Source: Candidatus Roseilinea sp.
GTDB lineage: Bacteria; Chloroflexota; Anaerolineae; J036; Brachytrichaceae
Assembly: GCA_025055235.1 (NCBI GenBank)
Contig: JANWYN010000004.1
Span: 1 to 64,000, forward strand
Length of the DNA stretch: 64,000 nucleotides
Reading direction: 5' to 3'
The translations under genes and the position numbers were made by a program. The notes below the pieces were generated by a model that was not told where the DNA came from, did no database searches, and worked only from the letters and a program-made list of their open reading frames with translations. Below are positions 1 through 64,000 of this stretch, in pieces (position 1 is the stretch's first letter; each line of letters starts with the position of its first letter).

Positions 1-30
1 CCGTCGTGAACAGTAATTGAATTGCCAAGC

Positions 31-1347
31 ATGAAGATCGTCCTGCCGGTTCATCACTTTCCGCCGCGCTACACCGCGGGCGGCGAACAGTATGTGCACC
101 GGCTAGCGCGTTGGCTGCAGGAGCATGACTGCGACGTCGAGGTCGTATGCCTCGAGTCCATCGAGACAGGCAAACCAGACAGAGTCGAAGCCTGGCTCGA
201 TCATTACGACGGCCTGCGCGTGTGGCGCTTGAGCTATGACTTGATGCGCGCACCGCAACGTAAGCGATGGACGTTCGATAGCGAACCGTTGCGCGCATGG
301 TTCGCCGGTTACCTTCGCGATGCGCGCCCTGATGTAATCCACTTTCATGCCGGATACTTGCTGGGCGTCGGGCCGTTGTTCGAGGCAGCCAGCGCCGGTG
401 TGCCGAGCGTCCTCACGTTGCATGACTACTGGTTCCTATGTCCGCGACACACACTGCTGCGCAGCGAGGGGACGCTATGTGAGGAGATCCCCGAAGATCC
501 GGCCGGCTGCGCTTGGTGTCGCTACGCAGAAGAGCGACGATATCGCGTGACGATGAATCGCTTATCGCTCGGTTTGTTCGGCAAGGTCATGCAGGCAATT
601 GGTTTAGAGAACGACAGTGCTTTGATCTCTGAGCGCCGTGCGCGCTTAGCGGAGGCGATTCGGCTGCCGCGGATGGTTATCTCGCCTTCGCGCTTCTTGG
701 CGCGCTACTTCGAGGGCATCGTGGATCCAGAACGTCTACGCGTCGTGCGCTTTGGCTTTGATCTTGCGCGCTTCCGCGCTATACCTGCGCCGCCATCGGA
801 TGGCGCTGTTCGCATCGGCTACATCGGCCAGATCGCGCATCATAAGGGGGTGCATCTGCTGATCCGGGCGTTTAGATCGTTGAATCTAGGTGCACGCCAG
901 GTCGAGTTGCACATCTACGGCAGCTTGAAGTCGAACCCAGCCTATGTCGCGCAACTTAAGTCGCTGGCCAGCGGTGACGCGCGCGTTCACTTCGAAGGGC
1001 CGTTCGAGAACGCGCGCGTTGCCGAGGTGATGAAGCGCCTGTCGGCGCTGGTCGTGCCTTCGATCTGGTTCGAGAACAGCCCACTGGTCATCTTGGAATC
1101 GCTCTCGGCCGGCACGCCTGTCATCACTGCGAATATCGGCGGCATGGCCGAACTGGTGCAGGATGGCGTGGACGGGCTGCACTTCGCCGCCGGCAGCGCG
1201 AGCCACCTCGCCCGCCAACTGCAGCGGCTGGTTGACGATCCAGATCTGCTCGCCCGGTTGCGGCAAGGCGCAGCCGCCTCGCCCGCGCCGCGCAGCATTG
1301 ACGATGAGATGACAGACCTGATGTCAATTTATCGTGAACTAATTTGA
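31..1347 (+). CDS. Glycosyltransferase family 4 protein
   Basis: GT-B retaining glycosyltransferase, predicted to add one sugar to a growing surface glycan from a nucleotide-sugar donor at the cytoplasmic face of the membrane. It is 438 aa from the ATG; an in-frame TTG nine bases earlier is possible, but the ATG gives the usual MKIVL Rossmann start. The acceptor-side GGEQ loop is at residues 17-20, the second Rossmann domain opens near G263, and E348-x7-E356 (ENSPLVILE) is the EX7E donor-binding motif. Four cysteines (137, 150, 160, 163) form an insert seen in one GT4 branch. It is the first complete gene of the polysaccharide locus. The acceptor and linkage cannot be read from sequence. Confidence 0.88.
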   Translation: MKIVLPVHHFPPRYTAGGEQYVHRLARWLQEHDCDVEVVCLESIETGKPDRVEAWLDHYDGLRVWRLSYDLMRAPQRKRWTFDSEPLRAWFAGYLRDARPDVIHFHAGYLLGVGPLFEAASAGVPSVLTLHDYWFLCPRHTLLRSEGTLCEEIPEDPAGCAWCRYAEERRYRVTMNRLSLGLFGKVMQAIGLENDSALISERRARLAEAIRLPRMVISPSRFLARYFEGIVDPERLRVVRFGFDLARFRAIPAPPSDGAVRIGYIGQIAHHKGVHLLIRAFRSLNLGARQVELHIYGSLKSNPAYVAQLKSLASGDARVHFEGPFENARVAEVMKRLSALVVPSIWFENSPLVILESLSAGTPVITANIGGMAELVQDGVDGLHFAAGSASHLARQLQRLVDDPDLLARLRQGAAASPAPRSIDDEMTDLMSIYRELI

Positions 1348-1692
1348 TACATACTGCACTGGCCGCGATTGTGGATACATAGCAGTTGTGCGACTATTTG
1401 ATCAAGGGAGGATTACTCCGTGGATTCATTTGCTCCAAGAGTACCAGTTGCCCAGATTGGATGATGGTTGCTGCATTTGATGAGACCAGATGCAGATTTG
1501 ACCAGTATCCGTCAGCATGAACTAATGGATTGAAATTGACGTAAAGCGATTTGCTTTCTGGATTCTAATAGGGGAGATCCAATTAAACATGGCACAAACT
1601 GAGCATAGCTTTGACAGCATTACTTTTTGCGTTGGTGCCATGTTTATCTGTTGTCTGTAAGGACAACTTGTGCAAGGAAGGATTGGCATCAT
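1348..1692. other. AT-rich gap with a 12-bp inverted repeat
   Basis: This 345-base gap holds no gene I can support. It is visibly AT-richer than the genes to its left. A perfect 12-base inverted repeat (TAAACATGGCAC at 1584-1595, GTGCCATGTTTA at 1635-1646) is separated by 39 bases and encloses a TTGACA at 1611-1616 with no well-placed -10. A 14-codon GTG frame near 1422 follows a good ribosome-binding-like AGGGAGGA but stops at once and was not called. Confidence 0.5.
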
Positions 1693-2688
1693 ATGAGCAA
1701 TATCCTAGTGACAGGTGGTGCGGGTTTCATTGGCTCCCACGTGACAGAGGAGCTTCTAAAGCGCGGTCATAATGTTGTCGTACTAGATGACATGAGCGGT
1801 GGATTCGCAGACAACGTAGCAGCAGGTGCAAAGTTGGTTGTTGGAAGCATAAATGACGTTGACCTAGTAAATACGCTATTTGAACACGAAAAGTTCGACT
1901 ACGTGTATCACTTGGCAGCCTATGCCGCAGAGGGTTTGAGCAGCTTTATCAAGCGCTTTAATTACACCAACAACTTAATGGGCAGCATCAATCTGATCAA
2001 CGCAGCGGTCAACTACAACGTGAGGTGTTTTGTATTCACTTCGTCAATCGCTGTGTATGGATCTAATGCTGATCTACCGCTGCGCGAGGAAGCCCAGCCG
2101 CATCCAGAGGATTCCTACGGTGTTGCCAAGCTGGCGGTTGAACACGAATTGTTCGTTAGCAAGCATATGTTTGACCTGAACTACATCATCTTCCGCCCGC
2201 ATAACGTGTATGGTGAGCGACAGAACATCGGTGATAAATATCGTAACGTTGTAGGTATCTTCATGAACCAAATCCTGCAAGGCAAGCCGATGACCGTGTT
2301 CGGCGATGGCACACAAACGCGCGCCTTTAGCTACATCCGCGATATGTCGCCGATTATGGCTGAGGCAATTGATTGTCCGGAGGCGTATAACCAGGTGTTC
2401 AACATTGGTGCTGATCAGCCGTACACTATCAATGAACTGGCCAAATGCGTCGCACAAGCAATGGGGGTTGAGCCAAACATCTGCTATTTGCCAGCGCGTA
2501 ACGAGGTAATGCATGCCTATTCATCGCATGAGAAGATTGAACGGGTGTTCGGCTCGCGACCAAAAACTTCTCTCCAGGAAGGCTTGGCAAAGATGGCCGA
2601 ATGGGTAAAGCGGCATGGAGCACGCCAAAGCAAGAAGTTTGAAAGCATTGAGATTGAGAAGAATTTCCCGAAGGCTTGGCTATCGTGA
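1693..2688 (+). CDS. NAD-dependent nucleotide-sugar epimerase/dehydratase (extended SDR)
   Basis: Extended short-chain dehydrogenase of the UDP-glucose 4-epimerase type, acting on an NDP-sugar with tightly bound NAD. It is 331 aa. The GGAGFIGSH nucleotide-binding motif starts at residue 8 and the catalytic Y142-x3-K146 (YGVAK) follows the SSIAVYG serine strand. The ATG at 1693 has an AAGGAAGG ribosome-binding site; an upstream TTG in frame at 1627 lacks one and would add a non-homologous tail. The gene is AT-richer than its left neighbour and is preceded by a long gap, suggesting its own transcription start and perhaps separate acquisition. The exact sugar (galactose, GalNAc or another) is not determinable. 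Confidence 0.85.
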   Translation: MSNILVTGGAGFIGSHVTEELLKRGHNVVVLDDMSGGFADNVAAGAKLVVGSINDVDLVNTLFEHEKFDYVYHLAAYAAEGLSSFIKRFNYTNNLMGSINLINAAVNYNVRCFVFTSSIAVYGSNADLPLREEAQPHPEDSYGVAKLAVEHELFVSKHMFDLNYIIFRPHNVYGERQNIGDKYRNVVGIFMNQILQGKPMTVFGDGTQTRAFSYIRDMSPIMAEAIDCPEAYNQVFNIGADQPYTINELAKCVAQAMGVEPNICYLPARNEVMHAYSSHEKIERVFGSRPKTSLQEGLAKMAEWVKRHGARQSKKFESIEIEKNFPKAWLS

Positions 2689-2722
2689 CTGGAGCTGGAA
2701 GGAGACGTCTGTACAAGGAACT

Positions 2723-3628
2723 ATGTTGCAACCGAAGGTCGCTGCTGTGATTCTGAACACAAACCGCCGCGATGACACGCTGGCGTGTCTAGAGACGTTG
2801 CGCCGAAACGATTATCCAAATCTTGCCATCCTCGTGCTCGATAATGCCTCTACCGATGGGTCGGTGGAGGCCATCCGGTCTGCGTTCCCCAACGTCGAAA
2901 TCATCTCCTTGAAGGACAACCGTGGCTACGCTGGCAATAACAACGTAGGCATATCAGCAGCGCTTGCGCGAGGCGCTGAGTGGGTGCTCGTATTAAATGA
3001 AGATACGTTACTAGCGCCTGATTGCATCTCGCTGCTGGTGGCAGAGGGTGAACGAGATTCGCGCATTGGCATTGTTGGGCCGATGGTGTATCACGCTGAC
3101 GAGCCGAACGTGATTCAGTCTGCCGGTGGATGGATGGATGAACGATGGCAGGCTGGGCATATCGGACAAAACGAGACTGATGTGGGTCAGTTTCCTTATC
3201 CTCGCGACGTGGCTTGGGTATCAGGATGTGCCATCATGGTGCGTAGCTCAGTGATCAATCAGGTAGGCATGCTCGATGAACGCTTCTTCTACTATTGGGA
3301 AGAGACGGAGTGGTGTGTGCGGGCACGTCAGAAAGATTGGCGTATTGTGCACGTGCCTGCCGCAAAGCTCTGGCACAAAGGCGTCAAGCGCGACTATCGT
3401 CCTGCGCCTAGTGTGGCGTATTACGGAGTGCGCAACCACTTCATGATGCTAGCTAAGCACCATGCTCCGCCAACTGCGTGGCTAAGCGCTTGGGCGCAGA
3501 CCCTACGTACTCTAGCGTCATACACCATCAGACCTAAATGGCGCGACAAACGTGCACATCGCGATGCGATGTGGCGAGGTACGGTGGACTTTTTGCAAGG
3601 ACGTACCGGCAAAATGCCAACGCGATGA
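2723..3628 (+). CDS. Glycosyltransferase family 2, rhamnosyltransferase-like
   Basis: Inverting GT-A glycosyltransferase of 301 aa. N-terminal ILNTNRRDDT and DNASTDGS are nucleotide-binding elements, LNEDT stands at the metal-binding position, and the SGCAIMVRSS...ERFFYYWEETEWCVR segment is the acceptor/catalytic region typical of RfbN/WbbL-like rhamnosyltransferases. The ATG at 2723 was chosen because the family starts a few residues before the first beta-strand; an in-frame start at 2615 lies inside the previous gene. It sits 34 bases after the epimerase gene, consistent with one transcript. The rhamnose assignment is by family resemblance only. Confidence 0.83.
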   Translation: MLQPKVAAVILNTNRRDDTLACLETLRRNDYPNLAILVLDNASTDGSVEAIRSAFPNVEIISLKDNRGYAGNNNVGISAALARGAEWVLVLNEDTLLAPDCISLLVAEGERDSRIGIVGPMVYHADEPNVIQSAGGWMDERWQAGHIGQNETDVGQFPYPRDVAWVSGCAIMVRSSVINQVGMLDERFFYYWEETEWCVRARQKDWRIVHVPAAKLWHKGVKRDYRPAPSVAYYGVRNHFMMLAKHHAPPTAWLSAWAQTLRTLASYTIRPKWRDKRAHRDAMWRGTVDFLQGRTGKMPTR

Positions 3629-3644
3629 GCCGCTGGATACTCAC

Positions 3645-4823
3645 ATGAGGATCGGCATTGACGCCCGCTACTTGTCTCACGGCCTGGTCGGCGGTATCAA
3701 CACTTTCTTAAAGAACTTGATCCCGGCTCTGATCGAGGCGTCGCGCGGCCATCATCGTCTATATCTCTATGCCGATACCAAGCGCCCGTTCGACCTGGCC
3801 GGTGATGGGCAGACGCTGCCGGATCATGTCGCATTGCGGCTGCTGCCGTATCGAAATCCGCTGTCGTCGTTGCGCAACGATTTTTTATTGAGCCGCGACA
3901 TGCGGCGAGATGGGCTGGACGTTTACCATTTCGTTGGCAACTATGGGTTTGGCCCGGCCGGCGCGACGGCGCTCACCATTCACGACGAGATCAACCTGAT
4001 GCCGCTGTCGGAGATCATACGAGGGCATCCAAAGAAGCCCAAAACGATCGTAATGATGACTTATCTGCACCTGGCCACGCGCGCTGCGGCACGCCGGGCT
4101 GATCTCATCATCACGATTTCTGACTATTCGAAGCGCCGGATCGCGCATTACGGCGCCCTCGATCCGGTCAAGATCGTCGTGGTGCATCACGGTTGCCCTG
4201 CCGACGTGAAACGCATCGAGGACGCGTTGGCGCTGGCCAAAGTGCGGGAGCGCCTTGGCCTATCGAAACCGTTCATCCTAGCGGAGGCGTTTAAGAATCC
4301 GGATGTCATCGTGCGGGCATGGCGGGCGCTGCCGGCCAAGGTGCGCGACGCGCGTCAGATCGTTTTCTTCTCGCGTTCGCCCCAGGTGCTGCCTGTGGTG
4401 CACGAAGCGATCAACGCTGGATGGGCCAAGCTCTTCGTGCGTGTGACGCGTCCAGACTTGTCGGCGTTGTATAGCATGGCGGAGGCGTTCGTCTTCCCAT
4501 CCTGGATCGAGGGTTTTGGCATGCCCCTGGTCGAAGCGATGACCTGTGGTGCGCCGATCATCGCCTCTGACCGTGGCGCCATCCCCGAGGTCGTGGGCGA
4601 TGCCGGCCTCCTCATGGATGCCGAGGATGACCGAAAGCTAGCCGAGCATTTGATGCGCCTGTTCCAGCAGCCTGAGGAGCGCGAGCATCTACGCCGGCTT
4701 GGGTTCAAGCGGGCGGAGATGTTTACATGGCAGCGGGCGGCTCAGGGCTACCTGGAGGCCTATTTACGAGTGGTGAGCCATTCCGTTGCGGAGCGCCGGC
4801 CCGTCCTGACTTCATCTTTGTGA
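3645..4823 (+). CDS. Glycosyltransferase family 4 protein
   Basis: GT-B transferase of 392 aa beginning MRIGIDARYL, a start typical of the GT4 branch related to mannosyl- and rhamnosyltransferases. The donor-site motif is E289-x7-E297 (EGFGMPLVE), preceded by FVFPSWI and followed by GAPIIASDRGAIPEV, the classic GT4 C-terminal block. The gene begins 16 bases after the preceding GT2 stop. Its in-frame upstream extension (from 3552) lies inside that gene and is not conserved-looking. It likely adds an internal residue of the repeat unit. Confidence 0.87.
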   Translation: MRIGIDARYLSHGLVGGINTFLKNLIPALIEASRGHHRLYLYADTKRPFDLAGDGQTLPDHVALRLLPYRNPLSSLRNDFLLSRDMRRDGLDVYHFVGNYGFGPAGATALTIHDEINLMPLSEIIRGHPKKPKTIVMMTYLHLATRAAARRADLIITISDYSKRRIAHYGALDPVKIVVVHHGCPADVKRIEDALALAKVRERLGLSKPFILAEAFKNPDVIVRAWRALPAKVRDARQIVFFSRSPQVLPVVHEAINAGWAKLFVRVTRPDLSALYSMAEAFVFPSWIEGFGMPLVEAMTCGAPIIASDRGAIPEVVGDAGLLMDAEDDRKLAEHLMRLFQQPEEREHLRRLGFKRAEMFTWQRAAQGYLEAYLRVVSHSVAERRPVLTSSL

Positions 4824-4885
4824 AGCGTGAGGGGCACTGGGCATCAAGATCGTCGAATCCCTGTCGCTCGAACTTAGGTGAGCTG

Positions 4886-6103
4886 ATGAGAGTGTTGTTC
4901 CTTTCGAGCTGGTATCCATATCCGGCCGACAACGGGTCGCGGCTGCGCATCTATCACTTGCTGCGCCAACTCTCGTCGCGACACGAGATCAGTCTCATCT
5001 CGTTTACAGATGAGCCGGTCAGCGATGATCGCCTTCGCGCAATGCGCGCGCTGTGCGCAGAGGTGAAGACGGTACAGCAGCGCCGCTTTAAGCCCGGGCG
5101 CCTCAAGGCGATACTGGGATTCTTCTCCACGCGGCCGCGCTCCGTCGTAGATACCTACACCGAAGAGATGACGCAAACCGTCCTGCGCGAAGCGACGCGG
5201 TTCCGACCCGACGTCGTCGTCGCTTCGCAGATGGATACGGCGCCCTACGCGCGTCGGCTCGATGCCAGGCGCGTGCTGGACGAGGTCGAGGTGACCGTGC
5301 TCTACGAAGCCTATGCCCGTGCGCGCTCGAAGCTGAGGCGATTTCGCGCCTGGCTAACTTGGCAGAAGCTGACCGCCTACTTGCGGAGCTTACTGTATGA
5401 CTTCGACGGGTATACCGTCGTTTCAGACGCGGAGCGCCGGCGGGTGATTCAAGCGACGGCGACAAGGACGCCGGTGGCTATTGTGCCGAACGGCGTGGAT
5501 GTTGAAGTCTGTGCGCGCATCGTTGCCCAGCCTAAGCCGGATACGCTCATTTACAGCGGCGCGTTGACCTACGGCGCGAACTTCGATGCGGTGAACTACT
5601 TCCTGCGCGAGATTTTCCCGCTGATTCAGGCGAAGCGGCCTGGTGTCAAATTGTTCGTCACCGGTAAGCTCGATGGCGTGAACCTGGATGTGCTGCCGCG
5701 CAACGACGGCGTCGTCTTCACCGGCTACCTCGACGACGTGCGGCCACGCATCGCGCAGAGCTGGGTCAGCGTCGTGCCGCTGCGCATTGGTGGCGGCACA
5801 CGGCTGAAGATTCTGGAGTCGCTGGCCTTGGGCACGCCGGTCGTCGCGACGTCGAAAGGTGTGGAGGGGTTGGACTTCGAGGCCGGACGCGAGTTGTGTA
5901 TCGCCGATGCGCCATCTGAGTTTGCGAATCAGGTGGTGCGTTTGCTCGAAGATCATGCGTTGCGCGAGACGCTGAGCCTGGCTGGCCGGCGGGCGGTCAC
6001 CGCTCGATACAATTGGTCGGCGATTGGGCAATCGTTTTGTGATTTCCTAGAAGGGATTGTGCAGGGGGAAGGGGCAAGGGAGTATGAGCCAGTTCACGCT
6101 TGA
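4886..6103 (+). CDS. Glycosyltransferase family 4, PEP-CTERM-system-like branch
   Basis: GT-B transferase of 405 aa starting MRVLFLSSWYPYPADNGSR. The C-terminal donor domain carries GALTYGANFDAV and GGGTRLKILE. The same arrangement occurs in the genes at 26581 and 31781, so the window has three members of one sub-branch. The ATG at 4886 has AGGTGAG upstream and gives the expected N-terminus; the longer frame from 4727 overlaps the previous gene. The end overlaps the membrane protein that follows by 20 bases, so the two are probably translationally coupled. Confidence 0.85.
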   Translation: MRVLFLSSWYPYPADNGSRLRIYHLLRQLSSRHEISLISFTDEPVSDDRLRAMRALCAEVKTVQQRRFKPGRLKAILGFFSTRPRSVVDTYTEEMTQTVLREATRFRPDVVVASQMDTAPYARRLDARRVLDEVEVTVLYEAYARARSKLRRFRAWLTWQKLTAYLRSLLYDFDGYTVVSDAERRRVIQATATRTPVAIVPNGVDVEVCARIVAQPKPDTLIYSGALTYGANFDAVNYFLREIFPLIQAKRPGVKLFVTGKLDGVNLDVLPRNDGVVFTGYLDDVRPRIAQSWVSVVPLRIGGGTRLKILESLALGTPVVATSKGVEGLDFEAGRELCIADAPSEFANQVVRLLEDHALRETLSLAGRRAVTARYNWSAIGQSFCDFLEGIVQGEGAREYEPVHA

Positions 6104-7523
6104 TTGGAGGCATAGTCGAAGCCGCGGGTTGCGTTACATCGCGCTTGTGATTGTGCTCGGTTTGTCTGCTATTTGTGCCTACCTCGTTGTCGAGAGCCAT
6201 TTTGACCCTGCCTTCCTACTGGCCGGTCTTGCAGCAATCGCTGCGGGTGGGCTGATCTATCGGCTTGGCCGGTTCGAGTATGGGTTGCTCGCCGTGTTGC
6301 TGGCTGCAGGGCTCGTCAACTTCTTCACGCTGCCGACCGGCCGAGATAGCCGTGTCGTGATTAGCCTAGCAATCTCTCTGTTGTTGCTGGCGATTTGGGG
6401 CTATCAGCTCGTGTTTGCCAACGTCACTCATGTGCGCCTACGCCCCTCGCCGATCAACAAGCCGCTCCTTGCATTTGTCAGCGTGAATATCATCGCTTAT
6501 GCGTGGAGCCAACTCATGCGCGACCCGATCTTGTATGTCTGGCCTTCCTTCCCGGTGGTGCAGGTAGCCGCGCTTATTGTGAATATCGCCTTGCCATTAA
6601 TGGCATTGCTAGTGGTCAATAAAGTCAAAGAAGTGAAATGGCTGAAGTGGATGACGGCCATCATCATCGGTCTTGGCACGCTGAATATCGTATCGCAATT
6701 GTTCAACTTGCCGACTGTTGTCCTGATTCATAATGGATCGCGTGGCATCTTCGGTTCTTGGGTTGTGATAGTGGCATATGCGTTGGTGCTCTTCCAACCT
6801 AACATGAAACGTTGGCAACGAGTGGCATTGCTCGTCCTGATCGCTGCATCCATCTATTTCTACTTCTTCAGGAATCGTCTGTGGCTATCAGGGTGGTTGC
6901 CGATGTTTGTCGGTATCGGCGTGCTCACCTTCTTCCGCTCGCGACGACTCTTCGTTGTGTTTTGTATAGGGCTATTAGTCATCGCATTCGATCGCCTCGA
7001 CGATTTATACAAGACCATCATCTTAGCTAATGTAAATGAGGGTGGTTTAGAACGCCTAGAACTTTGGGAGAAGAATATCCAACATGTGCTCAATCACCCG
7101 ATATTTGGCATGGGTCCGGCCGGCTACGCGGTTTACAACATGACGTACCATCCCGAGGATGCGCGTTCTACGCATAACAACTATTTTGATGTGCTTGCGC
7201 AGTCAGGGATCATCGGGCTCATGCTGTTTGTAGCACTGCTGAGTATGTTTGTCCGCATTTGTTGGCAAACGCAGCGTCTGCTCCAAGGTCGTCGAAACTT
7301 CGAAGAGGCTTTTGCGAATGCAGCCTTCGCCGGCTGCCTTGCGGCGATGGTCGCGATGATGCTTGGTGACTGGGTGTTGCCTTTCGCCTACAACCAGACG
7401 ATCTCCGGCTTCGATAACGCTGTTTTCACTTGGATGATGCTCGGCGGAGGCGTCGCGCTATATCACCTCGTGACTGCCTCGCGCTCCGACTCGCCCCGAG
7501 CGCTTCCGGTTCAACACAATTGA
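6084..7523 (+). CDS. O-antigen ligase/polymerase family membrane protein (Wzy/WaaL-like)
   Basis: Multipass inner-membrane protein of 479 aa with about eleven hydrophobic helices. A periplasmic-loop signature near the C-terminal third (THNNYFDVLAQSGIIGL) matches the Wzy_C domain region, where the histidine is functionally important in ligases and polymerases. Such proteins polymerise repeat units or transfer glycan from undecaprenyl carrier. The ATG at 6084 follows GGGGCAAGGG and overlaps the end of the GT4. Because an ABC exporter is also encoded here, a ligase-type role is as likely as polymerisation; sequence cannot decide. Confidence 0.8.
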   Translation: MSQFTLDWRHSRSRGLRYIALVIVLGLSAICAYLVVESHFDPAFLLAGLAAIAAGGLIYRLGRFEYGLLAVLLAAGLVNFFTLPTGRDSRVVISLAISLLLLAIWGYQLVFANVTHVRLRPSPINKPLLAFVSVNIIAYAWSQLMRDPILYVWPSFPVVQVAALIVNIALPLMALLVVNKVKEVKWLKWMTAIIIGLGTLNIVSQLFNLPTVVLIHNGSRGIFGSWVVIVAYALVLFQPNMKRWQRVALLVLIAASIYFYFFRNRLWLSGWLPMFVGIGVLTFFRSRRLFVVFCIGLLVIAFDRLDDLYKTIILANVNEGGLERLELWEKNIQHVLNHPIFGMGPAGYAVYNMTYHPEDARSTHNNYFDVLAQSGIIGLMLFVALLSMFVRICWQTQRLLQGRRNFEEAFANAAFAGCLAAMVAMMLGDWVLPFAYNQTISGFDNAVFTWMMLGGGVALYHLVTASRSDSPRALPVQHN

Positions 7524-7524
7524 G

Positions 7525-8730
7525 ATGCCCACACTTGTTTCGATAATCATTCCTACCTACAACTACGGCCATGGCGTGGCCGAAGCAATAGACTGCGCCC
7601 TAGGGCAGACTTATCCCCACGTCGAGGTGATTGTTGTGGATGATGGTTCGTCAGACAACACTCGCAACGTGCTCGCTAAATACGGCAACCGCATCAAAGC
7701 GATTCACAAAACAAATGGAGGGGTATCTACTGCGCGCAACGTCGGTTTCGAGGTTTCGCAGGGTGAGTATCTGCTCTTTCTTGACAGCGACGACTTGATT
7801 CCCCTAGATAAGCTCGCGAGGTTGGTATCCGCGATGAAGTCGCAGCCGAGCTGGGGAATGGTTTATTCAGCCTGGCAGTGCGTAGATGAAACAGGGCAGC
7901 GCATACTCAGTGAGGTGCGCCATCGTAAGCAAGGGCGGCTACTTCGTGACTTGCTCCTTCGTGTCGTGACCATGCCGCCCGGCTGCGTGCTGATTCGGCG
8001 GGCGTGCTTGCAGCGGGTTGGGTTGTTTGACCCCCAGTTGTCTGCTGCTGCGGATATTGATTTGTGGATTCGCGTTGCGCATGCCGGCTATGCGATCGGA
8101 TATGTAGATGAGTTCCTGTTTCAGTATCGCATCCTAGGCAACAGCATGTCACGCAATATAGATAAGATGGCGCAGGATGATCTGCGGCAGCTCGACAAGT
8201 ACTTCTCACGCGACGATATTCCCGACAACATACGTGCACTGGAAGACCGGGCGCGCGCTTCAATCTATTACAACTGGGCGTTGCGATGCTTCCATTCCGA
8301 ACGAATCGAGGAGGGCCAACAGCACATTCGTGAGGCGATTCGCCTTTGCCCATCGCTTAGCCGCGACAAAGGGTGGCTGCTGAATTTGCTTGGGGGATAT
8401 GCGAATGATGCTGAGGTGCGCACGCCTGAACGGATGCTTTCGACGGTTATGGACAATCTCCCGGACGAAGCGGTCACTTTGAGGTCACTTCGACGAGCCG
8501 CCTTTGCCAGCTATCACATTGCAGCGATCTTTACAGCCTATGAAAATGGACGATTGGCCGATGTTTTGCCGCACGTCATGCCGTCCATCCTGGGCCGTCC
8601 GCGAATTCTGGCGAACCGCGGTTTCTTGGCAATCTGCTTACGCGCCTTGTGGAGAGGTATCAGATGTGATTGGCGTGTGCGACGCTTTGACAATTCCGTG
8701 TCTGTCGGGCGCACGTCAGGATCAGCCTGA
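7525..8730 (+). CDS. Glycosyltransferase family 2 with C-terminal helical domain
   Basis: 401 aa. Residues ~1-210 are a GT-A domain: SIIIPTYNYG, VVDDGSSDNT and the metal-binding FLDSDD, then CVLIRRACLQRVG and the acceptor motif. Residues ~230-400 are helical and TPR-like with repeated A/L-rich helices, not part of the catalytic fold. The gene at 18460 has the same architecture and a similar C-terminal end, so the two are paralogues. It starts one base after the stop of the membrane protein. The extra domain may bind a partner or the acceptor; that is inference. Confidence 0.83.
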   Translation: MPTLVSIIIPTYNYGHGVAEAIDCALGQTYPHVEVIVVDDGSSDNTRNVLAKYGNRIKAIHKTNGGVSTARNVGFEVSQGEYLLFLDSDDLIPLDKLARLVSAMKSQPSWGMVYSAWQCVDETGQRILSEVRHRKQGRLLRDLLLRVVTMPPGCVLIRRACLQRVGLFDPQLSAAADIDLWIRVAHAGYAIGYVDEFLFQYRILGNSMSRNIDKMAQDDLRQLDKYFSRDDIPDNIRALEDRARASIYYNWALRCFHSERIEEGQQHIREAIRLCPSLSRDKGWLLNLLGGYANDAEVRTPERMLSTVMDNLPDEAVTLRSLRRAAFASYHIAAIFTAYENGRLADVLPHVMPSILGRPRILANRGFLAICLRALWRGIRCDWRVRRFDNSVSVGRTSGSA

Positions 8731-8759
8731 CGGTGAGTCTCAGGTCTGATTCGATCCAC

Positions 8760-10028
8760 ATGCGCAGCCACCGCTCTTTACGCATCGCCTACGTGGTGCA
8801 AAATCCGACTTTCGATCTGGTGACTGAGTCACCGGCGATCGCGATCACTGTAAAAAATGTAGTGCGCAGCCTTCAAGCGGCCGGACATCATGTGGATTAT
8901 TATGACCTACGTGGGCGTTGTGTAAGTCGCGTGTCAGACATGTCTGCGCCTGAGCGGGCTTCACCCGTATCATTAGGCATCACAGGAACTACGCCGTTTT
9001 GCATTGTCGAGAGCATTATCCGCCGTTGCCAGCAGATAATGAGATGGCGCTACCTGGCTTTATTCGACAGCGCCCGGTTCTACGATGCGAGCCTGCAAGC
9101 TTTGGAAGGCTACGACGTATGCCATGAACACAATAGCGTGCTTAGCGTCGGCGCAGCCTTGGCTTGTGAGCGTATAAATATTCCCTACATCATCACAGTA
9201 GATGCTGACCCGATTTTGGAACTAGAGGTGCAGGGCACTCCGCTCCGAGGATTGCAATCGGCGCTAGCCCATTGGGAAGCCCGGCAAACATATCGCATTG
9301 CGCGCCGAGTGCTTTGTCTTTCAGAAGCCACTCGAAAGCGGTTGATCGAGTATTGGAAGGTGTCGGCGGATAAGATCATCGTGCTGCCGCTAGCGGCCGA
9401 TGTTGATTTATTCGGCCAACAGTTCGATGTATATGAAGTGCGTCGCTTGCTCGGTTTAAGGGATGAGCCCGTGATCGGCTTTGTGGGCAGCTTTCAAATG
9501 TGGCACGGGTTGGAAGATCTTGTTGCAGCATTTGCTCGGGTTCGTGAAAGCTTTCCGCACGCGCAGTTGCTGCTTGTTGGGGATGGCCCTGGACGTGCCA
9601 AAGTGGAAGATCATGTGCGCAAACTGAACTTAGATAGCGCCGTCACTTTCACCGGGCGTGTGGGATATCGAGACATTCCGCGTTATTTGGCCGCCATGGA
9701 TGTAGTCACGGCACCTTACCCGCAGCTTGGGCGGGAGATGTGGTTCTCGCCACTCAAGCTCTATGAGTATATGGCGGCAGGCAAAGCGATCGTCGCCACG
9801 CGTTGCGGACAAATTGTCGAAGTGATTCAGGATGGAACTACTGGACTCCTTGCCGATCCAGGCGACGTCTCCGCCTTTGCGCATGCGGTTTGCCAGGTGA
9901 TTGCCGATCCGAACTTGCGTCGCATGCTTGGCGCAAATGCTCGTCGCCAGGCGAAAGATCGGCATTCGTGGGCACACCTGGCCAGAAGCATCGAGGAGAT
10001 TTACTACAATGTGATAAGCTCCGTTTAG
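8760..10028 (+). CDS. Glycosyltransferase family 4 protein
   Basis: GT-B transferase of 422 aa from ATG 8760 (GTG 8733 would add nine residues and lies three bases after the preceding stop). Residues ~10-20 give LRIAYVVQNP, and the N-terminal domain carries AAGHHVDYYDL. The C-terminal block has IGFVGSFQMWHGLEDLV, LLLVGDGPGR and FSPLKLYEYMAAGKAIVA, where KLYEYMAAGK is the donor-site motif with E in the second EX7E position. It is close to the GT4 group that acts on lipid-linked intermediates. Substrate unknown. Confidence 0.85.
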   Translation: MRSHRSLRIAYVVQNPTFDLVTESPAIAITVKNVVRSLQAAGHHVDYYDLRGRCVSRVSDMSAPERASPVSLGITGTTPFCIVESIIRRCQQIMRWRYLALFDSARFYDASLQALEGYDVCHEHNSVLSVGAALACERINIPYIITVDADPILELEVQGTPLRGLQSALAHWEARQTYRIARRVLCLSEATRKRLIEYWKVSADKIIVLPLAADVDLFGQQFDVYEVRRLLGLRDEPVIGFVGSFQMWHGLEDLVAAFARVRESFPHAQLLLVGDGPGRAKVEDHVRKLNLDSAVTFTGRVGYRDIPRYLAAMDVVTAPYPQLGREMWFSPLKLYEYMAAGKAIVATRCGQIVEVIQDGTTGLLADPGDVSAFAHAVCQVIADPNLRRMLGANARRQAKDRHSWAHLARSIEEIYYNVISSV

Positions 10029-10060
10029 GACTGTACTTCTCGAGTAAGGGGGAAAGAGCG

Positions 10061-10750
10061 ATGCGCTGGCTATATGACCATCTTGCGCCGCCCGTCATCA
10101 GACGCAAGATCTACACAGCTCACGCGAGACGCTATGTGAGTGAATTTGCGGAGAGGGAACTTCAATTTGAAGAAGCTATCCCTTGTGTGGAACTGGGCGT
10201 TGAGCACATTGCCAACTTACAAGTGTTGACCAGTCGTGAAGCGATGATCTCGCGCCTTCCTTCCCAGGGCGTTGTAGCTGAGTTAGGTGTGTGGCGAGGA
10301 GATTTCTCTGCGCAAATTCTATCAATCACGCAACCTTCAAGGCTATACCTAATTGATCCTTGGGATTTGTTAGAGCCAGCAGCAAAGAAATACGCAGATT
10401 TCGTACAACAGAGATTCGAAAAGGAGTCGTTAGCAGGGCAAGTAATCATTCGGCGCGGATACTCTGTTGCAGTACTTGAAGATTTCGACGACCATCACTT
10501 TGATTGGGTCTATATTGATTCGGATCACACTTATGAGACCACCAAAAAGGAGCTAGAGGTGTGTAGAGTCAAAGTCAAACCGGGAGGCATTATCGCGGGC
10601 CACGATTACACCAAAGGAGACTGGAAAGCAAATGGTGCGGTATGGCGTCGTTGAGGCGGTGAATGAGTTTTGTGTGCGCCACAACTGGCGGATGGTTATC
10701 TGACCAACGAGACTCATCGCCATCTTAGTTTTGCTTTGCAGGAGATGTAG
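10061..10750 (+). pseudogene. Class I SAM-dependent methyltransferase, broken by two compensating frameshifts
   Basis: Methyltransferase-24-like protein. The nucleotide-binding part reads VVAELGVWRGDFS, with YLIDPWD, WVYIDSDHTYE and PGGIIAGHDY in order. From ATG 10061 (RBS GGGGGAAAG) the frame stops at 10652 after GDWKANGAVWRR. An extra G at about 10634 moves the reading to VRYGVVEAVNEFCVRHNWRMV, and a missing base at about 10696 returns it to the original frame, giving YLTNETHRHLSFALQEM and a stop at 10748-10750. The three pieces join into one ordinary 229-residue family member. Either the gene is dead or two single-base sequence errors are present. Confidence 0.75.
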
Positions 10751-10764
10751 AGAACTTCGTCATA

Positions 10765-12261
10765 ATGAACAGACTCTGGTTGTTGAGCACATTGGTAATT
10801 GGCTCGCTAATCTTCACGGCGGTTCCCCTGTCGGCTCAAACTACCGGCTGGTCGTCGCCGGTTCAGCTTTCAGAGACGGGACAGTTCTCATGGTTTCCCG
10901 ACATCGCCGCCGATCAGTCGGGTCAAGTGCATGTAGTCTGGGCGTCTTTTATCACCGGATATGACGCTGTCATGTATACAACATCAAAGAATGGTCTCGA
11001 TTGGACTCGTCCCACCGATATCTTGGCCCTACCTTACACCGGTGCAGCTACGAGGCCAATCATTTCATTCGATTTTCATGGCTACGCCCATTTGGTTGGT
11101 CGGAATGATAATAAGATGGTTTACTACCGGGTGCCGGTCCATGACCTACAAGCCCTGCCCCGTTGGCCACCGGAAAGAGATATGAGCCAACTCGGCGGAG
11201 CCTACTTCTCTGGAATCTCAGTTGGGCCCGATGGCCGGCTCCATTTCATCTTTACAGAAAATCCTCTTGCGGAGGAGTGCCTGACTTGTTATTCGATTTT
11301 CTACCGTCAATCGCGCGATGGGGGAATTTCATGGACGAGCCCGATTATGCTCACGCCGGTGGGCAATGGCGCGATCAAGCCTCAGATCTTGGTGAGCCGA
11401 AATGGTGACTTGCACTTGGTCTGGGATGCTGGGCGCGGCGGTGGTTTAGCGCAGGTCACCGGAAGCACCCAGGTAAGCTACGCGGCTTCGCGCGACGGTG
11501 GCAAAACCTGGTCGGAACCGATTGAATTTTCGGGCAGCTCGGCTGGCTATCCGGGGAGTAGCGGTCGGTTTATCACTGTTGGAGAAGATGGTGGAGGGAA
11601 ATTGGTAGTCGTTTGGTTAAAGCTCCCCGATGATGTGCCTCACTATCAGGTCTCTAGTGACGGAGGCCTAAACTGGTCAGCGCCTGCGCCATTGCCTGGC
11701 GTATTCGGAATTTGGAGCGTAATCGAGTCTGGACTGGACACTTACTCCATGGCCACCGATAGTGCAGGTCACATTCACTTGGTCATGGTCGGCCGTTTAG
11801 ACCGTGGTACTAGGTTGCCAAGTCTGCTGCACCTCATCTGGGACGGATCGTCGTGGTCGGAGCCCGCAGTAATCTTCGCTCCGCTGGATTTCACCCCTGT
11901 TTGGCCACGCATCGCGATCGGTCTAGGTAATCAGTTACACGTAACCTGGTTCACGGCCAACAACATATTTGGCACCGATGCGGCCGATGCTGATTTTAGG
12001 ATCTGGTATGCGCGAAGATCTATATCTGCTCCCGCCATTCAGCCAGTGGTTTATCCGGCATCCACGCCATCTCCGCTGCCCACTGCGACGCGTCCTGCGT
12101 TGCAAAACGTGTCTACACCTCCACCAGTTGATCCATCGCCGGCTGAAATCACTTTCAACGCCATGAAGACAGAAGTGGATGACTATGGACTGATCGTGCT
12201 GAGCGTAGCGCCGATCATACTGCTCTTCTTCGCGCTGTTGCTCTATCGTCGTCGCAGGTGA
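10765..12261 (+). CDS. Secreted, membrane-anchored Asp-box (BNR/sialidase-fold) protein
   Basis: 498 aa. Residues 1-26 are a signal peptide (hydrophobic core, cleavage after PLSAQ). Four Asp-box-like motifs follow: SKNGLDW (~S74), SRDGGISW (S183), SRDGGKTW (S242) and SSDGGLNW (S298), the signature of a six-bladed beta-propeller. Residues ~430-465 are a Pro/Thr-rich linker and ~475-493 a transmembrane helix ending in RRRR, so the propeller would face outside. No sialidase catalytic triad could be assigned, so glycan binding is as likely as hydrolysis. It lies 14 bases after the methyltransferase and 4 before a GT2, inside the export locus. Confidence 0.75.
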   Translation: MNRLWLLSTLVIGSLIFTAVPLSAQTTGWSSPVQLSETGQFSWFPDIAADQSGQVHVVWASFITGYDAVMYTTSKNGLDWTRPTDILALPYTGAATRPIISFDFHGYAHLVGRNDNKMVYYRVPVHDLQALPRWPPERDMSQLGGAYFSGISVGPDGRLHFIFTENPLAEECLTCYSIFYRQSRDGGISWTSPIMLTPVGNGAIKPQILVSRNGDLHLVWDAGRGGGLAQVTGSTQVSYAASRDGGKTWSEPIEFSGSSAGYPGSSGRFITVGEDGGGKLVVVWLKLPDDVPHYQVSSDGGLNWSAPAPLPGVFGIWSVIESGLDTYSMATDSAGHIHLVMVGRLDRGTRLPSLLHLIWDGSSWSEPAVIFAPLDFTPVWPRIAIGLGNQLHVTWFTANNIFGTDAADADFRIWYARRSISAPAIQPVVYPASTPSPLPTATRPALQNVSTPPPVDPSPAEITFNAMKTEVDDYGLIVLSVAPIILLFFALLLYRRRR

Positions 12262-12265
12262 AGCT

Positions 12266-13171
12266 ATGGCTGCACCGGATGTTGCCATCGTCGTTATCAA
12301 CTGGAATACGCGTGATTTGCTGTTGCGCTGCATCCAGTGCGTGTACGACGAGTGCGCCGGCTTATTGCTGGAAGTGATCGTCGTGGACAATGCGTCGCGT
12401 GACGACAGCGTTCTCGTATTGCGAGAACGATTTCCACAGGTGCACATTATCGAAAATCATGAAAATGTTGGCTTCGCGCGCGCCAACAACCAGGGAGTGC
12501 GCGCGTCCAACGCCCCGTATGCTTTGCTGCTCAACAGTGATGCCTTTTTGACAGAGGGTGCGTTGCAGGTCATGCTCGACCTGATAAGGCGTGAACCCCG
12601 AGCCGCGCTGGTTGGCGCGCAATTACGCAATGCCGATGGCAGCTTTCAAGCATCGCATACGCCCTTCCCAAATCTATGGCGGGAGTTCTTGATCCTGTCT
12701 GGCATCGGTCGTGCGTTGAAGGGGCCTTGGTATCCCAGCCGGCGCAATGAAGTGGCGAAAGGTCCACAGATAGTTGACTACGTAGACGGGGCGTGCATGT
12801 TAGTTCGGCGCGACGTATACCTGCAACTGGGAGGGCTCGATGAGGAATATTTCATGTATTCCGAAGAGGTGGATTTGTGCCTGCGTCTCAAGCAGCGCGG
12901 CTGGCAAGTGTGGTATCAGCCGGCAGCCCAGGTGGTTCATCTCGGGGGCGCAAGTAGCGCGAGCCGGCGCGTAGAACGAGAGAGGGAGATGTATCGCAGC
13001 CGGTTGCGGTTCTACCGCAAACACTACGGCGCTTTCAGCGCAAGGGTCTTTAAGCTGCAGCTCTTCGCACTCACTGCAGTAAAGTCAGCCGTCCATAGCA
13101 TCAGAAGGCTGGCCACACGAGGGCACGCTGGTCGCAGGACAGTACCTTTACGCGACATCTTGGTCTTATAA
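12266..13171 (+). CDS. Glycosyltransferase family 2, rhamnosyltransferase-like
   Basis: GT-A transferase of 301 aa: VVINWNTRDLL, VDNASRDDSV, the metal-site LLNSDAFL, and the acceptor block VDGACMLVRRDVYLQLGGL followed by EEYFMYSEEVDLCLRLKQRG. The pattern matches WbbL/RfbN-type enzymes and resembles the GT2 at 2723. The ATG lies 4 bases after the Asp-box protein stop. The C-terminal ~60 residues are basic and may lie against the membrane. Confidence 0.85.
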   Translation: MAAPDVAIVVINWNTRDLLLRCIQCVYDECAGLLLEVIVVDNASRDDSVLVLRERFPQVHIIENHENVGFARANNQGVRASNAPYALLLNSDAFLTEGALQVMLDLIRREPRAALVGAQLRNADGSFQASHTPFPNLWREFLILSGIGRALKGPWYPSRRNEVAKGPQIVDYVDGACMLVRRDVYLQLGGLDEEYFMYSEEVDLCLRLKQRGWQVWYQPAAQVVHLGGASSASRRVEREREMYRSRLRFYRKHYGAFSARVFKLQLFALTAVKSAVHSIRRLATRGHAGRRTVPLRDILVL

Positions 13172-13222
13172 CCTGAGACGCATTCTCCTTAACGGCGTTG
13201 GAAATCTCCCTACGAGCGAGTG

Positions 13223-14056
13223 ATGGAAACGTTACGGCAAGAACTCCTTTCGCGCACCCCGTTGCAGTCAGACGAACCGTCTCATCTCCGCGAACTCATT
13301 GAGGCGCGCGATCTGCTATTCATCTGGGTGAGGCGCGAATTCCGCGTGCGTTACAGCCAGTCGGTGATGGGGGCAGCGTGGGCGGTACTTCAGCCGTTGG
13401 CCTTGATGGCGATCTTCAGCCTGGTCTTCGGCTTTGTGTTGCGAGTGCCCACAGAGGGAGTGCCTTATCCCGTCTTCAGCTATGTGGGCTCCTTGGCGTG
13501 GACATTCTTTGCCGGCGCGCTTACCTTCGCGATTCCCAGCCTGGTGAACAACATGTCGCTGGTCAGCAAAATTTACTTCCCGAGAGAAATTTTGCCCCTG
13601 TCGGCTGTGCTGGTGTGTTTAGTAGACTTCGTCATTGCCGCGGTGCTTTTGATTCCGCTGATGTTGCTGAGCGGCGTCGAACTACGCTGGACGATTGCTT
13701 TGCTTCCATTGATCGTCATCATCCAGGTCCTGCTCAGCTACGGGTTGAGTTTGATCGGCTCGGCGGTGAACGTTTTCTTCCGTGACGTGCGCTTCGTCAT
13801 CCCGCTCGCGCTACAAATCTGGCTATACGCTTCTCCAGTGATCTACCCGGTTAGCGCAGTGCCCGAGTCTTTGCGCACTGTCTACTTCCTGAATCCGATG
13901 TCAGTGCTGATTGACTCCTACCGCCGCGTCATCCTCTTTGGACAATTACCGGATTGGGGATGGTTGGGCTTCACAGCAATCGTCTCAATCGCGGTTTTGA
14001 TCCTAGGATATGGCTTCTTTAAACGTGCCGAGAGCCGGTTCGCAGATTTGATTTGA
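13223..14056 (+). CDS. wzm: ABC-2 type polysaccharide export permease
   Basis: Inner-membrane permease of 277 aa with a cytoplasmic N-terminal amphipathic stretch and six hydrophobic segments. The family block FIWVRREFRVRYSQSVMGAAW comes before the first helix, as in Wzm, RfbA and TagG exporters, and the helix pair VSKIYFPREILPLSAVLV is also characteristic. It pairs with the ATPase that starts 4-10 bases downstream to move an undecaprenyl-linked glycan across the membrane. GTG 13220 just before the ATG could also be used. Confidence 0.92.
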   Translation: METLRQELLSRTPLQSDEPSHLRELIEARDLLFIWVRREFRVRYSQSVMGAAWAVLQPLALMAIFSLVFGFVLRVPTEGVPYPVFSYVGSLAWTFFAGALTFAIPSLVNNMSLVSKIYFPREILPLSAVLVCLVDFVIAAVLLIPLMLLSGVELRWTIALLPLIVIIQVLLSYGLSLIGSAVNVFFRDVRFVIPLALQIWLYASPVIYPVSAVPESLRTVYFLNPMSVLIDSYRRVILFGQLPDWGWLGFTAIVSIAVLILGYGFFKRAESRFADLI

Positions 14057-14060
14057 GGGG

Positions 14061-15371
14061 TTGAAAGTGATTGTTATTGAATTCGAAAACGTGTCGAAGT
14101 GTTATCAGTTGGGCGCAGGGCGTTCCAACTTGCGTGAAGCGATCGCGCATGGCGTGCGCAAGCTGTTCGACTCGCGGCGCAGTCAGGCGCGACAAGCGGA
14201 GCCTTTCTGGGCAGTCAAGGACGTTAGCTTTCAGGTAGAACAGGGCGAGGTCCTGGGCATCATCGGCCACAATGGCGCTGGCAAGAGCACCCTGCTCAAG
14301 CTGCTCTCTCGCGTGACCCTGCCGACCAGCGGCCGCATTCGGCGGCGCGGCCGTATGGCAGCGTTGATCGAATTAGGCGCCGGCTTCCATCCGGAATTGT
14401 CTGGGCGCGAGAACATCTATCTGAACGGCGCGATCCTTGGGCTCAAGCGACGCGAGATCGAAGCGAAGTTCGACGACATCGTGGAGTTCGCCGAGCTGGG
14501 GCCCTTCATAGATACGCCGATCAAGCGCTACTCATCCGGCATGTATGTGCGACTGGCATTTGCCGTTGCAGCCCATGTGCAGGCCGACCTGTTGCTCGTG
14601 GACGAGGTGCTCTCCGTCGGCGACGGTGCGTTCCAGAGCAAATCGCTGGCGCGCATGCGCGAGCTGCGCGACAACGGCGCAACGATCATTTTCGTCTCTC
14701 ACCAAATGGCTGCTGTGCAGTCCTTCTGCAGCCGGGTGCTGTTGATGGATCATGGACGGCTCATCATGTCGGGCAAGCCGGCGGAGGTAGTCGAGCGGTA
14801 TGAGCAGATACAAGAAGTTGCGCGGCGCGACTACTTCCTCAAAGCAAATGCATCGCTTATCAGGGACGGCGCGATCCAAAATGGCGCGGGTTATGCGCCC
14901 GAAGCGGACGCGTATGAAGCGATCTGGAAAGTCGAATTGTTCGACGGCAGCGGCCATCCCACTAATGTGCTGCAGCAGCGTGGCGCTGATTTGATCGTCA
15001 GGTGTCACTACTGTATCCCACGTTCGCACAGCATCGGTGTACCCATATTCTCGATTCAGATTCGCCGGAAATCCGATGGATTGGTCTGTTGTTCGCCCTG
15101 GACGAGCGATCCGCAGCAGTCCGGCCTGTGCGGGCGTGGCGCATTCGAGGCGCGTATCAGAAATGTGATGCTTGCACCAGATGCTTACGTAGTCGAGGCT
15201 AGAATTTATGACTATCTCTCCAGCCGCCAGCCGGTTGTCAGCGATCCGGTGCCGTTGTTGGTTCCGGGCGATCCTGTTCCCGAGGATGGTATCTATGCGC
15301 CTGAGACAGTATGGTCGCCGCAGACTCCCTTGCCTGTTGCGCATGAACGCGGGCGTTTGGATGGATCTTGA
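14061..15371 (+). CDS. wzt: ABC-type polysaccharide export ATPase with C-terminal glycan-recognition domain
   Basis: 436 aa from TTG 14061; GTG 14067 with a GAGGGG ribosome-binding site six bases away is a good alternative. Walker A is GHNGAGKST (G69-T77), the signature is RYSSGMYVRL and Walker B is LLLVDEVLSVGD. Residues ~285-430 form the beta-sandwich domain found in Wzt proteins that recognise the non-reducing end cap of the polymer before export. This extra domain suggests the exported glycan carries a terminal modification such as methyl, which fits the methyltransferase genes in the locus. Confidence 0.93.
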   Translation: MKVIVIEFENVSKCYQLGAGRSNLREAIAHGVRKLFDSRRSQARQAEPFWAVKDVSFQVEQGEVLGIIGHNGAGKSTLLKLLSRVTLPTSGRIRRRGRMAALIELGAGFHPELSGRENIYLNGAILGLKRREIEAKFDDIVEFAELGPFIDTPIKRYSSGMYVRLAFAVAAHVQADLLLVDEVLSVGDGAFQSKSLARMRELRDNGATIIFVSHQMAAVQSFCSRVLLMDHGRLIMSGKPAEVVERYEQIQEVARRDYFLKANASLIRDGAIQNGAGYAPEADAYEAIWKVELFDGSGHPTNVLQQRGADLIVRCHYCIPRSHSIGVPIFSIQIRRKSDGLVCCSPWTSDPQQSGLCGRGAFEARIRNVMLAPDAYVVEARIYDYLSSRQPVVSDPVPLLVPGDPVPEDGIYAPETVWSPQTPLPVAHERGRLDGS

Positions 15372-16603
15372 TACGCGAAACGATCTCTCCTCCAGCTGGG
15401 CGGTCTTCGCAGGTCATTGCTCGGCAATCGTGGCGATACGCGGAGACTTCGAAGCGCGATCTGCGGCTGGATTTTCTGCGTGGTTTCGCGATCCTAGTGC
15501 TCATCATAGATCACGTCTTAGTCACCGACTCTTGGTTTCACGGGATTTCAGGCAACGCCGAATTCATCATCTCGGCGGCCGAACTGTTCTATGCGATTTC
15601 CGGCGTTGTAGTCGGCATGGTTGCCTCCCGCCAGGCAGAGTCTGTAGCGATTCGGCGCAGTTTGCGACGTACATGGGAGTTGTATCTCGCTACTATCAGC
15701 ATTGCTCTCTTCTTCCTCACCGTTGCATGGTTGACCGACCTGCGCATGTGGGATTACGCCTGGCGCGCTATGGATGCGTCGCTGAACTCATACGAGTTCA
15801 CCGCCAGAGCGCTTTAAATATCGACCCTGGAGTCGAGCTTCAATGGGAGTGGGATCCTGGCTCAATATGTGATCTACATGTTGCTTGCGCCTTTAGCGAT
15901 CCTGGCTTGCGCTGACGGCAAGGCTTGGTTGGTCATTCTAGGTTCTGTGCTCGTGTATGTAATCAGTTGGCTGAATCCGAGCGCGACTGTGACGTCTATT
16001 GCGAGCGCGTTCTCGCTTCATCGGTGGCAACCGCTTTTCTTCATTGGACTGGTGATTGGCTATCACCGCGGCAAGCTGGCGTCCTGGGTTGCGAATCGGC
16101 AGTGGCAGTATGCATTGGCGGCAGGAGTTGGCATAGTAGCATTGTTCTTCGTCAGCCCACATATTGTCGGCTACCCGCTTTGGCCTAACTTTCAAGAGCG
16201 GCTGGGGCGCCCATTGCGTCTGGTGCTGGTCTCTTTATATTTGCTTCCTATTCGTTAGTCACACGGTTATGGAAGCCATTGAATACTATCCTTGGATGGT
16301 TATTGATACGATTGGAGCAAGAGGCGCTTTGGTGTTTCAGTGCACACTTAGTGGTGATTTTGCTACTCTACAACTTGCCTTTCTTTCGAAATGATGTGAG
16401 CATCTGGATAGGAACGCTGTGGCACGGAATCGCGATTGCATTAGTTTTTGCCTCTCTACATACGTGATGCGATTCTGAGGCTATGGCCTGGTTTGAAGGG
16501 CAAGTACAAACAGATTGTGATGGTTGCGCCGGCAATTCTGGCGTGGATGGCTATTCAGTTCGCCGGTTGGCTTGGGATGGGCATGCTTTTGCAAAAGTTG
16601 TAG
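15368..16603 (+). pseudogene. OpgC-family membrane acyltransferase, decayed
   Basis: The pieces join into one OpgC-like integral-membrane protein. The N-terminal DLRLDFLRGFAILVLIIDHV is the family signature. TAA at 15815-15817 interrupts the frame, and translation past it continues sensibly (TLESSFNGSGILAQYV). At about 16235 one base is missing and the reading moves to SLVTRLWKPLNTILGWLLI. At about 16455 one base is extra and it returns to YIRDAILRLWPGLKGKYKQI, ending at TAG 16601-16603. OpgC enzymes O-succinylate periplasmic glucans. The frame opens at TTG 15368 overlapping the wzt stop. Three independent lesions make sequencing error alone less likely than decay. Confidence 0.8.
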
Positions 16604-16605
16604 AT

Positions 16606-16899
16606 AATTGTGATTCCAGATGCTGTTGGCATGGTTCACTACACGTGACGAACCGAGCCGGCGCGACGGTGACATGCGTCTTTCAGGGAAGAGGCATAGA
16701 GTTATATGGGTGAATGAGCCGTTCCGGCGGGCGCATAGAGGTGCTTTTAGATCGGCAATCCTACGGTGAGTATGGTTTGCAGTACTCGGGGCTGGATGCC
16801 AATCGTGTGCGCCTTTTTGCGGTAGATGGCCTTACATTTGGGGAACATGAATTGACGATCATCGCGAAAACGAGCGGCGAAGCAGCGATTGATTATTAA
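16606..16899 (+). pseudogene. Remnant of a beta-sandwich carbohydrate-binding-like domain
   Basis: One frame reads GSLHVTNRAGATVTCVFQGR, then IELYG, then a TGA at 16711-16713, then SRSGGRIEVLLDRQSYGEY and LFAVDGLTFGEHELTIIAK, ending AIDY at 16899. The strand pattern resembles the jelly-roll domains appended to surface glycosidases and esterases. Restoring one base near 16898 would extend it to the common DYLRI ending, so at least two lesions are present. No start codon or N-terminal part is visible. This is pattern recognition, not a database match. Confidence 0.55.
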
Positions 16900-17123
16900 G
16901 AATCGCGCCTTGAGACCGGAATCGTCTATTGCAGAGTGGACAGGGTGTGCAACTCCTTCTCGAGGAGCCAGTGGAATCAACTCTCTGTAGACTGCAAAGG
17001 ATTGAATTGATTTAATGTAGGCGCGTGGTGTTCCCGATGGAACACGCGATTCACGCTGCAGAAAGCTTTCTGAGAGCCGACTAATGCATTAGATAGCCCA
17101 AACGAGGACGTATAGGCAGACTC
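16900..17123. other. Intergenic spacer before the aminotransferase gene
   Basis: 224 bases without a coding signal. It contains the inverted pair GTGTTCC / GGAACAC (around 17028-17045), which could form a short hairpin upstream of the aminotransferase gene. No convincing -35/-10 pair was found. Confidence 0.3.
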
Positions 17124-18446
17124 ATGACGTTCAAGACGCTCACACTTGATCAATCTCGGCAGCTTCAAGCGAAGGCTCATCGCCTCATCCCCGGCGGCTG
17201 CCATACTTATGCCAAAGGCGATGACCAGTATCCCGAATTAGCGCCTGGATTCATCGTGCGTGGCCAAGGCTGTCACGTCTGGGACGCCGACGGCAACGAA
17301 TATATCGAGTACGGCATGGGTCTGAGGGCTGTAACGCTTGGTCATGCATATCCATCGGTGGTCGAGGCGGCCTACAAGCAGATGCTGCTGGGCACGAATT
17401 TCATCCGCCCGGCACCAATCGAGGTGGAATGCGCTGAGCGTTTGCTCGGCTTCATTCCTGCCGCCGATATGGTCAAGTTCGCTAAGGACGGCTCGACGGT
17501 CAACACGGCGGCGATCACGCTGGCGCGCGCCTACACCGGCCGGGATATGATCGCCGTGTGCGCCGACCATCCCTTCTTCTCCTACAACGACTGGTTCATC
17601 GGCACCACCCCGTTGGACGCCGGCATTCCGAAAGTCATCAAGGAGCTGACGGTCACCTTTCGCTACAACAACATAGACAGCGTCAAGGAGCTGTTCGAAA
17701 AGTATCCAGGTCGTATTGCATGCCTGATCATGGAGCCGGCCAAGAATGACGACCCGAAAGACGGCTTTCTGCACAAGACGCGTGAGCTGTGTCACCAGAA
17801 CGGCGCGCTATTCATCCTCGATGAGATGATCACCGGCTTCCGCGTGCACAACGGCGGCGGCCAGGGGTTGTTCGACGTCGAACCGGACCTTTCCACCTGG
17901 GGCAAGGCGTTGGCCAACGGCTTCGCGCTCTCGGCGCTGGCCGGCAAGCGCGAGATCATGGAGTTGGGCGGGCTTCATCACAACAAGGAACGCGTGTTTC
18001 TGCTCTCCACTACTCACGGCGCAGAGACCCATGCCATGGCCGCGGCGATCGCGACGATGAACGTGTACGAGAACGAACCCGTGGTCGAGCACCTGTATCG
18101 TGTGGGTGAACGGCTGAGAAGAGGCGTCAATCAGGCCATTGAGGAATACAACTTACAAGGCTACGTGGCCGTGCTGGGACGACCGTGCAACCTGATGTTC
18201 GCCACCCGCGATCAGAACAAAAAGGATTCGCAGGCCTTTCGCGCGCTTTTCATGCAAGAGCTGATCCGGCGCGGTGTGATCGGGCCATCGTTCATCGTCA
18301 GCTACTCGCACACAGATGCGGACATTGACTTTACGATCGAGGCGGTCGCGGGTGCATTGAGGGTGTATCGGCAAGCGCTGGAAGATGGGGTGGAGCATCA
18401 CCTAGTGGGACGTCCGTTGAAGCCCGTGTATCGTCGTTACAACTAA
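17124..18446 (+). CDS. Class III PLP aminotransferase, glutamate-1-semialdehyde aminomutase-like
   Basis: 440 aa fold-type I PLP enzyme. The cofactor lysine is K261 in STWGKALANG, ILDEMITGFR (233-240) gives the aspartate that contacts the pyridine nitrogen, and LIMEPAKN precedes it. The phosphate-binding segment reads FAKDGSTVNTAA instead of the NSGTEA of true HemL, and the gene sits in a sugar locus rather than with hem genes. A role in aminating a sugar or a small carbonyl compound for glycan decoration is therefore more likely than tetrapyrrole synthesis; that is inference. Confidence 0.82.
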   Translation: MTFKTLTLDQSRQLQAKAHRLIPGGCHTYAKGDDQYPELAPGFIVRGQGCHVWDADGNEYIEYGMGLRAVTLGHAYPSVVEAAYKQMLLGTNFIRPAPIEVECAERLLGFIPAADMVKFAKDGSTVNTAAITLARAYTGRDMIAVCADHPFFSYNDWFIGTTPLDAGIPKVIKELTVTFRYNNIDSVKELFEKYPGRIACLIMEPAKNDDPKDGFLHKTRELCHQNGALFILDEMITGFRVHNGGGQGLFDVEPDLSTWGKALANGFALSALAGKREIMELGGLHHNKERVFLLSTTHGAETHAMAAAIATMNVYENEPVVEHLYRVGERLRRGVNQAIEEYNLQGYVAVLGRPCNLMFATRDQNKKDSQAFRALFMQELIRRGVIGPSFIVSYSHTDADIDFTIEAVAGALRVYRQALEDGVEHHLVGRPLKPVYRRYN

Positions 18447-18459
18447 TTAAGTTGCCGTC

Positions 18460-19875
18460 ATGCCTAAGGTATCTATCCTTATTGCAACCTACAATCGCGC
18501 AGATCTTTTGCCTGCTACGCTGGATAGTGCCCTGACGCAAACTTATCGCGATATCGAAGTGATTGTGAGTGACAACGCGTCCACAGACAATACGCCTGAA
18601 CTCATGCAGACCTACGTTGCGCGTGATCCAAGGGTGAAATACATCCGAAGGTCCGTCAATGAAGGGCCTATAGTGAATTACCATACGGCTCTGAAGGTTG
18701 CAACGGGCGATTACATCGCGTTCTTGGATTCTGACGATCTCTTTCATCCAACTAAGATTGAGCGCCAGTTAGAGTGTTTCAATGCTCGACCCTTGGACAT
18801 GGGTTTGGTGCATACGCATTTTTACTATATTGACGGGCTGGGTAGGCCGACTCATCGCGTAAAGTTCCTCTCCGAAGGTGATTTATTTGAGCCGTTGCTG
18901 CGCTATGAGGCGCAGATATGGTTTGGATCAGTGCTCTTTCGCCGCAAATGCATCGAGCGCACCGGATTACTAGATGCCAGCGTGATCCAAGCCGCTGATG
19001 TGGATTACCTGTTGCGTGCGACCCGATTAGGCTTCAAAGTGGGATGTGTGCGAGAAGCCTTGTACTCTCATCGCCATCATAGCAAGAACCAATCTGCCAA
19101 CGTAGCCGGCTTAGCAGAAGCGTTATTCACAATTTACACTCGCATTTACACCGATCCTGAGGTCGCGAAGCAGTATGGCGTGTGGAAAGAGCACACCTTC
19201 GCGAATTTACACCTCGACTGCGCGGGACGTTTTCTGGCTGCGGGCCAACCGGAGCAGGCGCGCGAGCATGTAGCGCGCGCGTTGACCTTGCGCCCGGAGT
19301 GGGGACAAACATCACAGATTTGGATTCAGACGTTTCTGTGCGGATATGCGCTTGGGCCTACATGCGATGATCCAGTTGCCTTCGTAACTAATTGGTTTGA
19401 TCACCTTCCACGGAATGCTGCGCAGCTTTCGCGATACCGTAACTTGATGATCGCCCTGGCGCATATCGGCGTAGGATTGAGGGCCTTTCATTCAGGCGAC
19501 GTGCAACTTGCGCACGACAAAATGACACATGCAATAGAGCATTGTCCCGAATTGCCCAAATACAAATCCGAATTCATTGCACTTGTTGACCGCTTCGTTT
19601 TAGAGTTGCCGGAAGACGATCCGGTTGGTTTTGTAAATTTGGTCCTCAACAACTGGCCTGATGCTCTAACAGAGCTTAGGAACGTGTTTTCAAATATCCT
19701 TAGCGACATTAGCGTGGCCGATGCTTTTTGCGCTTGGGAAAGGGGAGACTGGTCTCGCGTCAAAAGGCGGATAGTTACAGCCTTGCGCTACCATCCCGGT
19801 GCCGCATTGAATCGAGGTGTGATGAGCATCTTCACACGCTCTGTAGCTCATTCTCTGCTACGTAGGCCTAGTTAA
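18460..19875 (+). CDS. Glycosyltransferase family 2 with C-terminal helical domain
   Basis: 471 aa. The GT-A domain (1-~215) contains SILIATYNRADLL, VSDNASTDNTPEL and the metal site FLDSDDLF. Residues ~225-471 are helical, with two similar halves each holding a long A/L-rich helix and a DDPVAFVTNWFDHLP / DDPVGFVNLVLNNWP element, so the domain looks internally duplicated. It is a longer paralogue of the 7525 gene. It begins 13 bases after the aminotransferase stop. Acceptor and sugar unknown. Confidence 0.82.
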   Translation: MPKVSILIATYNRADLLPATLDSALTQTYRDIEVIVSDNASTDNTPELMQTYVARDPRVKYIRRSVNEGPIVNYHTALKVATGDYIAFLDSDDLFHPTKIERQLECFNARPLDMGLVHTHFYYIDGLGRPTHRVKFLSEGDLFEPLLRYEAQIWFGSVLFRRKCIERTGLLDASVIQAADVDYLLRATRLGFKVGCVREALYSHRHHSKNQSANVAGLAEALFTIYTRIYTDPEVAKQYGVWKEHTFANLHLDCAGRFLAAGQPEQAREHVARALTLRPEWGQTSQIWIQTFLCGYALGPTCDDPVAFVTNWFDHLPRNAAQLSRYRNLMIALAHIGVGLRAFHSGDVQLAHDKMTHAIEHCPELPKYKSEFIALVDRFVLELPEDDPVGFVNLVLNNWPDALTELRNVFSNILSDISVADAFCAWERGDWSRVKRRIVTALRYHPGAALNRGVMSIFTRSVAHSLLRRPS

Positions 19876-19909
19876 CATAGCATATTGATGTATCGAAAAG
19901 GGGGTGGGC

Positions 19910-20680
19910 ATGAAAGTCGTCATCCTTGCCGGTGGGTTCGGCACGCGCATCAGCGAAGAGAGCGCGGTGCGGCCCAAGCCAATGGTCGAGATCGGTAATA
20001 GGCCGATCCTTTGGCATATCATGAAGATCTACTCCGCCTACGGCTTGAACGACTTCGTGATCTGCTGCGGCTACAAGGGCCACATGATCAAGGAGTATTT
20101 CGCCAGCTACGAGCTGCGTCACTCCGACGTCACGTTCGACTTTCGTAACGGGCATACACACATCCGCCGCAACGGCGTCGAGCCATGGTGCGTGACGCTC
20201 GTGGACACGGGTGAGCACACGATGACCGGCGGGCGCATCAAGCGCATTCGGGATTACGTGGGCGATGAGACCTTCTGCTGCACCTATGGCGATGGCGTCA
20301 GCGATGTGGATATCGGCAAACTGATCGCCTTCCATCGCGCGCAGAAGACGCTGGCCACGCTCACTGCAGTTCAACCTCCGGGGCGCTTTGGCGTGATCCA
20401 GCTCTCGGCGGCGCAGACGAAGGTGGACCTCTTCCACGAAAAGCCCAAGGGCGACGGCGCGTGGGTCAACAGCGGGTTCTTCGTCCTCGAACCGGGCATC
20501 TTCGACTACATTGAGGGCGATGCCACGGTGTGGGAACAGGAGCCGCTGCGCCGCCTGGCCGAAGATGGCGAACTGTCGGCCTACAAGCACGAGGGTTTTT
20601 GGCATCCAATGGACACGCTGCGCGACAAGATGGTCTTGGAGGAACTGTGGCAAAAGGGCGCGCCATGGAAGGTCTGGTAA
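19910..20680 (+). CDS. rfbF: Glucose-1-phosphate cytidylyltransferase
   Basis: Sugar nucleotidyltransferase of 256 aa that makes CDP-glucose from CTP and glucose-1-phosphate. [13 protein letters not shown] (6-18) is the nucleotide-binding loop of the RfbF type (ISEES rather than LRPLT), followed by RPKPMVEIG and [10 protein letters not shown]. The ATG at 19910 was preferred to GTG 19904 because AAGGGGGTG sits just upstream. Its 3' end overlaps the next gene by 16 bases. It commits this block to CDP-activated sugars. Confidence 0.9.
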
Positions 20681-21780
20681 GTAGCGTGAGCATACGCAAT
20701 CCTATTTTGTCGGAGGACCTCGACTATATCCACGACAAGCTCTCGCCGGAAGAAAGAGGCCGCTTAGCCGGCGCGACGATCCTTATTACCGGCTGCGCGG
20801 GATTCCTGGGCTATTCCTTTTTGCACTTCTTCGCCTGCTTCGGCGAGCGGCTAGGCATCCGGCGCGTGATCGGGCTGGATAACTTCATGCTCGGTCAACC
20901 GGGCTGGATTGCTCGGCTCTGCGCCGAACATGCCGGCCTTCTCAACGTGTCGAACTTCGACATCATCACAGGCGACGTCGCGAATGTTCCGGGCGCGCCG
21001 GAGGCAGATCATGTCATCCACATGGCCTCCATCGCCTCGCCCACCTTCTATCGCAAGTATCCGATCGAAACGCTGGACGCAAATGTGTGGGGGCTGCGGA
21101 GACTGCTCGACTTCTATGCCGGCAAACCGATCAAGGGCTTTCTGTTCTTTTCGAGCAGCGAGATCTACGGCGATCCTGCGCCCGAGCACATTCCGACCGA
21201 TGAAGAATATCGCGGGAGCGTGTCTTGCATCGGCCCGCGGGCGTGTTACGACGAGGCAAAACGATTCGGCGAGACGATGTGCTATCTCTTCGCGCAAAGG
21301 TATGGCATGCCGATCACGATCGCGCGGCCGTTCAACAACTTCGGCCCGGGCATGAGCCCGCATGACCGGCGCGTTCCGGCGGATTTCGCACGTGCAATCA
21401 TCGAGGGTCGCGATATCGAGATCTTCTCCGATGGCGCGCCGACGCGGACTTTCTGCTATGTGGCCGATGCTATCGTCGGCTACCTCAAGGTGCTGCTGCA
21501 TGGCCAATTCGACTATTTCAACATCGGCATGGACAGCCCGGAAGTATCTATTCGTGAGCTAGGCAACATCTACATCGCGGCAGCGCAGAAGGTGTTCGGC
21601 TATCGCGGGGCGTTGCGCCTATCGCCGCCTCCCGATGCCGAATATCTCACCCACAACCCGGGTCGCAGATGCCCGAACATTCAAAAGGCGCGCAGGATCC
21701 TCGGTTTCGATCCTCAAATCACCGTGCACGCCGGCGTAGAGCGATTTCTGCGCTTTCTGAAATACGAGGTGCAATCATGA
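20665..21780 (+). CDS. NAD-dependent SDR, UDP-glucuronate decarboxylase-like
   Basis: Extended SDR of 371 aa. TGCAGFLGY is the NAD-binding loop, SSSEIYGDP the serine strand and [14 protein letters not shown] holds the catalytic Tyr-x3-Lys. The GPRxCYDExKR context and [18 protein letters not shown] are characteristic of UXS-type decarboxylases and their relatives. GTG 20686 is a possible shorter start. It follows the cytidylyltransferase and overlaps the dehydrogenase gene by 4 bases (ATGA), so oxidation of a hexose then decarboxylation to a pentose is a plausible order. The real NDP and product are unproven. Confidence 0.8.
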
Positions 21781-23036
21781 CGGACATTGCAGTCATCGGC
21801 CTAGGTTTCGTCGGGTTGACGACAGCGCTTGGGTTGAGCGAGAAGGGCTATCGGGTGTATGGCTATGACGCCGATCCTGAGAAGATGTCTTGTTATCGCA
21901 ACGGGATCGTGCCGTTCCATGAGCCGGGGTTGAAGCCGGCGCTCAACCGTCACATCAACCAAAGATTCATCCTCGCCGACTGTCTCGAAGATGCAGTGCG
22001 TCCGGCGCAGATCATCTTCTACTGTGTCGGCACGCCGCGCAGCGCAGACGGCAGCGTGGACCTCTCATATATCCTGGAGGCAACGGGCCAGATGCTGCGC
22101 GCGATTGACCGCACTGACTTCAGAGTCTTGACCTACAAGTCAACGATCCCGCCTGGCACGGTTCGCGACACCATCACGCCCTTCGTTGAAAAGTTGGGCT
22201 ACCGAGTTGGATGCGACGTCGGCGTGGCCAGCAATCCGGAGTTCTTGGCCGAAGGCCGCGCATGGGATGACTTTCTCAACCCTGACCGGATCGTGATCGG
22301 AGCAGACGACGAGCGGAGCACGCACTTGCTGAAGGAAGTATACGCGCGATTCGGTGCGCCGGTTCACACAGTGTCGCCTACCACCGCCGAGTTCATCAAG
22401 TATCTTTCGAATACGCTGCTCGCCACGCTCATCAGCTTTGCCAACGAGATGGCCATGCTGGCAGATCAGGTGGGGGATGTCGAGATCGCCCGCGCATTCA
22501 AGATCCTCCATCAGGATAAGCGGTGGTCCGGCGCGCCGGCGAGTATGACGAGCTACGTATACCCCGGTTGCGGCTTCGGTGGCTATTGCCTGCCCAAGGA
22601 CACCGAGGCGATGTACATGCAGGGAAAGGCGAAGGGCTTTGAGGCGCAGGGGCTGCGCCATGTGCTGCAGGTGAACGAACGCGTCAAGGATTTCGTGGTC
22701 GAAAAGGTGGCGGCGGAGACGCCGGCGTCTCACACCATCGGCGTTCTCGGCCTGGCGTTCAAGCCGAATTCCGACGACGTCCGAGATACACCCACGAGGG
22801 CAATTATCCAGCGCCTGCTCGACCGGGGCTATAGCAAGATCATCGCATACGATCCACTGGCGAACGACGTCTTCGACCGTGCTTACCACTTGCCGATCAC
22901 CTATGCCGGCAGCCTGCGTGAGATCGCGCAAGCTGCCGATGTCTTCATCCTTCTGACGGCTTGGGATGAATTCAAGCGGAATCGAGATTTGTTTGCCGGC
23001 AAGAAGTTGTACGACTTTCGCTACTGCTTATCATGA
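21777..23036 (+). CDS. UDP-glucose/GDP-mannose dehydrogenase family protein
   Basis: 419 aa NAD-dependent NDP-sugar dehydrogenase carrying out two-step oxidation of a C6 alcohol to a carboxylate. The GLGFVG motif is at 8-13, the substrate loop NPEFLAEGRAW at 153-163 and the catalytic thioester cysteine is C271 in GFGGYCLPKD. The C-terminal FKPNSDDVRDTPT block is the third family domain. It is coupled by ATGA overlaps to both neighbours. It could make CDP- or UDP-glucuronate for the SDR encoded upstream. Confidence 0.9.
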   Translation: MTDIAVIGLGFVGLTTALGLSEKGYRVYGYDADPEKMSCYRNGIVPFHEPGLKPALNRHINQRFILADCLEDAVRPAQIIFYCVGTPRSADGSVDLSYILEATGQMLRAIDRTDFRVLTYKSTIPPGTVRDTITPFVEKLGYRVGCDVGVASNPEFLAEGRAWDDFLNPDRIVIGADDERSTHLLKEVYARFGAPVHTVSPTTAEFIKYLSNTLLATLISFANEMAMLADQVGDVEIARAFKILHQDKRWSGAPASMTSYVYPGCGFGGYCLPKDTEAMYMQGKAKGFEAQGLRHVLQVNERVKDFVVEKVAAETPASHTIGVLGLAFKPNSDDVRDTPTRAIIQRLLDRGYSKIIAYDPLANDVFDRAYHLPITYAGSLREIAQAADVFILLTAWDEFKRNRDLFAGKKLYDFRYCLS

Positions 23037-23563
23037 TTTTCACCCCAACGAAGATTCCCGGCGTGTATGTGGTTGATCTCGAGCGTCGCGAGGATCATCG
23101 CGGTTTCTTCGCGCGTGGGTTTTGCGCACGCGAATTCCAAGCACATGGCTTGACGCCGGCCATTGCTCAAATCAACATCACGTTCAACCACGTCAAAGGC
23201 ACAGTGCGTGGATTGCACTTTCAAGTGGCGCCTGCAGAAGAGGCTAAGTTCCTCCGCTGCGTTCACGGCGCGGTGTTCGACGTGACCGTTGATCTACGCC
23301 CGGACTCGCCTACGTATCTCCAGTGGTTCGGTGTCGAACTAACAGCCGAGAGCGGTCGAGCACTCTATGCCCCTCCGATGTGTGCTCATGGTTATCAAAC
23401 ACTTACCGATGGCGCAGTGGTGATGTATTCGGCGAGTGCGTTCTACACGCCCGAGTGCGAACGCGGCTTTCGCCCGGATGATCCGACGTTCAGCATCGAA
23501 TGGCCGCTTGCAATCAGCGCTATCTCGGACAAGGACAAATCGTGGCCGCTCTTCGGCGCCTGA
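23033..23563 (+). CDS. dTDP-4-dehydrorhamnose 3,5-epimerase family protein
   Basis: Cupin-fold epimerase of 176 aa (RfbC family). RGFFARGFCAREF, QINITFNHVKGTVRGLHFQ with the catalytic histidine, and a second block CAHGYQTLTDGAVVMYSAS are family positions. It acts at C3 and/or C5 of a 4-keto-6-deoxy NDP-sugar. No rmlA, rmlB or rmlD is nearby, so the substrate may be the CDP-linked intermediate of this block rather than dTDP-rhamnose. The start overlaps the dehydrogenase stop by 4 bases. Confidence 0.88.
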   Translation: MIFTPTKIPGVYVVDLERREDHRGFFARGFCAREFQAHGLTPAIAQINITFNHVKGTVRGLHFQVAPAEEAKFLRCVHGAVFDVTVDLRPDSPTYLQWFGVELTAESGRALYAPPMCAHGYQTLTDGAVVMYSASAFYTPECERGFRPDDPTFSIEWPLAISAISDKDKSWPLFGA

Positions 23564-23585
23564 CGTGCGACAACAAGGAGACACG

Positions 23586-24887
23586 ATGATCATTGTTGAT
23601 AGAGCACTACAAGCGCGCGCCGACGCCAACAACCCCATCCGCGTTGGCCTCGTCGGCGCAGGGTTCATGGGCCATCAAATCACGCGGCAGATTACCAAAG
23701 CCGTGCCTGGCATGCGCGTCGTGGCGATAGCGAATCGCACGCTCGATCATGCGAGGGATGCGTATATCCAAGCAGGCGTCGAAGCCGGGCACATACGCCA
23801 GGTCGAGACGGAAGGCCAGTTGGAGAGGGCAATTGCAGAGAGTAAGTATGCTGTCACATCCGACCCGACGCTGTTGTGCAAAGCCGGCAACGTCGAGGCG
23901 ATCGTCGAGGCGACCGGACAGGTCGAGTTCGGCGCGCGCGTCGTCTTGGAGGCGATCCGCAACGGCAAGCATGTTATCCTTTGCAATGCGGAGCTGGACG
24001 GCACGTTAGGGCCGATCCTCAAGGTCTACGCCGACAAGGCCGGCGTGGTGTTCACCGATATTGACGGCGACCAGCCAGCTGCCGAGTTGAACCTGTATCG
24101 CTTCGTGAAGTCGCTCGGGATGAAACCGCTGCTGTGCGGCAACATCAAGGGGCTGATGGATCACTACCGCACGCCGGCGACTCAGGAAGGTTTCGCTAAA
24201 AAGTGGGGACAGCGGGCTTACATGGTGACTAGCTTCGCCGACGGGACCAAGATCGCCTATGAGCAGGCCGTCGTCGCGAATGCTACCGGCATGCGGGTGT
24301 TGCAACGGGGCATGCGCGGGTTCCCATATACCGGATACGTTGATGAGCCTGAGCACATCAAGATGTATGACATTGACGAGCTGCGGGCGTGCGGCGGCGC
24401 AGTGGATTATGCTTTAGGCGCGAAGCCTGGCGCGGGAATCTATGTCTTGGCCGAACATGAGGATCCAACGCAACATCGTTACCTCGACCTGTATAAGATG
24501 GGTGAGGGTCCGTTGTATTGTTTTGTGACGCCGTTTCACCTGTGCTACATGGAGGTGCCGCTTTCGATCGCGCGTGCTGTGCTTTTCAAGGACGCCGCAG
24601 CGACGCCCCTTGCCGGACCGGTCGTCGAGGTTGTGGCAACAGCGAAACGGGATCTCAAGGCAGGCGAGGTGCTCGATGGGATTGGCTATTACATGACCTA
24701 CGGTCAATGCGAAAACGCGGATGTTGTGCGCATCGAGCATCTGCTGCCGATGGGCATCGCTGTGGGATGCCGGTTGAAGCGCGACATCGCCAAGGACCAA
24801 GTGATCACCTATGACGACGTCGAACTGCCCCCCGGGCGTCTATGCGACCGGTTGCGCGAGGAGCAGAACGCGCGCTTCCCGATCTGA
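23586..24887 (+). CDS. NAD(P)-dependent oxidoreductase with C-terminal SAF domain (homoserine dehydrogenase-like)
   Basis: 433 aa. The N-terminal Rossmann domain starts IRVGLVGAGFMGHQI; GNVEAIVEATGQ and HVILCNAELDG fit the homoserine-dehydrogenase-like fold. The last ~75 residues (DLKAGEVLD...RLKRDIAKDQVITYDDVELP) form an SAF domain, as in sialic-acid synthases and FlgA. The ATG has a strong AAGGAGA site. Proteins of this architecture are usually annotated only by fold and their reaction is not known to me. Position between RfbC and a methyltransferase implies a role in sugar or acyl-group synthesis. Confidence 0.78.
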   Translation: MIIVDRALQARADANNPIRVGLVGAGFMGHQITRQITKAVPGMRVVAIANRTLDHARDAYIQAGVEAGHIRQVETEGQLERAIAESKYAVTSDPTLLCKAGNVEAIVEATGQVEFGARVVLEAIRNGKHVILCNAELDGTLGPILKVYADKAGVVFTDIDGDQPAAELNLYRFVKSLGMKPLLCGNIKGLMDHYRTPATQEGFAKKWGQRAYMVTSFADGTKIAYEQAVVANATGMRVLQRGMRGFPYTGYVDEPEHIKMYDIDELRACGGAVDYALGAKPGAGIYVLAEHEDPTQHRYLDLYKMGEGPLYCFVTPFHLCYMEVPLSIARAVLFKDAAATPLAGPVVEVVATAKRDLKAGEVLDGIGYYMTYGQCENADVVRIEHLLPMGIAVGCRLKRDIAKDQVITYDDVELPPGRLCDRLREEQNARFPI

Positions 24888-25009
24888 ACTTGGCTAGTGT
24901 GGTGGTAGGATTCGCGTGATTCTCAGGGTATCACCAGGTATTGGTGTGTGCACTTGCGAAGAGGCACGCGCCCAATATACGTCGAGATGAGCAAATGAGA
25001 GGTGCCAAA

Positions 25010-25756
25010 ATGGCTAAAGTCGGTTTAAGCAACTTTGGGGATGACTGGGCCTACATCTACGATGAGCTCTTCCAGGATCGCGATGACCTCAGCGTCGTGA
25101 GCGAGACGCTGGCATCCTTAGCCGGCGATGGGCCGGTCCTGGAATTCGGAATTGGCACGGGACGCCTGGCGCTGCCACTTGCCGAGCGTGGTCTGAAGGT
25201 GTATGGCATAGACAACTCCGAGGAGATGCTGCGGCGGATGTGGGCGAAGCCCGGAGCAGATAAGATCACCGCAATCATCGGCGACTGCACAAAGGATTCG
25301 ATCGGAGAAGCAGGCGCTTTCTCCTTGGTCTTCATCGCGTTTACTACGCTCTTCTTGCTTGGCCCGCAGGATGTGCAGATCGAGTGCTTCAAGAACGCGG
25401 CGCGCCACTTGCGCAAAGGCGGGGTTTTTGTGGTCGAGGCTTTCGTGCATGACCGGACGCGCTTTCACCAGTGGCAAGAAGTCGTGACGACCAAGGTAGG
25501 GGACAATGTCGTCGGCTTTCGCGTCGGCATGCTCGATCCCGTCAACCAAGTGCTGCGCACCCAGCACATCGAGTTGACGCCGGACGGTATCAAATTCAGG
25601 CCGAACTGGCTGCGCTATGTGTATCCGTCGGAGATGGACTTGATGGCGCGCCTGGCCGGGATGCGACTCCGCGAGCGGTGGAGCAGTTGGAGTCGCGCGC
25701 CGTTCACTGCGGAGAGCAGCACGCAGATCGGCGTATACGAGAAGGTAGCCGATTGA
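25010..25756 (+). CDS. Class I SAM-dependent methyltransferase
   Basis: 248 aa. Motif I is VLEFGIGTGRLALPLAERG, the acidic end of strand 2 gives VYGIDNSEEML, and IIGDC follows. The C-terminal part has EVVTTKVGDNVVGFR and a beta-hairpin typical of small-molecule or sugar methyltransferases. ATG 25010 was chosen over ATG 24995 because GAGAGGTG lies six bases before it. It probably O- or N-methylates a nucleotide sugar of this block. The preceding 120 bases hold no clear promoter. Confidence 0.82.
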   Translation: MAKVGLSNFGDDWAYIYDELFQDRDDLSVVSETLASLAGDGPVLEFGIGTGRLALPLAERGLKVYGIDNSEEMLRRMWAKPGADKITAIIGDCTKDSIGEAGAFSLVFIAFTTLFLLGPQDVQIECFKNAARHLRKGGVFVVEAFVHDRTRFHQWQEVVTTKVGDNVVGFRVGMLDPVNQVLRTQHIELTPDGIKFRPNWLRYVYPSEMDLMARLAGMRLRERWSSWSRAPFTAESSTQIGVYEKVAD

Positions 25757-25774
25757 CAACTGTTCCTCCTTGGC

Positions 25775-26584
25775 ATGTCCCAGCGTGAAGTGATCGGCTT
25801 GGTGCCGATGGCCGGCCGGGCGACGCGCCTCTCGCCACTGCCGTGCAGCAAGGAACTCTTTCCCATCGCGATGCCGGACTCGGATGGGAGCGCGCGTCCC
25901 AAGGTCGTCTCTCACTTTTTGCTGGAGCGGATGCGACTGGCAGAGATTCGCAAAGCTTTCCTTGTAATCCGCGAAGGCAAGTGGGACATCCCTGCTTATT
26001 ACAGAGACGGAACCGAGATACTCGATCTAAGCCTGGCCTACATAGTCGCGCGCCTGCCCTACGGGCCGCCGTTCTCGCTCGACACGGCATATCCCTTCGT
26101 GCAGGATGCGATCGTAGCCATGGGATTCCCGGATATCTTGTTCCAGCCCGATGACGCGTTTAGCCATCTGATCGCTCGGCAAGAGGCGACTCAGGCCGAT
26201 CTTGTGCTGGGCCTGTTCCCGCTTCCCGAGCATCTCGTGGACGACATGACGGAGCTGGACGAGTCGGGGCGTGTACGCCGGTACTACATCAAGCAACGCG
26301 TGCCGCATCTATCTCACTCCTGGATGATCGCCGCCTGGGCGCCGAGCTTCACGCAGTTCATGCACGAGTATCTGCGCGAATATCTGCGAGCGAATGGCGC
26401 GCCCGCGCAGGAGTTCGGCATGGCGCATGTGATGCACGCCGCCGTAGAGGCAGGGCTGCTGGTGCAAACCGTCACTTTCCACGATGGCCGCTTCCTCGAC
26501 ATCGGCACGCCTCAGGGGTTGATGCAACTATCAACTTTTCTTGACGCAGGTAACTCTGGGTTGCGCTCTACGCAGTCGTTGTGA
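25775..26584 (+). CDS. Sugar nucleotidyltransferase, glucose-1-phosphate thymidylyltransferase-like
   Basis: 269 aa GT-A-like nucleotidyltransferase. The loop VPMAGRATRLSPLPCSKELFPI corresponds to the GxGxRxxPxxxK signature, with GFPDILFQPDDAF at the metal/uridine position and ending DIGTPQGLMQL as in RmlA-like enzymes. It is shorter than bifunctional GlmU-type proteins. The block thus has two nucleotidyltransferases, RfbF-type and this one, so two activated sugars, or an unusual activated non-sugar group, may be made. Nucleotide specificity cannot be read. Confidence 0.78.
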   Translation: MSQREVIGLVPMAGRATRLSPLPCSKELFPIAMPDSDGSARPKVVSHFLLERMRLAEIRKAFLVIREGKWDIPAYYRDGTEILDLSLAYIVARLPYGPPFSLDTAYPFVQDAIVAMGFPDILFQPDDAFSHLIARQEATQADLVLGLFPLPEHLVDDMTELDESGRVRRYYIKQRVPHLSHSWMIAAWAPSFTQFMHEYLREYLRANGAPAQEFGMAHVMHAAVEAGLLVQTVTFHDGRFLDIGTPQGLMQLSTFLDAGNSGLRSTQSL

Positions 26585-27792
26585 AGATCCTCCTCCTCAC
26601 ACAGGTGCTGCCTTACCCGCCGGACAGCGGCCCGAAGGTCAAGACCTACAACGTGTTGAAGTATCTGGCGCAACACCACGAGGTGACGCTGGCTTCGTTC
26701 GTGCGTGGCGACCAAAGCCGCGACGTCGAACACCTGCGGCGGTTCTGCGCCGGCGGCGTGCACGTCGTGCCGATGGAGCGCGGCGCGCTCAACGATGCCA
26801 TTGCGATGGCGCGCAGCCTGGCGTCCGGCCGGCCCTGGATGATGGTGCGCGACGATCGCCGCGCAATGCGCGACCTGGTGGCTCGTCTCGCTGCAAGGAC
26901 GCGCTTCGACGTGGCGCACGCCGATCAGCTCAACATGGCGCAATATGCAGCGCGCGTGGCCGGCGCGCGCAGGGTGCTAGACGCGCATAACGCGCTCTGG
27001 CTGCTCTACAAGCGCCTGGCCGAGACGATGGGCGCCGGGCCGCACAGGCTGCTGCTCGATCGCGACTGGAAGCTGCTCAAGCGCTACGAGGGGCGCGTGT
27101 GCCGGCAATTCGACGGCGTGTTGGCCGTGAGCCGCGAGGACAAGGCCGCGTTGCTCGAAGCGGTAGCCGAAGCGAATGGACAAGCGAAGGATGAGGATGA
27201 TGCGAAGATGGTCGTTATCCCGATCGCCGTGGACGCCGACGAAGTGCAGCCGGTGCAGCGCCGCCCCGACGCCGATCACATCTTGCATATCGGCACGATG
27301 TACTGGCCGCCGAACATTGACGGCGTGAAGTGGTTCATCGCTGAGGTGCTGCCGCACATCCGCAGGCAACGTTCCGATGTCATCTTCGACGTGGTTGGCG
27401 CGCGACCGCCGCAAGAGCTGATGGAGATGAGTAAGGCCGATCCGCGTCTCAACGTCACCGGCTACGTGGACGATCCGCAGCCCTATTTGCAATCGGCCGG
27501 CGTCATGGTGGTGCCGTTGCGCGCTGGCGGCGGGATGCGCGTGAAGATCCTCAACGCCATGGCCCAGGCCCTGCCCATCGTCACGACGACGCTGGGCTGT
27601 GAGGGGATCGCAGTTGAGCACGGCAAACACGTGCTGATCGCCGATTCCCCCATCGCGTTTGCCGAGGCGACGTTGCGCGTCCTCGAAGACCGTGCCTGCG
27701 CTGATGCCCTCGGGCGCAACGGGCGCGCGCTGGTCGAGTCCACCTACGACTATCGCGCTGCCTGCCGACCGCTGGAGCTGCTCTACCGCTGA
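26581..27792 (+). CDS. Glycosyltransferase family 4, PEP-CTERM-system-like branch
   Basis: GT-B transferase of 403 aa starting at GTG 26581, overlapping the preceding stop by 4 bases. It begins MKILLLTQVLPYPPDSGPKV, and the C-terminal block is GTMYWPPNIDGVKWF, VVPLRAGGGMRVKILNAMAQ; the usual second Glu of EX7E is Asn here, a variant seen in this branch. It resembles the genes at 4886 and 31781. It is the last gene before the repeat element and probably the end of the main transcript. Confidence 0.85.
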   Translation: MKILLLTQVLPYPPDSGPKVKTYNVLKYLAQHHEVTLASFVRGDQSRDVEHLRRFCAGGVHVVPMERGALNDAIAMARSLASGRPWMMVRDDRRAMRDLVARLAARTRFDVAHADQLNMAQYAARVAGARRVLDAHNALWLLYKRLAETMGAGPHRLLLDRDWKLLKRYEGRVCRQFDGVLAVSREDKAALLEAVAEANGQAKDEDDAKMVVIPIAVDADEVQPVQRRPDADHILHIGTMYWPPNIDGVKWFIAEVLPHIRRQRSDVIFDVVGARPPQELMEMSKADPRLNVTGYVDDPQPYLQSAGVMVVPLRAGGGMRVKILNAMAQALPIVTTTLGCEGIAVEHGKHVLIADSPIAFAEATLRVLEDRACADALGRNGRALVESTYDYRAACRPLELLYR

Positions 27793-27819
27793 GTCCTTGG
27801 CATTTGGCGCGTCCAAGTG

Positions 27820-28330
27820 TTATACCGATTGCTCAGTCAAAGCGTGTTTAGTTCTGGAACCGCAGCTACGTCAAGCCTGCCTTCGCGCTGATCGTTATAC
27901 AGATCTTTTGTGCTACCCATTTCTAGCCCATCTTTTGTGCTACCCATTTCTAGCCCTTCGCGCAGGCAGCGCGGCCATGAATGGGCCGCGCTGAAGGAGG
28001 CGGGCAATGCACAACCCGTGCGGTAGCCGCAGGCTTCACGCCTGCGGCTCTGGACGCTGAGAGGTTACCATGGTGTGGGCTTCGGCAGGCTTCCGCGGGC
28101 TGAGCCCGCCGAAGCCCGCCTGTCCCCTTAGCCCGGTGGTTTGGCGCCGGGCTTCCTTCCTAGCACAGAAGTTCTGTGCAACGATCAGCGCGCAAGCGGG
28201 CATCCGGAGACTATACATGGCTGGATTCCCGCTCCCCGCCTTCGCGGGGACAAGCTTCGCGGGAATGACATGCGCATGTCGTTTGAAGGCGAATTAGCCC
28301 ACATTGGCTACGGCCACGCAATTGGTATAA
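27820..28330. repeat. Composite repeat element with inverted ends (copy 1)
   Basis: 511 bases without a gene. The left end TTATACCGATT (27820-27830) and the right end AATTGGTATAA (28320-28330) are inverted with one mismatch. A 30-base inner module (27886-27915) is repeated inverted at 28161-28190 with four mismatches. The core holds a perfect hairpin with arms CAGCGCGGCC and GGCCGCGCTG (27967-27993) and the palindrome GCCGCAGGC...GCCTGCGGC. A 27-base unit is duplicated in tandem at 27904-27956. A second copy lies at 49381-49667 with the core reversed. It looks like a non-autonomous, foldback-type element; no transposase is present. Confidence 0.7.
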
Positions 28331-28331
28331 C
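28304..28331 (+). promoter_or_regulatory. Putative sigma70-type promoter at the repeat end
   Basis: TTGGCT (28304-28309), 16-base spacer, extended -10 TGGTATAAC with hexamer 28326-28331. It would start transcription about 53 bases upstream of the membrane-protein ATG at 28391. The -10 is part of the terminal inverted repeat of the element, so the promoter may have been brought by it. Confidence 0.45.
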
Positions 28332-28390
28332 AGTGCTTCGTACGCGTACCTTGCGGCCGTGTGCGACTATCGGGCAGGGTGGCGGCGGTG

Positions 28391-29959
28391 ATGTTCAACC
28401 ACGATCGCGTCAATCGCATCGCAATCTTCCTGATCGCGCTGCTGTGTTACGGTTATTTCTTCCCGCGCTGGGCGGATAACAACCAGAACTCGCGGCTGAA
28501 TATGGTCGTCGCCGTGGTGGACGACGGTACCTTCCGGATTGACCGCTACGTGCACGGCCAGCTCGGCTATGGCAAGACCGTGGACTACGCCAAGGTAGGC
28601 GGCCACTACTACAGCGACAAGGCGCCCGGCGCCGCCTTCCTGGGCATCCCGATTTACGCCGGGCTGCGCTTCGCGCTGGATTGGCCGGTGATGGACCGGC
28701 TAACTGAAAGGCTGGCGAATAGCGAAGCGTTCAAGGCGACGCTGCGCGAATCCGGAAGCAGCGTCATGCAGGACAAGGTGCGTTACGCGGTGGCGCAGGT
28801 TGCACTCAGCTTTCTGACGAACGCCGTCCCGTCTGCGCTGCTATGCGTGCTGCTGTATCAACTGGCGCGGGGGTTCGGCGCGCGGCCGAGCGCGAGCGCC
28901 TTCGTTGCGTTGGCTTATGGCCTGTTGACGCCGGCGTTCGCCTATGCCAACGCGTTCTACGGCCATCAGCTCAGCGCGACGTTGCTTGTAGCGGCGTTCT
29001 ATCTCATCTTCACCCTCGGGCAATCCGGTGCGCCGCAACCATCGGCGCTGCGCTCGCTGGCGATCGGGCTGCTGCTCGGTTACAGTGTGGTGACCGAGTT
29101 TCCTGCTGCGCTGGTTGCCGGCATCTTGACGCTATATGCGATCTATGTGTATCTGCGCCGCGCCGCGGGAGGGCATCTCGTCTGGGTGTTCATTGGCCTG
29201 GCGGCATGTACAGCGGCGCTGATGATCTACAACAACGCGATCTTCGGTGGGCCGTTCAAGCTCGGCTACAGCAGCTCGGAGCTGTGGCAGCAGCAACACA
29301 GTGCCGGGTTTATGAGCCTGACGCTGCCGCACTGGGAGGCCGCTTTTGGCATCACCTTCAGCCCGTTCCGCGGTTTGTTCGTGCTGTCGCCGATCATGCT
29401 GTTGGCCTTGCCCGGCTTCGTGCTTTGGTGGCACTCGGGCGAGGCACGGGCCGCATGCCTGGTGTCACTTTTTAGTGCGCTGGCGATGTTCCTGTTCAAC
29501 GCCTCCTCGATCATGTGGTGGGGCGGATTTGCTGTAGGTCCGCGCTACTTCCTACCCGGTTTGCCGTTCATGACGCTGGCGCTCGTCTTTGTGGTTGACC
29601 CGACCGCGCGCGGGGACTTGAAGGCGCGCCCGTTCTGGCTGACGCTCCTCATCCTGTTTCTTTCGGCCTGGTCGCTTGTCGCGACGTGGGGATTGACTCT
29701 GGCCGAGCAAGCGTTCCCGCCGGACACGATCTTCAATCCGCTCGTCGAATACGCGCTGCCGAACTGGCTGGCCGGCAACATCGCGCGCAACGCCGGCACG
29801 GTGATTGGGTTTAAGGGCTATTCAAGCTTGCTGCCGCTGGCTGCCGCTTGTGTAGCTGTGGCCGTGGTCTGGTGGGCAGCCTTCCGGTTGGCCGCGGCAG
29901 AGCGACCCGTAGACATGCGGATGGTAAACCCGGCAGGTGCGACGCGAATAGCGGGATAA
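28391..29959 (+). CDS. Multipass membrane protein, GT-C-like
   Basis: 522 aa with roughly ten to eleven hydrophobic helices. The first periplasmic loop carries NMVVAVVDDGTFRIDRYVHG and HYYSDKAPGAAFLG, a pattern seen in uncharacterised relatives of the mannosyltransferase (GT39/ArnT-like) group, with acidic residues in the first loop. A later stretch NASSIMWWGGFAVGPRYFLP matches their C-terminal luminal segment. Such enzymes use polyprenyl-phosphate sugars outside the membrane. ATG 28391 was preferred over the in-frame start at 28361. The enzyme assignment is tentative. Confidence 0.65.
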   Translation: MFNHDRVNRIAIFLIALLCYGYFFPRWADNNQNSRLNMVVAVVDDGTFRIDRYVHGQLGYGKTVDYAKVGGHYYSDKAPGAAFLGIPIYAGLRFALDWPVMDRLTERLANSEAFKATLRESGSSVMQDKVRYAVAQVALSFLTNAVPSALLCVLLYQLARGFGARPSASAFVALAYGLLTPAFAYANAFYGHQLSATLLVAAFYLIFTLGQSGAPQPSALRSLAIGLLLGYSVVTEFPAALVAGILTLYAIYVYLRRAAGGHLVWVFIGLAACTAALMIYNNAIFGGPFKLGYSSSELWQQQHSAGFMSLTLPHWEAAFGITFSPFRGLFVLSPIMLLALPGFVLWWHSGEARAACLVSLFSALAMFLFNASSIMWWGGFAVGPRYFLPGLPFMTLALVFVVDPTARGDLKARPFWLTLLILFLSAWSLVATWGLTLAEQAFPPDTIFNPLVEYALPNWLAGNIARNAGTVIGFKGYSSLLPLAAACVAVAVVWWAAFRLAAAERPVDMRMVNPAGATRIAG

Positions 29960-29971
29960 GCGATCAAAGGG

Positions 29972-31732
29972 ATGGATACGGCGATTCAAAATCTGCGTGA
30001 GGCGCACACTAAGCGCGGTGAGGCGCTGTCTGCGGCCGGGACCGTTGCAGCGGAATGGCGCTTTGTTCTCATCATCATCGGCATCGTGCTGGTCTTCACC
30101 AGCCTGCCGGTGCTCTACGGCTACCTGACTGCGCCGGAGGGTAAGCAGTATATGGGCATCATGGTCAACGTGCCTGACCATGTGCAGTATTTCTCGTGGA
30201 TGCGCGAATTCACCACGCACTGGCTCTCCGCCAACAAGCTCACGCCGGAATCCAACGAGCCGATTTTCTTCAACCTGTTGTGGTTTGGCTTGGCGCGCAT
30301 TGGCGTCGCCTTGGGTTTGCCGTTCGAGCAGTCGTATCGCGTGATGTTCGAAGCGATGCGCGTCGTCAGCACCGTACTCTTTCTGCTGCTGGTCTACCGA
30401 ATGTGCGCGTGGTTCTTCGCCGATGTGCCGCGCCGGCGCGCTGCCTTCCTCATCGCTACGTTCACCTCCGGCTTTGGCTGGGTGCTGGTGGTCATGAAAT
30501 ACACCGTCACAGGCGGTGAGCTGATCAACCCGCTGGATGTCTATGTCGCCGAGGGCAACACTTTTTACTCAGCGCTGGCCTTCCCCCACTTCCTCGGCGC
30601 AGCGCTCTACATTTGGACGTTCGACCTCGTGCTGCGCGGCCAGGCCAAGCGGCAATTGCGCTATGCGGTTGCCGCCGGCTTGTTCGCCCAGTTTATGGGC
30701 TGGCAACATGCGTATGACTTAGTCATCGTCTATGCCGTGCTCGGCGTCTATGCCCTCTTCTTGTTGCTGCGCGATCGCCGGCTGCCGTGGTTCATGATCA
30801 CTAGCATCCTCATCGTCGGCATTCTCTCCGGCTGGCCGGCGCTCTATTCCTTCCTGCTCACTAAGCTCGATCCGGTCTGGGGCGAGGTGCTGGCACAATT
30901 CGACAACGCTGGCGTGTTCACGCCGCCGCCCTACCGATTACCGGTGTTGTTGGGCATCCCATTCCTGCTGGCAATCTTCGCTGTCATCGCCGATGGCGTT
31001 GCGAGCATGCGCGCCGGGCGATGGGTCGCCGCGTCGCAACCGGCTGTGGATGAGCAGACTATTAACAACGACCTGTTCATCAAGGCGTGGTTTCTCATCT
31101 CGTTCGTGCTGGTGTATCTGCCGGTGGACTTTCAGATTCACATGCTGAACGGCTGGCAGGTGCCGATCGCTATCCTCGCTACTACAGCGCTGTTCGACTA
31201 CGTCGCGCCGTTTGTGCAGCGTAAGCTGGCGCAGCATGGGCGGGGAGCGTCGCTAGTGTCCATTCAGCGTTGGGCGACGATCGCCATTGTCCTGCTGATC
31301 CTTCCTACCAACGTGTATTTGTGGGCGTGGCGATTCGTAGATCTGCGCCGGCATGACTACCCCTACTATCTCCACAATGCGGAATTGGACGCGTTCAAGT
31401 GGCTCGAACAGAACGCCCAGCCCGACGACGTGGTACTGAGCTCATTGACTACCGGCCAGTATGTCCCGATGTTCACCGGCGCACACGCCTACGTCGCCCA
31501 TTGGGCGCAGACGTTGGATTTCTTCGAGAAGCGCGATGCCGTGCAGCGCTTTTTCGATGCGCAGACCACCGATGACGAGCGCGCGCAGATCCTACAGGCG
31601 CATGGCGTGGACTACGTGTTGATTGGCCCGGCTGAACGAGCATTGGGTGATTTCTCGCCGGAGCAATTATCCTTGTTGAGCGAGGCGTACAGCAACTCGC
31701 TCGTCCAGGTGTATCGCGTGGGCGCGCCTTGA
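29972..31732 (+). CDS. Large multipass membrane protein, possible GT-C glycosyltransferase
   Basis: 586 aa, about eleven transmembrane segments and a soluble C-terminal domain of ~110 residues (DYPYYLHNAELDAFKWLEQN ... YVLIGPAERALG). The loop after the first helix contains NVPDHVQYFSWMREF, with acidic and aromatic residues as in GT-C proteins, and the tail motif VDYVLIGPAE is common to uncharacterised relatives. It starts 12 bases after the neighbouring membrane protein and is probably co-transcribed. Function not known. Confidence 0.62.
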   Translation: MDTAIQNLREAHTKRGEALSAAGTVAAEWRFVLIIIGIVLVFTSLPVLYGYLTAPEGKQYMGIMVNVPDHVQYFSWMREFTTHWLSANKLTPESNEPIFFNLLWFGLARIGVALGLPFEQSYRVMFEAMRVVSTVLFLLLVYRMCAWFFADVPRRRAAFLIATFTSGFGWVLVVMKYTVTGGELINPLDVYVAEGNTFYSALAFPHFLGAALYIWTFDLVLRGQAKRQLRYAVAAGLFAQFMGWQHAYDLVIVYAVLGVYALFLLLRDRRLPWFMITSILIVGILSGWPALYSFLLTKLDPVWGEVLAQFDNAGVFTPPPYRLPVLLGIPFLLAIFAVIADGVASMRAGRWVAASQPAVDEQTINNDLFIKAWFLISFVLVYLPVDFQIHMLNGWQVPIAILATTALFDYVAPFVQRKLAQHGRGASLVSIQRWATIAIVLLILPTNVYLWAWRFVDLRRHDYPYYLHNAELDAFKWLEQNAQPDDVVLSSLTTGQYVPMFTGAHAYVAHWAQTLDFFEKRDAVQRFFDAQTTDDERAQILQAHGVDYVLIGPAERALGDFSPEQLSLLSEAYSNSLVQVYRVGAP

Positions 31733-31780
31733 AGGCGTTGATCCTCCCCTTCGATCTAGCACATCCCACCTCATGTTGTC

Positions 31781-33040
31781 ATGCGCCTGCTCTTCGTCGT
31801 CCCATATGTCCCGACGCTGATCCGCGTGCGGCCGTATAACCTGGTGCGCTTTCTCGCCCGGCACGGTCACCGCCTGACGCTCGCGACGCTGTGGGAGACC
31901 GACGAAGAACGCCGCGCGCTGGCCGAGTTCGAATCGCTCGGCGTCGAAGTCGTCGCCGCGCCGCTCACCCGCAACCGCAAGCTGCTCAACCTCATCGCTG
32001 CCTTGCCTTCTGCACGGCCGCTACAGGCCAATTTCTGCTGGCAACCCGAACTTGCGGCCAAGCTCGACGCGCTGGTTTCAGAGCGCGATTTCGATGCCAT
32101 CCATGTCGAGCATCTGCGCGGCTCGCGCTACGCGCTGCAGCTCAAGCGCAGGACGCAAGACGCAAGACGCAAGACGCAGAACGTAAGACGCAAAACGCCC
32201 ATCATCTGGGACAGCGTAGACAGCATCACACACCTGTTCGAGCAGGCCGCGCGGCGCAGCCAGAGCACGAAGGGCAAGCTGATGACCACGTTCGAGTTGC
32301 CGCGCACTCGCCGGCATGAAGGCTGGCTTGCTGCGCAGTTCGATCACGTGCTGGTCACTTCGCCGACTGATCGCGCTGCGCTCGAAGCAATCTCGCCGCA
32401 TCATGTGCCAATCACTGTGCTACCCAACGGTGTGGACTTGAGCTATTTCGCGCCGTGCGAGGGCGCGCCGCGCGAACCCGATGCACTGGTGTTCTCCGGC
32501 AAGATGAGTTACCACGCGAATATCACCGCAGCGCTGCACCTGGTGAACGACATCATGCCGCAGGTGTGGGCGCATAAGCCGCACACCCAGCTATGGATCG
32601 TCGGCAAAGACCCGCCGGATGAAGTGCGCGCGCTTGAGGCGCGTCATCCGGGGCGGGTGGAGGTGACCGGCGCCGTCCCCGACATGCGCACCTACCTGCG
32701 ATGCGCTGCCGTTGCTGTCGTGCCGGTCGTGTACGGCGCCGGCATACAGAACAAAGTGCTCGAAGCGATGGCGTGCGCGACGCCCGTCGTCACCAGCGCG
32801 CAGACGGTGGCTTCGCTTCAGCCGGGATACGAGCAGGCAGCGCTCGTGGCCGATAGCGCTGAGGCATTCGCTCATCACGTGCTGCGCTTGCTCAACGATC
32901 CGTCGCTGCGCGCGCGGCTGGGCGCAGCAGGGCGGCGCTACGTCGAGATGCATCACGACTGGAATGTGATCGTAGATCGCCTGGCCGGGATTTACGAGGA
33001 AGCGATGCACCAGACGCAGGGCGCAAGACGCAAGACGTAA
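31781..33040 (+). CDS. Glycosyltransferase family 4 with heptanucleotide-repeat insertion
   Basis: GT-B transferase of 419 aa. It starts MRLLFVVPYVPTLIRVRPYN and ends with VVPVVYGAGIQNKVLEAMA and ATPVVTSAQTV, as in the PEP-CTERM-type GT4 branch. A block of seven GACGCAA-type units (32152-32200) is translated as RTQDARRKTQNVRRKTP inside the N-terminal domain, just before IIWDSVDSITHLFEQA. A second block of eight units (33013-33068) supplies the last residues QGARRKT and the TAA stop. Both insertions preserve the reading frame. Function is probably retained because the insertion sits in a loop. Confidence 0.82.
   Translation: MRLLFVVPYVPTLIRVRPYNLVRFLARHGHRLTLATLWETDEERRALAEFESLGVEVVAAPLTRNRKLLNLIAALPSARPLQANFCWQPELAAKLDALVSERDFDAIHVEHLRGSRYALQLKRRTQDARRKTQNVRRKTPIIWDSVDSITHLFEQAARRSQSTKGKLMTTFELPRTRRHEGWLAAQFDHVLVTSPTDRAALEAISPHHVPITVLPNGVDLSYFAPCEGAPREPDALVFSGKMSYHANITAALHLVNDIMPQVWAHKPHTQLWIVGKDPPDEVRALEARHPGRVEVTGAVPDMRTYLRCAAVAVVPVVYGAGIQNKVLEAMACATPVVTSAQTVASLQPGYEQAALVADSAEAFAHHVLRLLNDPSLRARLGAAGRRYVEMHHDWNVIVDRLAGIYEEAMHQTQGARRKT
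32152..32200 (+). repeat. Heptanucleotide tandem repeat inside a coding sequence
   Basis: Seven units of GACGCAA or one-to-two-base variants (GACGCAG, AACGTAA, AACGCCC at the end). The unit length is not a multiple of three, but seven units (49 bases) plus flanks keep the frame. Encodes a basic RxTQxxRRKT stretch. Confidence 0.8.
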
Positions 33041-33068
33041 GACGCAAGACGCAGAACGCAGGACGCAA
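33013..33068 (+). repeat. Heptanucleotide tandem repeat over a stop codon
   Basis: Eight units of GACGCAA and variants (GACGCAG, GGCGCAA, GACGTAA, AACGCAG). The GACGTAA unit (33034-33040) gives the stop codon of the glycosyltransferase gene; the remaining units are intergenic before thrC. Confidence 0.8.
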
Positions 33069-33104
33069 GCGACCGCAAGCCGAACTTGCATGCATCGCGA
33101 ATGT

Positions 33105-33110
33105 TAAAAT
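33105..33110 (+). promoter_or_regulatory. -10-like TAAAAT next to the thrC start
   Basis: TAAAAT lies nine bases before the thrC ATG, so a transcript from it would begin within about two bases of the start codon (leaderless). No matching -35 at normal spacing and no ribosome-binding site are seen. The same arrangement occurs before the genes at 41142, 47185 and 49369(-). Confidence 0.4.
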
Positions 33111-33119
33111 CGCGTCGCT

Positions 33120-34211
33120 ATGCCCACACAGTTGCTGCCCGGCGCGCGCCTCACCATGGCATGGCCCGGCGTCATCGAACACTACCGCGCTCGACTCGAA
33201 ATTACGAGAGAAGTCCCTCCCGTTACATTGCTCGAAGGCAACACGCCGCTCATCCCGGCGCCGCGTCTGGCACAGACGTTGGGCGGCGGTTTCGAGTTGT
33301 ATCTGAAATACGAAGCAGCCAACCCAACCGGCTCGTTCAAGGATCGTGGCATGACGGCCGCGATGACACAAGCGGTGGCCGACGGTGCTCAAGCGGTCAT
33401 CTGCGCCAGCACCGGCAACACCGCCGCCAGCGCCGCCGCCTATGCCGCGCGCGCCGGCCTGAAGTGCGTAGTGCTCGTGCCCGACGGCAAGATCGCCGCC
33501 GGCAAGCTGGCCGGCGCGCTGAGCTACGGCGCGCAAGTGATCGCGATCAACGGCAACTTCGACGACGGCCTGCGCATGGTGCGCGAGGCGACTCAGCGCG
33601 CGCCCATTGCCCTCGTCAACTCCATCAACCCGGCGCGCTTGCAGGGGCAGAAGACCGCCGCCTTCGAAGTCTGCGACGCCCTGGGCGATGCGCCGGATTG
33701 GCTGTGTTTGCCCGTCGGCAACGCCGGCAACATCACCTCGTACTGGATGGGCTTCGACGAATACTTTCGCGATGGCTTAGCGTCGAAGCGCCCGCGTTTG
33801 CTCGGTGCGCAGGCCGCCGGCGCCGCCCCCATCGTGTTAGGCAGGGTCGTGGAACACCCCGAGACGATCGCCACGGCCATCCGCATCGGCAACCCCGCCC
33901 GCTGGCGCGAAGCCGTCGCGGCGCTCGACGAATCGGACGGCCAGATCACCGCCGTGAGCGACGATGAGATCCTAGAAGCGTATCGTCTTGTCGCCAGGAC
34001 AGAGGGCGTGTTCTGCGAGCCGTCATCGGCTGCCGGGTTGGCCGGCCTCGCCAAAGGCTTACGCGAAGGCTGGCTAGACGTGCGTGGCAAGCGCGTGGTA
34101 TGCGTGCTGACCGGCCATGGTTTGAAAGATCCGGACACGGCGATCAAAGGCAGCCCTGCGCCACTGACGATCGAACCGCAGATCGAAGCGCTGCTCGAGG
34201 CGATCGGTTAG
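33120..34211 (+). CDS. thrC: Threonine synthase
   Basis: PLP enzyme converting O-phospho-L-homoserine to threonine. It is 363 aa. The PLP lysine is K74 in [11 protein letters not shown], the phosphate-binding loop follows in [10 protein letters not shown], and [18 protein letters not shown] is the next family block. Length is normal for the short bacterial class (~350). ATG 33156 (MAWPG) is a possible shorter start; 33120 was kept because a -10 hexamer stands right before it. It is followed by homoserine kinase, the enzyme that makes its substrate. Confidence 0.94.
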
Positions 34212-34216
34212 GGGGA

Positions 34217-34303
34217 TCTTTCATCTTTCATTTCTCATCTTTCATCTTTCATTGGTGTTTGCCTAAGCACAGGGCGGCAAGTGAAAGATGAAAGATGAAA
34301 GAT
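34217..34303. repeat. Inverted heptanucleotide repeats forming a hairpin between thrC and thrB
   Basis: CTTTCAT units on the left (34217-34252) and GATGAAA units on the right (34281-34303) are inverted. The arms CATCTTTCATCTTTCA (34236-34251) and TGAAAGATGAAAGATG (34282-34297) pair perfectly over 16 bases. The right arm ends 11 bases before the thrB ATG and includes the only purine-rich stretch that could act as its ribosome-binding site. Confidence 0.75.
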
Positions 34304-34308
34304 GTCAA

Positions 34309-35241
34309 ATGACGAAGCTGTTGACCGTTCGCATCCCCGCCACCAGCGCCAACCTCGGCCCCGGCTTCGATTGCATGGGCCTCGCGCTCGATCTCTGGAA
34401 TACATTCGAGTTGCACCAGGGCAATAGCCCGGGCATCACAGTGGAGTCGCATGGCGAAGGCGAAGACGTCTTGCCCGACGACAAGAGCCATCTCGTGGTG
34501 CGCACGATGATCGAAGAGCTCACTACATATATCCCGTTCGATCCGCGCAGCCAGTCCTATCACATCGTGTGCCACAACGAGGTGCCGTGCGGGAGCGGCC
34601 TGGGATCCAGCTCGACTGCCGTGCTGGCCGGATTGCTCTTCGCCAACGCAGTACTCGATCCTCACGGCTTTCGCAGCCCGGCCGGATCGGCGCGCATCCT
34701 CAGCCGCGCCTTCGAGATCGAGGGCCATGGCGACAACGTCGCGCCGGCGCTGCTGGGCGGCCTGGTCATCGTCGTCGGCCGGAACGGCGAGGTGATCACG
34801 CATCGTATCGCCCTGCCGCCCACCCGCGTCGTGGTGTGTGTGCCCCGCTTTCACTTTATGACCTCTCACGCGCGGTCGGTCTTGCCCCAGCGTTACTCGC
34901 GCAGCGATGCCGTGTTCAATATTGGGCGGGCGATGTTGGTCGTCGAGGCGCTGCGCAACGGCGATGCGTCGTTATTGTCTCGGGCGATGGATGATCGAAT
35001 TCATGAGCCGTATCGCCTGCCGGCCATCCCCGGCGCGATCGAGGCCAAGCGCGCGGCCTTGGCGTGCGGTGCGCTGGCCGTCACCCTAAGCGGCGCCGGG
35101 CCCGGCATCTTGGCTTTCGCGCAAGACAATCACGACGCGATCGGTGAGGCCATGCAATCGGCGTTCGCGGCTGCCGGCGGTCTTTCGGCGCGCTATTGGG
35201 TGCTCGATGTGGCCTCATCCGGTGCTCAGATCTTTGTTTGA
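34309..35241 (+). CDS. thrB: Homoserine kinase
   Basis: GHMP-family kinase of 310 aa that phosphorylates homoserine. The N-terminal VRIPATSANLGPGFDCMGLAL and the ATP loop PCGSGLGSSSTAVLAG (93-108) are diagnostic, and LSGAGPGILAF is the third GHMP motif. The ATG at 34309 was chosen because the in-frame extension upstream is translated repeat sequence. It lies 97 bases after thrC; the spacer is filled by the inverted heptad hairpin. The stop codon overlaps the -35 of the next gene's promoter. Confidence 0.94.
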   Translation: MTKLLTVRIPATSANLGPGFDCMGLALDLWNTFELHQGNSPGITVESHGEGEDVLPDDKSHLVVRTMIEELTTYIPFDPRSQSYHIVCHNEVPCGSGLGSSSTAVLAGLLFANAVLDPHGFRSPAGSARILSRAFEIEGHGDNVAPALLGGLVIVVGRNGEVITHRIALPPTRVVVCVPRFHFMTSHARSVLPQRYSRSDAVFNIGRAMLVVEALRNGDASLLSRAMDDRIHEPYRLPAIPGAIEAKRAALACGALAVTLSGAGPGILAFAQDNHDAIGEAMQSAFAAAGGLSARYWVLDVASSGAQIFV

Positions 35242-35266
35242 CGCATGTACAAGGCGTGTATACAAT
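35238..35266 (+). promoter_or_regulatory. Sigma70-type promoter for the ABC ATPase gene
   Basis: TTGACG (35238-35243), exactly 17 bases, TACAAT (35261-35266). Predicted start near 35273, leaving a leader of about 47 bases with GGGAGG before ATG 35320. This is the best-formed promoter in the window. Confidence 0.65.
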
Positions 35267-35319
35267 CTTGCCTACATCTATCTTAGACTTAGAGTTTTCG
35301 CTCCTGGGAGGATCGCTGC

Positions 35320-36423
35320 ATGGCAAGTGTGACCTATGAACATGTAACCAAGCGCTTTGGAGATGTCATTGCGGTGAACGATCTGAACATCTCCATCGCC
35401 GATCGTGAATTTCTCGTATTCGTCGGCCCTTCAGGCTGTGGCAAGACCACCTCGCTGCGCATGCTGGCCGGCCTGGAAGAAGTCACCGAAGGCAACATCT
35501 ACATCGGCGACCGCATCGTCAACGACGTGCCACCCAAAGATCGCGACATCGCGATGGTCTTCCAGTCGTATGCGTTGTATCCGCACATGTCGGTGTACGA
35601 CAACATGGCGTTCGGCCTCAAGCTGCGCCGAGTGCCGAAGGCGGAGATTGACCAGCGCGTGAAAGAAGCAGCGCGTCGCCTCGGCATCGAAGCATTGCTC
35701 GATCGCAAGCCCAAGCAGCTCTCGGGCGGCCAGCGCCAGCGCGTGGCGGTCGGTCGCGCCATCGTGCGCAACCCGGCCGTGTTCTTGATGGACGAGCCGC
35801 TGTCGAACCTGGACGCCAAGTTGCGCGTGCAGGCGCGCGCGGAGATCAGCAAGTTGCACATGCAGCTCGGCACCACCTTCATCTACGTCACCCACGACCA
35901 GGTGGAGGCGATGACGATGGGCACGCGCATCGCCGTGATGAAGGACGGCGTGCTGCAGCAAATTGACACACCGCAGGTGCTCTACGATCGCCCCGACAAC
36001 GTGTTCGTGGCCGGCTTCATCGGCAGCCCCTCGATGAACTTCTTCGACGCCACGCTCACCGCCAGCGGCAGCGACCTCTACGTAGATACCGGCGCCTTCC
36101 GCGTCAAGGTGCCCGAGAACAAGGTGGAGCCATACCGGGCGCACGTCGGCAAGCAGGTGATCTTCGGCATCCGGCCCGAGGACATTCACGACCCGGAGTA
36201 TGCCCCGCCCGGCATCCACCAGGCCATCGTCGAGTCAAAGGTGGATGTGACCGAGTTGATGGGCAACGAGGTGATCGTCTACCTGATGACTACGAACAAC
36301 AAGCCGTTTCTCGCTCGCGTGGACCCGCGCACCAAGGCTCGTGTCGGCAACACCATGGGCATGGCGTTCAACCTCGACAACATGCACATCTTCGACAAGC
36401 AGACGGAGAAGGCGATCCGGTAA
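35320..36423 (+). CDS. ugpC: Sugar-type ABC transporter ATPase (UgpC/MsmK/MalK-like)
   Basis: 367 aa ATPase that powers carbohydrate or glycerol-phosphate importers. Walker A GPSGCGKTT (36-44), Q-loop MVFQSYALYPHM, signature LSGGQ (134-138), Walker B LMDEPLSNLD and H-loop YVTHD are intact. The C-terminal ~120 residues are the OB-type regulatory domain (GIRPEDIHDPEY). No permease or binding protein lies nearby, and the gene has its own promoter and terminator, so it may serve several importers encoded elsewhere, as MsmK does. Start confirmed by GGGAGGATCGCTGC-ATG. Confidence 0.93.
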   Translation: MASVTYEHVTKRFGDVIAVNDLNISIADREFLVFVGPSGCGKTTSLRMLAGLEEVTEGNIYIGDRIVNDVPPKDRDIAMVFQSYALYPHMSVYDNMAFGLKLRRVPKAEIDQRVKEAARRLGIEALLDRKPKQLSGGQRQRVAVGRAIVRNPAVFLMDEPLSNLDAKLRVQARAEISKLHMQLGTTFIYVTHDQVEAMTMGTRIAVMKDGVLQQIDTPQVLYDRPDNVFVAGFIGSPSMNFFDATLTASGSDLYVDTGAFRVKVPENKVEPYRAHVGKQVIFGIRPEDIHDPEYAPPGIHQAIVESKVDVTELMGNEVIVYLMTTNNKPFLARVDPRTKARVGNTMGMAFNLDNMHIFDKQTEKAIR

Positions 36424-36452
36424 GTTTCGCCCCGCATTCGACACAGAAACAG

Positions 36453-36483
36453 ACACCCCGTGACGACTGTCGCGGGGTGTTTT
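36453..36483 (+). terminator. Rho-independent terminator after ugpC
   Basis: Perfect 8-bp stem ACACCCCG / CGGGGTGT (36453-36460, 36473-36480) with a 12-base loop that can pair further, followed by TTT. It ends 60 bases downstream of the ATPase stop. Confidence 0.75.
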
Positions 36484-36647
36484 ATCTTCTGTCGCTATCT
36501 TTCGTGAGCAATCGGTATCGAGAGGGCACTTCAGCTAATGTGTATCGTCACGTGTATGACCACTGTATCTTCCATCCAAGCCGTGCGCGCTGTACGCTAT
36601 GCCCAGAATTCACGCATGGCTTATCGACCTGCTGGAGACAAGACAAT

Positions 36648-37439
36648 ATGATGACCGAAACGACGCTGGGCTATGAATACTGGGGGCTGCTGGCATCTAC
36701 ATGGGACTTGTGGCGCGACGATACGGCCAACTGGGCGGACCGTCAGCTCTTTCTAGAGGTTATTCGCCGTTACGGCGAACCTGTCCTCGATATAGGGTGT
36801 GCCACCGGCCGGCTCATCCTCGACTTCCTAGGTCAGGGCATTGACTGCGACGGGGTAGATATCTCACCTGAGATGCTGGCGATCACCCACGCCAAAGCTG
36901 CAGCGCGCGGGCTGCGGCCAAATCTCTATCAGCAGCACATGGAGGCCCTCGACCTGCTGCGCGCCTATCGCACCATCCTCGTGCCGTCCAGCTCTTTCCA
37001 ACTGATCACTGACGCAAGCGCTGCGCAAGAAGCGATGCGCCGTTTTTACAGTCACCTTCTTCCCGGCGGTGTGCTTGTCATGCCGTTCTTCTTGCCTTGG
37101 CAGCCTGGCCAACCGCTTGAAGCGGACTGGTCGTTGGTGTTCGAGAAAGCGCGCGCCGAGGATGGCCTGAAGGTGCGGCGTTGGAGCTACGAGCGCTATG
37201 AGCCCAATGTGCAACTGTGGCACTCGAAAGATCGCTTCGAGGTCGTGCGCGGGGACGAGGTGATTGATACCGAGAACCACGAGCGCTCACCTGCCGGGCG
37301 ATGGTACTCTCAGGCCCAAGCCGTGGCGTTGTATGAGGCGAACGGTTTCGTCAACGTGCGTGTGACGAGCGAGTTCACGGACGCGCCCGCGGCTGAGGGC
37401 GACATGCTGTTTTGTGTGTGGGGCGAAAAGCGCAGTTAA
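36648..37439 (+). CDS. Class I SAM-dependent methyltransferase
   Basis: 263 aa. Motif I VLDIGCATGRLILDFLGQG, then VDISPEML and the motif IV region TILVPSSSFQLI. C-terminal beta-sheet residues (YERYEPNVQLWHSKDRFEV) resemble SAM methyltransferases of unknown small-molecule substrate. Two consecutive ATGs (36648, 36651) are possible starts, with GGAGACAAGAC upstream. The 165 bases between the terminator and this start hold no firm promoter. Context gives no substrate. Confidence 0.8.
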   Translation: MMTETTLGYEYWGLLASTWDLWRDDTANWADRQLFLEVIRRYGEPVLDIGCATGRLILDFLGQGIDCDGVDISPEMLAITHAKAAARGLRPNLYQQHMEALDLLRAYRTILVPSSSFQLITDASAAQEAMRRFYSHLLPGGVLVMPFFLPWQPGQPLEADWSLVFEKARAEDGLKVRRWSYERYEPNVQLWHSKDRFEVVRGDEVIDTENHERSPAGRWYSQAQAVALYEANGFVNVRVTSEFTDAPAAEGDMLFCVWGEKRS

Positions 37440-37455
37440 GCTTGAAGGAGTTGCG

Positions 37456-37698
37456 ATGTCGTTGCTGGTGTTGGCTTACCCAGAGCTATCCAACGCGGAT
37501 CGCGAATGCATCCGCGCCTTTCGCGAGCGATATGACCCTCTTTACTATCCCGTCGTCGCGCCGCATTTCACGCTGGTCTTCCCCACATTCGGCTGATCGG
37601 AGCCGGATTTTGCCGAGGAAGTGCGTGCACGCATCCAGGGTGTTCAGGCGTTTGAGTCTTGCATTGTGTATACCTTTGCCCAGGTGCAGCTGTCATGA
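37456..37698 (+). pseudogene. Truncated 2H phosphoesterase (LigT / 2'-5' RNA ligase-like)
   Basis: The first 46 codons read MSLLVLAYPELSNADRECIR then YYPVVAPHFTLVFPTFG, the N-terminal half of a LigT-type fold with the first HxTL motif (HFTL). TGA at 37594-37596 interrupts it. The same frame continues EPDFAEEVRARIQGVQAF to a second TGA at 37696-37698. The second HxTx half is absent, because the CPBP gene begins at 37695. It lacks half the catalytic site and is best read as a decayed gene. Confidence 0.65.
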
Positions 37699-38594
37699 GA
37701 ACGCTTGATCGAAGCCACCGGGCGACTTGGCTCGAGAGAGCACCGCCGTGGGCCTGGTGCATGCTCGGTGCGTGGCTCGTCAGCGTGCTCTACCTCGTCG
37801 CCGTCGGCAAAGCTGACAACGTCGCCATCTGGTCGTTCATCGGCGCATACCAGTTGCTGCTGGCGGGGATCATCGTCCGCCTCACCCACCCGATGCCAGA
37901 AGATGCGCCGAGCTTGGTGCCCACGACGACGCCCGTCACCATCTGGTCGCAACTCGGCGTCATCGGCGCGTTCATCGCCCTGACCGGGTTCGTGCGGACG
38001 TTGCCAGTGTGGTCGAACATGACCGCAGCCTTGTCTGCGCTCGGCGAGCGACTCTTGCCCGCGGAAATCGTCGGCGGCCCCGGCAATGCCATCGCCAACC
38101 CGGTGCAGTACTTCGCCTTGCCGTTCGTACTGTTGCTCGTGCTCGGCGCGCGCCCGGCCGAACTGGGCCTGGGTCGGGGGCACAGAGTGCTGCGTACGTG
38201 TCTGGCATGGATCGCCGCGCCCGCCATCTTTTGGATCGTCCTGTTGGCAAGCGGCCAGCTCACGGTCATGCGGCTGCTGCGCGCGGTGGTAGGCAACGCG
38301 CTGCAAAACGGTTTCTTCGAGGAGTTCCTGTTTCGCGGCGCGCTGCAAACGCGATTGAACAAACTGGTGCAGCCCGGTTGGGCGTTGGTGATTCAGGCCC
38401 TGGCCTTCGGCGTCTGGCACTTCAACGCGAATGCCGGCGTCGCGCCCGGCGACCCGTTTGCGGCGCTGGCGGCCTGCGTCGTCTCACAGGCGGTCAGTGG
38501 GCTGGCCTATGGCATCGTCTTTCTGCGCACACGTAACCTCGTCGCGCCGTCTGTGGCGCACGTGGTGATGAACGCGGTGGGGCGGACGCTTTGA
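37695..38594 (+). CDS. CPBP family intramembrane metalloprotease
   Basis: 299 aa membrane protein with about seven hydrophobic helices. Catalytic motifs of the Rce1/CAAX-protease-like family are all present: EEFLFR (E209, E210, R214), FGVWH (H242) and HVVMN (H289, N293). In bacteria these proteins act in prenyl-protein-like processing, bacteriocin immunity or signalling. ATG 37695 overlaps the LigT remnant's stop (ATGA). It converges on the reductase gene with 7 bases between them. Confidence 0.88.
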   Translation: MRTLDRSHRATWLERAPPWAWCMLGAWLVSVLYLVAVGKADNVAIWSFIGAYQLLLAGIIVRLTHPMPEDAPSLVPTTTPVTIWSQLGVIGAFIALTGFVRTLPVWSNMTAALSALGERLLPAEIVGGPGNAIANPVQYFALPFVLLLVLGARPAELGLGRGHRVLRTCLAWIAAPAIFWIVLLASGQLTVMRLLRAVVGNALQNGFFEEFLFRGALQTRLNKLVQPGWALVIQALAFGVWHFNANAGVAPGDPFAALAACVVSQAVSGLAYGIVFLRTRNLVAPSVAHVVMNAVGRTL

Positions 38595-38601
38595 GAAGTA
38601 C

Positions 38602-39138
38602 TTACCGCCTCACCACATACGTGCTCTGCACCATGCCGTTCGCGAACGAGCGCGACGACGCCAGATCGAGATGCACGTCCGCGCTCAGCGGGCCGAACAA
38701 CGGCAGACCTGCGCCAATCAGCACCGGAATCACCGTCAGCGTGATTTCGCTAATCAGACCCGCGTGCAGGAACGACTGGATAGTCTTGCCACCGTCCACG
38801 TACACGCTTTTGCTGCCGGTCGCTTCGAGATAATCGGCCAGCGCGCACGGCGCGAGTGAGCTGGACTCGATCAGCGGCTTCAAGTCATTCCGGATCGTGG
38901 CCTGGCCGCTGCTCAGCACCACAGTGCGCTTGGTCTTATACGGCCAGTCGCCGAAGGTCAAGACCTTCTCGTACGTGCCGCGGCCCATGAGCACGGTGTC
39001 AATCGAATCGCTGAAGGCCTGATAACCGCAGTCCTCGCCATCCGGCGCAGCCTGCGGCAGCCAGTCCAGGCTGCCGTCAGGCCGGGCGATGAAGCCGTCC
39101 AGACTCGTCGCGATGTAGACGCTGAATTTGATCGTCAA
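38602..39138 (-). CDS. Dihydrofolate reductase family protein (RibD C-terminal-like)
   Basis: 178 aa, the YyaP/YwjB-like branch of the DHFR/RibD superfamily. It starts with FSVYIATSLDGFIARPDGSLDWL, the conserved first strand and substrate loop, followed by VLMGRGTYEKV and SVYVDGGKTIQSFL, which binds NADPH. It is probably an NADPH-dependent reductase of a pterin or flavin-like compound; true folate reduction is not assured. The start is TTG with a strong GAGGAGGAAA site; no ATG lies nearby. Confidence 0.85.
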   Translation of the reverse strand: MTIKFSVYIATSLDGFIARPDGSLDWLPQAAPDGEDCGYQAFSDSIDTVLMGRGTYEKVLTFGDWPYKTKRTVVLSSGQATIRNDLKPLIESSSLAPCALADYLEATGSKSVYVDGGKTIQSFLHAGLISEITLTVIPVLIGAGLPLFGPLSADVHLDLASSRSFANGMVQSTYVVRR

Positions 39139-39168
39139 GATTTTCCTCCTCGATACAACGTGACATGA

Positions 39169-41001
39169 TCACTTAAAGCCGTTCATGGCCGACATCAAAC
39201 CATGCCAATGCACACGGCCATCCTCCGTCCGCGCCAGCAGCAAGATCGCTTCGCCATTGCCATCGGAGTGCCATCCACGTACAAAGATCGCGTCGGCCAA
39301 TGCCAGACCGGGTCCGATGTCGCGCGGCAACTGCACCTCCGGCAGGTTGGGCACGTCGCTAAACACCAGCGACGTTGTCATCCCGAGCTGTGTTCTGCGA
39401 AGCTCGGCGACGGCCTCGTCCGGCGTCAAGGTCACGCCTTCCGAGCGCCAATAGCCGATGACGAACGATTCGCCCATTAATGCCTTGAGCGCATCGAAGT
39501 CGCGCGCCGTCAGCGCCTGCTCCAACTTGGCCCGGATGCCGGCGACATCGCCTTCACCCGCCGCTGCCGCGCGCTCGCGCATCAGTTGCTCGAATTGCTC
39601 AAGCGGCATGGGCACGAGCGTGCTGGCGATCTCCAATGTCTGAGTCAGGTCGAACGAGCTGCTGACCAGATAATACGTGCCACTCTCCGCCCACCCCACG
39701 GCATAGCCTTCGAGCAAGTTGTGCGCAGTGCCCTTCTGATCTCGCAACTCGACGACGACGCCGGGGGTGTTCGGCCTGAGCGTGTCCGTTACCGACCCCT
39801 GCACCTCCACCCAACGAAACTCGCTGTTCGGGTCGGTCGCGCGGGCGCGAAAGCTGCGGTCGTTCGCCTCGGCGAACGCCGGATCCCAATTCAGCCCCTC
39901 CGGCAGGGCAAGTGGCAGCGCGATGCGCACTGCGCCGGCGCTGAGTTCAGGTTGCTGTTCACGCGCCTCGCCGATCAAGCCTTCGGTGAAGGTGCGGATG
40001 GCGCGCTTGTCGTCTTCGGTCGCCTCGCGTTCGCCGCGCCCGCCAAAGGTGATCTGCGTGACCACTTCTTTGTCTGTCACCCGCTGTTCGTATAGAGCCA
40101 ACTCGTCCACCCAGCGATACAGTTGATCCAACCCGCTTGGATTGAGGAACAGCGGCGTGAGTGGTGCGTTGGCTTCACACTTGCTGACGTAGACGCGCCC
40201 GGTCATCTCCACGCTTACGCATATCGGCGTGCGGTCGGGCGTCGTCTCCTGCCGCAGCGCAATGGCCGTCGCCCACGATGCGCCGGCCCGGCCGCTGCGC
40301 GCTTCGAAGTACATCAGTTGCGCCAGTTCGGCGATGGCGCGTTGATCCGCCGGCGTCGGTTGCTGGTCGCCTTTGCCGGTGAACACGATCTGGCCGGAAG
40401 GCGTGTTTGCCCGGAAGGTGGCGAAGCGCGCGACGTGCTGGTCGAGCAGCGCGCGGTTGGCCTGGTTGACGAAGCGGCCGGTCATCATCTGCCCGAAGCA
40501 ATCGCCGAACGCGAGGGCTTGCGTGCCAATCTCGGCCATGGCGCAACCCTCTACGTAGATGCCGTCGCCGCCTGTCCACGAGATGATCGTCTCACCGATT
40601 TCCGGCGGCGGCGCTTCGGTCAAACGATAGCGATACGCCTCTGGATCGGTGCGGAAGGTGTAGCGCTTCCCTTCAACCTCGAAGGTCATCTCGTAACCCG
40701 GCGTGACCACCAGTGCGCACGATTCGTTGGCGTAGCCCACGCCGAAGCAGGCGTCGGGCCATTCTCGTTGTTGCACCTCGATCAGCCGTGCGTCGCCGCC
40801 GGCTTCGCCCAGCCATTGTCGGAGCAGCATGCGCATGTTTTGCACGGCGATGGGTTCGCCGCTCGGCACAGGCGTGACGGTGGGGCCGGTAATCGGCTGT
40901 GCAGTCGCGTCACGGCGCGGGCTTTGCGTGATCGGAACAGCCTGGCACGCGATCAGCGTCAAGGCTGCCAGCGGGATGGTTAAAACCCTCACTCGAATCA
41001 T
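39169..41001 (-). CDS. Secreted lipoprotein of unknown function
   Basis: 610 aa. A signal sequence ends in the lipobox LIAC (C19), followed by a Ser/Thr/Pro-rich linker. Two similar segments (QQPTPADQRAIAELAQLMY and EREATEDDKRAIRTFTEGL) suggest a tandem repeat. The C-terminal ~110 residues (IRAKLEQALTARDFDALKAL ... GYWRSEGVTLTPDEAVAEL) look like an SnoaL/NTF2-like fold. ATG 41001 was chosen over GTG 41010 because GAGAGGTG stands at normal distance. It is divergent from the XRE/ATPase regulator 140 bases away. Its cellular role is not known. Confidence 0.7.
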   Translation of the reverse strand: MIRVRVLTIPLAALTLIACQAVPITQSPRRDATAQPITGPTVTPVPSGEPIAVQNMRMLLRQWLGEAGGDARLIEVQQREWPDACFGVGYANESCALVVTPGYEMTFEVEGKRYTFRTDPEAYRYRLTEAPPPEIGETIISWTGGDGIYVEGCAMAEIGTQALAFGDCFGQMMTGRFVNQANRALLDQHVARFATFRANTPSGQIVFTGKGDQQPTPADQRAIAELAQLMYFEARSGRAGASWATAIALRQETTPDRTPICVSVEMTGRVYVSKCEANAPLTPLFLNPSGLDQLYRWVDELALYEQRVTDKEVVTQITFGGRGEREATEDDKRAIRTFTEGLIGEAREQQPELSAGAVRIALPLALPEGLNWDPAFAEANDRSFRARATDPNSEFRWVEVQGSVTDTLRPNTPGVVVELRDQKGTAHNLLEGYAVGWAESGTYYLVSSSFDLTQTLEIASTLVPMPLEQFEQLMRERAAAAGEGDVAGIRAKLEQALTARDFDALKALMGESFVIGYWRSEGVTLTPDEAVAELRRTQLGMTTSLVFSDVPNLPEVQLPRDIGPGLALADAIFVRGWHSDGNGEAILLLARTEDGRVHWHGLMSAMNGFK

Positions 41002-41127
41002 GGTATTCACCTCTCAGTTTGTCCGCAAAGTCTTCAGCACCATGCACAATGGACTTCTTCATAGATGCGCTCCATTTATCCGCGATTCGGCCCGAATGGG
41101 AACGTACAACCCACATACTCTTACCGA

Positions 41128-41133
41128 TACAAT
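41128..41133 (+). promoter_or_regulatory. -10-like TACAAT next to the XRE-regulator start
   Basis: TACAAT lies eight bases before ATG 41142, again placing the predicted transcription start at the start codon. No ribosome-binding site is visible. Confidence 0.4.
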
Positions 41134-41141
41134 CCGCACCT

Positions 41142-43709
41142 ATGAGCACATTTGCGCAGTGGGCAAAGGAGCGGCGAAAAGGGCTGGATTTGACGCAGGC
41201 GGAACTGGCCGAGCTTGTCGGCTGCTCGCTCATCACCGTCGCCAAGATCGAGTCAGGTGAGCGGCGCCCTTCCAAACAGATCGCCGAACTGATGGCGCGG
41301 CACCTGCGTGTGCCGGATGAGCATCGCGCTGCATTTGTGGATTTCGCCCGTGGGCAGACCGAGGTGCCGCCGATGCTGGGCGCGATGCAGACTGTGCGCC
41401 AGCCCGCCTTCACCGGCATCCCGGCGGCTGCGATCACCGGCCGGCTGATCGGGCGCGAGCGCGAGCTGCAGCAGATCGCCGATGCGCTCCAAGCCGACGA
41501 CGCGCGGCTGATCACGTTGGTGGGGCCGGGTGGGGTCGGCAAAACACAACTGGCGCTGCGCGCTGCGCAGTCTGTCCGTGAGGCGTTCACCCATGGCGTG
41601 TGCTTCGTGGACGCCGCATCCAGTCGTGATGCAGCGCAATTGACTCAGGCAATGGCGCGAGCCATGCATGCCAGCGATGAATTCGATTTGCTGGCGGTCG
41701 TTCGTCACATCGCCAAGCTGAACCTGCTTTTGGTGCTCGACAACCTCGAGCAGGTCGCCGGGGCAAGCAGCGTGGTGGCGGAGGTCATCGCCGGTTGCCC
41801 GCGCGTCTGGGTGCTGGCCACCAGCCGCGAGGCGCTGCGCCTGGGCGGCGAGCGCGTGCTACCGGTGCAGCCGCTCAGCGTGCCCATCACGGTGCGTGGG
41901 GAGGGTGCGTCCACGGCTGATCTGGCACATGTGCCCTCGGTCGCGCTGTTCGTGGAACGCGCCCGCAGCGCTGATCCTCAATTTGACTTGACGCCCGGCA
42001 ATGCCCGCGCCGTGGCCGAGCTGTGCCGACGTTTGGATGGGTTGCCGTTGGCGTTGGAGCTTGCGGCCGCGCGCGTGGGGCTGATGACGCCGCAAGCGTT
42101 GCTGGCCAAACTCGCCCCAGCACAGCGCACCAACATCGAGCTGATCGGAGGCGGTGCGACCGGTGCGCCCGCGCGCCAGCGCACGCTGCGCAACACCATC
42201 CAGTGGAGCTATGACTTGCTCGACACAGCGGAGCAGTCCATCTTCCGCCAGCTCGGCGCCTTCGTCGGCGGATGCACGCTGGAGGCGGCCGAGGCAGTGC
42301 TGCGCTCAAGCGAGGGCGACGGGGCGGCCAGCGTATGGGACGCGCTGGCCGTGCAGCTCAACCGCAGCCTGCTACAAAGGCGCGAAGGGACGGACGGTGA
42401 TGTACGCTTCGTGCAGTTAGAGACCATTCGCGAATTTGCCATTCAACAGCTCGATGCTGCCCCGGACGCGCAAGACGTTCGTCGCCGGCACGCCGTTTAC
42501 TTCGCTGGGCTGGCCGAGCGCGCTGCTGCCTTGTTGCCGGGTCGCCGCTTGCAGGAGGGGTTGGCCCAGCTTGACGCCGAGTATGCCAATCTGCGTGCTG
42601 CGCTCGATTGGTTGTTGCAGCATGACCCGCCGCTGGCGCAGCGCATTGCGGTGCACTTGTCGTTGTATTGGGATGTGCGTGGCGACTTTCAGGAGGCGCG
42701 CACGGTCTATGTGGCCTGCTTGGCCGCTAATCCCGAACCGTCGCTCGATCGGGCTTGGGCGCTGTTGGGTCTCGCTACGCTGGACTACAACGCCTCGCGC
42801 CTGGATATTGCGATGGCGCGCTGCGATGCGGCATTGCAACTGTGCCACCGTTTCGGTGACAAGCGCGGCATCGCCCAGGCGTTGCTGGTGATGGCCTGGA
42901 CCACTGAAGGCAAACACAACGTTGCGCTGGCCAAAGACCGGTTCCGGCGATCGTTGACTGCGGCGCGTGAGGCTGGCGACGATTCCATTCTCGCGCGCGG
43001 GCATGTCACCTTCGCCCGGCTGTTCCGCGAGCACGAGGGCGACCTCGATGCTGCAGATGCTTCGCTGGAAGCGGCGCTGGCGATCTATCGCCGCGCCGGT
43101 GATCTTCGCGGCGTGGCGCACGCCTTGATGCAGCGCAGCGAGGTGGCGGCGGCGCGCGGCGATTACGCCACGGCCGTACGGCTGGCCGGCGAGAGCGTCG
43201 TGAGCTTCCGCGACCTGGGCGCGACAAATGAATTGGGTTGGGCGCTGGTGTCGCTGGGCGAGTCGCAACTTAACGCCGGCATGCTGGAGCGAGCGCAGCC
43301 AAACATCGAAGCCAGTCTGGCGACCTTCGAACGGGTTGGCGTGACATGGGGCGTCGCGATCAGCCTGCATCACTTGGGGCGTCTTGCGCTGCTCAAGGGT
43401 GAACGAGATACAGCGCGCTCGTACTACCTGCGCAGCATGGCGCTGTGCCAGACCTTGAATCGGACGCATATGACAGCGCGCTGTCTGGCTGGGCTGGCCG
43501 GTGTCGCGATTCACGAGGGCGACTTCCAGCGCGCCGCTCGGCTGCTGGGAGCGGCGCTGCCACACGTGCCCGGCGACCTCACGCCGGCTGATCAACGCGA
43601 ATATCAGTCGTTCGAGGAGACGGTGCGCGCAGCGCTGGGGGATGAAGCGTATCAAGCCATCACAGCGATTGTGGACTTGGGTGAAGCCGTGCAAATCGCG
43701 TTCGCATGA
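41142..43709 (+). CDS. XRE-type regulator with STAND/NB-ARC ATPase and TPR repeats
   Basis: 855 aa. Residues 1-~65 are an HTH_XRE domain (LDLTQAELAELVGCSLITVAKIE). Residues ~100-400 are an AAA-like signalling ATPase: GRERELQQIADAL, Walker A GPGGVGKT (128-135), Walker B LLLVLDNLEQV, and DGLPLALELAAARVGLM near the arginine-bearing helical domain. Residues ~480-855 are TPR-like helices. Such proteins gate transcription by ligand binding to the TPR part. The divergent lipoprotein gene is an obvious candidate target; this is inference. Many Chloroflexota encode this architecture. Confidence 0.85.
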   Translation: MSTFAQWAKERRKGLDLTQAELAELVGCSLITVAKIESGERRPSKQIAELMARHLRVPDEHRAAFVDFARGQTEVPPMLGAMQTVRQPAFTGIPAAAITGRLIGRERELQQIADALQADDARLITLVGPGGVGKTQLALRAAQSVREAFTHGVCFVDAASSRDAAQLTQAMARAMHASDEFDLLAVVRHIAKLNLLLVLDNLEQVAGASSVVAEVIAGCPRVWVLATSREALRLGGERVLPVQPLSVPITVRGEGASTADLAHVPSVALFVERARSADPQFDLTPGNARAVAELCRRLDGLPLALELAAARVGLMTPQALLAKLAPAQRTNIELIGGGATGAPARQRTLRNTIQWSYDLLDTAEQSIFRQLGAFVGGCTLEAAEAVLRSSEGDGAASVWDALAVQLNRSLLQRREGTDGDVRFVQLETIREFAIQQLDAAPDAQDVRRRHAVYFAGLAERAAALLPGRRLQEGLAQLDAEYANLRAALDWLLQHDPPLAQRIAVHLSLYWDVRGDFQEARTVYVACLAANPEPSLDRAWALLGLATLDYNASRLDIAMARCDAALQLCHRFGDKRGIAQALLVMAWTTEGKHNVALAKDRFRRSLTAAREAGDDSILARGHVTFARLFREHEGDLDAADASLEAALAIYRRAGDLRGVAHALMQRSEVAAARGDYATAVRLAGESVVSFRDLGATNELGWALVSLGESQLNAGMLERAQPNIEASLATFERVGVTWGVAISLHHLGRLALLKGERDTARSYYLRSMALCQTLNRTHMTARCLAGLAGVAIHEGDFQRAARLLGAALPHVPGDLTPADQREYQSFEETVRAALGDEAYQAITAIVDLGEAVQIAFA

Positions 43710-43739
43710 GCGCGATAGCGAAGCTGAAGCGCGCCAGCG

Positions 43740-43765
43740 GGGGAACGCTACAGAGAGCGTTCCCC
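43740..43765. terminator. Bidirectional hairpin between convergent genes
   Basis: Perfect 10-bp inverted repeat GGGGAACGCT / AGCGTTCCCC with a 6-base loop, between the convergent stops at 43709 and 43795. No T-run on either side, so termination is plausible but not proven. Confidence 0.45.
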
Positions 43766-43794
43766 TACCCACGTCAAAACATTCGGCGACCAAC

Positions 43795-45495
43795 TTAGCC
43801 AGCACCAGCCAGCGCCTTGTGTCCCTCCGCTTCTTTCAGTAATTGCTCGGCACCTTGCGCGCCGGCTCTACCGGTCGTGCCGAGCATCTGCGCCAGCTCC
43901 TCCAGGCGCGCCTTGCGATCCAGCGCGCGCACGACGGTCAGTGTGCGCCCGTCGCGCTGAACCTTCTCGACCTTGAAGTGCGCATCGCCGAAGCTGGCGA
44001 GTTGCGGCAGGTGGGTGATGCACATCACCTGATGTGCGCGGGCCAGCTGCCAGAGCTTTTGGCCGACGATCGTGCCGACGCGCCCGCCGATGCCCTGGTC
44101 AATCTCGTCGAAGATCAGCGTCGGCGTGCTATCGGCCAGCGAGAGGGTTGCCTTCAGCGCCAGCATCAAGCGCGCCGTCTCGCCGCCTGACGCGATCTTC
44201 GCCAGCGGCTTCAGCCCCTCGCCCACGTTGGGCGCGATCATGAACTCGACACGATCGGCGCCGGTCGCGTCCGGCTCTTGCGGCGTGATCTGCACCTCGA
44301 AGCGCGCACCGCTCATGCGCAGGTCTTGCAGCTCCGCCTCGATGCCATAAGCGAGCCGCTTCGCTGCGGCCCGCCGCTGCTCGGAGAGTTCGCCGGCGAT
44401 CTCTGCGATCTCCCTAACCAACTGTTGCTCTTGCTGCTGCAGCGCTTCGATGTGCTCGGCGCTGTGCTCGATCTGATTGAGTTCGGCCTCGGCCTGTTCG
44501 CCGAAGGCAATCACGGCCTCGACCGTCTCGCCGTATTTGCGTTTGAGCTTCTTGATCAGCTCCAGCCGGTCTTCGACCTTCTGCAGCCGTTGCGGATTGA
44601 ACTCGATCGCGTCGCGGTAGTCGCGCAGCGTGCGCGCCACTTCGGCGATGATGGCGTTCGCCTCTTCGAGCGACTTGTAATACTCCTCGAACTGCTTGTC
44701 GAAGCGCACCAGGTGCGCGATGGCGCGCATGGCCTGGGCGATTAGGTCCAGCGCCGCCGGCGCGTCGCGCGTGGACTCGTAGAGCGCGGCGTGCGCTTCG
44801 TCGGCGTACGCGGCCAACGCCTCGGCGTTGGCCAGCCGGGTGTGCTCCGCCTGCAGCGCCGCTTCTTCGCCGGGCTTGAGGCGGGCTGCGCGAATCTCTT
44901 CGAGCTGGAACTTAAGCATGTCCACGCGCCGGGCGTGCTCGCGCTCGTTGCGCCGGAGTTCATCGAGCTGCCGGCGCACCGCACGCAGCTCACCCACCTT
45001 GGCCGCGACGCGCTGGCGCAGCTCCCACAAGCCGGCATAGCGATCCAGCAAGTTGACGTGTTCTTTCACCCGCAGCAGCGAGAGGTGTTCGCTCTGGCCG
45101 TGCACGTCCACCAGCAGCTCGCCCAGCTCGCGCAGCGCTTGCTGGCCGACTGCGCGGCCGTTCACGCGGGCGATCGAGCGGCCGTTAGCACGCACTTCGC
45201 GGGCCAGCGTCAGTTGGCCGGGTTCGTCGCACTCGATGCCGTGTTCGGCCAGCACTGCTTCGACCTGTGCGCGCACCGCGCCCTCGCACGAGAAGACGCC
45301 CTCGATCAGGGCGGCCGGCGCGCCGGCGCGCACCATGCCGGCCTCGGCCCGGTCGCCCAGCAGCAGGGCAATGCAATCCACGATGATGGACTTGCCGGCG
45401 CCGGTCTCGCCCGTGAGCACGTTCAACCCCGGGGCGAACTCGATGTCGAGCGCCTCGATGATCGCGAAATCGCGCACACGAAGTTCGGTCAACAT
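43795..45495 (-). CDS. recN: DNA repair protein RecN
   Basis: SMC-like ATPase of 566 aa acting in double-strand-break repair. Walker A GETGAGKS (29-36) lies near the N-terminus, a coiled-coil arm occupies the centre (~150-370), and the C-terminal head has LKPLAKIASGGETARLML and LIFDEIDQGIGG. The start MLTELRVRDFAII at 45495 was chosen because the longer frame to 45582 translates an inverted-repeat spacer. Length is normal for the family. Confidence 0.93.
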   Translation of the reverse strand: MLTELRVRDFAIIEALDIEFAPGLNVLTGETGAGKSIIVDCIALLLGDRAEAGMVRAGAPAALIEGVFSCEGAVRAQVEAVLAEHGIECDEPGQLTLAREVRANGRSIARVNGRAVGQQALRELGELLVDVHGQSEHLSLLRVKEHVNLLDRYAGLWELRQRVAAKVGELRAVRRQLDELRRNEREHARRVDMLKFQLEEIRAARLKPGEEAALQAEHTRLANAEALAAYADEAHAALYESTRDAPAALDLIAQAMRAIAHLVRFDKQFEEYYKSLEEANAIIAEVARTLRDYRDAIEFNPQRLQKVEDRLELIKKLKRKYGETVEAVIAFGEQAEAELNQIEHSAEHIEALQQQEQQLVREIAEIAGELSEQRRAAAKRLAYGIEAELQDLRMSGARFEVQITPQEPDATGADRVEFMIAPNVGEGLKPLAKIASGGETARLMLALKATLSLADSTPTLIFDEIDQGIGGRVGTIVGQKLWQLARAHQVMCITHLPQLASFGDAHFKVEKVQRDGRTLTVVRALDRKARLEELAQMLGTTGRAGAQGAEQLLKEAEGHKALAGAG

Positions 45496-45506
45496 CAGGC
45501 TTTCAA

Positions 45507-45576
45507 CCACGAAGGACACGAACGACACGAAGCAATCTGGTGATCGAAGCTTAGCGTTTCTTCGTGTCCTTCGTGG
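45507..45576. repeat. 16-bp inverted repeat in the recN leader
   Basis: CCACGAAGGACACGAA (45507-45522) and TTCGTGTCCTTCGTGG (45561-45576) are perfectly inverted, with a partial extra ACGACACGAAG unit in between. It separates the aminotransferase stop (45583) from the recN start and may end or stabilise the transcript. This CACGAAGGA unit is frequent in intergenic regions of other genomes (general recollection). Confidence 0.65.
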
Positions 45577-45582
45577 ATGCAA

Positions 45583-46896
45583 TCATGCAGCTTGGTCGAG
45601 GGCGGCGGCGAAGATCTGCAGCGCTTCCTCGATCTGCTGTTCGTTCACCACCAGCGGCGGGATCCAGCGAATGACGTTTTCGTACGAGCCGCACGTCAAG
45701 AGCAGCAAGTCGTGGTCGGCGCAATACTTCACGATCTGCTGCGTGAGCGGCTTGCTCGGCTCGCGCGTGTTCGCATCCACGAACTCGGTGGCGACCATGC
45801 ACCCCAGGCCGCGCACGTCGCCGATGATGGGGAAGTCTTTCTGCAGCGCGCGCAGGCCGCGCATCAACTGATCGCCGCGTGCCAAGCTATTCTCCGGCAG
45901 CTTCTCGTCCTTCATCACGCGGATGGTTTCGACGGCGGCGGCGGCCGATACCAGGTTCGGCCCATACGTGCCGCCATGCGAGCCGGGTAACCACTTCGCC
46001 ATAATCTCACGCCGCGCTGCGACGCAGCTCAGCGGCATGCCCGACGCCAGGCCCTTGGCCATCACCAGGATGTCGGGGATGACACCGAAGTGCTCCAGCG
46101 CGAAGAACTTGCCGGTGCGGCCAAAGCCGGTTTGCACTTCGTCGAAGATGAGCAGGATGCCGTGTTCGTCGCAGATCTGGCGCAGGGCGCGCAGGAACGA
46201 GGCCGGCGGCACAACGTAGCCGCCCTCGCCCAGCACCGGCTCGACGACGATGGCGGCGGTTTCCTGCGGCGCCGTCTGCGTCTTGAGCATGAAGCGCACG
46301 GCGTCGGGCGCGTAGCCGCAGCAAGCGCCGTCGTCGGGGCAGCGCGCGCTCAACGCCGCGCGTTCCGCCTCGCTCATCGCCCGCTTGGCCACGGGGCAGT
46401 GATAGCAATGCGCGTAGGGCGCAGCGAAGACGCCGGAAGGCAGCGGCTGGTATTTCAGGCGATAGCTGGTCTTGCTCATCGTCATCGCCATCGTCAAATG
46501 CGTGCGGCCATGGAAGGAGCCCTCGAAGACGATGACGTTGGTGCGGCCGGTCGCCTGCTTGGCCAGCTTGACCGCCGCCTCGACCGCTTCCGCGCCGCTG
46601 TTGCTGAAGAAGAAGGTATCTATCGGCGGCGGGCAGATGCTCGCCAGTTCGTCGGTCAGCTCGAGCACTTTGTCGCCGATGCCGACGCCGATTTGGCCAT
46701 GCAGGATCTTGGCGGCTTGCTCCTGGATCGCCCGCACGATGCGCGGGTGGGCGTGGCCGGTGTTCGTCACGCCGATGCCGCAGGTGAAGTCCATGTAGCG
46801 CCGGCCGCTTTTGTCGTAGAGGTAGATGCCTTCGCCGCGGTCAATGTGGATGTCGAAGGCGCGTGCCCAGACGGGAGAGAGGTTTTCTTTGGCCAT
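45583..46896 (-). CDS. Class III aminotransferase, 4-aminobutyrate/acetylornithine type
   Basis: 437 aa PLP enzyme. The order is GIGVTNTGHAHPRIV, SNSGAEAVEAAVKLAKQATGR, FEGSFHGRTHLTMAMT, the aspartate in LIFDEVQTGFGRTGKFFA and the cofactor lysine in ILVMAKGLASGMP. A Cys-rich insert (CYHCP ... CPDDGACCGYA) replaces the shorter CYRCP loop of GabT relatives. ATG 46896 (MAKENLS) was preferred to GTG 46923. It shares a strand with recN. Substrate (GABA, ornithine or a diamine) is not resolved. Confidence 0.85.
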   Translation of the reverse strand: MAKENLSPVWARAFDIHIDRGEGIYLYDKSGRRYMDFTCGIGVTNTGHAHPRIVRAIQEQAAKILHGQIGVGIGDKVLELTDELASICPPPIDTFFFSNSGAEAVEAAVKLAKQATGRTNVIVFEGSFHGRTHLTMAMTMSKTSYRLKYQPLPSGVFAAPYAHCYHCPVAKRAMSEAERAALSARCPDDGACCGYAPDAVRFMLKTQTAPQETAAIVVEPVLGEGGYVVPPASFLRALRQICDEHGILLIFDEVQTGFGRTGKFFALEHFGVIPDILVMAKGLASGMPLSCVAARREIMAKWLPGSHGGTYGPNLVSAAAAVETIRVMKDEKLPENSLARGDQLMRGLRALQKDFPIIGDVRGLGCMVATEFVDANTREPSKPLTQQIVKYCADHDLLLLTCGSYENVIRWIPPLVVNEQQIEEALQIFAAALDQAA

Positions 46897-46990
46897 GATG
46901 GTCGAAAGTGTATGTGTGCTCAAGAATCGCGCAGCGACTAGGCGTCACCGCTCTAGAACAGATATTCTATCCGGCTTTCGTCACTTGCCT

Positions 46991-47092
46991 TGGGTGTATC
47001 TCCCGCCGGGGGAATTGCAACGAAGCCGGCCATGCTCCGGCTGCGTCACGCGTTGCGCGCAGATTCATCTGCTGCGCGAATTGCAACTTTGA
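46991..47092. repeat. Dispersed hairpin repeat, family 2 (copy at 47.0 kb)
   Basis: The stretch beginning TGGGTGTATCTCCCGC and ending at a GCTGCGCGAATTGCAAC region matches 59744-59866 in order, including a 20-base identical core (47050-47069 against 59832-59851). It has an AAGCCGG / CCGGCT hairpin and a CGCGCAG / CTGCGCG hairpin. No coding potential in this 288-base gap. Confidence 0.6.
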
Positions 47093-47170
47093 GTTGGGTC
47101 AGGGCGGTGTGCGGATCGCAACCGGCGAGCACTCACAGGCCAGGCGCAGCCCTGCCACACCTGGCCTGCC

Positions 47171-47176
47171 TATAAT
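47171..47176 (+). promoter_or_regulatory. Consensus -10 TATAAT next to the YbbR start
   Basis: A perfect TATAAT lies eight bases before ATG 47185. No -35 element is recognisable. Predicted transcript would start at or next to the start codon. Confidence 0.5.
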
Positions 47177-47184
47177 CTCTCGTG

Positions 47185-48489
47185 ATGGCGCGCTGGTTGG
47201 CGAACAACGTCAGTCTGATGATCCTGGCGGTATTGCTGGCTCTGTTCGTGTGGGGCGTGGCTTCGTTGCAGCAAGACCCGATCGAGGACAGAACCCTTGC
47301 TGCGCCGGTGGTCATCGTCGCTCCGCCGGCATCCGACCAGACTATCTCCGCCAGCACGCTTCCGCCCACCGTGACAGTGCACATCCGTGCGCCGAAGAGC
47401 ACACTCGAGTCGCTCGGCGCCAACGGCGTGCAGGTGCCGGTGGATCTCTCGCAACTCGGCGTGGGCCAGCACGTCGTCAAGCTCGACCCTGTGATTAGGG
47501 CGGAGCCGTCCAAGTTGATGTCCTCTCGCCCGCTCACTGCCAGCGTGACGATCGAGCAGATCACCGAAGCCAGCGTCCCGATCCGCGTCGTCGTGGAGGG
47601 CACGCCGGCTATCGGTTACCAGGCACAGTTACCCAGCGTCGAACCCATCCAGGTAACGATCACCGGCACGCAGCAAGTCGTCTCACGCGTCGCCAGCGTG
47701 GACGCGGTGATCAACGTAGATGGCGCGCGTTCCTCCGTCCAGCAGACCGTCCGGCTGGTTGCGCGCGATCGGGGTGGCCAAGCCGTGTCGAACGTCAGCA
47801 TCGCGCCCGGCACTGCTGTTGTTCGCGTGCCGATGGAACAGCTCAGCAACTTCAAGGACCTAGCGGTGCGCGTGCGGCCGACCGGCCAGCCGGCAGAAGG
47901 TTACGCCATCACCAGCATCTCGGCCTCGCCTCAAGTGGTGACAGTCTATGGGCCACGCGACGCGATCCAGCAGTTGCCCGGCTTCATTGATACGCTGGAA
48001 GTGTCGGTTGCCGGCGCGACACAGGATGTGGAACAACGCGTGGGGTTGAACGTGCCGCCGAACGTCTCACCCATCGCCGACAACGTGACGGTGCTCGTGC
48101 GGGTGCGGATCGAGCCACAGCAAGGCGCGCTGACTGTATCGCGCCGGCCGATCGTGATCGGCATCACCGAGACCTTGAGTGTGAAGGTGTCCCCTCTGGT
48201 GGTGGATATTGTGTTGGCCGGGCCGCAACCCACGCTGAACAGCCTTACCCAGGATTCGGTGCGGGTCGAGGTGGATGCGACCGGCTTGGGCATCGGTGTG
48301 CATCAACTCACGCCCAAAGTCATTGTGCCGGAAGGCGTCGCCGTGCAGAGCGTGATCCCCACGACGGTGCAGATCGAGGTGACCGATGCCAACTCCAGCG
48401 GGGCGCGTGGCCGGGGTGGCATTACTTCGAGAACGCACTCTTCACGAAGAACCACACATTCGCCGGCCGCTCGGCCAGCCGTCGCATGA
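47185..48489 (+). CDS. YbbR-like domain protein
   Basis: 434 aa, one N-terminal transmembrane helix (NNVSLMILAVLLALFVWGVA) and an extracytoplasmic part with about four YbbR repeats of ~85 residues, each of the VPVRVVVEG...V type. In Firmicutes, CdaR with this domain regulates diadenylate cyclase CdaA; no cdaA is adjacent here. GTG 47182 could be used instead of the ATG. The basic, low-complexity tail after residue ~400 (SGARGRGGITSRTHSSRRTT) lies in the overlap with the converging proline dehydrogenase gene and may not be a true part of the domain. Confidence 0.8.
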   Translation: MARWLANNVSLMILAVLLALFVWGVASLQQDPIEDRTLAAPVVIVAPPASDQTISASTLPPTVTVHIRAPKSTLESLGANGVQVPVDLSQLGVGQHVVKLDPVIRAEPSKLMSSRPLTASVTIEQITEASVPIRVVVEGTPAIGYQAQLPSVEPIQVTITGTQQVVSRVASVDAVINVDGARSSVQQTVRLVARDRGGQAVSNVSIAPGTAVVRVPMEQLSNFKDLAVRVRPTGQPAEGYAITSISASPQVVTVYGPRDAIQQLPGFIDTLEVSVAGATQDVEQRVGLNVPPNVSPIADNVTVLVRVRIEPQQGALTVSRRPIVIGITETLSVKVSPLVVDIVLAGPQPTLNSLTQDSVRVEVDATGLGIGVHQLTPKVIVPEGVAVQSVIPTTVQIEVTDANSSGARGRGGITSRTHSSRRTTHSPAARPAVA

Positions 48490-49369
48490 AGTAGGGATAC
48501 CAGTGCGTCCCGTATGGCACATAGATGCGCACGGCGTAGCCCTCGGCGGCGAGCCGTTCCTGGAGTTCGCGCCGCACGCCGTAGAGCATCTGGAATTCGA
48601 ATTGATCGCGCGGGATCTTCTGCGCTTCGGCGTAGGCCTTCGCCGCAGCGATCATCTTCTCGTCGTGCGTGGCTAGTGCGGCTAACGGTGGGGTGCGCCC
48701 GTCATCGCTGCGCCGGGCGTTGGCCGACCGGTCAAGCAGCAACTGTGCCAGCTTGACGTAGTTGGCGTCAACGTCGGCTTTGTGGGGATAGGCCTTGTCC
48801 GGCGGCTCTCGATAGGCGCCCTTGCACAGCCGGATGCGGATGCCGGCGTCGGCCAGCGCGATCAGGTCGGCCTCGCTGCGATACAGGTAGGCTTGGATCA
48901 CAGCGCCGATGTTGTCGAACTCTCGGTGCAGCTCGCGCACGATCGCCAGCGTGCGGTCGGTGTGTGGCGTGCCTTCCATGTCCACGCGCACAAAGTTGCC
49001 GTGCGACTTGGCGCACGCGACCACGCGGCGCACATTCTGCAGGCAGAAGTCGTAGTCCAGGTCCAACCCGAAATGGGTCAGCTTGAGCGACACGTTCGAG
49101 CGCACGCCGCCGGCGGCGATCTCGTCCAGCGCACGCAGGTATTCATCCGCAGCGCTTCTGGCCTCTGCTTCGCTCGTCACGCTCTCGCCGAGGAAGTCGA
49201 GCGTCGCATACAGGCCTTTCGCGTTCAGCGCGCGCACGGCGGCAATGGCCGCACCGATGGTCTCGCCGGAGACGAACCGTTGCGCCACCTGCCGCGAAAC
49301 CGGCATCTGCGTGATCAGCTCCTGCGCCCAGCCGGCGCGCGAGAGGGCCAGGAAGGCATGTTGCAGCAT
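48422..49369 (-). CDS. Proline dehydrogenase
   Basis: FAD enzyme of 315 aa that oxidises L-proline to pyrroline-5-carboxylate (PutA PRODH domain, stand-alone). Barrel motifs in order: YATLDFLGESV, VSLKLTHFGLDLD, VRVDMEG, IRIRLCKGAYREP, ATHDEKM, FEFQMLYGVRREL and the C-terminal RIYVPYGTHWYPYFMRRLAERP that caps the active site. No pyrroline-5-carboxylate dehydrogenase gene is in the window. Its 3' end overlaps the convergent YbbR gene by 68 bases. Start ATG is ten bases after a TATAAG carried by the neighbouring repeat. Confidence 0.92.
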   Translation of the reverse strand: MLQHAFLALSRAGWAQELITQMPVSRQVAQRFVSGETIGAAIAAVRALNAKGLYATLDFLGESVTSEAEARSAADEYLRALDEIAAGGVRSNVSLKLTHFGLDLDYDFCLQNVRRVVACAKSHGNFVRVDMEGTPHTDRTLAIVRELHREFDNIGAVIQAYLYRSEADLIALADAGIRIRLCKGAYREPPDKAYPHKADVDANYVKLAQLLLDRSANARRSDDGRTPPLAALATHDEKMIAAAKAYAEAQKIPRDQFEFQMLYGVRRELQERLAAEGYAVRIYVPYGTHWYPYFMRRLAERPANVWFFVKSAFSK

Positions 49370-49379
49370 GCGGATGAAT

Positions 49380-49385
49380 CTTATA
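49380..49385 (-). promoter_or_regulatory. -10-like TATAAG, contributed by the repeat end
   Basis: On the minus strand TATAAG stands ten bases before the proline dehydrogenase ATG. Five of its six bases belong to the terminal TTATACC of repeat copy 2, so the element faces a promoter-like sequence outwards. Confidence 0.4.
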
Positions 49386-49667
49386 CCGATTGCTCAGTCA
49401 AAGCGTGTTTAGTTCCGGAACCGCAGATATGTCATGCCCGTGTAAGCGCTGTTCGTTACATAGAACTTCTGTGCTAGGCAGGAAGCCCGGCGCCAAACCA
49501 TCGGGCTAAGGGGACGGGCGGGCTTCGGCAGGCTTCGACGGGCTTCGACGGGCTTCGACGGGCTCAGCCCGCGCGAATCCCACGGCCGCAGGCGTGAAGC
49601 CGGCGGCTACCGCACGGTTTGTGCATTGCCCGCCTCCTTCAGCGCGGCCCATTCATGGCCGCGCTGC
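49381..49667. repeat. Composite repeat element (copy 2, core reversed)
   Basis: The first 46 bases (49381-49426) equal 27820-27865 of copy 1 with one mismatch and the same orientation. The 30-base inner module is at 49447-49476. The rest (49470-49667) matches the reverse complement of copy 1's core (27967-28178), including the CAGCGCGGCC hairpin. A decamer (GGCTTCGACG) is repeated three times around 49532-49561. The right terminal repeat found in copy 1 is absent. No gene lies here. Confidence 0.7.
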
Positions 49668-49701
49668 TTCGAGCGGTCTGACCTGTCGGCACCGTTCCAT
49701 G

Positions 49702-49707
49702 TAAAAT
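49702..49707 (+). promoter_or_regulatory. Putative -10 element for efp
   Basis: TAAAAT at 49702-49707 with a weak CTGACC (49678-49683) 18 bases upstream. It predicts a leader of about 80 bases that includes the hairpin at 49749-49774. Confidence 0.4.
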
Positions 49708-49748
49708 TTGCTCGCTGCCGGTGAGCAGCGCAACAAGATCAATTTCGA

Positions 49749-49782
49749 CCCTCCCGGCACGGTTTGCGGGAGGGTTGATTTT
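49749..49782 (+). promoter_or_regulatory. Terminator-like hairpin in the efp leader
   Basis: CCCTCCCG (49749-49756) and CGGGAGGG (49767-49774) form a perfect 8-bp stem with a 10-base loop, followed by TTGATTTT. It sits between the putative promoter and the efp ribosome-binding site (AGGTG), where it could act as an attenuator. Confidence 0.5.
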
Positions 49783-49793
49783 GCAGGTGAATC

Positions 49794-50360
49794 ATGGCAA
49801 CGACATCCGATCTTCGCAGAGGCATGCTCATCCGCTACAACGGCGACGTGTGGCGCGTCCTGGAGTATCAGCACATCGCGCCCGGCAACTGGCGCGCCAT
49901 GGTGCGCATGAAGCTGAAGAACATCAACAACGGCAAAGTGATCGAAGACCGGGTGCGCGCCGGCAGCGAGATTGACGTCGTGCAGTCCGAGATTCGCCCG
50001 GCGCAGTTCCTCTACAAGGACGGCAACACCTATCACTTCATGGACACCGAGACCTTCGACCAGATCGCGCTGGATGAAGACATGGTCGGTGACGCCGCGC
50101 AGTTCATGCGCGAGAACGATACGGTGAACCTGCTCGTGCTCGACGGCGCGCATATCGCCGGCGTGGAATTGCCCACTTTCGTCACGCTGAAGGTGGTTCA
50201 GGCCGACGTCGCCGTGCGTGGCGACACGGCGACCAACGTGATGAAGAATGTCACGCTGGAGACCGGTGCGGTGATTCAGGTGCCCAGCTTCGTCAAAGAA
50301 GGCGATGTGCTGAGGATAGACACCCGCACCGGCGAATACATCGAGCGGGTGAAAGAGTAA
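49794..50360 (+). CDS. efp: Translation elongation factor P
   Basis: 188 aa, three beta-barrel domains. It promotes peptide-bond formation at polyproline stretches. [20 protein letters not shown] opens the KOW-like domain and [11 protein letters not shown] closes the OB domain III. The domain I loop that enters the ribosomal P site reads APGNWRAM: the tip residue is N32, not the Lys or Arg that is modified in E. coli, Pseudomonas or Bacillus. R34 lies two residues on. Start ATG has AGGTG at the right distance. Confidence 0.95.
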
Positions 50361-50420
50361 CCTAGAAGCCCGGCTCTTGACTTGAAACCCGGTTTCTCAA
50401 AGAAACCAGGTGCCTGTTTA

Positions 50421-52031
50421 TTACCACCGCTGCGCGATCCCCTCCGCCGTGCGATACGCCAGCGCCATGATCGTCAGAAAAGGGTTGAAGCCGCCGTTCG
50501 TCACGTGGACGGAGCCATCGGCGATGTAGAGGTTGTCCGTCCCGTGCACGCGGCATTGCGGATCCACGACCGAAGTGCGCGGGTCGTCGCCCATCCGGCA
50601 CGTGCCGGCTTGGTGCTGCCCGCCGGAGAGAAACGGCGCTTGCGGCGGCTCGCCCCACACCTCGATTGCGCCGGATGCCTTCAGCCATTCGACTGCTTTC
50701 GCGTGCAAGAACTGCGCGGTGCGGATGGATTCCGGGTGCGTCGTGCCCGACAAGCGCGCCACCGGAATCCCCCAGCGGTCTTTCACGCTGGGATCGAGCG
50801 TCACGCGCGCGTTCGGGCTGGGGATGTCCTGGATCGGCCCTTTGATCTCGCTGCAGCGACGATAGTGATCGCGCATCCAGTGCTTGGCTGCCAACCCCCA
50901 GCGCGGCGCGCCGGGCGGCAGGTAGCGCTTCCAGAAGATCGCGGGCAGCACGATGAAGTCGTCGGCCAGCATGCCGCCGCCGATCACGCCGTCGTTGTCG
51001 TGGCTCCAGCGCGTCGTCGCTGTAGTCACGCCGGGGCCGAGGCCGTCGTAGACCTCCTCTTCAAACAGACCAACTGCGCCGACATACACGTGGCCTTGCA
51101 GGTTGCGGCCGATGTTGTCGTTCGTGAAGCCGGAGTGCAGCAGCAGGCGCGCCGTCTCCACCGCACCGGCGGCCAGCACGACGACCTCCGCTTCGACGAC
51201 CGCGCGATGGTCGTTGGCATCGAAGTAGCTCACGCCGGTCGCATGGCCGTCGCGCATCAGCACGCGCTCCACCATTGCGTCCGTGACCAGGTCGCACTTG
51301 CCGGAAGCGATGGCGCGGGTGATGAAGGTGTTGTGCGCGCCGTTCTTTGCATCCACCGGACACATGAAGCCGACGCAGTGCTGGCAGCGGATGCAAGCCG
51401 GCCGGCCGTCGAACGGCATGCTGTTGATCGCCAGCGGCACGGGTAGGGTCGGCCAGCCCAGCGCTGCTGCGCCGCGCCGGTGGATCGCGCCGGGCCGGGT
51501 GAGCGGCAGCGGCGGCATCGGGTAGTCGCGCCGGTAGGGCGGCAGGTGAGTCATTGCGCCGGCGTCGCCGCACACGCCCAGCGCGTGCTCGACCGCTTCG
51601 TAGTACGGCGCGAGGTCGTCGTAGCTGATCGGCCAGTCGGCCAGCGACGAGCCTTCGGGCACGCCGTAGGTCGTCGCCATCCTGAAGTCTTTCGGGTGGA
51701 AGCGCCACGCCTGCCCGCCGTAAACCGGCGTGCCGCCGCCCACCGCCGCAGCATTGGCCTGGTAGCCATCCTGCCAGGGCAAGACGACGCGCGTCTGGCC
51801 GTTTGGCGCTTCGACCACGCGCGGGTGGTCGGCGCTGGGTCCGGCGTTGTGGCCGTAGAGCGACATGCGCTGGTTGCGCAGGTGATCGCGGCCGGTCTCT
51901 GCGAAGGTCAGCCAGCGCCCGCGTTCGAGCAGCAACACGCGCTTGCCGGCTGCGGTCAACACGTTCGCGGCCACGCCGCCGCCTGCGCCTGCGCCGACGA
52001 TGACCACGTCGTATCGCTTCGGCTCGCTCAT
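50421..52031 (-). CDS. GMC-type FAD oxidoreductase (sugar/gluconate dehydrogenase large subunit)
   Basis: 536 aa. The FAD motif is VVIVGAGAGGGV (9-20), ERGRWL follows, and AVGGGTPVYGGQAWRF contacts the flavin. The Cys motif CIRCQHCVGFMCP resembles that of the gluconate 2-dehydrogenase/pyranose oxidase-like group, and the C-terminal active-site block is GTCRMGDDPRTSVVDPQCRVH and NLYIADGSV. No twin-Arg or Sec signal is seen on this subunit. It overlaps its small subunit by 4 bases. Likely oxidises a sugar or polyol and passes electrons to a carrier encoded elsewhere. Confidence 0.86.
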   Translation of the reverse strand: MSEPKRYDVVIVGAGAGGGVAANVLTAAGKRVLLLERGRWLTFAETGRDHLRNQRMSLYGHNAGPSADHPRVVEAPNGQTRVVLPWQDGYQANAAAVGGGTPVYGGQAWRFHPKDFRMATTYGVPEGSSLADWPISYDDLAPYYEAVEHALGVCGDAGAMTHLPPYRRDYPMPPLPLTRPGAIHRRGAAALGWPTLPVPLAINSMPFDGRPACIRCQHCVGFMCPVDAKNGAHNTFITRAIASGKCDLVTDAMVERVLMRDGHATGVSYFDANDHRAVVEAEVVVLAAGAVETARLLLHSGFTNDNIGRNLQGHVYVGAVGLFEEEVYDGLGPGVTTATTRWSHDNDGVIGGGMLADDFIVLPAIFWKRYLPPGAPRWGLAAKHWMRDHYRRCSEIKGPIQDIPSPNARVTLDPSVKDRWGIPVARLSGTTHPESIRTAQFLHAKAVEWLKASGAIEVWGEPPQAPFLSGGQHQAGTCRMGDDPRTSVVDPQCRVHGTDNLYIADGSVHVTNGGFNPFLTIMALAYRTAEGIAQRW

Positions 52032-52387
52032 CCGCGCACCTCGAAGCCGACCAGCCTCATGCCCGCCTTGCTGCTCCAGAAATGTTCGTGCACGTGTTCT
52101 GCGAAGAGGCGAAAGAAGGCGGAAGGTTGAAACGTGCTGAGCAGCGCATCCTGGCGCTCGGCATCCAGTTCGGCGAAGGGGGCGCCGAAGGCCACCTGCG
52201 CTTCGAGGTCGAGCTGCGTGAGAAAGGCAGCGTAGTCGCGCTGCATGACCGACAGATCGCCATCGAGCATGGCAAGCAGCCGAGCGGCCGCGCCCGATGC
52301 CACCGCGCCGGGCGATTCATCGTCGGGTGGGATGATGCGATCTGCCGCTGCGTTCAAAGTTGCGATTTGCTGAGGCGTCAATGGCAT
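52028..52387 (-). CDS. Gluconate 2-dehydrogenase subunit 3 family protein
   Basis: 119 aa. LTPQQIATLNAAADRIIPPDDESPGA is the N-terminal signature of the small subunit of GMC dehydrogenases, and the helical C-terminal half has FFRLFAEHVHEHFW. Other members carry a Tat signal that exports the complex; none is present, so the pair may be cytoplasmic. Translationally coupled to the large subunit by ATGA. Confidence 0.82.
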   Translation of the reverse strand: MPLTPQQIATLNAAADRIIPPDDESPGAVASGAAARLLAMLDGDLSVMQRDYAAFLTQLDLEAQVAFGAPFAELDAERQDALLSTFQPSAFFRLFAEHVHEHFWSSKAGMRLVGFEVRG

Positions 52388-52429
52388 GGGCGCAATTGTA
52401 TGGGCGGTTACGCAGCGCGAAGTTGCCCG

Positions 52430-52812
52430 GCGGCAACCGGCGACCCAGTCCGCGAAGGCGGACTTTGCCCGGAGTTGCCCGCGACTTCAGTCGCAGGGCA
52501 TTTCAGCGCACATGGGCACGGAACGCGTCCGGGCACGGAACGGAGTCCGTGCCCTACCGTGCGACGTTTTGCCTATATGGGCGAATGCCCTGCGGCAACC
52601 GGCGACCCAGTCCGCGAAGGCGGACTTTGCCCGGAGTTGCCTGCGACTTCAGTCGCAGGGCATTTCGGCGCACCCGGGCACGGAACGGAGTCCGTGCCCT
52701 ACCGTGCGACGTTTTGCCTATATGGGCGAATGCCCCTGCGGCAACCGGCGACCCGGTCCGCGAAGGCGGACTTTTGCCCTAAGTTGCCTGCGACTTCAGT
52801 CGCAGGGCAACG
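52430..52812. repeat. Three tandem 146-162 bp repeat units
   Basis: Units begin with GCGGCAACCGGCGACCC at 52430, 52592 and 52738; spacing 162 and 146 bases, the third partial. Each contains TCCGCGAAGGCGGA, a hairpin around GCGACTTCAGTCGC and, in the first two, CGTGCGACGTTTTGCC. The TTCAGTCGC hairpin is shared with the 59.8-kb repeat. The region (52388-52819) has open frames on the + strand only because the units repeat. No gene. Confidence 0.75.
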
Positions 52813-52819
52813 GGTCGCC

Positions 52820-53764
52820 CTACTGCGCGCTCGCTTTCAACACGCGTGCCGGCGCCAACGGCCGCACCTGATACCACCGGTTGGCTGCCGGCACAATCAC
52901 GCTCTCGAAGCGGTCGAGCGTCACGCTGGCGTCCCCGCTTTCAACCACGACGCGGCCGGCGATCACCGTGAGCGCGTGGAAGCTCTGCCCCCGCGTGTCG
53001 AGCGCGAGCGTCTCGGCCTGGGACGCGAGCAGGTCGAGCGTGAAATAGGGGCATGCGACGAGCTGTTGCGCGTCGGTATCCAACATCGGCCGCAAATGGC
53101 GCACCTGGCCGGTGGCGCTCGGGTCGGTCACGGCCAGCGATTGCTCGATGTGCAGCGCGCGGCCGGCGCTGGCCGGCCGGTTCCAGTCCCACACCCGATA
53201 GGTGATGTCGGACGTTTGCTGCACCTCGTAGATCAGCAGGCCGGGCCCCAGCGCGTGCAGCGTGCCGGCGGGCATGAAGATCGTGTCGCCCGCGCGCACT
53301 GCTAGATGCTGAACCAGTTCGCGCACACTGCCATCGCGGATGGCCCGCTGGAGCGCATCGGGTTCGACGCCCGGCTTCACGCCGGCGATCAACTGCGCGC
53401 CGGCGCTGGCCTCCAGCACATACCAGGCCTCGGTCTTGCCGAAGTGGCCCGGACCTTCCAGCGCGATAGCTTGCGCGTCGTTCGGGTGCACCTGGATGGA
53501 AAGCCAGTCGTTACAGTCGAGCAGCTTGATGAGCAGGGGGAAGCGCGTGCCGGTGTGGGCGACGACGGCTTCGCCGAGCAGCGCTGCGCCGAGTTCGCCG
53601 GCCAGCTCGGCCAGCGTGCGGCCGGCGTGACGGCCATCCGCGATCCGGTTGTGCTCGTACACGATCCACGCCTCGCCGATGGGTTGGTCGGCGTCCGGCT
53701 TCAACCGCCGGCCGCCCCACACGCGATGGTGATACTCGGGGAGGAGTCGAAGGAGTTCGGCCAT
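52820..53764 (-). CDS. manA: Mannose-6-phosphate isomerase, class I
   Basis: Zinc enzyme of 314 aa interconverting fructose-6-P and mannose-6-P. Zinc ligands appear in IQVHPNDAQA, then GKTEAWYVL and GTLHALGPG. EVQQTSDITYRVWDW is a further family block. The short form (~315 aa) matches Bacillus-type ManA. It supplies mannose for GDP-mannose and the glycan locus. Its gene starts 3 bases from the stop of the amylase gene upstream on the same strand, suggesting one operon. Confidence 0.92.
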   Translation of the reverse strand: MAELLRLLPEYHHRVWGGRRLKPDADQPIGEAWIVYEHNRIADGRHAGRTLAELAGELGAALLGEAVVAHTGTRFPLLIKLLDCNDWLSIQVHPNDAQAIALEGPGHFGKTEAWYVLEASAGAQLIAGVKPGVEPDALQRAIRDGSVRELVQHLAVRAGDTIFMPAGTLHALGPGLLIYEVQQTSDITYRVWDWNRPASAGRALHIEQSLAVTDPSATGQVRHLRPMLDTDAQQLVACPYFTLDLLASQAETLALDTRGQSFHALTVIAGRVVVESGDASVTLDRFESVIVPAANRWYQVRPLAPARVLKASAQ

Positions 53765-53767
53765 GTT

Positions 53768-55423
53768 TCACCGCCAGCTTATCACGAGCGTTCCCCAGGG
53801 CGCAATCGTCAGCGCATCGAGCGGTTGCGGTTCACCCAGCAGGAACTCGACGCGCTCGCCGGTGGGCACAGGCGATTCCGCGACATCGAGCGCGACCGTT
53901 TGTGCTTGCGCGCTGAAGTTGAAGATCATCGCGATCACCTCGTCGCCGGCCCAGCGCCAGATGCCCATGCAGGTCGAGCAGCCGGTTACGGCGTCCATCA
54001 TGCGGAAGTCGGTGCTGCGCAGCGCCGCGCGTTCGTTGCGCAGCCGAGTCAAGGCGCGGTAATAGTTCAGCAGCGAGTTGGGATCGCCGTCCTGCTCCTC
54101 GACCGAGACGCCGTCGTTAGGCCGGTTGTTGCGGTTGGCCGGCTTGAACCACGTCGTCATGCCTGGGCCGGTTTCGTTGGCATACCAGTCCATCGGCTCG
54201 CGGCGAAACTCGTCGTAGATCGGGCCTGGTCCCTTCACGCCGCGCATGCCAATTTCCTCGCCGTAGTAGATGATCGGAATGCCGGGCGTGAGGATGGCGG
54301 CAGCGGCGGCCAGCCGCATGCGCGCCGGGTCGCCCTCGACGGATGAGGCGATGCGATTAGTGTCGTGATTAGAAGGGAAGCGCACGATCTGCGCGCCGCG
54401 CGGATACAGGTTGAGCATGGCGCGATAGGCCGGCTGCAGCAGCAACGGATCCACGGCGCCGTTCAGCACGCCTTTGCCCACCGAGTTCTCGCCGCCCGAC
54501 AGGCGCAGGTACCACGGGAAGTCGAAGAGCGCGTCGAACCCTTCGCCGAAATAGCGCTGCAAGGTAGATGGCTCGCCGTCCCACACCTCACCCAGCAGCA
54601 CGGCATCCGGATTCTTGGCTTTCACTGCCTCGCGCAGATCTTCCCAGAACCAGTGTTCGACGCCGCGGGCGTAATCGGCGCGCAGGCCGTCCACGCCTAA
54701 ATCGAGCCAGAACTCCGCCGCGCTGATCAGGTAAGCGTTCACTTCGCGGTTGCTGTGATTCCACTCCGGCAGGTCGGCGATGCCGAAGAACGAAGCATAT
54801 GAAAGGTTATTCGCGTCTTTGAACAGAAACCATTTGGTGTAGGGCGATTGTGGGTTGCCGTAGGCGTCCTGGAAGAACGGATGGCCCTTCGAGGTGTGGT
54901 TGGCGACGAAGTCCACGATCAGGTGCATGCCGCGCCGCTCGATCTCGTCCACTAACGCCTTGAAGTCGTCGAGCGTGCCGAACTGAGGGTTGACCGCCTT
55001 GTAGTCGGCCACGTCGTAGCCGTGGTAGGTGAGCGAGGGGTAGTGCGGGTTCAACCAGATCGTGTTGACGCCGAGCGATTGGATGTAGTCGAGCTTCTGC
55101 TGGAGTCCTCGCAAATCGCCAACGCCATCGTCGTCGGAATCGTAGAAGCTGCGCAGGAAGACCTGATACAACGTGGCGTCGTTGAACCAGGCCGGCGACG
55201 CGATGACCGGCCGGCGATCCGGCGTAGGCGTCGGCCGGGCCGGGCGCGGCGTGGCAGTCGGTGAATCGGTGGGCTGGGGCGTGGGTGGGATCGTCGGCGC
55301 AGGGGTGAACGTCGCTGCCGGCGCGGTTGGCGCCGTCGTCGGGGCAGCTGGCGGCGCCGGACAGGCGCAAAGCGCAGCTGCGCAGATGGCAAAGGCGATC
55401 CAAATTCGTCCCCAAGGTCTCAT
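53768..55423 (-). CDS. Extracellular alpha-amylase family (GH13) lipoprotein-like glycosidase
   Basis: 551 aa. A signal peptide ends at ALCAC (C21, near-lipobox) followed by a long Pro/Thr-rich linker (~22-70). The (beta/alpha)8 barrel has DFVANHTS, the nucleophile D250 in GLRADYARG, the acid/base E279 in LLGEVW and D354 in SNHDTNR. The C-terminal beta domain ends TIAPWGTLVIS. It probably hydrolyses or transglycosylates alpha-glucans at the cell surface; the RNA methyltransferase gene ends 1 base away. Confidence 0.9.
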   Translation of the reverse strand: MRPWGRIWIAFAICAAALCACPAPPAAPTTAPTAPAATFTPAPTIPPTPQPTDSPTATPRPARPTPTPDRRPVIASPAWFNDATLYQVFLRSFYDSDDDGVGDLRGLQQKLDYIQSLGVNTIWLNPHYPSLTYHGYDVADYKAVNPQFGTLDDFKALVDEIERRGMHLIVDFVANHTSKGHPFFQDAYGNPQSPYTKWFLFKDANNLSYASFFGIADLPEWNHSNREVNAYLISAAEFWLDLGVDGLRADYARGVEHWFWEDLREAVKAKNPDAVLLGEVWDGEPSTLQRYFGEGFDALFDFPWYLRLSGGENSVGKGVLNGAVDPLLLQPAYRAMLNLYPRGAQIVRFPSNHDTNRIASSVEGDPARMRLAAAAAILTPGIPIIYYGEEIGMRGVKGPGPIYDEFRREPMDWYANETGPGMTTWFKPANRNNRPNDGVSVEEQDGDPNSLLNYYRALTRLRNERAALRSTDFRMMDAVTGCSTCMGIWRWAGDEVIAMIFNFSAQAQTVALDVAESPVPTGERVEFLLGEPQPLDALTIAPWGTLVISWR

Positions 55424-55424
55424 G

Positions 55425-56531
55425 TCATACTCTCCTCAATCCAAAGATGGCCGGTCGCAACCCGCCCAAGTTTACGCGGAACGTCGAATCGCGCTGCCAT
55501 AGCGATGGCATGTGTGCAAGCGTATGTTCCATCAGCCGCACCTCTGCCGTGATGAAGGCGCAGCGCGCCCCCGGTTTCGCGACGCGGGCAGCCTCGCGCA
55601 GTAACGCCGGATAGAGCGCGACGTTGTCGTCGTGCGATCCGACGCGATGGCCGAAGGGGAGATCGGCAGTGATGGCATCCACGCTCGCGTCCGGCAAGGG
55701 CAAGTGGCGCATGTCCCAGTCGTGCACCTCGAAGGCGCCGCGCCCATCTTTCGAGCCTTTTAGATAGGCCGCGATGTTCTCCTGAGCGCAAGCGATGGCT
55801 TGCCGGTCGGTGTCGCAGCCGATCAGCCGGCGCGCCGGGCCGGCCAGCGCACGTTCGATCAGCAGCGTGCCCGAGCCGCATCCCAAGTTGAGGTAGACAT
55901 CGTCCGGCGTGGGCCGGGTCAACAGCGCCATTGCGTGAGCGACGGTCGCCTGCAGCGAGCCGGCGATGTTGCAGACGCGCCAGTCACGCGTGGCGAGCGG
56001 CTTGGGCGAGAGGCGCACGAGCACGTCCCAGCCGGATGCTTGCCGAATCCCCACTCCCGACTCCCGGCTGGCCTTGGAAGTCGGAAGTGGGGAGTCGGGG
56101 GTGAAGTCGAATGCAGGCCGGACGCGGATCAGCAAGTCGCCTTCTTCGTTCACCTCGCGCAGGCCGGTGTGCTGTGCGATCGCCGACTTCAGGCGGGTCA
56201 TCACCGTCGAGCCGGCGCCGGCTGCGCCGAGCATGAAGGTGCGGTATGTGTCGCGCGGCATCAGGCCGAGCGCAGCGTCAATCTGCGCCAACAGCGCGCG
56301 CAGGTGTTGGTCGCCGAGCAGCGCTTTTGGGCGCGGAATCGCGTAGTGCCGGAGCAGGTAAACCGCCAGAACCGTTTTAAGGTCGAGCAGCGGGCGAATC
56401 GCGCGTGCGGAGAAGCGGATCACGCCGGGCCGCATTGCGCGTATGTCACGCGCGCCCAGCATCCCGATCTCCTCGCATGCGAACCGCTCGAGGCCGGCGA
56501 TGACGTCGGCTTCGCAGGAGCGCACCTCCAC
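55425..56531 (-). CDS. RNA guanine-N2-methyltransferase-like protein (TrmG10/RlmL fold)
   Basis: 368 aa from GTG 56531. An N-terminal RNA-binding part (~1-150) precedes a Rossmann methyltransferase with motif I LNLGCGSGTLLIE and motif IV DLPFG, the variant seen in THUMP-type RNA methyltransferases. An inverted-repeat insertion (56048-56105) encodes the SPDSPLPTSKASRESGVG segment between FDFTP and GWDVLVRLSP. It ends 1 base before the amylase start. Target tRNA or rRNA position is unknown. Confidence 0.78.
   Translation of the reverse strand: MEVRSCEADVIAGLERFACEEIGMLGARDIRAMRPGVIRFSARAIRPLLDLKTVLAVYLLRHYAIPRPKALLGDQHLRALLAQIDAALGLMPRDTYRTFMLGAAGAGSTVMTRLKSAIAQHTGLREVNEEGDLLIRVRPAFDFTPDSPLPTSKASRESGVGIRQASGWDVLVRLSPKPLATRDWRVCNIAGSLQATVAHAMALLTRPTPDDVYLNLGCGSGTLLIERALAGPARRLIGCDTDRQAIACAQENIAAYLKGSKDGRGAFEVHDWDMRHLPLPDASVDAITADLPFGHRVGSHDDNVALYPALLREAARVAKPGARCAFITAEVRLMEHTLAHMPSLWQRDSTFRVNLGGLRPAIFGLRRV
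56048..56105. repeat. Inverted ACTCCCG repeat inside a coding sequence
   Basis: CCCCACTCCCGACTCCCGG and the inverse units (GGAAGTGGGGAGTCGGGGG) face each other around GGCTGGCCTTGGAAGTC. It is translated in frame within the RNA methyltransferase. Confidence 0.6.
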
Positions 56532-56558
56532 GGCGTCACTGTATCACGCTGCCGCCTG

Positions 56559-57740
56559 TTAACGCTTCGCCGCGGACGGTTGCCGCGCCCCTCGCCTCAA
56601 GGACTTCTCCGCCGGAACGACGCGCACCGGCAGGCCGGCGTAGAACTGGCGCAGGGTGGGCAAGTAGTTGCTGATTTCGTAGCCATCCCAGCGATCGCGA
56701 TCGCTCACTTGGAAGATCGCCCCGCCGATGATCGGCGAAGGATACGACTTGCCGTCCACCACCAGCGGCGCGCTCTGCAGCCGGATGTATTTGTCACACC
56801 AGTCGCGGAACTTCTCCTGACTGTAGGCGTGCGCCTTGAAGCCGCCCACGCCGCCCTGGTCGAGGCCGCATTCGGAGCAGTAGATGGCGCGCACTTTCGG
56901 GTCGAAGCCGCAGCGAGTGAAGAGAAATTCCCAGCGGCGCTCGAACCACTTCCACTCGTTGGGCTGGTCAATGTGTTGCGGGTTGGGCGAGTAGAGGTGC
57001 ATGTCGAAGGCGATGAGGCCGCTGTTGTAGGCGGGGGCGTAGAGTTCACGAATGATGTCGCAGGTCTCCGAGCTGGTGAAATCAGGGCAGCCCATCGAGA
57101 ACGTGCCGGCGGCGTAAGTTGCGCCGCTGCCCTGCTTGATGCGCCGCGCCACCTCCAGGTCAATCTGTGCGCGCCGGCGCAGGTCGTTGCCGTCCTGGCC
57201 GAGCTGGTCGGCTTCGTTTAGGCCGATGTAAATCAGGTTCTTGTCGGTCGCGCCCTCTAGGCCGTTGATGATCTGTTCGACGCTGGGCACCACGCCGTGC
57301 TCGAAGAACCGGCGCACCATGACCACGGCGCCGGGATGGGCGCGCTTGAGCTGGCTGGCGCCGGCGAAGTTGTTCATGCACAGGAAGAACTTGCAGCCAT
57401 GCCGGGCTTCCTCGAACGCCACTTCGCTGTTGGTCATGGCGTGGATGCCGAGCCTGAACGTAGTGCGCGGCGGCCGGCCGATGTCGGAGCCGGTGTCGGG
57501 TGGTGGTTCACCGTGGAATTCCAGCCAGGTCGTGGATACGAAGACGCCGACGGGCTGATCGCTTTCGTTCGGGCCGAAGCGCAGGTTGGCGCCGCTGACC
57601 TGCAACGGCACGGCCGCCCAGCCATCCCGCACCGACAGCACGTCCACGACGGTGCCTTTCTTCAGCATGCCGAGCACCGTGCCTTCCAAACTGGGCTTCA
57701 TGCGCACGTTCAACAGATCGGCGATGACGGTCGCTTTCAC
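56559..57740 (-). CDS. SH3b-domain protein with TIM-barrel glycoside-hydrolase-like domain
   Basis: 393 aa from GTG 57740 (AGGGAGG ribosome-binding site). Residues 1-~70 form a bacterial SH3 domain (LLNVRMKPSLEGTVLGMLKK). Residues ~95-370 look like a clan GH-A barrel: IGLNEADQ offers the acid/base glutamate and IYCSECGLDQGG the nucleophile glutamate. No signal peptide is seen, although SH3b domains usually bind cell walls, so secretion is unexplained. Substrate unknown. The fold assignment rests on motif placement only. Confidence 0.6.
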   Translation of the reverse strand: MKATVIADLLNVRMKPSLEGTVLGMLKKGTVVDVLSVRDGWAAVPLQVSGANLRFGPNESDQPVGVFVSTTWLEFHGEPPPDTGSDIGRPPRTTFRLGIHAMTNSEVAFEEARHGCKFFLCMNNFAGASQLKRAHPGAVVMVRRFFEHGVVPSVEQIINGLEGATDKNLIYIGLNEADQLGQDGNDLRRRAQIDLEVARRIKQGSGATYAAGTFSMGCPDFTSSETCDIIRELYAPAYNSGLIAFDMHLYSPNPQHIDQPNEWKWFERRWEFLFTRCGFDPKVRAIYCSECGLDQGGVGGFKAHAYSQEKFRDWCDKYIRLQSAPLVVDGKSYPSPIIGGAIFQVSDRDRWDGYEISNYLPTLRQFYAGLPVRVVPAEKSLRRGARQPSAAKR

Positions 57741-57797
57741 AGTTGCCTCCCTGGGTTGCCCCCGCTTTTACCTCTTATAAACGCAGAAGGGAAAGAC

Positions 57798-57832
57798 AAA
57801 CTCCCGATGCTCGATCGAGACATCGGGAGTTT
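57798..57832 (-). terminator. Terminator-like hairpin after the YeeE pair
   Basis: Perfect 12-bp stem AAACTCCCGATG / CATCGGGAGTTT with an 11-base loop, followed on the minus strand by GTCTTTCCC. It lies 50 bases beyond the stop of the second YeeE gene. Confidence 0.6.
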
Positions 57833-57882
57833 AGCGCCTGTTGCCCCTGCTGGCGAATGCACTCCTCGCCGCAGCACAGGCT

Positions 57883-58293
57883 TCATGTGGGCAGCTTGGG
57901 TTGTAGAACGGCGAAGAGATACGCCCCAACGAGCGCGCCGGCGAAGGTAGCCAACGCCAGCCAGGTGCCGGCGCCGATTTGCGCGTAGATCGGCCCGGGG
58001 CACGCGCCGGTGATGGCCCAGCCCAGCCCGAAGATGATGCCGCCGATGACGACGCCTTTTTGCCACTTCTTCTCTTTGATCGTGATCGGCTCACCTTGGA
58101 TCGTCTTCAAGTTGAAACGCTTGATCAGGAAGACGCTGATCGCGCCGACCAGCACGGCCGAAGCGATGATCAAATACATGTGCGCTTCCTCGAAGCGGAA
58201 CATCTTCTGGATACGGAACCACGAAATTACCTCGGACTTGGTCAGCACGATGCCGAACATTACCCCGATGAGCAAGACGAAGAGACGTTGCAT
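57883..58293 (-). CDS. YeeE/YedE family half-transporter B
   Basis: 136 aa membrane protein with about four helices, start MQRLFVLLIGVMFGIVLTKSE. The cysteine motif GACPGP (C98) is the sulfur-relay site of YeeE/TsuA-type thiosulfate channels. With the other half-gene 18 bases upstream it likely forms a split transporter for thiosulfate or sulfane sulfur. Followed by the hairpin at 57798. Confidence 0.82.
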   Translation of the reverse strand: MQRLFVLLIGVMFGIVLTKSEVISWFRIQKMFRFEEAHMYLIIASAVLVGAISVFLIKRFNLKTIQGEPITIKEKKWQKGVVIGGIIFGLGWAITGACPGPIYAQIGAGTWLALATFAGALVGAYLFAVLQPKLPT

Positions 58294-58311
58294 GGTTCGA
58301 CCTCCTTCAGC

Positions 58312-58794
58312 TCAACGTGCGAACAGTGCGCCGCCCCACGTCATGGCCAGCCCGCCGATGAAGAAGCTGATGCTCGCGATCAGGCTCGGCAAGCGCAGGT
58401 TGGATAGGCCCATGATCGTGTGGCCGGAAGTGCAGCCATCGGCGTAGCGCGTGCCGAAGCCGACCAGGATGCCGCCGATGAACAGCTTGACCACACCTTC
58501 GAGCGAGGCGAATTCCGGCGGCAGCAACTGCGGTGGCCGCGCCGATAGGAAGTTGGCGGCGATGAAACCGCCCAGCAGCACGCCGGCGACGAAGATGAGA
58601 TTCCACGACTCCTTTCGCACATCGTTGTTCTTCAGGTACGGCAATTGGGATTTCGGGAAAGCGAGCGAACACCAATGGCGGAAGGAGCTGGAAATGCCGA
58701 GCGTCTTGCCGGTGAGAATCAGCAACAACGGCACGCTCAGCCCGATCAAAGGCCCCGCGATATACCAGGGCCACGTCTCGAAAAGCCAATCCAT
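58312..58794 (-). CDS. YeeE/YedE family half-transporter A
   Basis: 160 aa, about five hydrophobic helices. The start MDWLFETWPW at 58794 was chosen because the longer frame (to 58899) lacks membrane character and AGGAGA lies just upstream. The YeeE cysteine motif appears as ADGCTSGHTIMG (C121), with C42 in a second conserved-like position. The pair reproduces the two halves of single-chain YeeE, whose cysteines pass sulfur along the pore (TsuA from Spirochaeta is the characterised member). Confidence 0.82.
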   Translation of the reverse strand: MDWLFETWPWYIAGPLIGLSVPLLLILTGKTLGISSSFRHWCSLAFPKSQLPYLKNNDVRKESWNLIFVAGVLLGGFIAANFLSARPPQLLPPEFASLEGVVKLFIGGILVGFGTRYADGCTSGHTIMGLSNLRLPSLIASISFFIGGLAMTWGGALFAR

Positions 58795-59021
58795 CGCAAT
58801 CTCCTCTCGTAAGCAGTTGAATTTACGCCGCGGTTCGGGCACGACGAAAGGATGCATTCGCCAGCGGGGGCTGTAGGGCGCGCTCTGAATGGCCCGCATG
58901 GGCTACCGTAGTGCGCCGTTGGCGGCGCACACGGGTATGTCCGCGAATGCACCCCGACGAAACGCGGCGTTTTAAGATATTTAGAGTCCGGCTACGGCAA
59001 AAGGTTACACAGTTACGGGCG
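58795..59021. other. Intergenic gap between sigma factor and YeeE genes
   Basis: 227 bases with no gene. It contains the hairpin GTGCGCC / GGCGCAC (58911-58930) and an inverted GCATTCGC / GCGAATGC pair (58854-58861, 58952-58959). These could end the sigma transcript or belong to another small repeat family. Confidence 0.4.
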
Positions 59022-59639
59022 CTACTGGTAATACTCCTTCAGCTTCTCGGCCAGCTTCTCGCGCAGTTTGGCGCGCGCGCGGTGCAGGCGCACCTTCACG
59101 GCCGATGGGCTGATACGTAACTGTTCGGAGGTCTCGAGGACGGAGAGGCCGTCCAGATCACGCATCACCAGCACCCGGCGCAGCGTCTCCGGGAGCGAAG
59201 CGATGGTCTCGTTGATATGGGCATGAAACTCCTGGTTTTCGATGAGTTCGTCCAGCGCCGTGTAGTCCGCCGGCTCGCCCGCTGCACTGATGCCCTCGAT
59301 CCCGTTCGGTTGGCTGTGTTCATTCAGGTCGGCCTCGGTGATTTCGCCCCGCCGTTTCCTGTAGCGTAACCGCTCCAGCGACGCATTGTGAGCGATGCGA
59401 TATAACCATGTCCCCAGAGAGGCGTTGCCCTCGAAGTGCTGAATGGCGCGGAAGGCGCGGAAATAGGTCTCCTGTACGACATCCTCAGCTTCACACCGGT
59501 CGCGGAGGATCTCGTAGGCATGCCGGTAGAGCCTGCGCCCGTGCATTCGCATGCACTCGGCGCAGGCTGTCATATCACCCGCTTTTAGCCGGGCGACGAG
59601 TTGTCGCTCATCATCCGGCGCATCAACCAAATCCGCCAA
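59022..59639 (-). CDS. ECF-type RNA polymerase sigma factor with N-terminal CxxC
   Basis: 205 aa. Region 2 spans ~30-95 (YRHAYEILRDRCEAEDVVQETYFRAFRAI) and region 4 ~140-195 (LPETLRRVLVMRDLDGLSVLETSEQLRISPSAVKVRLHRAR). Just before region 2 stand C26-x2-C29 and H33, with C49 in the following helix, cysteines not usual at these places. No anti-sigma gene is adjacent. The start is TTG 59639; no ATG or GTG gives a full region 2. It sits between the two halves of the sulfur gene set, so a role in their control is likely by context. Confidence 0.88.
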   Translation of the reverse strand: MADLVDAPDDERQLVARLKAGDMTACAECMRMHGRRLYRHAYEILRDRCEAEDVVQETYFRAFRAIQHFEGNASLGTWLYRIAHNASLERLRYRKRRGEITEADLNEHSQPNGIEGISAAGEPADYTALDELIENQEFHAHINETIASLPETLRRVLVMRDLDGLSVLETSEQLRISPSAVKVRLHRARAKLREKLAEKLKEYYQ

Positions 59640-59651
59640 TATCGCGGGTTA

Positions 59652-59680
59652 ACCGTAGCGACCTCGCAGGATCATTTCAA
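59652..59680 (-). promoter_or_regulatory. Putative promoter of the sigma-factor gene
   Basis: On the minus strand TTGAAA (59680-59675), 17-base spacer, TACGGT (59657-59652). The predicted start lies about six bases before the TTG, so the message would be nearly leaderless. Confidence 0.45.
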
Positions 59681-59743
59681 GCGCGATTTGGTAATGGCTC
59701 GTTAAGCCAACGCTAATGCCTTCGGCCTGTCGTACAGCTCACG

Positions 59744-59866
59744 TGGGTGTATTTCCCGCTGAGGGCAAATTGCCCGCGACTTCAGTCGCGGGCAATTTGC
59801 GGCAAAGCCGGCTATGCGCCGGCTTTGCCATGCGTTGCGCGCAGATTCATCCGCTGCGCAAATCTA
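59744..59866. repeat. Dispersed multi-hairpin repeat, family 2 (copy at 59.8 kb)
   Basis: Three hairpins in a row: GCAAATTGCCCGCGAC / GTCGCGGGCAATTTGC (16 bp perfect, loop TTCA, 59765-59800), GGCAAAGCCGGC / GCCGGCTTTGCC (12 bp, 59801-59829) and GCGCAG / CTGCGC (~59840-59860). It matches 46991-47092 in order. Lies between the MBL-rhodanese stop and the sigma-factor promoter. Confidence 0.75.
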
Positions 59867-59880
59867 CATTACACCCCGCT

Positions 59881-61341
59881 TCATGACGCAGCAGGAACGA
59901 CGGTCGGATAGCGCTTGGTGTAGTCGCTCATGCCCTCGGGCGCGATGTTCAGTAGGTCGGAGAAGCCATGGCGCACCAGCAGGCTGCACACCGCGCTTGC
60001 GCGCGTGCCGCTCTCACAGGTGACGACGATCTTTCGGTCGCGCGGCAGCGCATCTATGTAGTTGCGGATGTTGCCCAGCGAGATGAGACGGACATCCGTC
60101 TTGCCATTCGGGATGACGCCGTTGGCCCACTCGAACGGCTCACGCACGTCTAGGATCACTGCGTCGGCCGCTTGTGCGTGAGCGTGTAGGTCTTCCAGCG
60201 ATCCGACCGGCAAAGTCGCCGTGGGCAGCCCGGCCGCAGCCCAGGCTTGAACCGGCTCGCGGACGTAGCCCAGCACCGGATTGCGCTGCACAGATGCCTG
60301 CGATGACCACAATGCTGCGGCGGTCGCGGCGACGACAGGGACATCGCTGATGAAGATCAGCGGCTCGCCGGGCGCCGTGACGGCCGAGACGCGGTTGATC
60401 AGCTTGTCTTTGTGGTAGGTGACGTTGATGGCGCCGCGTGGATGGCCGGCGGCGAAGTCCATCTGTTTGCGTAGATCAATCAGCACGGCGCCGGTTTGCG
60501 TGGCTTCGTAGGCTTGCTGGATGGTCAGGGCCGGCGCACGCACGGCCGAGGCGACGCCCTGTTCGGTCAATGCTTCCGGCAAAGGTAGCGCGCCGCGGTT
60601 GGTGTTGCGATGCCGCAGCACCGCTTCGACGACGCGGCGAGGCGTCTCGCCCGCCAGGCGGGCGAACTCCTCTTTGGTGCGCGCCTGCAGCATCCAATTG
60701 AAGCGGCGCTCGAAGCCGATGGTGCTGGAGGTTTTGCCGCTCATGTTCTTGCCGCCGCACGCCGAGCCGCCGTAGTGGGCGGGGAAGATCTCGCAATCGT
60801 CCGGCAAGGCCAGCAACTTCTGCACGCTTTCGAACATCACATCGTTTCCGGTCATCGGCAAGTTCACCAGGTCGGTGCGGCCGACGTCGTTGACGAACAG
60901 GCAGTCGCCGGTGAGCACCATCCAGGGTCGCTCGGCGCGCGGGTTGTCGCTGATGGCATATGACATGTGCTCCGGCGTGTGGCCCGGCGTGTGAATCGCC
61001 GTGAGCGTGATGTTGCCGACTTGAATCTTGTCGCCGTCGTTGACGCGCACGTGGTCGAACAGCACCGTGGCGCTGGTCGCCTCGCCCTGAATGTCATCGC
61101 GGCTGGGCGCATAGATCGTCGCTCCGGTCAACGCTGCGATGGCGCGCCCGGTGGAGAAGTAATCGGCGTGAAAGTGGGTCTCGATGACCTTCGTGATCTT
61201 CAACCCCTTATCGGCCGCTGCCAGGATGTAGTCCTCGGCCGGAAGACTGGGATCCACGACTGCGGCTTCTCCCGTGGCCACGCAGCCGATGAGATAGGAC
61301 GCCGCAGAGAGCGGCTCATTGAGGAATTGTCGAAAAATCAT
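59881..61341 (-). CDS. MBL-fold hydrolase with two rhodanese domains (persulfide dioxygenase-like)
   Basis: 486 aa. The metallo-beta-lactamase domain (1-~235) has H56, H58, D60 and Y61 in THFHADYF, H121 in TPGHTPEH, D146 in LTGDCLF and H189 in PAHYGG, an ETHE1-like set. The first rhodanese domain (~265-375) has Ser/Asp (332-333) where the cysteine should be and is probably inactive. The second (~385-480) has the active cysteine C442 in VTCESGTRAS. Such fusions oxidise persulfide and handle the sulfite or sulfane product. Adjacent to the double-rhodanese gene (46 bases). Confidence 0.88.
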   Translation of the reverse strand: MIFRQFLNEPLSAASYLIGCVATGEAAVVDPSLPAEDYILAAADKGLKITKVIETHFHADYFSTGRAIAALTGATIYAPSRDDIQGEATSATVLFDHVRVNDGDKIQVGNITLTAIHTPGHTPEHMSYAISDNPRAERPWMVLTGDCLFVNDVGRTDLVNLPMTGNDVMFESVQKLLALPDDCEIFPAHYGGSACGGKNMSGKTSSTIGFERRFNWMLQARTKEEFARLAGETPRRVVEAVLRHRNTNRGALPLPEALTEQGVASAVRAPALTIQQAYEATQTGAVLIDLRKQMDFAAGHPRGAINVTYHKDKLINRVSAVTAPGEPLIFISDVPVVAATAAALWSSQASVQRNPVLGYVREPVQAWAAAGLPTATLPVGSLEDLHAHAQAADAVILDVREPFEWANGVIPNGKTDVRLISLGNIRNYIDALPRDRKIVVTCESGTRASAVCSLLVRHGFSDLLNIAPEGMSDYTKRYPTVVPAAS

Positions 61342-61387
61342 CGTTTGACTCCTTGTGAAATCAGTCTTGAGTGCACAGTGACTTTTA

Positions 61388-62119
61388 TCAGTTTGAGTTT
61401 GCTGGTTTAGATGGCGTCGGCTGCGAAAGGTTACGCCCGGCCTCCACAGGCAGCCCGGCGCGAATCCAGCTTCGCGTGCCGCCGATCACCCGGTAGATCT
61501 CCTTGAAGCCCTGATCCAACAGTTGAAGCGCTGCGCGCCGGCAGCGCACACCGGCAGCGCAGATGAGGACGAGGGGACGTTGGGGATCAAGCATATGGAG
61601 GTGCGCTTCGAGCCGGTCGAGGGGAATCGAGAGCGCCCCCGGCACGTGGCCTGCGGCGTAAGCTTCGGGGTCGCTCACATCCACCACCACCGGCGGCGGG
61701 CTAACTTGCATCATCGCGTAGAGCTGGGCAGGCGAGATGGCCTGCGACTCCCCGTTCGCGACAGGGAAGCCGGCCGCACGCCACGCTGCGATGCCTCCCG
61801 CCATGCATCCCGCGACCTGATAGTGCTCTTTCAGCAGGCAATGCAACAGGGGCACCAGCGCGGCGTTCGGCTCGGAGACGATGACAACCGGCAGAGACCG
61901 CGGAATCAGTTTGCGGAACGCTACAGCGTGTCCCGTGCCTTGAAGGAAGATGCTGGCCGGGATGTTGAGCGAGGCCGGGATGTGCGCTTTTAGAAAGGCG
62001 GCGCGCTCGCGCGCATCAACCGGCACATGCCCGTCTAGAATGTGCTGCATGACCTGCGGCGGCGTGAGCGGATGCGTGCCCAGATACTCGATGCGCGCGA
62101 GGATTTTGCGGCTCATCAT
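61388..62119 (-). CDS. Double rhodanese-like sulfurtransferase
   Basis: 243 aa. The N-terminal rhodanese-like half (~20-120) has Ser82 at the catalytic position (VIVSEPN) and is probably inactive. The C-terminal half (~130-232) has C187 in LICAAGVRCRR with a second cysteine C193 and ends SWIRAGLPVE. It would carry sulfane sulfur between the transporter, the MBL protein and cellular acceptors. Tandem ATGs at 62119 and 62116 are both possible starts. The gene is divergent from the SulP permease, 144 bases apart. Confidence 0.87.
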   Translation of the reverse strand: MMSRKILARIEYLGTHPLTPPQVMQHILDGHVPVDARERAAFLKAHIPASLNIPASIFLQGTGHAVAFRKLIPRSLPVVIVSEPNAALVPLLHCLLKEHYQVAGCMAGGIAAWRAAGFPVANGESQAISPAQLYAMMQVSPPPVVVDVSDPEAYAAGHVPGALSIPLDRLEAHLHMLDPQRPLVLICAAGVRCRRAALQLLDQGFKEIYRVIGGTRSWIRAGLPVEAGRNLSQPTPSKPANSN

Positions 62120-62263
62120 GTTGCTTCGTTCTTATCTGGGTTAGATGACCGGATCACCCCTGAAGTTACTTGCGATGGGGCAGCGCCGGCGTTGAACGAA
62201 GTCACACCATAGGTTCGCAGCCGATGTAACCAGAGACTATGTTGAATCATCTGAGTAGAAGAA

Positions 62264-64000
62264 ATGAGCGTCGTCACACGAGTTGCTCCTGAGCGTGAGT
62301 CGGCGTCCTCCCGGCCTCCGAGGCGGATGCCCGATAAACCATCCTTCGTCCAGAGATACGTGCCCATCCTGCGCTGGCTGCCGGCCTACCGTCGTGCCGA
62401 TCTGCCACAGGATCTGATCGCCGGCGTGATCACCGCAATCATGCTCGTGCCGCAGAGCATGGCGTATGCGCAACTCGGCGGCCTTCCTCCCCAGGTCGGC
62501 CTGTATGCAACGATCCTGCCGATCGCCGCCTACGCCATACTGGGAACGTCGGGGCAACTCGCGGTAGGACCGGCTGCGATCACGTCGCTGGCCGTGTTGG
62601 CCGGTGTGGGCGCGCTCGCCGCGCCGGGCACGCCGCGTTATCTGGAGCTGGTGCTGGCGCTCACCCTCATGGTCGGCATCATCAAGGTGGCGTTGGGCAT
62701 CTTCCGGCTGGGCACAGTGCTGAACTTCGTCTCGGCGCCGGTGCTCTCCGGTTTCATGTCGGCTGCGGCGCTCGTGATCATCGCAAGCCAGCTCAAACAC
62801 CTATTGGGCTTCAACGTGGCGGGCAAGGCGGTGCATGACCAGCTGTACGACGCCGTCACACACATTAACAAGACGAATCCCGTCACGCTGGCGATTGCGC
62901 TGACGAGCATCCTGATCCTAGTGCTGTTCAAGAGCCGCGCAGTCAAAGCGTCCTTGGGGAAGCTGGGTGTGCCGCCGAGGCTGCGCACGCTGATCGGCAG
63001 CCTGTCGCTGCTCCTGGTGCTCGTGCTGGGCACGCTGGTGACGGCGACCTTCCGGCTCGATGTGGCCGCCGGCGTGAAGACGGTGGGAGTGATTCCTGCC
63101 GGCCTACCACCGCTGGCACTGCCCAATTTCTCCTTGACCGACGCCGGCTTGCTCGCGCCCACGGCGCTGACCATCGTCTTCATCAGCGTCGTGGAATCTA
63201 TCTCGATTGCCAAAGCGCTCGCCAGTAAGCATCGCCAGCGGATTGATCCAGATCAGGAGTTAATCGGTCTTGGGGCAGCCAATCTGATGGCCAGCTTCAG
63301 CGGCGCCTATCCGGTTGCCGGCGGACTGGCGCGCTCGGTGGTGAACAACGAAGCCGGCGCAATGACCGGCTTAGCGTCGCTGGTGACGGCCGCCATGATG
63401 GCCGCGACGCTGGTCTTTCTCACACCGCTGTTCTATTACTTGCCCCAAGCGGTGCTGGCCTCTATCGTGGTCGTGGCCGTGGCCGGGTTGTTCGACCTGC
63501 GCGAGGCGCGGCGACTGTATCACCTGCAGCGAAGCGACTTTTTGACCTGGCTGGCAACATTCGCCGTCACGCTGGTCTTCAACATCGAGGTCGGCATCCT
63601 CGCCGGCATGGTGCTGTCGCTGCTGCTCTTCCTGTGGCACACCAGCCGCCCGAAAGTGGTCGAGATCGGCCGCATCCCCGGCACCTACATCTTCAAGAAT
63701 GTGGCGCATCACGATACGCAGACCTCGGAGTCGGTGGTCGCGCTGCGCGTGGATGAAAGCTTGTATTTCGCCAATGCGCGCTATCTCGAAGACCGCGTGC
63801 TCGAAGTAGTTGCCGCGCGCCCTGCGGTCCGCCATATGGTGTTGCACTGTTCGGCCATCAACAGCGTAGACACGACCGCCATCGAAACGCTCCAGTCGCT
63901 GCACGACGAGTTGCGTGACGCGGGCGTGGAGTTACATCTCGCTTCGCTGAAGGAGTGGGTGCTATCGCGGCTGGAACGGGCCGGCTTCGTCGCCGCCATC
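62264..64000 (+). CDS. SulP family anion permease with STAS domain (cut by the window end)
   Basis: At least 579 codons; no stop before the window edge. The signature LIAGVITAIMLVPQSMAYAQ and GLPPQVGLYATILP open the transport domain, with GTSGQLAVGPAAITSL, PVAGGLARSVVNNEAGAMTG and about eleven helices. Residues ~465-579 form the STAS domain (LRVDESLYFANARYLEDRVL). Substrate is likely sulfate or another small anion; context favours a sulfur oxyanion. ATG 62264 with AGTAGAAGAA upstream; ATG 62327 is an alternative. Confidence 0.9.
   Translation, partial: MSVVTRVAPERESASSRPPRRMPDKPSFVQRYVPILRWLPAYRRADLPQDLIAGVITAIMLVPQSMAYAQLGGLPPQVGLYATILPIAAYAILGTSGQLAVGPAAITSLAVLAGVGALAAPGTPRYLELVLALTLMVGIIKVALGIFRLGTVLNFVSAPVLSGFMSAAALVIIASQLKHLLGFNVAGKAVHDQLYDAVTHINKTNPVTLAIALTSILILVLFKSRAVKASLGKLGVPPRLRTLIGSLSLLLVLVLGTLVTATFRLDVAAGVKTVGVIPAGLPPLALPNFSLTDAGLLAPTALTIVFISVVESISIAKALASKHRQRIDPDQELIGLGAANLMASFSGAYPVAGGLARSVVNNEAGAMTGLASLVTAAMMAATLVFLTPLFYYLPQAVLASIVVVAVAGLFDLREARRLYHLQRSDFLTWLATFAVTLVFNIEVGILAGMVLSLLLFLWHTSRPKVVEIGRIPGTYIFKNVAHHDTQTSESVVALRVDESLYFANARYLEDRVLEVVAARPAVRHMVLHCSAINSVDTTAIETLQSLHDELRDAGVELHLASLKEWVLSRLERAGFVAAI

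Follow-up and report, generated by a model that had tools for sequence, protein, structure and literature searches.

Regulation of sulfur oxidation and thiol stress in described systems

Sulfite oxidation in Sinorhizobium meliloti and Starkeya novella is under the control of ECF26 sigma factors, RpoE4 and SigE, which govern the SorT/SorAB regulon; the RpoE4 regulon is restricted to its own operon and the sorT operon (PMC3511301, PMC6527743). Systems of the SigR-RsrA type respond to thiol stress through a zinc anti-sigma (PMC4960319). CorE/CorE2 (ECF44/ECF238) and OrbS are sigma factors with on-board metal sensors, in which the sigma's own cysteines regulate activity without a classical anti-sigma (PMC8999054, PMC9023288). 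Related gene clusters include the bigR operon, the yedE1-yedE2-pdo/PmpAB clusters, and the cst operon of S. aureus (PMC5823870, PMC10812762), the first of which has BigR as its repressor (PMC5823870). Among the described systems that were found, sulfane-sulfur responses rely on repressors (BigR, sHdrR/SoxR) and sulfite responses on ECF26 sigma/anti-sigma pairs. Literature searches found no paper on an ECF sigma factor with rhodanese neighbours and persulfide sensing.

The window analyzed here, the first 64,000 nt of contig JANWYN010000004.1 of Candidatus Roseilinea sp. (Chloroflexota; Anaerolineae), carries a sulfur island with an ECF sigma factor gene (Table 1). Like RpoE4/SigE, this sigma adjoins sulfur-oxidation genes and appears to be dedicated to them. 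Whereas ECF26 systems combine a cognate anti-sigma, which acts as the sensor, with a periplasmic sulfite dehydrogenase, the island has no recognisable anti-sigma; it contains persulfide dioxygenase, rhodanese, YeeE, and SulP genes, its sigma bears a CxxCxxxH motif, and neither a COG5662 anti-sigma nor a SorT-type sulfite oxidase was found in it. The relatives of this sigma recall SigR-RsrA systems in having small zf-HC2 proteins as partners and thiol-redox genes as neighbours, but the window sigma itself has no zf-HC2 partner, and in the relatives a Cys-Cys-His cluster lies on the sigma. The window sigma resembles CorE and OrbS in having its own cysteines, with a putative sensing role, and no recognisable anti-sigma. 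The cysteines of CorE and OrbS are located in C-terminal tails (in CorE also as a CxC in the linker), whereas the window cluster is part of region 2, in its first long helix, and the protein has no Cys-rich C-terminal extension.

The island shares a split YeeE/YedE pair and a persulfide dioxygenase with the bigR operon and the yedE1-yedE2-pdo/PmpAB clusters, and a CstB-like MBL-pseudorhodanese-rhodanese with the cst operon. The latter operon is controlled by the repressor CstR. Instead of a repressor such as BigR or CstR, an ECF sigma is predicted to run the island. ECF-controlled sulfur oxidation is already known from RpoE4/SorT; the variant found in the island is new. We propose that the island is probably a self-contained regulon, in which an island-encoded ECF sigma of a thiol/sulfur-response clade drives genes for cytoplasmic sulfane-sulfur/thiosulfate oxidation.

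Table 1. Genes, motif, and predicted promoters of the sulfur island (window coordinates)
Feature	Position	Strand	Remarks
YeeE/YedE (TsuA-like) subunit, TsuA N-terminal half	57883..58293	-	Pfam PF04143 + PF20398 (Sulf_transp, DUF6691)
YeeE/YedE (TsuA-like) subunit, TsuA C-terminal half	58312..58794	-	Pfam PF04143 (Sulf_transp)
ECF-type promoter GTAACCTTT-N11-GACTCTAA, before transporter genes	58981..59008	-	
ECF sigma factor, 205 aa, TTG start	59022..59639	-	Pfam Sigma70_r2/r4
CAECMRMH, C-x2-C-x3-H cluster, codons 26-33	59541..59564	-	in helix 23-45, sigma region 2
MBL (persulfide dioxygenase type) - pseudo-rhodanese - rhodanese	59881..61341	-	Pfam Lactamase_B + Rhodanese
Double rhodanese	61388..62119	-	Pfam Rhodanese
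ECF-type promoter GTAACCTTT-N11-CCATCTAA, before MBL-rhodanese gene	61407..61434	-	within double rhodanese 3' end
ECF-type promoter GTAACT-N18-TCTAA, before double rhodanese gene	62141..62169	-	
ECF-type promoter GTAACC-N18-TCTGA, before SulP	62226..62254	+	
SulP/STAS anion transporter	62264->64000	+	Pfam Sulfate_transp + STAS; ends at contig base 64078

Gene content of the island

The initial annotation described a compact island of five genes on one strand and a divergent SulP gene. All six genes lie where it placed them and score above Pfam cut-offs, and the cysteine motifs that it listed (GCTSGH, GACPGP, CESGT, and CAAGV) were all found by a motif search of the proteins. The gene set is real, but the window edge is not the end of the island, which runs to approximately contig base 72,665 and goes on into the operon of a candidate SoeABC/Phs-like molybdoenzyme. 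The SulP gene is the first of the plus-strand set that reaches this Mo-oxidoreductase outside the window. By family assignment, the enzyme is Molybdopterin/PhsA-like with an NrfD partner, and is a candidate for sulfite oxidation. The entire block is syntenic in one genome of the same genus, G006 (a single contig), so the island is more than a chance arrangement; the island-linked form of the sigma is known from two genomes only, the source genome (G000) and G006.

Of the two transporter genes, the upstream gene corresponds to the C-terminal half of TsuA (PDB 6leo residues 239-325) and the downstream gene to the N-terminal half (residues 6-117). The products share 94% and 96% identity with their G006 counterparts and carry Cys121 within GCTSGH and Cys98 within GACPGP, respectively. 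Together, the two half-size genes span both halves of TsuA, with both Sulf_transp repeats and the conserved Cys. The pair scores far below the TsuA equivalog cut-off and is TsuA-like by family, with a putative substrate.

The MBL-rhodanese has a CstB-like architecture and matches PDB entries 3tp9 and 3r2u. Its iron-ligand motifs (THFHAD at 55, GHT at 120, and TGD at 144), a pseudo-rhodanese loop without Cys (SDVPV at 332), and a C-terminal rhodanese with CESGT (Cys442) are all positioned as in a CstB-type persulfide dioxygenase-rhodanese, which is the predicted function. The double rhodanese has its active-site Cys187 (CAAGV) in the second domain; the corresponding loop of the first domain lacks Cys.

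The sigma factor and its Cys-Cys-His cluster

The sigma consists of sigma2 and sigma4 domains only (Pfam r2 at 31-97 and r4_2 at 143-192), joined by a linker of <50 residues, as in the ECF definition. Its AlphaFold model has a pLDDT of 87, and a fold comparison ranks ECF structures first, with SigW (5wuq) as the best match. The best NCBIfam match is PRK11922 at 176 bits, below the cut-off of 204. A C-terminal anti-sigma domain is absent, and the sequence ends in KLKEYYQ. The only orthologue, with 82% identity, is that of G006; the only other sigma match in the source genome has 34% identity, and by sequence comparison no other close member of the clade is present there.

Cysteines occur at positions 26, 29, and 49 only, and H33 is present. 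The initial annotation had noted all four residues and suggested possible sensing through the cysteines. C26, C29, and H33 hold up, since none of them varies among 31 related sigmas, of which practically all come from Chloroflexota (Anaerolineae), and the motif is really CxxCxxxH. C49 is ruled out as a part of any sensor, as it is Tyr in the G006 orthologue and is not conserved across the clade. The three residues are kept together in 31 of 34 clade members. Their retention in the island is not proof of function, because 43 of 55 clade-conserved columns are retained anyway in both the window sigma and its G006 orthologue.

The cluster may have a structural role only, as a bound zinc or simply as small residues that fit the region 2 core, with the activity of an orphan sigma set by its own level, through positive feedback from basal transcription, rather than by a sensed ligand. 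We take this possibility seriously, although it falls short of being probable. The residues occupy helix core positions where SigW has F/I/Y and the sister sigmas mostly have F/L/Y, they are kept in sigmas both with and without an anti-sigma, and their retention rate is that of other conserved columns. On the other hand, a joint one-time swap of three core positions to C/C/H, maintained in nearly the whole clade, would be costly unless the site binds a ligand, and the neighbours of the clade are sulfur or thiol genes.

Anti-sigma partners and neighbourhoods of the relatives

No anti-sigma is encoded beside the window sigma, in agreement with the initial annotation, and no cognate zf-HC2 domain is adjacent or fused to it. 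The clade is usually paired with an adjacent or fused zf-HC2 anti-sigma: a local profile matched within 1.5 kb at 24 of 29 Cys-Cys-His loci and at 18 of 22 sister loci, and fused, degenerate zf-HC2 tails are present on sigmas from the same bacterial family. Relatives with the cluster often carry a CC pair in the linker as well. These pairings favour an anti-sigma, located elsewhere or too diverged to recognise, that holds the window sigma and acts as the sensor, as in SigR-RsrA and most relatives, with the cluster reduced to a partner-binding or structural detail. Such an arrangement is possible but doubtful. Four Pfam zf-HC2 proteins are present in each of the source and G006 genomes (frames of 253-316 residues), several of them beside other ECFs; in favour of a hidden anti-sigma, one of 257 aa, present in both genomes, has no adjoining ECF gene in the stretch examined. 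However, no member of the cognate zf-HC2 family was found in the source genome or in single-contig G006 (best E 0.62), and the promoter pattern described below is absent elsewhere in the source genome, so a distant anti-sigma gene would lack the usual co-regulation.

The neighbours of the clade are often rhodanese, DUF302, OsmC, or FmdB-type genes. Rhodanese, DUF302, or FmdB genes lie near 13 of 29 Cys-Cys-His sigmas versus 1 of 22 sisters (p 0.0014, a value weakened by the shared ancestry of the loci). Rhodanese-type linkage to the clade, which the initial annotation had singled out for a neighbourhood survey, is therefore not limited to the window and recurs in distant families.

Promoters

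The shared -35/-10 that the initial annotation proposed to look for before 58794, 62119, and 62264 is present at all three positions, and also before the MBL-rhodanese gene. The pattern GTAAC[CT]-N17/18-TCT[AG]A has exactly four matches in the 3.99 Mb genome, all at predicted transcription starts of the island, and the reversed control pattern has six. A looser pattern has four matches in the 64 kb window, all within the island, versus 0.32 expected. A foreign matrix, built only from promoters of this sigma group in other genomes, ranks 61434 (26.9 bits), 59008 (20.2), and 62169 (13.7) as the top three sites in 64 kb, where 0.42 matches are expected at >=13, and it recovers all four G006 sites, two of which depart from the strict pattern. 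The SulP site scores <11 by this matrix and lacks TTT in its -35; in both genomes its 5' end precedes the ATG by 38 bases, although the spacers differ. Because the four genome-wide matches all lie in the island and a matrix from elsewhere ranks three of them first, the sigma very probably controls a regulon that extends no further than the island, and the earlier suggestion that it switches the island on is very probably correct.

No such promoter was seen directly before the sigma gene. The gap between the sigma and MBL genes is 241 bases long and contains inverted repeats. The sigma gene lies downstream of the 61407..61434 promoter on the same strand, and positive autoregulation is conceivable only via read-through from 61434.

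Relatives that share ~45% identity have similar promoters before the gene of their own sigma or before those for OsmC, DUF302, or rhodanese. A loose -35/-10 search of sister loci showed that the wider sigma group shares the promoter, which was consequently dropped as a mark of the Cys-Cys-His feature. The cluster cannot simply be equated with "the sulfur switch", because most of the relatives that bear it also have an anti-sigma of the zf-HC2 type, and cluster-less sister sigmas rely on a very similar promoter before other thiol-redox genes. It is highly improbable that another cellular sigma serves the island promoters and that linkage to the encoded sigma, with some other regulon, is coincidental: the promoter does resemble general ECF promoters with AAC in the -35 box (PMC8103513) and similar sites occur at cluster-less sisters, but the window sigma is the sole close member of its group in the genome, the sites there occur only around it, and the same sites recur around its relatives from other families.

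Proposed mechanism and significance

In the self-contained regulon that we favour, the sigma would be expressed from the 61434 promoter as transcription reads on out of the MBL-rhodanese gene. It would thus amplify itself, and it would fire the transporter, double-rhodanese, and SulP promoters. Thiosulfate or sulfane sulfur would be imported by the split YeeE pair, and rhodaneses would hand the sulfur to the MBL-rhodanese, where the persulfide would be oxidised to sulfite. Sulfite could then be oxidised by the candidate SoeABC/Phs-like molybdoenzyme downstream, and sulfate would be handled by SulP. As the least certain step, the anti-sigma may have been lost and activity may depend in part on buried C26-C29-H33, with zinc or thiols controlling how region 2 folds, and in part on autoregulation. 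That the sigma is a one-component system, which reads persulfide, thiol, or zinc state directly via the C-x2-C-x3-H in the core of region 2, is a tentative suggestion that we consider rather unlikely. If it were true, RNA polymerase itself would sense the substrate of the pathway that it turns on, and the cluster in approximately 30 mostly anti-sigma-paired relatives would be a second sensor there.

An orphan sigma with an exact promoter set confined to one complete sulfur-oxidation island represents a clean regulon in an uncultured Chloroflexota lineage. The island promoters predict promoters for the whole Cys-Cys-His clade. The clade also offers a natural experiment on the fate of a sigma as its zinc anti-sigma becomes fused, then degenerate, and then lost. 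If the Cys-Cys-His site does sense, it would be a new sensor position for sigma factors.

The sulfur island and its surroundings

The six genes that the initial annotation grouped into a sulfur island were recovered with their strands and named cysteine motifs. Matched against TsuA, the two small membrane proteins are halves of one YeeE/YedE (TsuA-like) channel. Such split pairs (PmpAB or YedE1E2) are already known, usually in bacteria with persulfide dioxygenase genes (PMC10812762). The MBL-rhodanese protein (486 residues) has the CstB arrangement, in which an MBL part with THFHAD, GHT, and TGD motifs is followed by a rhodanese fold without its cysteine and then by a rhodanese with Cys442.

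The contig (C94) totals 75,623 bases, of which the window covers bases 1-64000. Beyond the window edge, the + strand encodes ApbC/Mrp, a fused FeS-NrfD protein, a molybdopterin oxidoreductase, a TorD/NarJ-like chaperone, and a second SulP. The oxidoreductase is PhsA/PsrA-like in sequence and has no obvious Tat signal at its N-terminus, as would suit a putative SoeABC-like sulfite dehydrogenase of the cytoplasm. Synteny with G006, a single-contig genome of the same genus in which the sigma is 82% identical, extends from the transporter genes through the oxidoreductase. The sigma orthologue and a close transporter orthologue are both missing from seven other same-genus genomes, one of which (G001) has only a distant transporter match (36% identity).

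A second cluster in G006 encodes a rhodanese, an MBL-rhodanese (37% identical to that of the window), a rhodanese lipoprotein, and an FmdB-type zinc ribbon; no strict group promoter was seen there. This MBL-rhodanese paralogue is present in most same-genus genomes. Outside the window, a CRISPR-like array with 22 or more repeats (GCTTCAATGGGGCCACGCCTTTTCAGACGTGGAGAC, period 71-78) reaches past the contig end.

Coordinates of the island and associated features (window positions unless a locus is named)
Feature	Position	Strand	Remark
YeeE/YedE half, downstream gene	57883-58293	-	matches TsuA residues 6-117
YeeE/YedE half, upstream gene	58312-58794	-	matches TsuA residues 239-325
Additional bases	58853-58951		between promoter and transporter start
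Promoter	59008		transporter
ECF sigma	59022-59639	-	
Inverted repeats	59762-59835		between MBL-rhodanese and sigma genes
Promoter	61434		MBL-rhodanese
Promoter	62169		double rhodanese
Promoter	62226		SulP
Second cluster in G006	L034:4393-6882		grouped with C110:36785-38161 in the window's genome
CRISPR-like array	L033:18337-19924		contig bases about 74036-75623

A shared promoter

A common -35/-10 element, GTAAC[CT]-N17/18-TCT[AG]A, precedes the transporter, MBL-rhodanese, double-rhodanese, and SulP genes. G006 has versions of it at these genes; before its SulP gene the two boxes are retained and the spacer is altered. A slightly looser form has four matches in the 64 kb, all at island sites (0.32 expected), and the strict pattern occurs four times in the whole genome, only in the island. 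A matrix derived solely from sites adjoining relatives in other bacterial families gave 61434, 59008, and 62169 as the window's best three and recovered all four G006 sites. Near-identical sites (GTAACCTTT-N11-GCATCTAA) lie upstream of the relatives' sigma, OsmC, DUF302, or rhodanese genes. Since the promoter also stands before other genes at some sister sigmas, which lack the Cys-Cys-His pattern, it belongs to the wider group.

The gap between the MBL-rhodanese and sigma genes holds two strong inverted repeats that could limit read-through into the sigma gene; in G006, where this gap is shorter, they were not seen. About 110 additional bases before the transporter genes, flanked by inverted GCGAATGCA copies and not present in G006, are a small insertion.

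The sigma factor and its clade

The sigma (205 residues) has cysteines only at 26, 29, and 49, together with H33. A DNA pattern encoding GD..AC..C...H....YR, used to collect its relatives, matched in 21 of 298 genomes of the class (reversed control, 0). Across 84,980 species it matched only 30 contigs, 29 titled as Chloroflexota lineages. The other, a 4.6-kb Acidobacteria MAG contig with a sigma, a zf-HC2 gene, and the group promoter (L115), reflects either a binning error or transfer.

C26, C29, and H33 are invariant in 31/31 distinct sigmas; the collecting pattern itself demands all three, so the tree is the better measure of conservation. With 22 sister sigmas included, the tree accounts for the pattern by three changes, which can be read as a single gain and two losses. 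The clade that encloses the pattern has 34 sigmas, 31 of which keep it, and is only moderately supported (83/88). C49, formerly proposed as part of the sensor site, is not conserved in the clade. The three positions are F, I, and Y in SigW and mostly F, L, and Y in the sisters, which places them in the core of the predicted helix (residues 23-45). The site may also be purely structural, the sigma then being controlled by its amount. A second cysteine pair in the sigma2-sigma4 linker (DWCCLPE) occurs in 23 of the 31 sigmas (e.g. loci L036, L043, and L079-L091) and is missing from the window sigma, the G006 sigma, and same-family sisters.

Probable loss of the anti-sigma

The small zf-HC2 protein of the clade has invariant C5, C25, H31, C35, and C38; C25 is additional to the HxxxCxxC ligands. 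Profile searches found this family in the same-genus genomes G002 and G005, adjoining their own sigma, and not in G006 or the window's genome (best E 0.62), the latter 92% complete. In L035, L039, and L041, sigmas of the same family, a degenerate zf-HC2 copy is fused at the C terminus, and L038 has a weak in-frame match; the window sigma ends at KLKEYYQ. The histidine of the fused domain is lost in at least L035 and L039, and HxxxCxxC is intact in the fused domain of L089. A hidden, possibly diverged, anti-sigma may still control the window sigma. Pfam zf-HC2 proteins in the two genomes are 253-316-residue frames, several adjoining other ECF genes; for one of them, 257 residues long, the stretch seen contains no ECF gene.

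Regulation and proposed pathway

The best supported reading is that the sigma is a dedicated activator of the island and, via read-through from 61434, of its own gene. It would fire the island promoters, and read-through would yield more sigma. Judged from gene families, the products may take up thiosulfate or sulfane sulfur, transfer sulfur by rhodanese, oxidize persulfide to sulfite, and then oxidize sulfite and handle sulfate. Direct sensing by the Cys-Cys-His site, as first suggested, is less likely than not, as is each of the two alternatives above.

ECF control of sulfur oxidation has a precedent in RpoE4 (ECF26) and SorT, a system that includes an anti-sigma (PMC3511301, PMC6527743), whereas the window sigma is an orphan. 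Some sigma factors are also known to carry a metal sensor themselves (CorE, CorE2, and OrbS), but these sensors are all C-terminal (PMC8999054, PMC9023288) and the present cluster lies in region 2. The open-access literature searched yielded no description of an orphan sigma that carries such a region-2 Cys-Cys-His cluster and is confined to an island for persulfide oxidation.

Genomic neighbors of the wider group

The proposed linkage to sulfur genes was borne out in part of the clade: a rhodanese, DUF302, or FmdB-type gene lies within 1.5 kb at 13/29 Cys-Cys-His loci vs 1/22 sister loci (Fisher p = 0.0014, only indicative, since common descent links the loci and the local profiles were derived from the Cys-Cys-His set). 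The commonest Pfam families among 131 ORFs neighboring the 29 sigmas were zf-HC2 (18), DUF302 (9), OsmC (9), Rhodanese (6), and Zn_ribbon_8 (4). For 102 neighbors of the 22 sisters, OsmC (7), thioredoxin/glutaredoxin (7), and zf-HC2 (6) were listed, and rhodanese was not among the listed families. At three same-family sisters without CxxC (L020, L023, and L025), the group promoter follows the sigma gene and seems to precede genes of the thioredoxin/glutaredoxin type, as in a thiol-redox regulon. The wider group thus has the look of a thiol-redox sigma/anti-sigma system, with the Cys-Cys-His branch leaning towards sulfane-sulfur genes.
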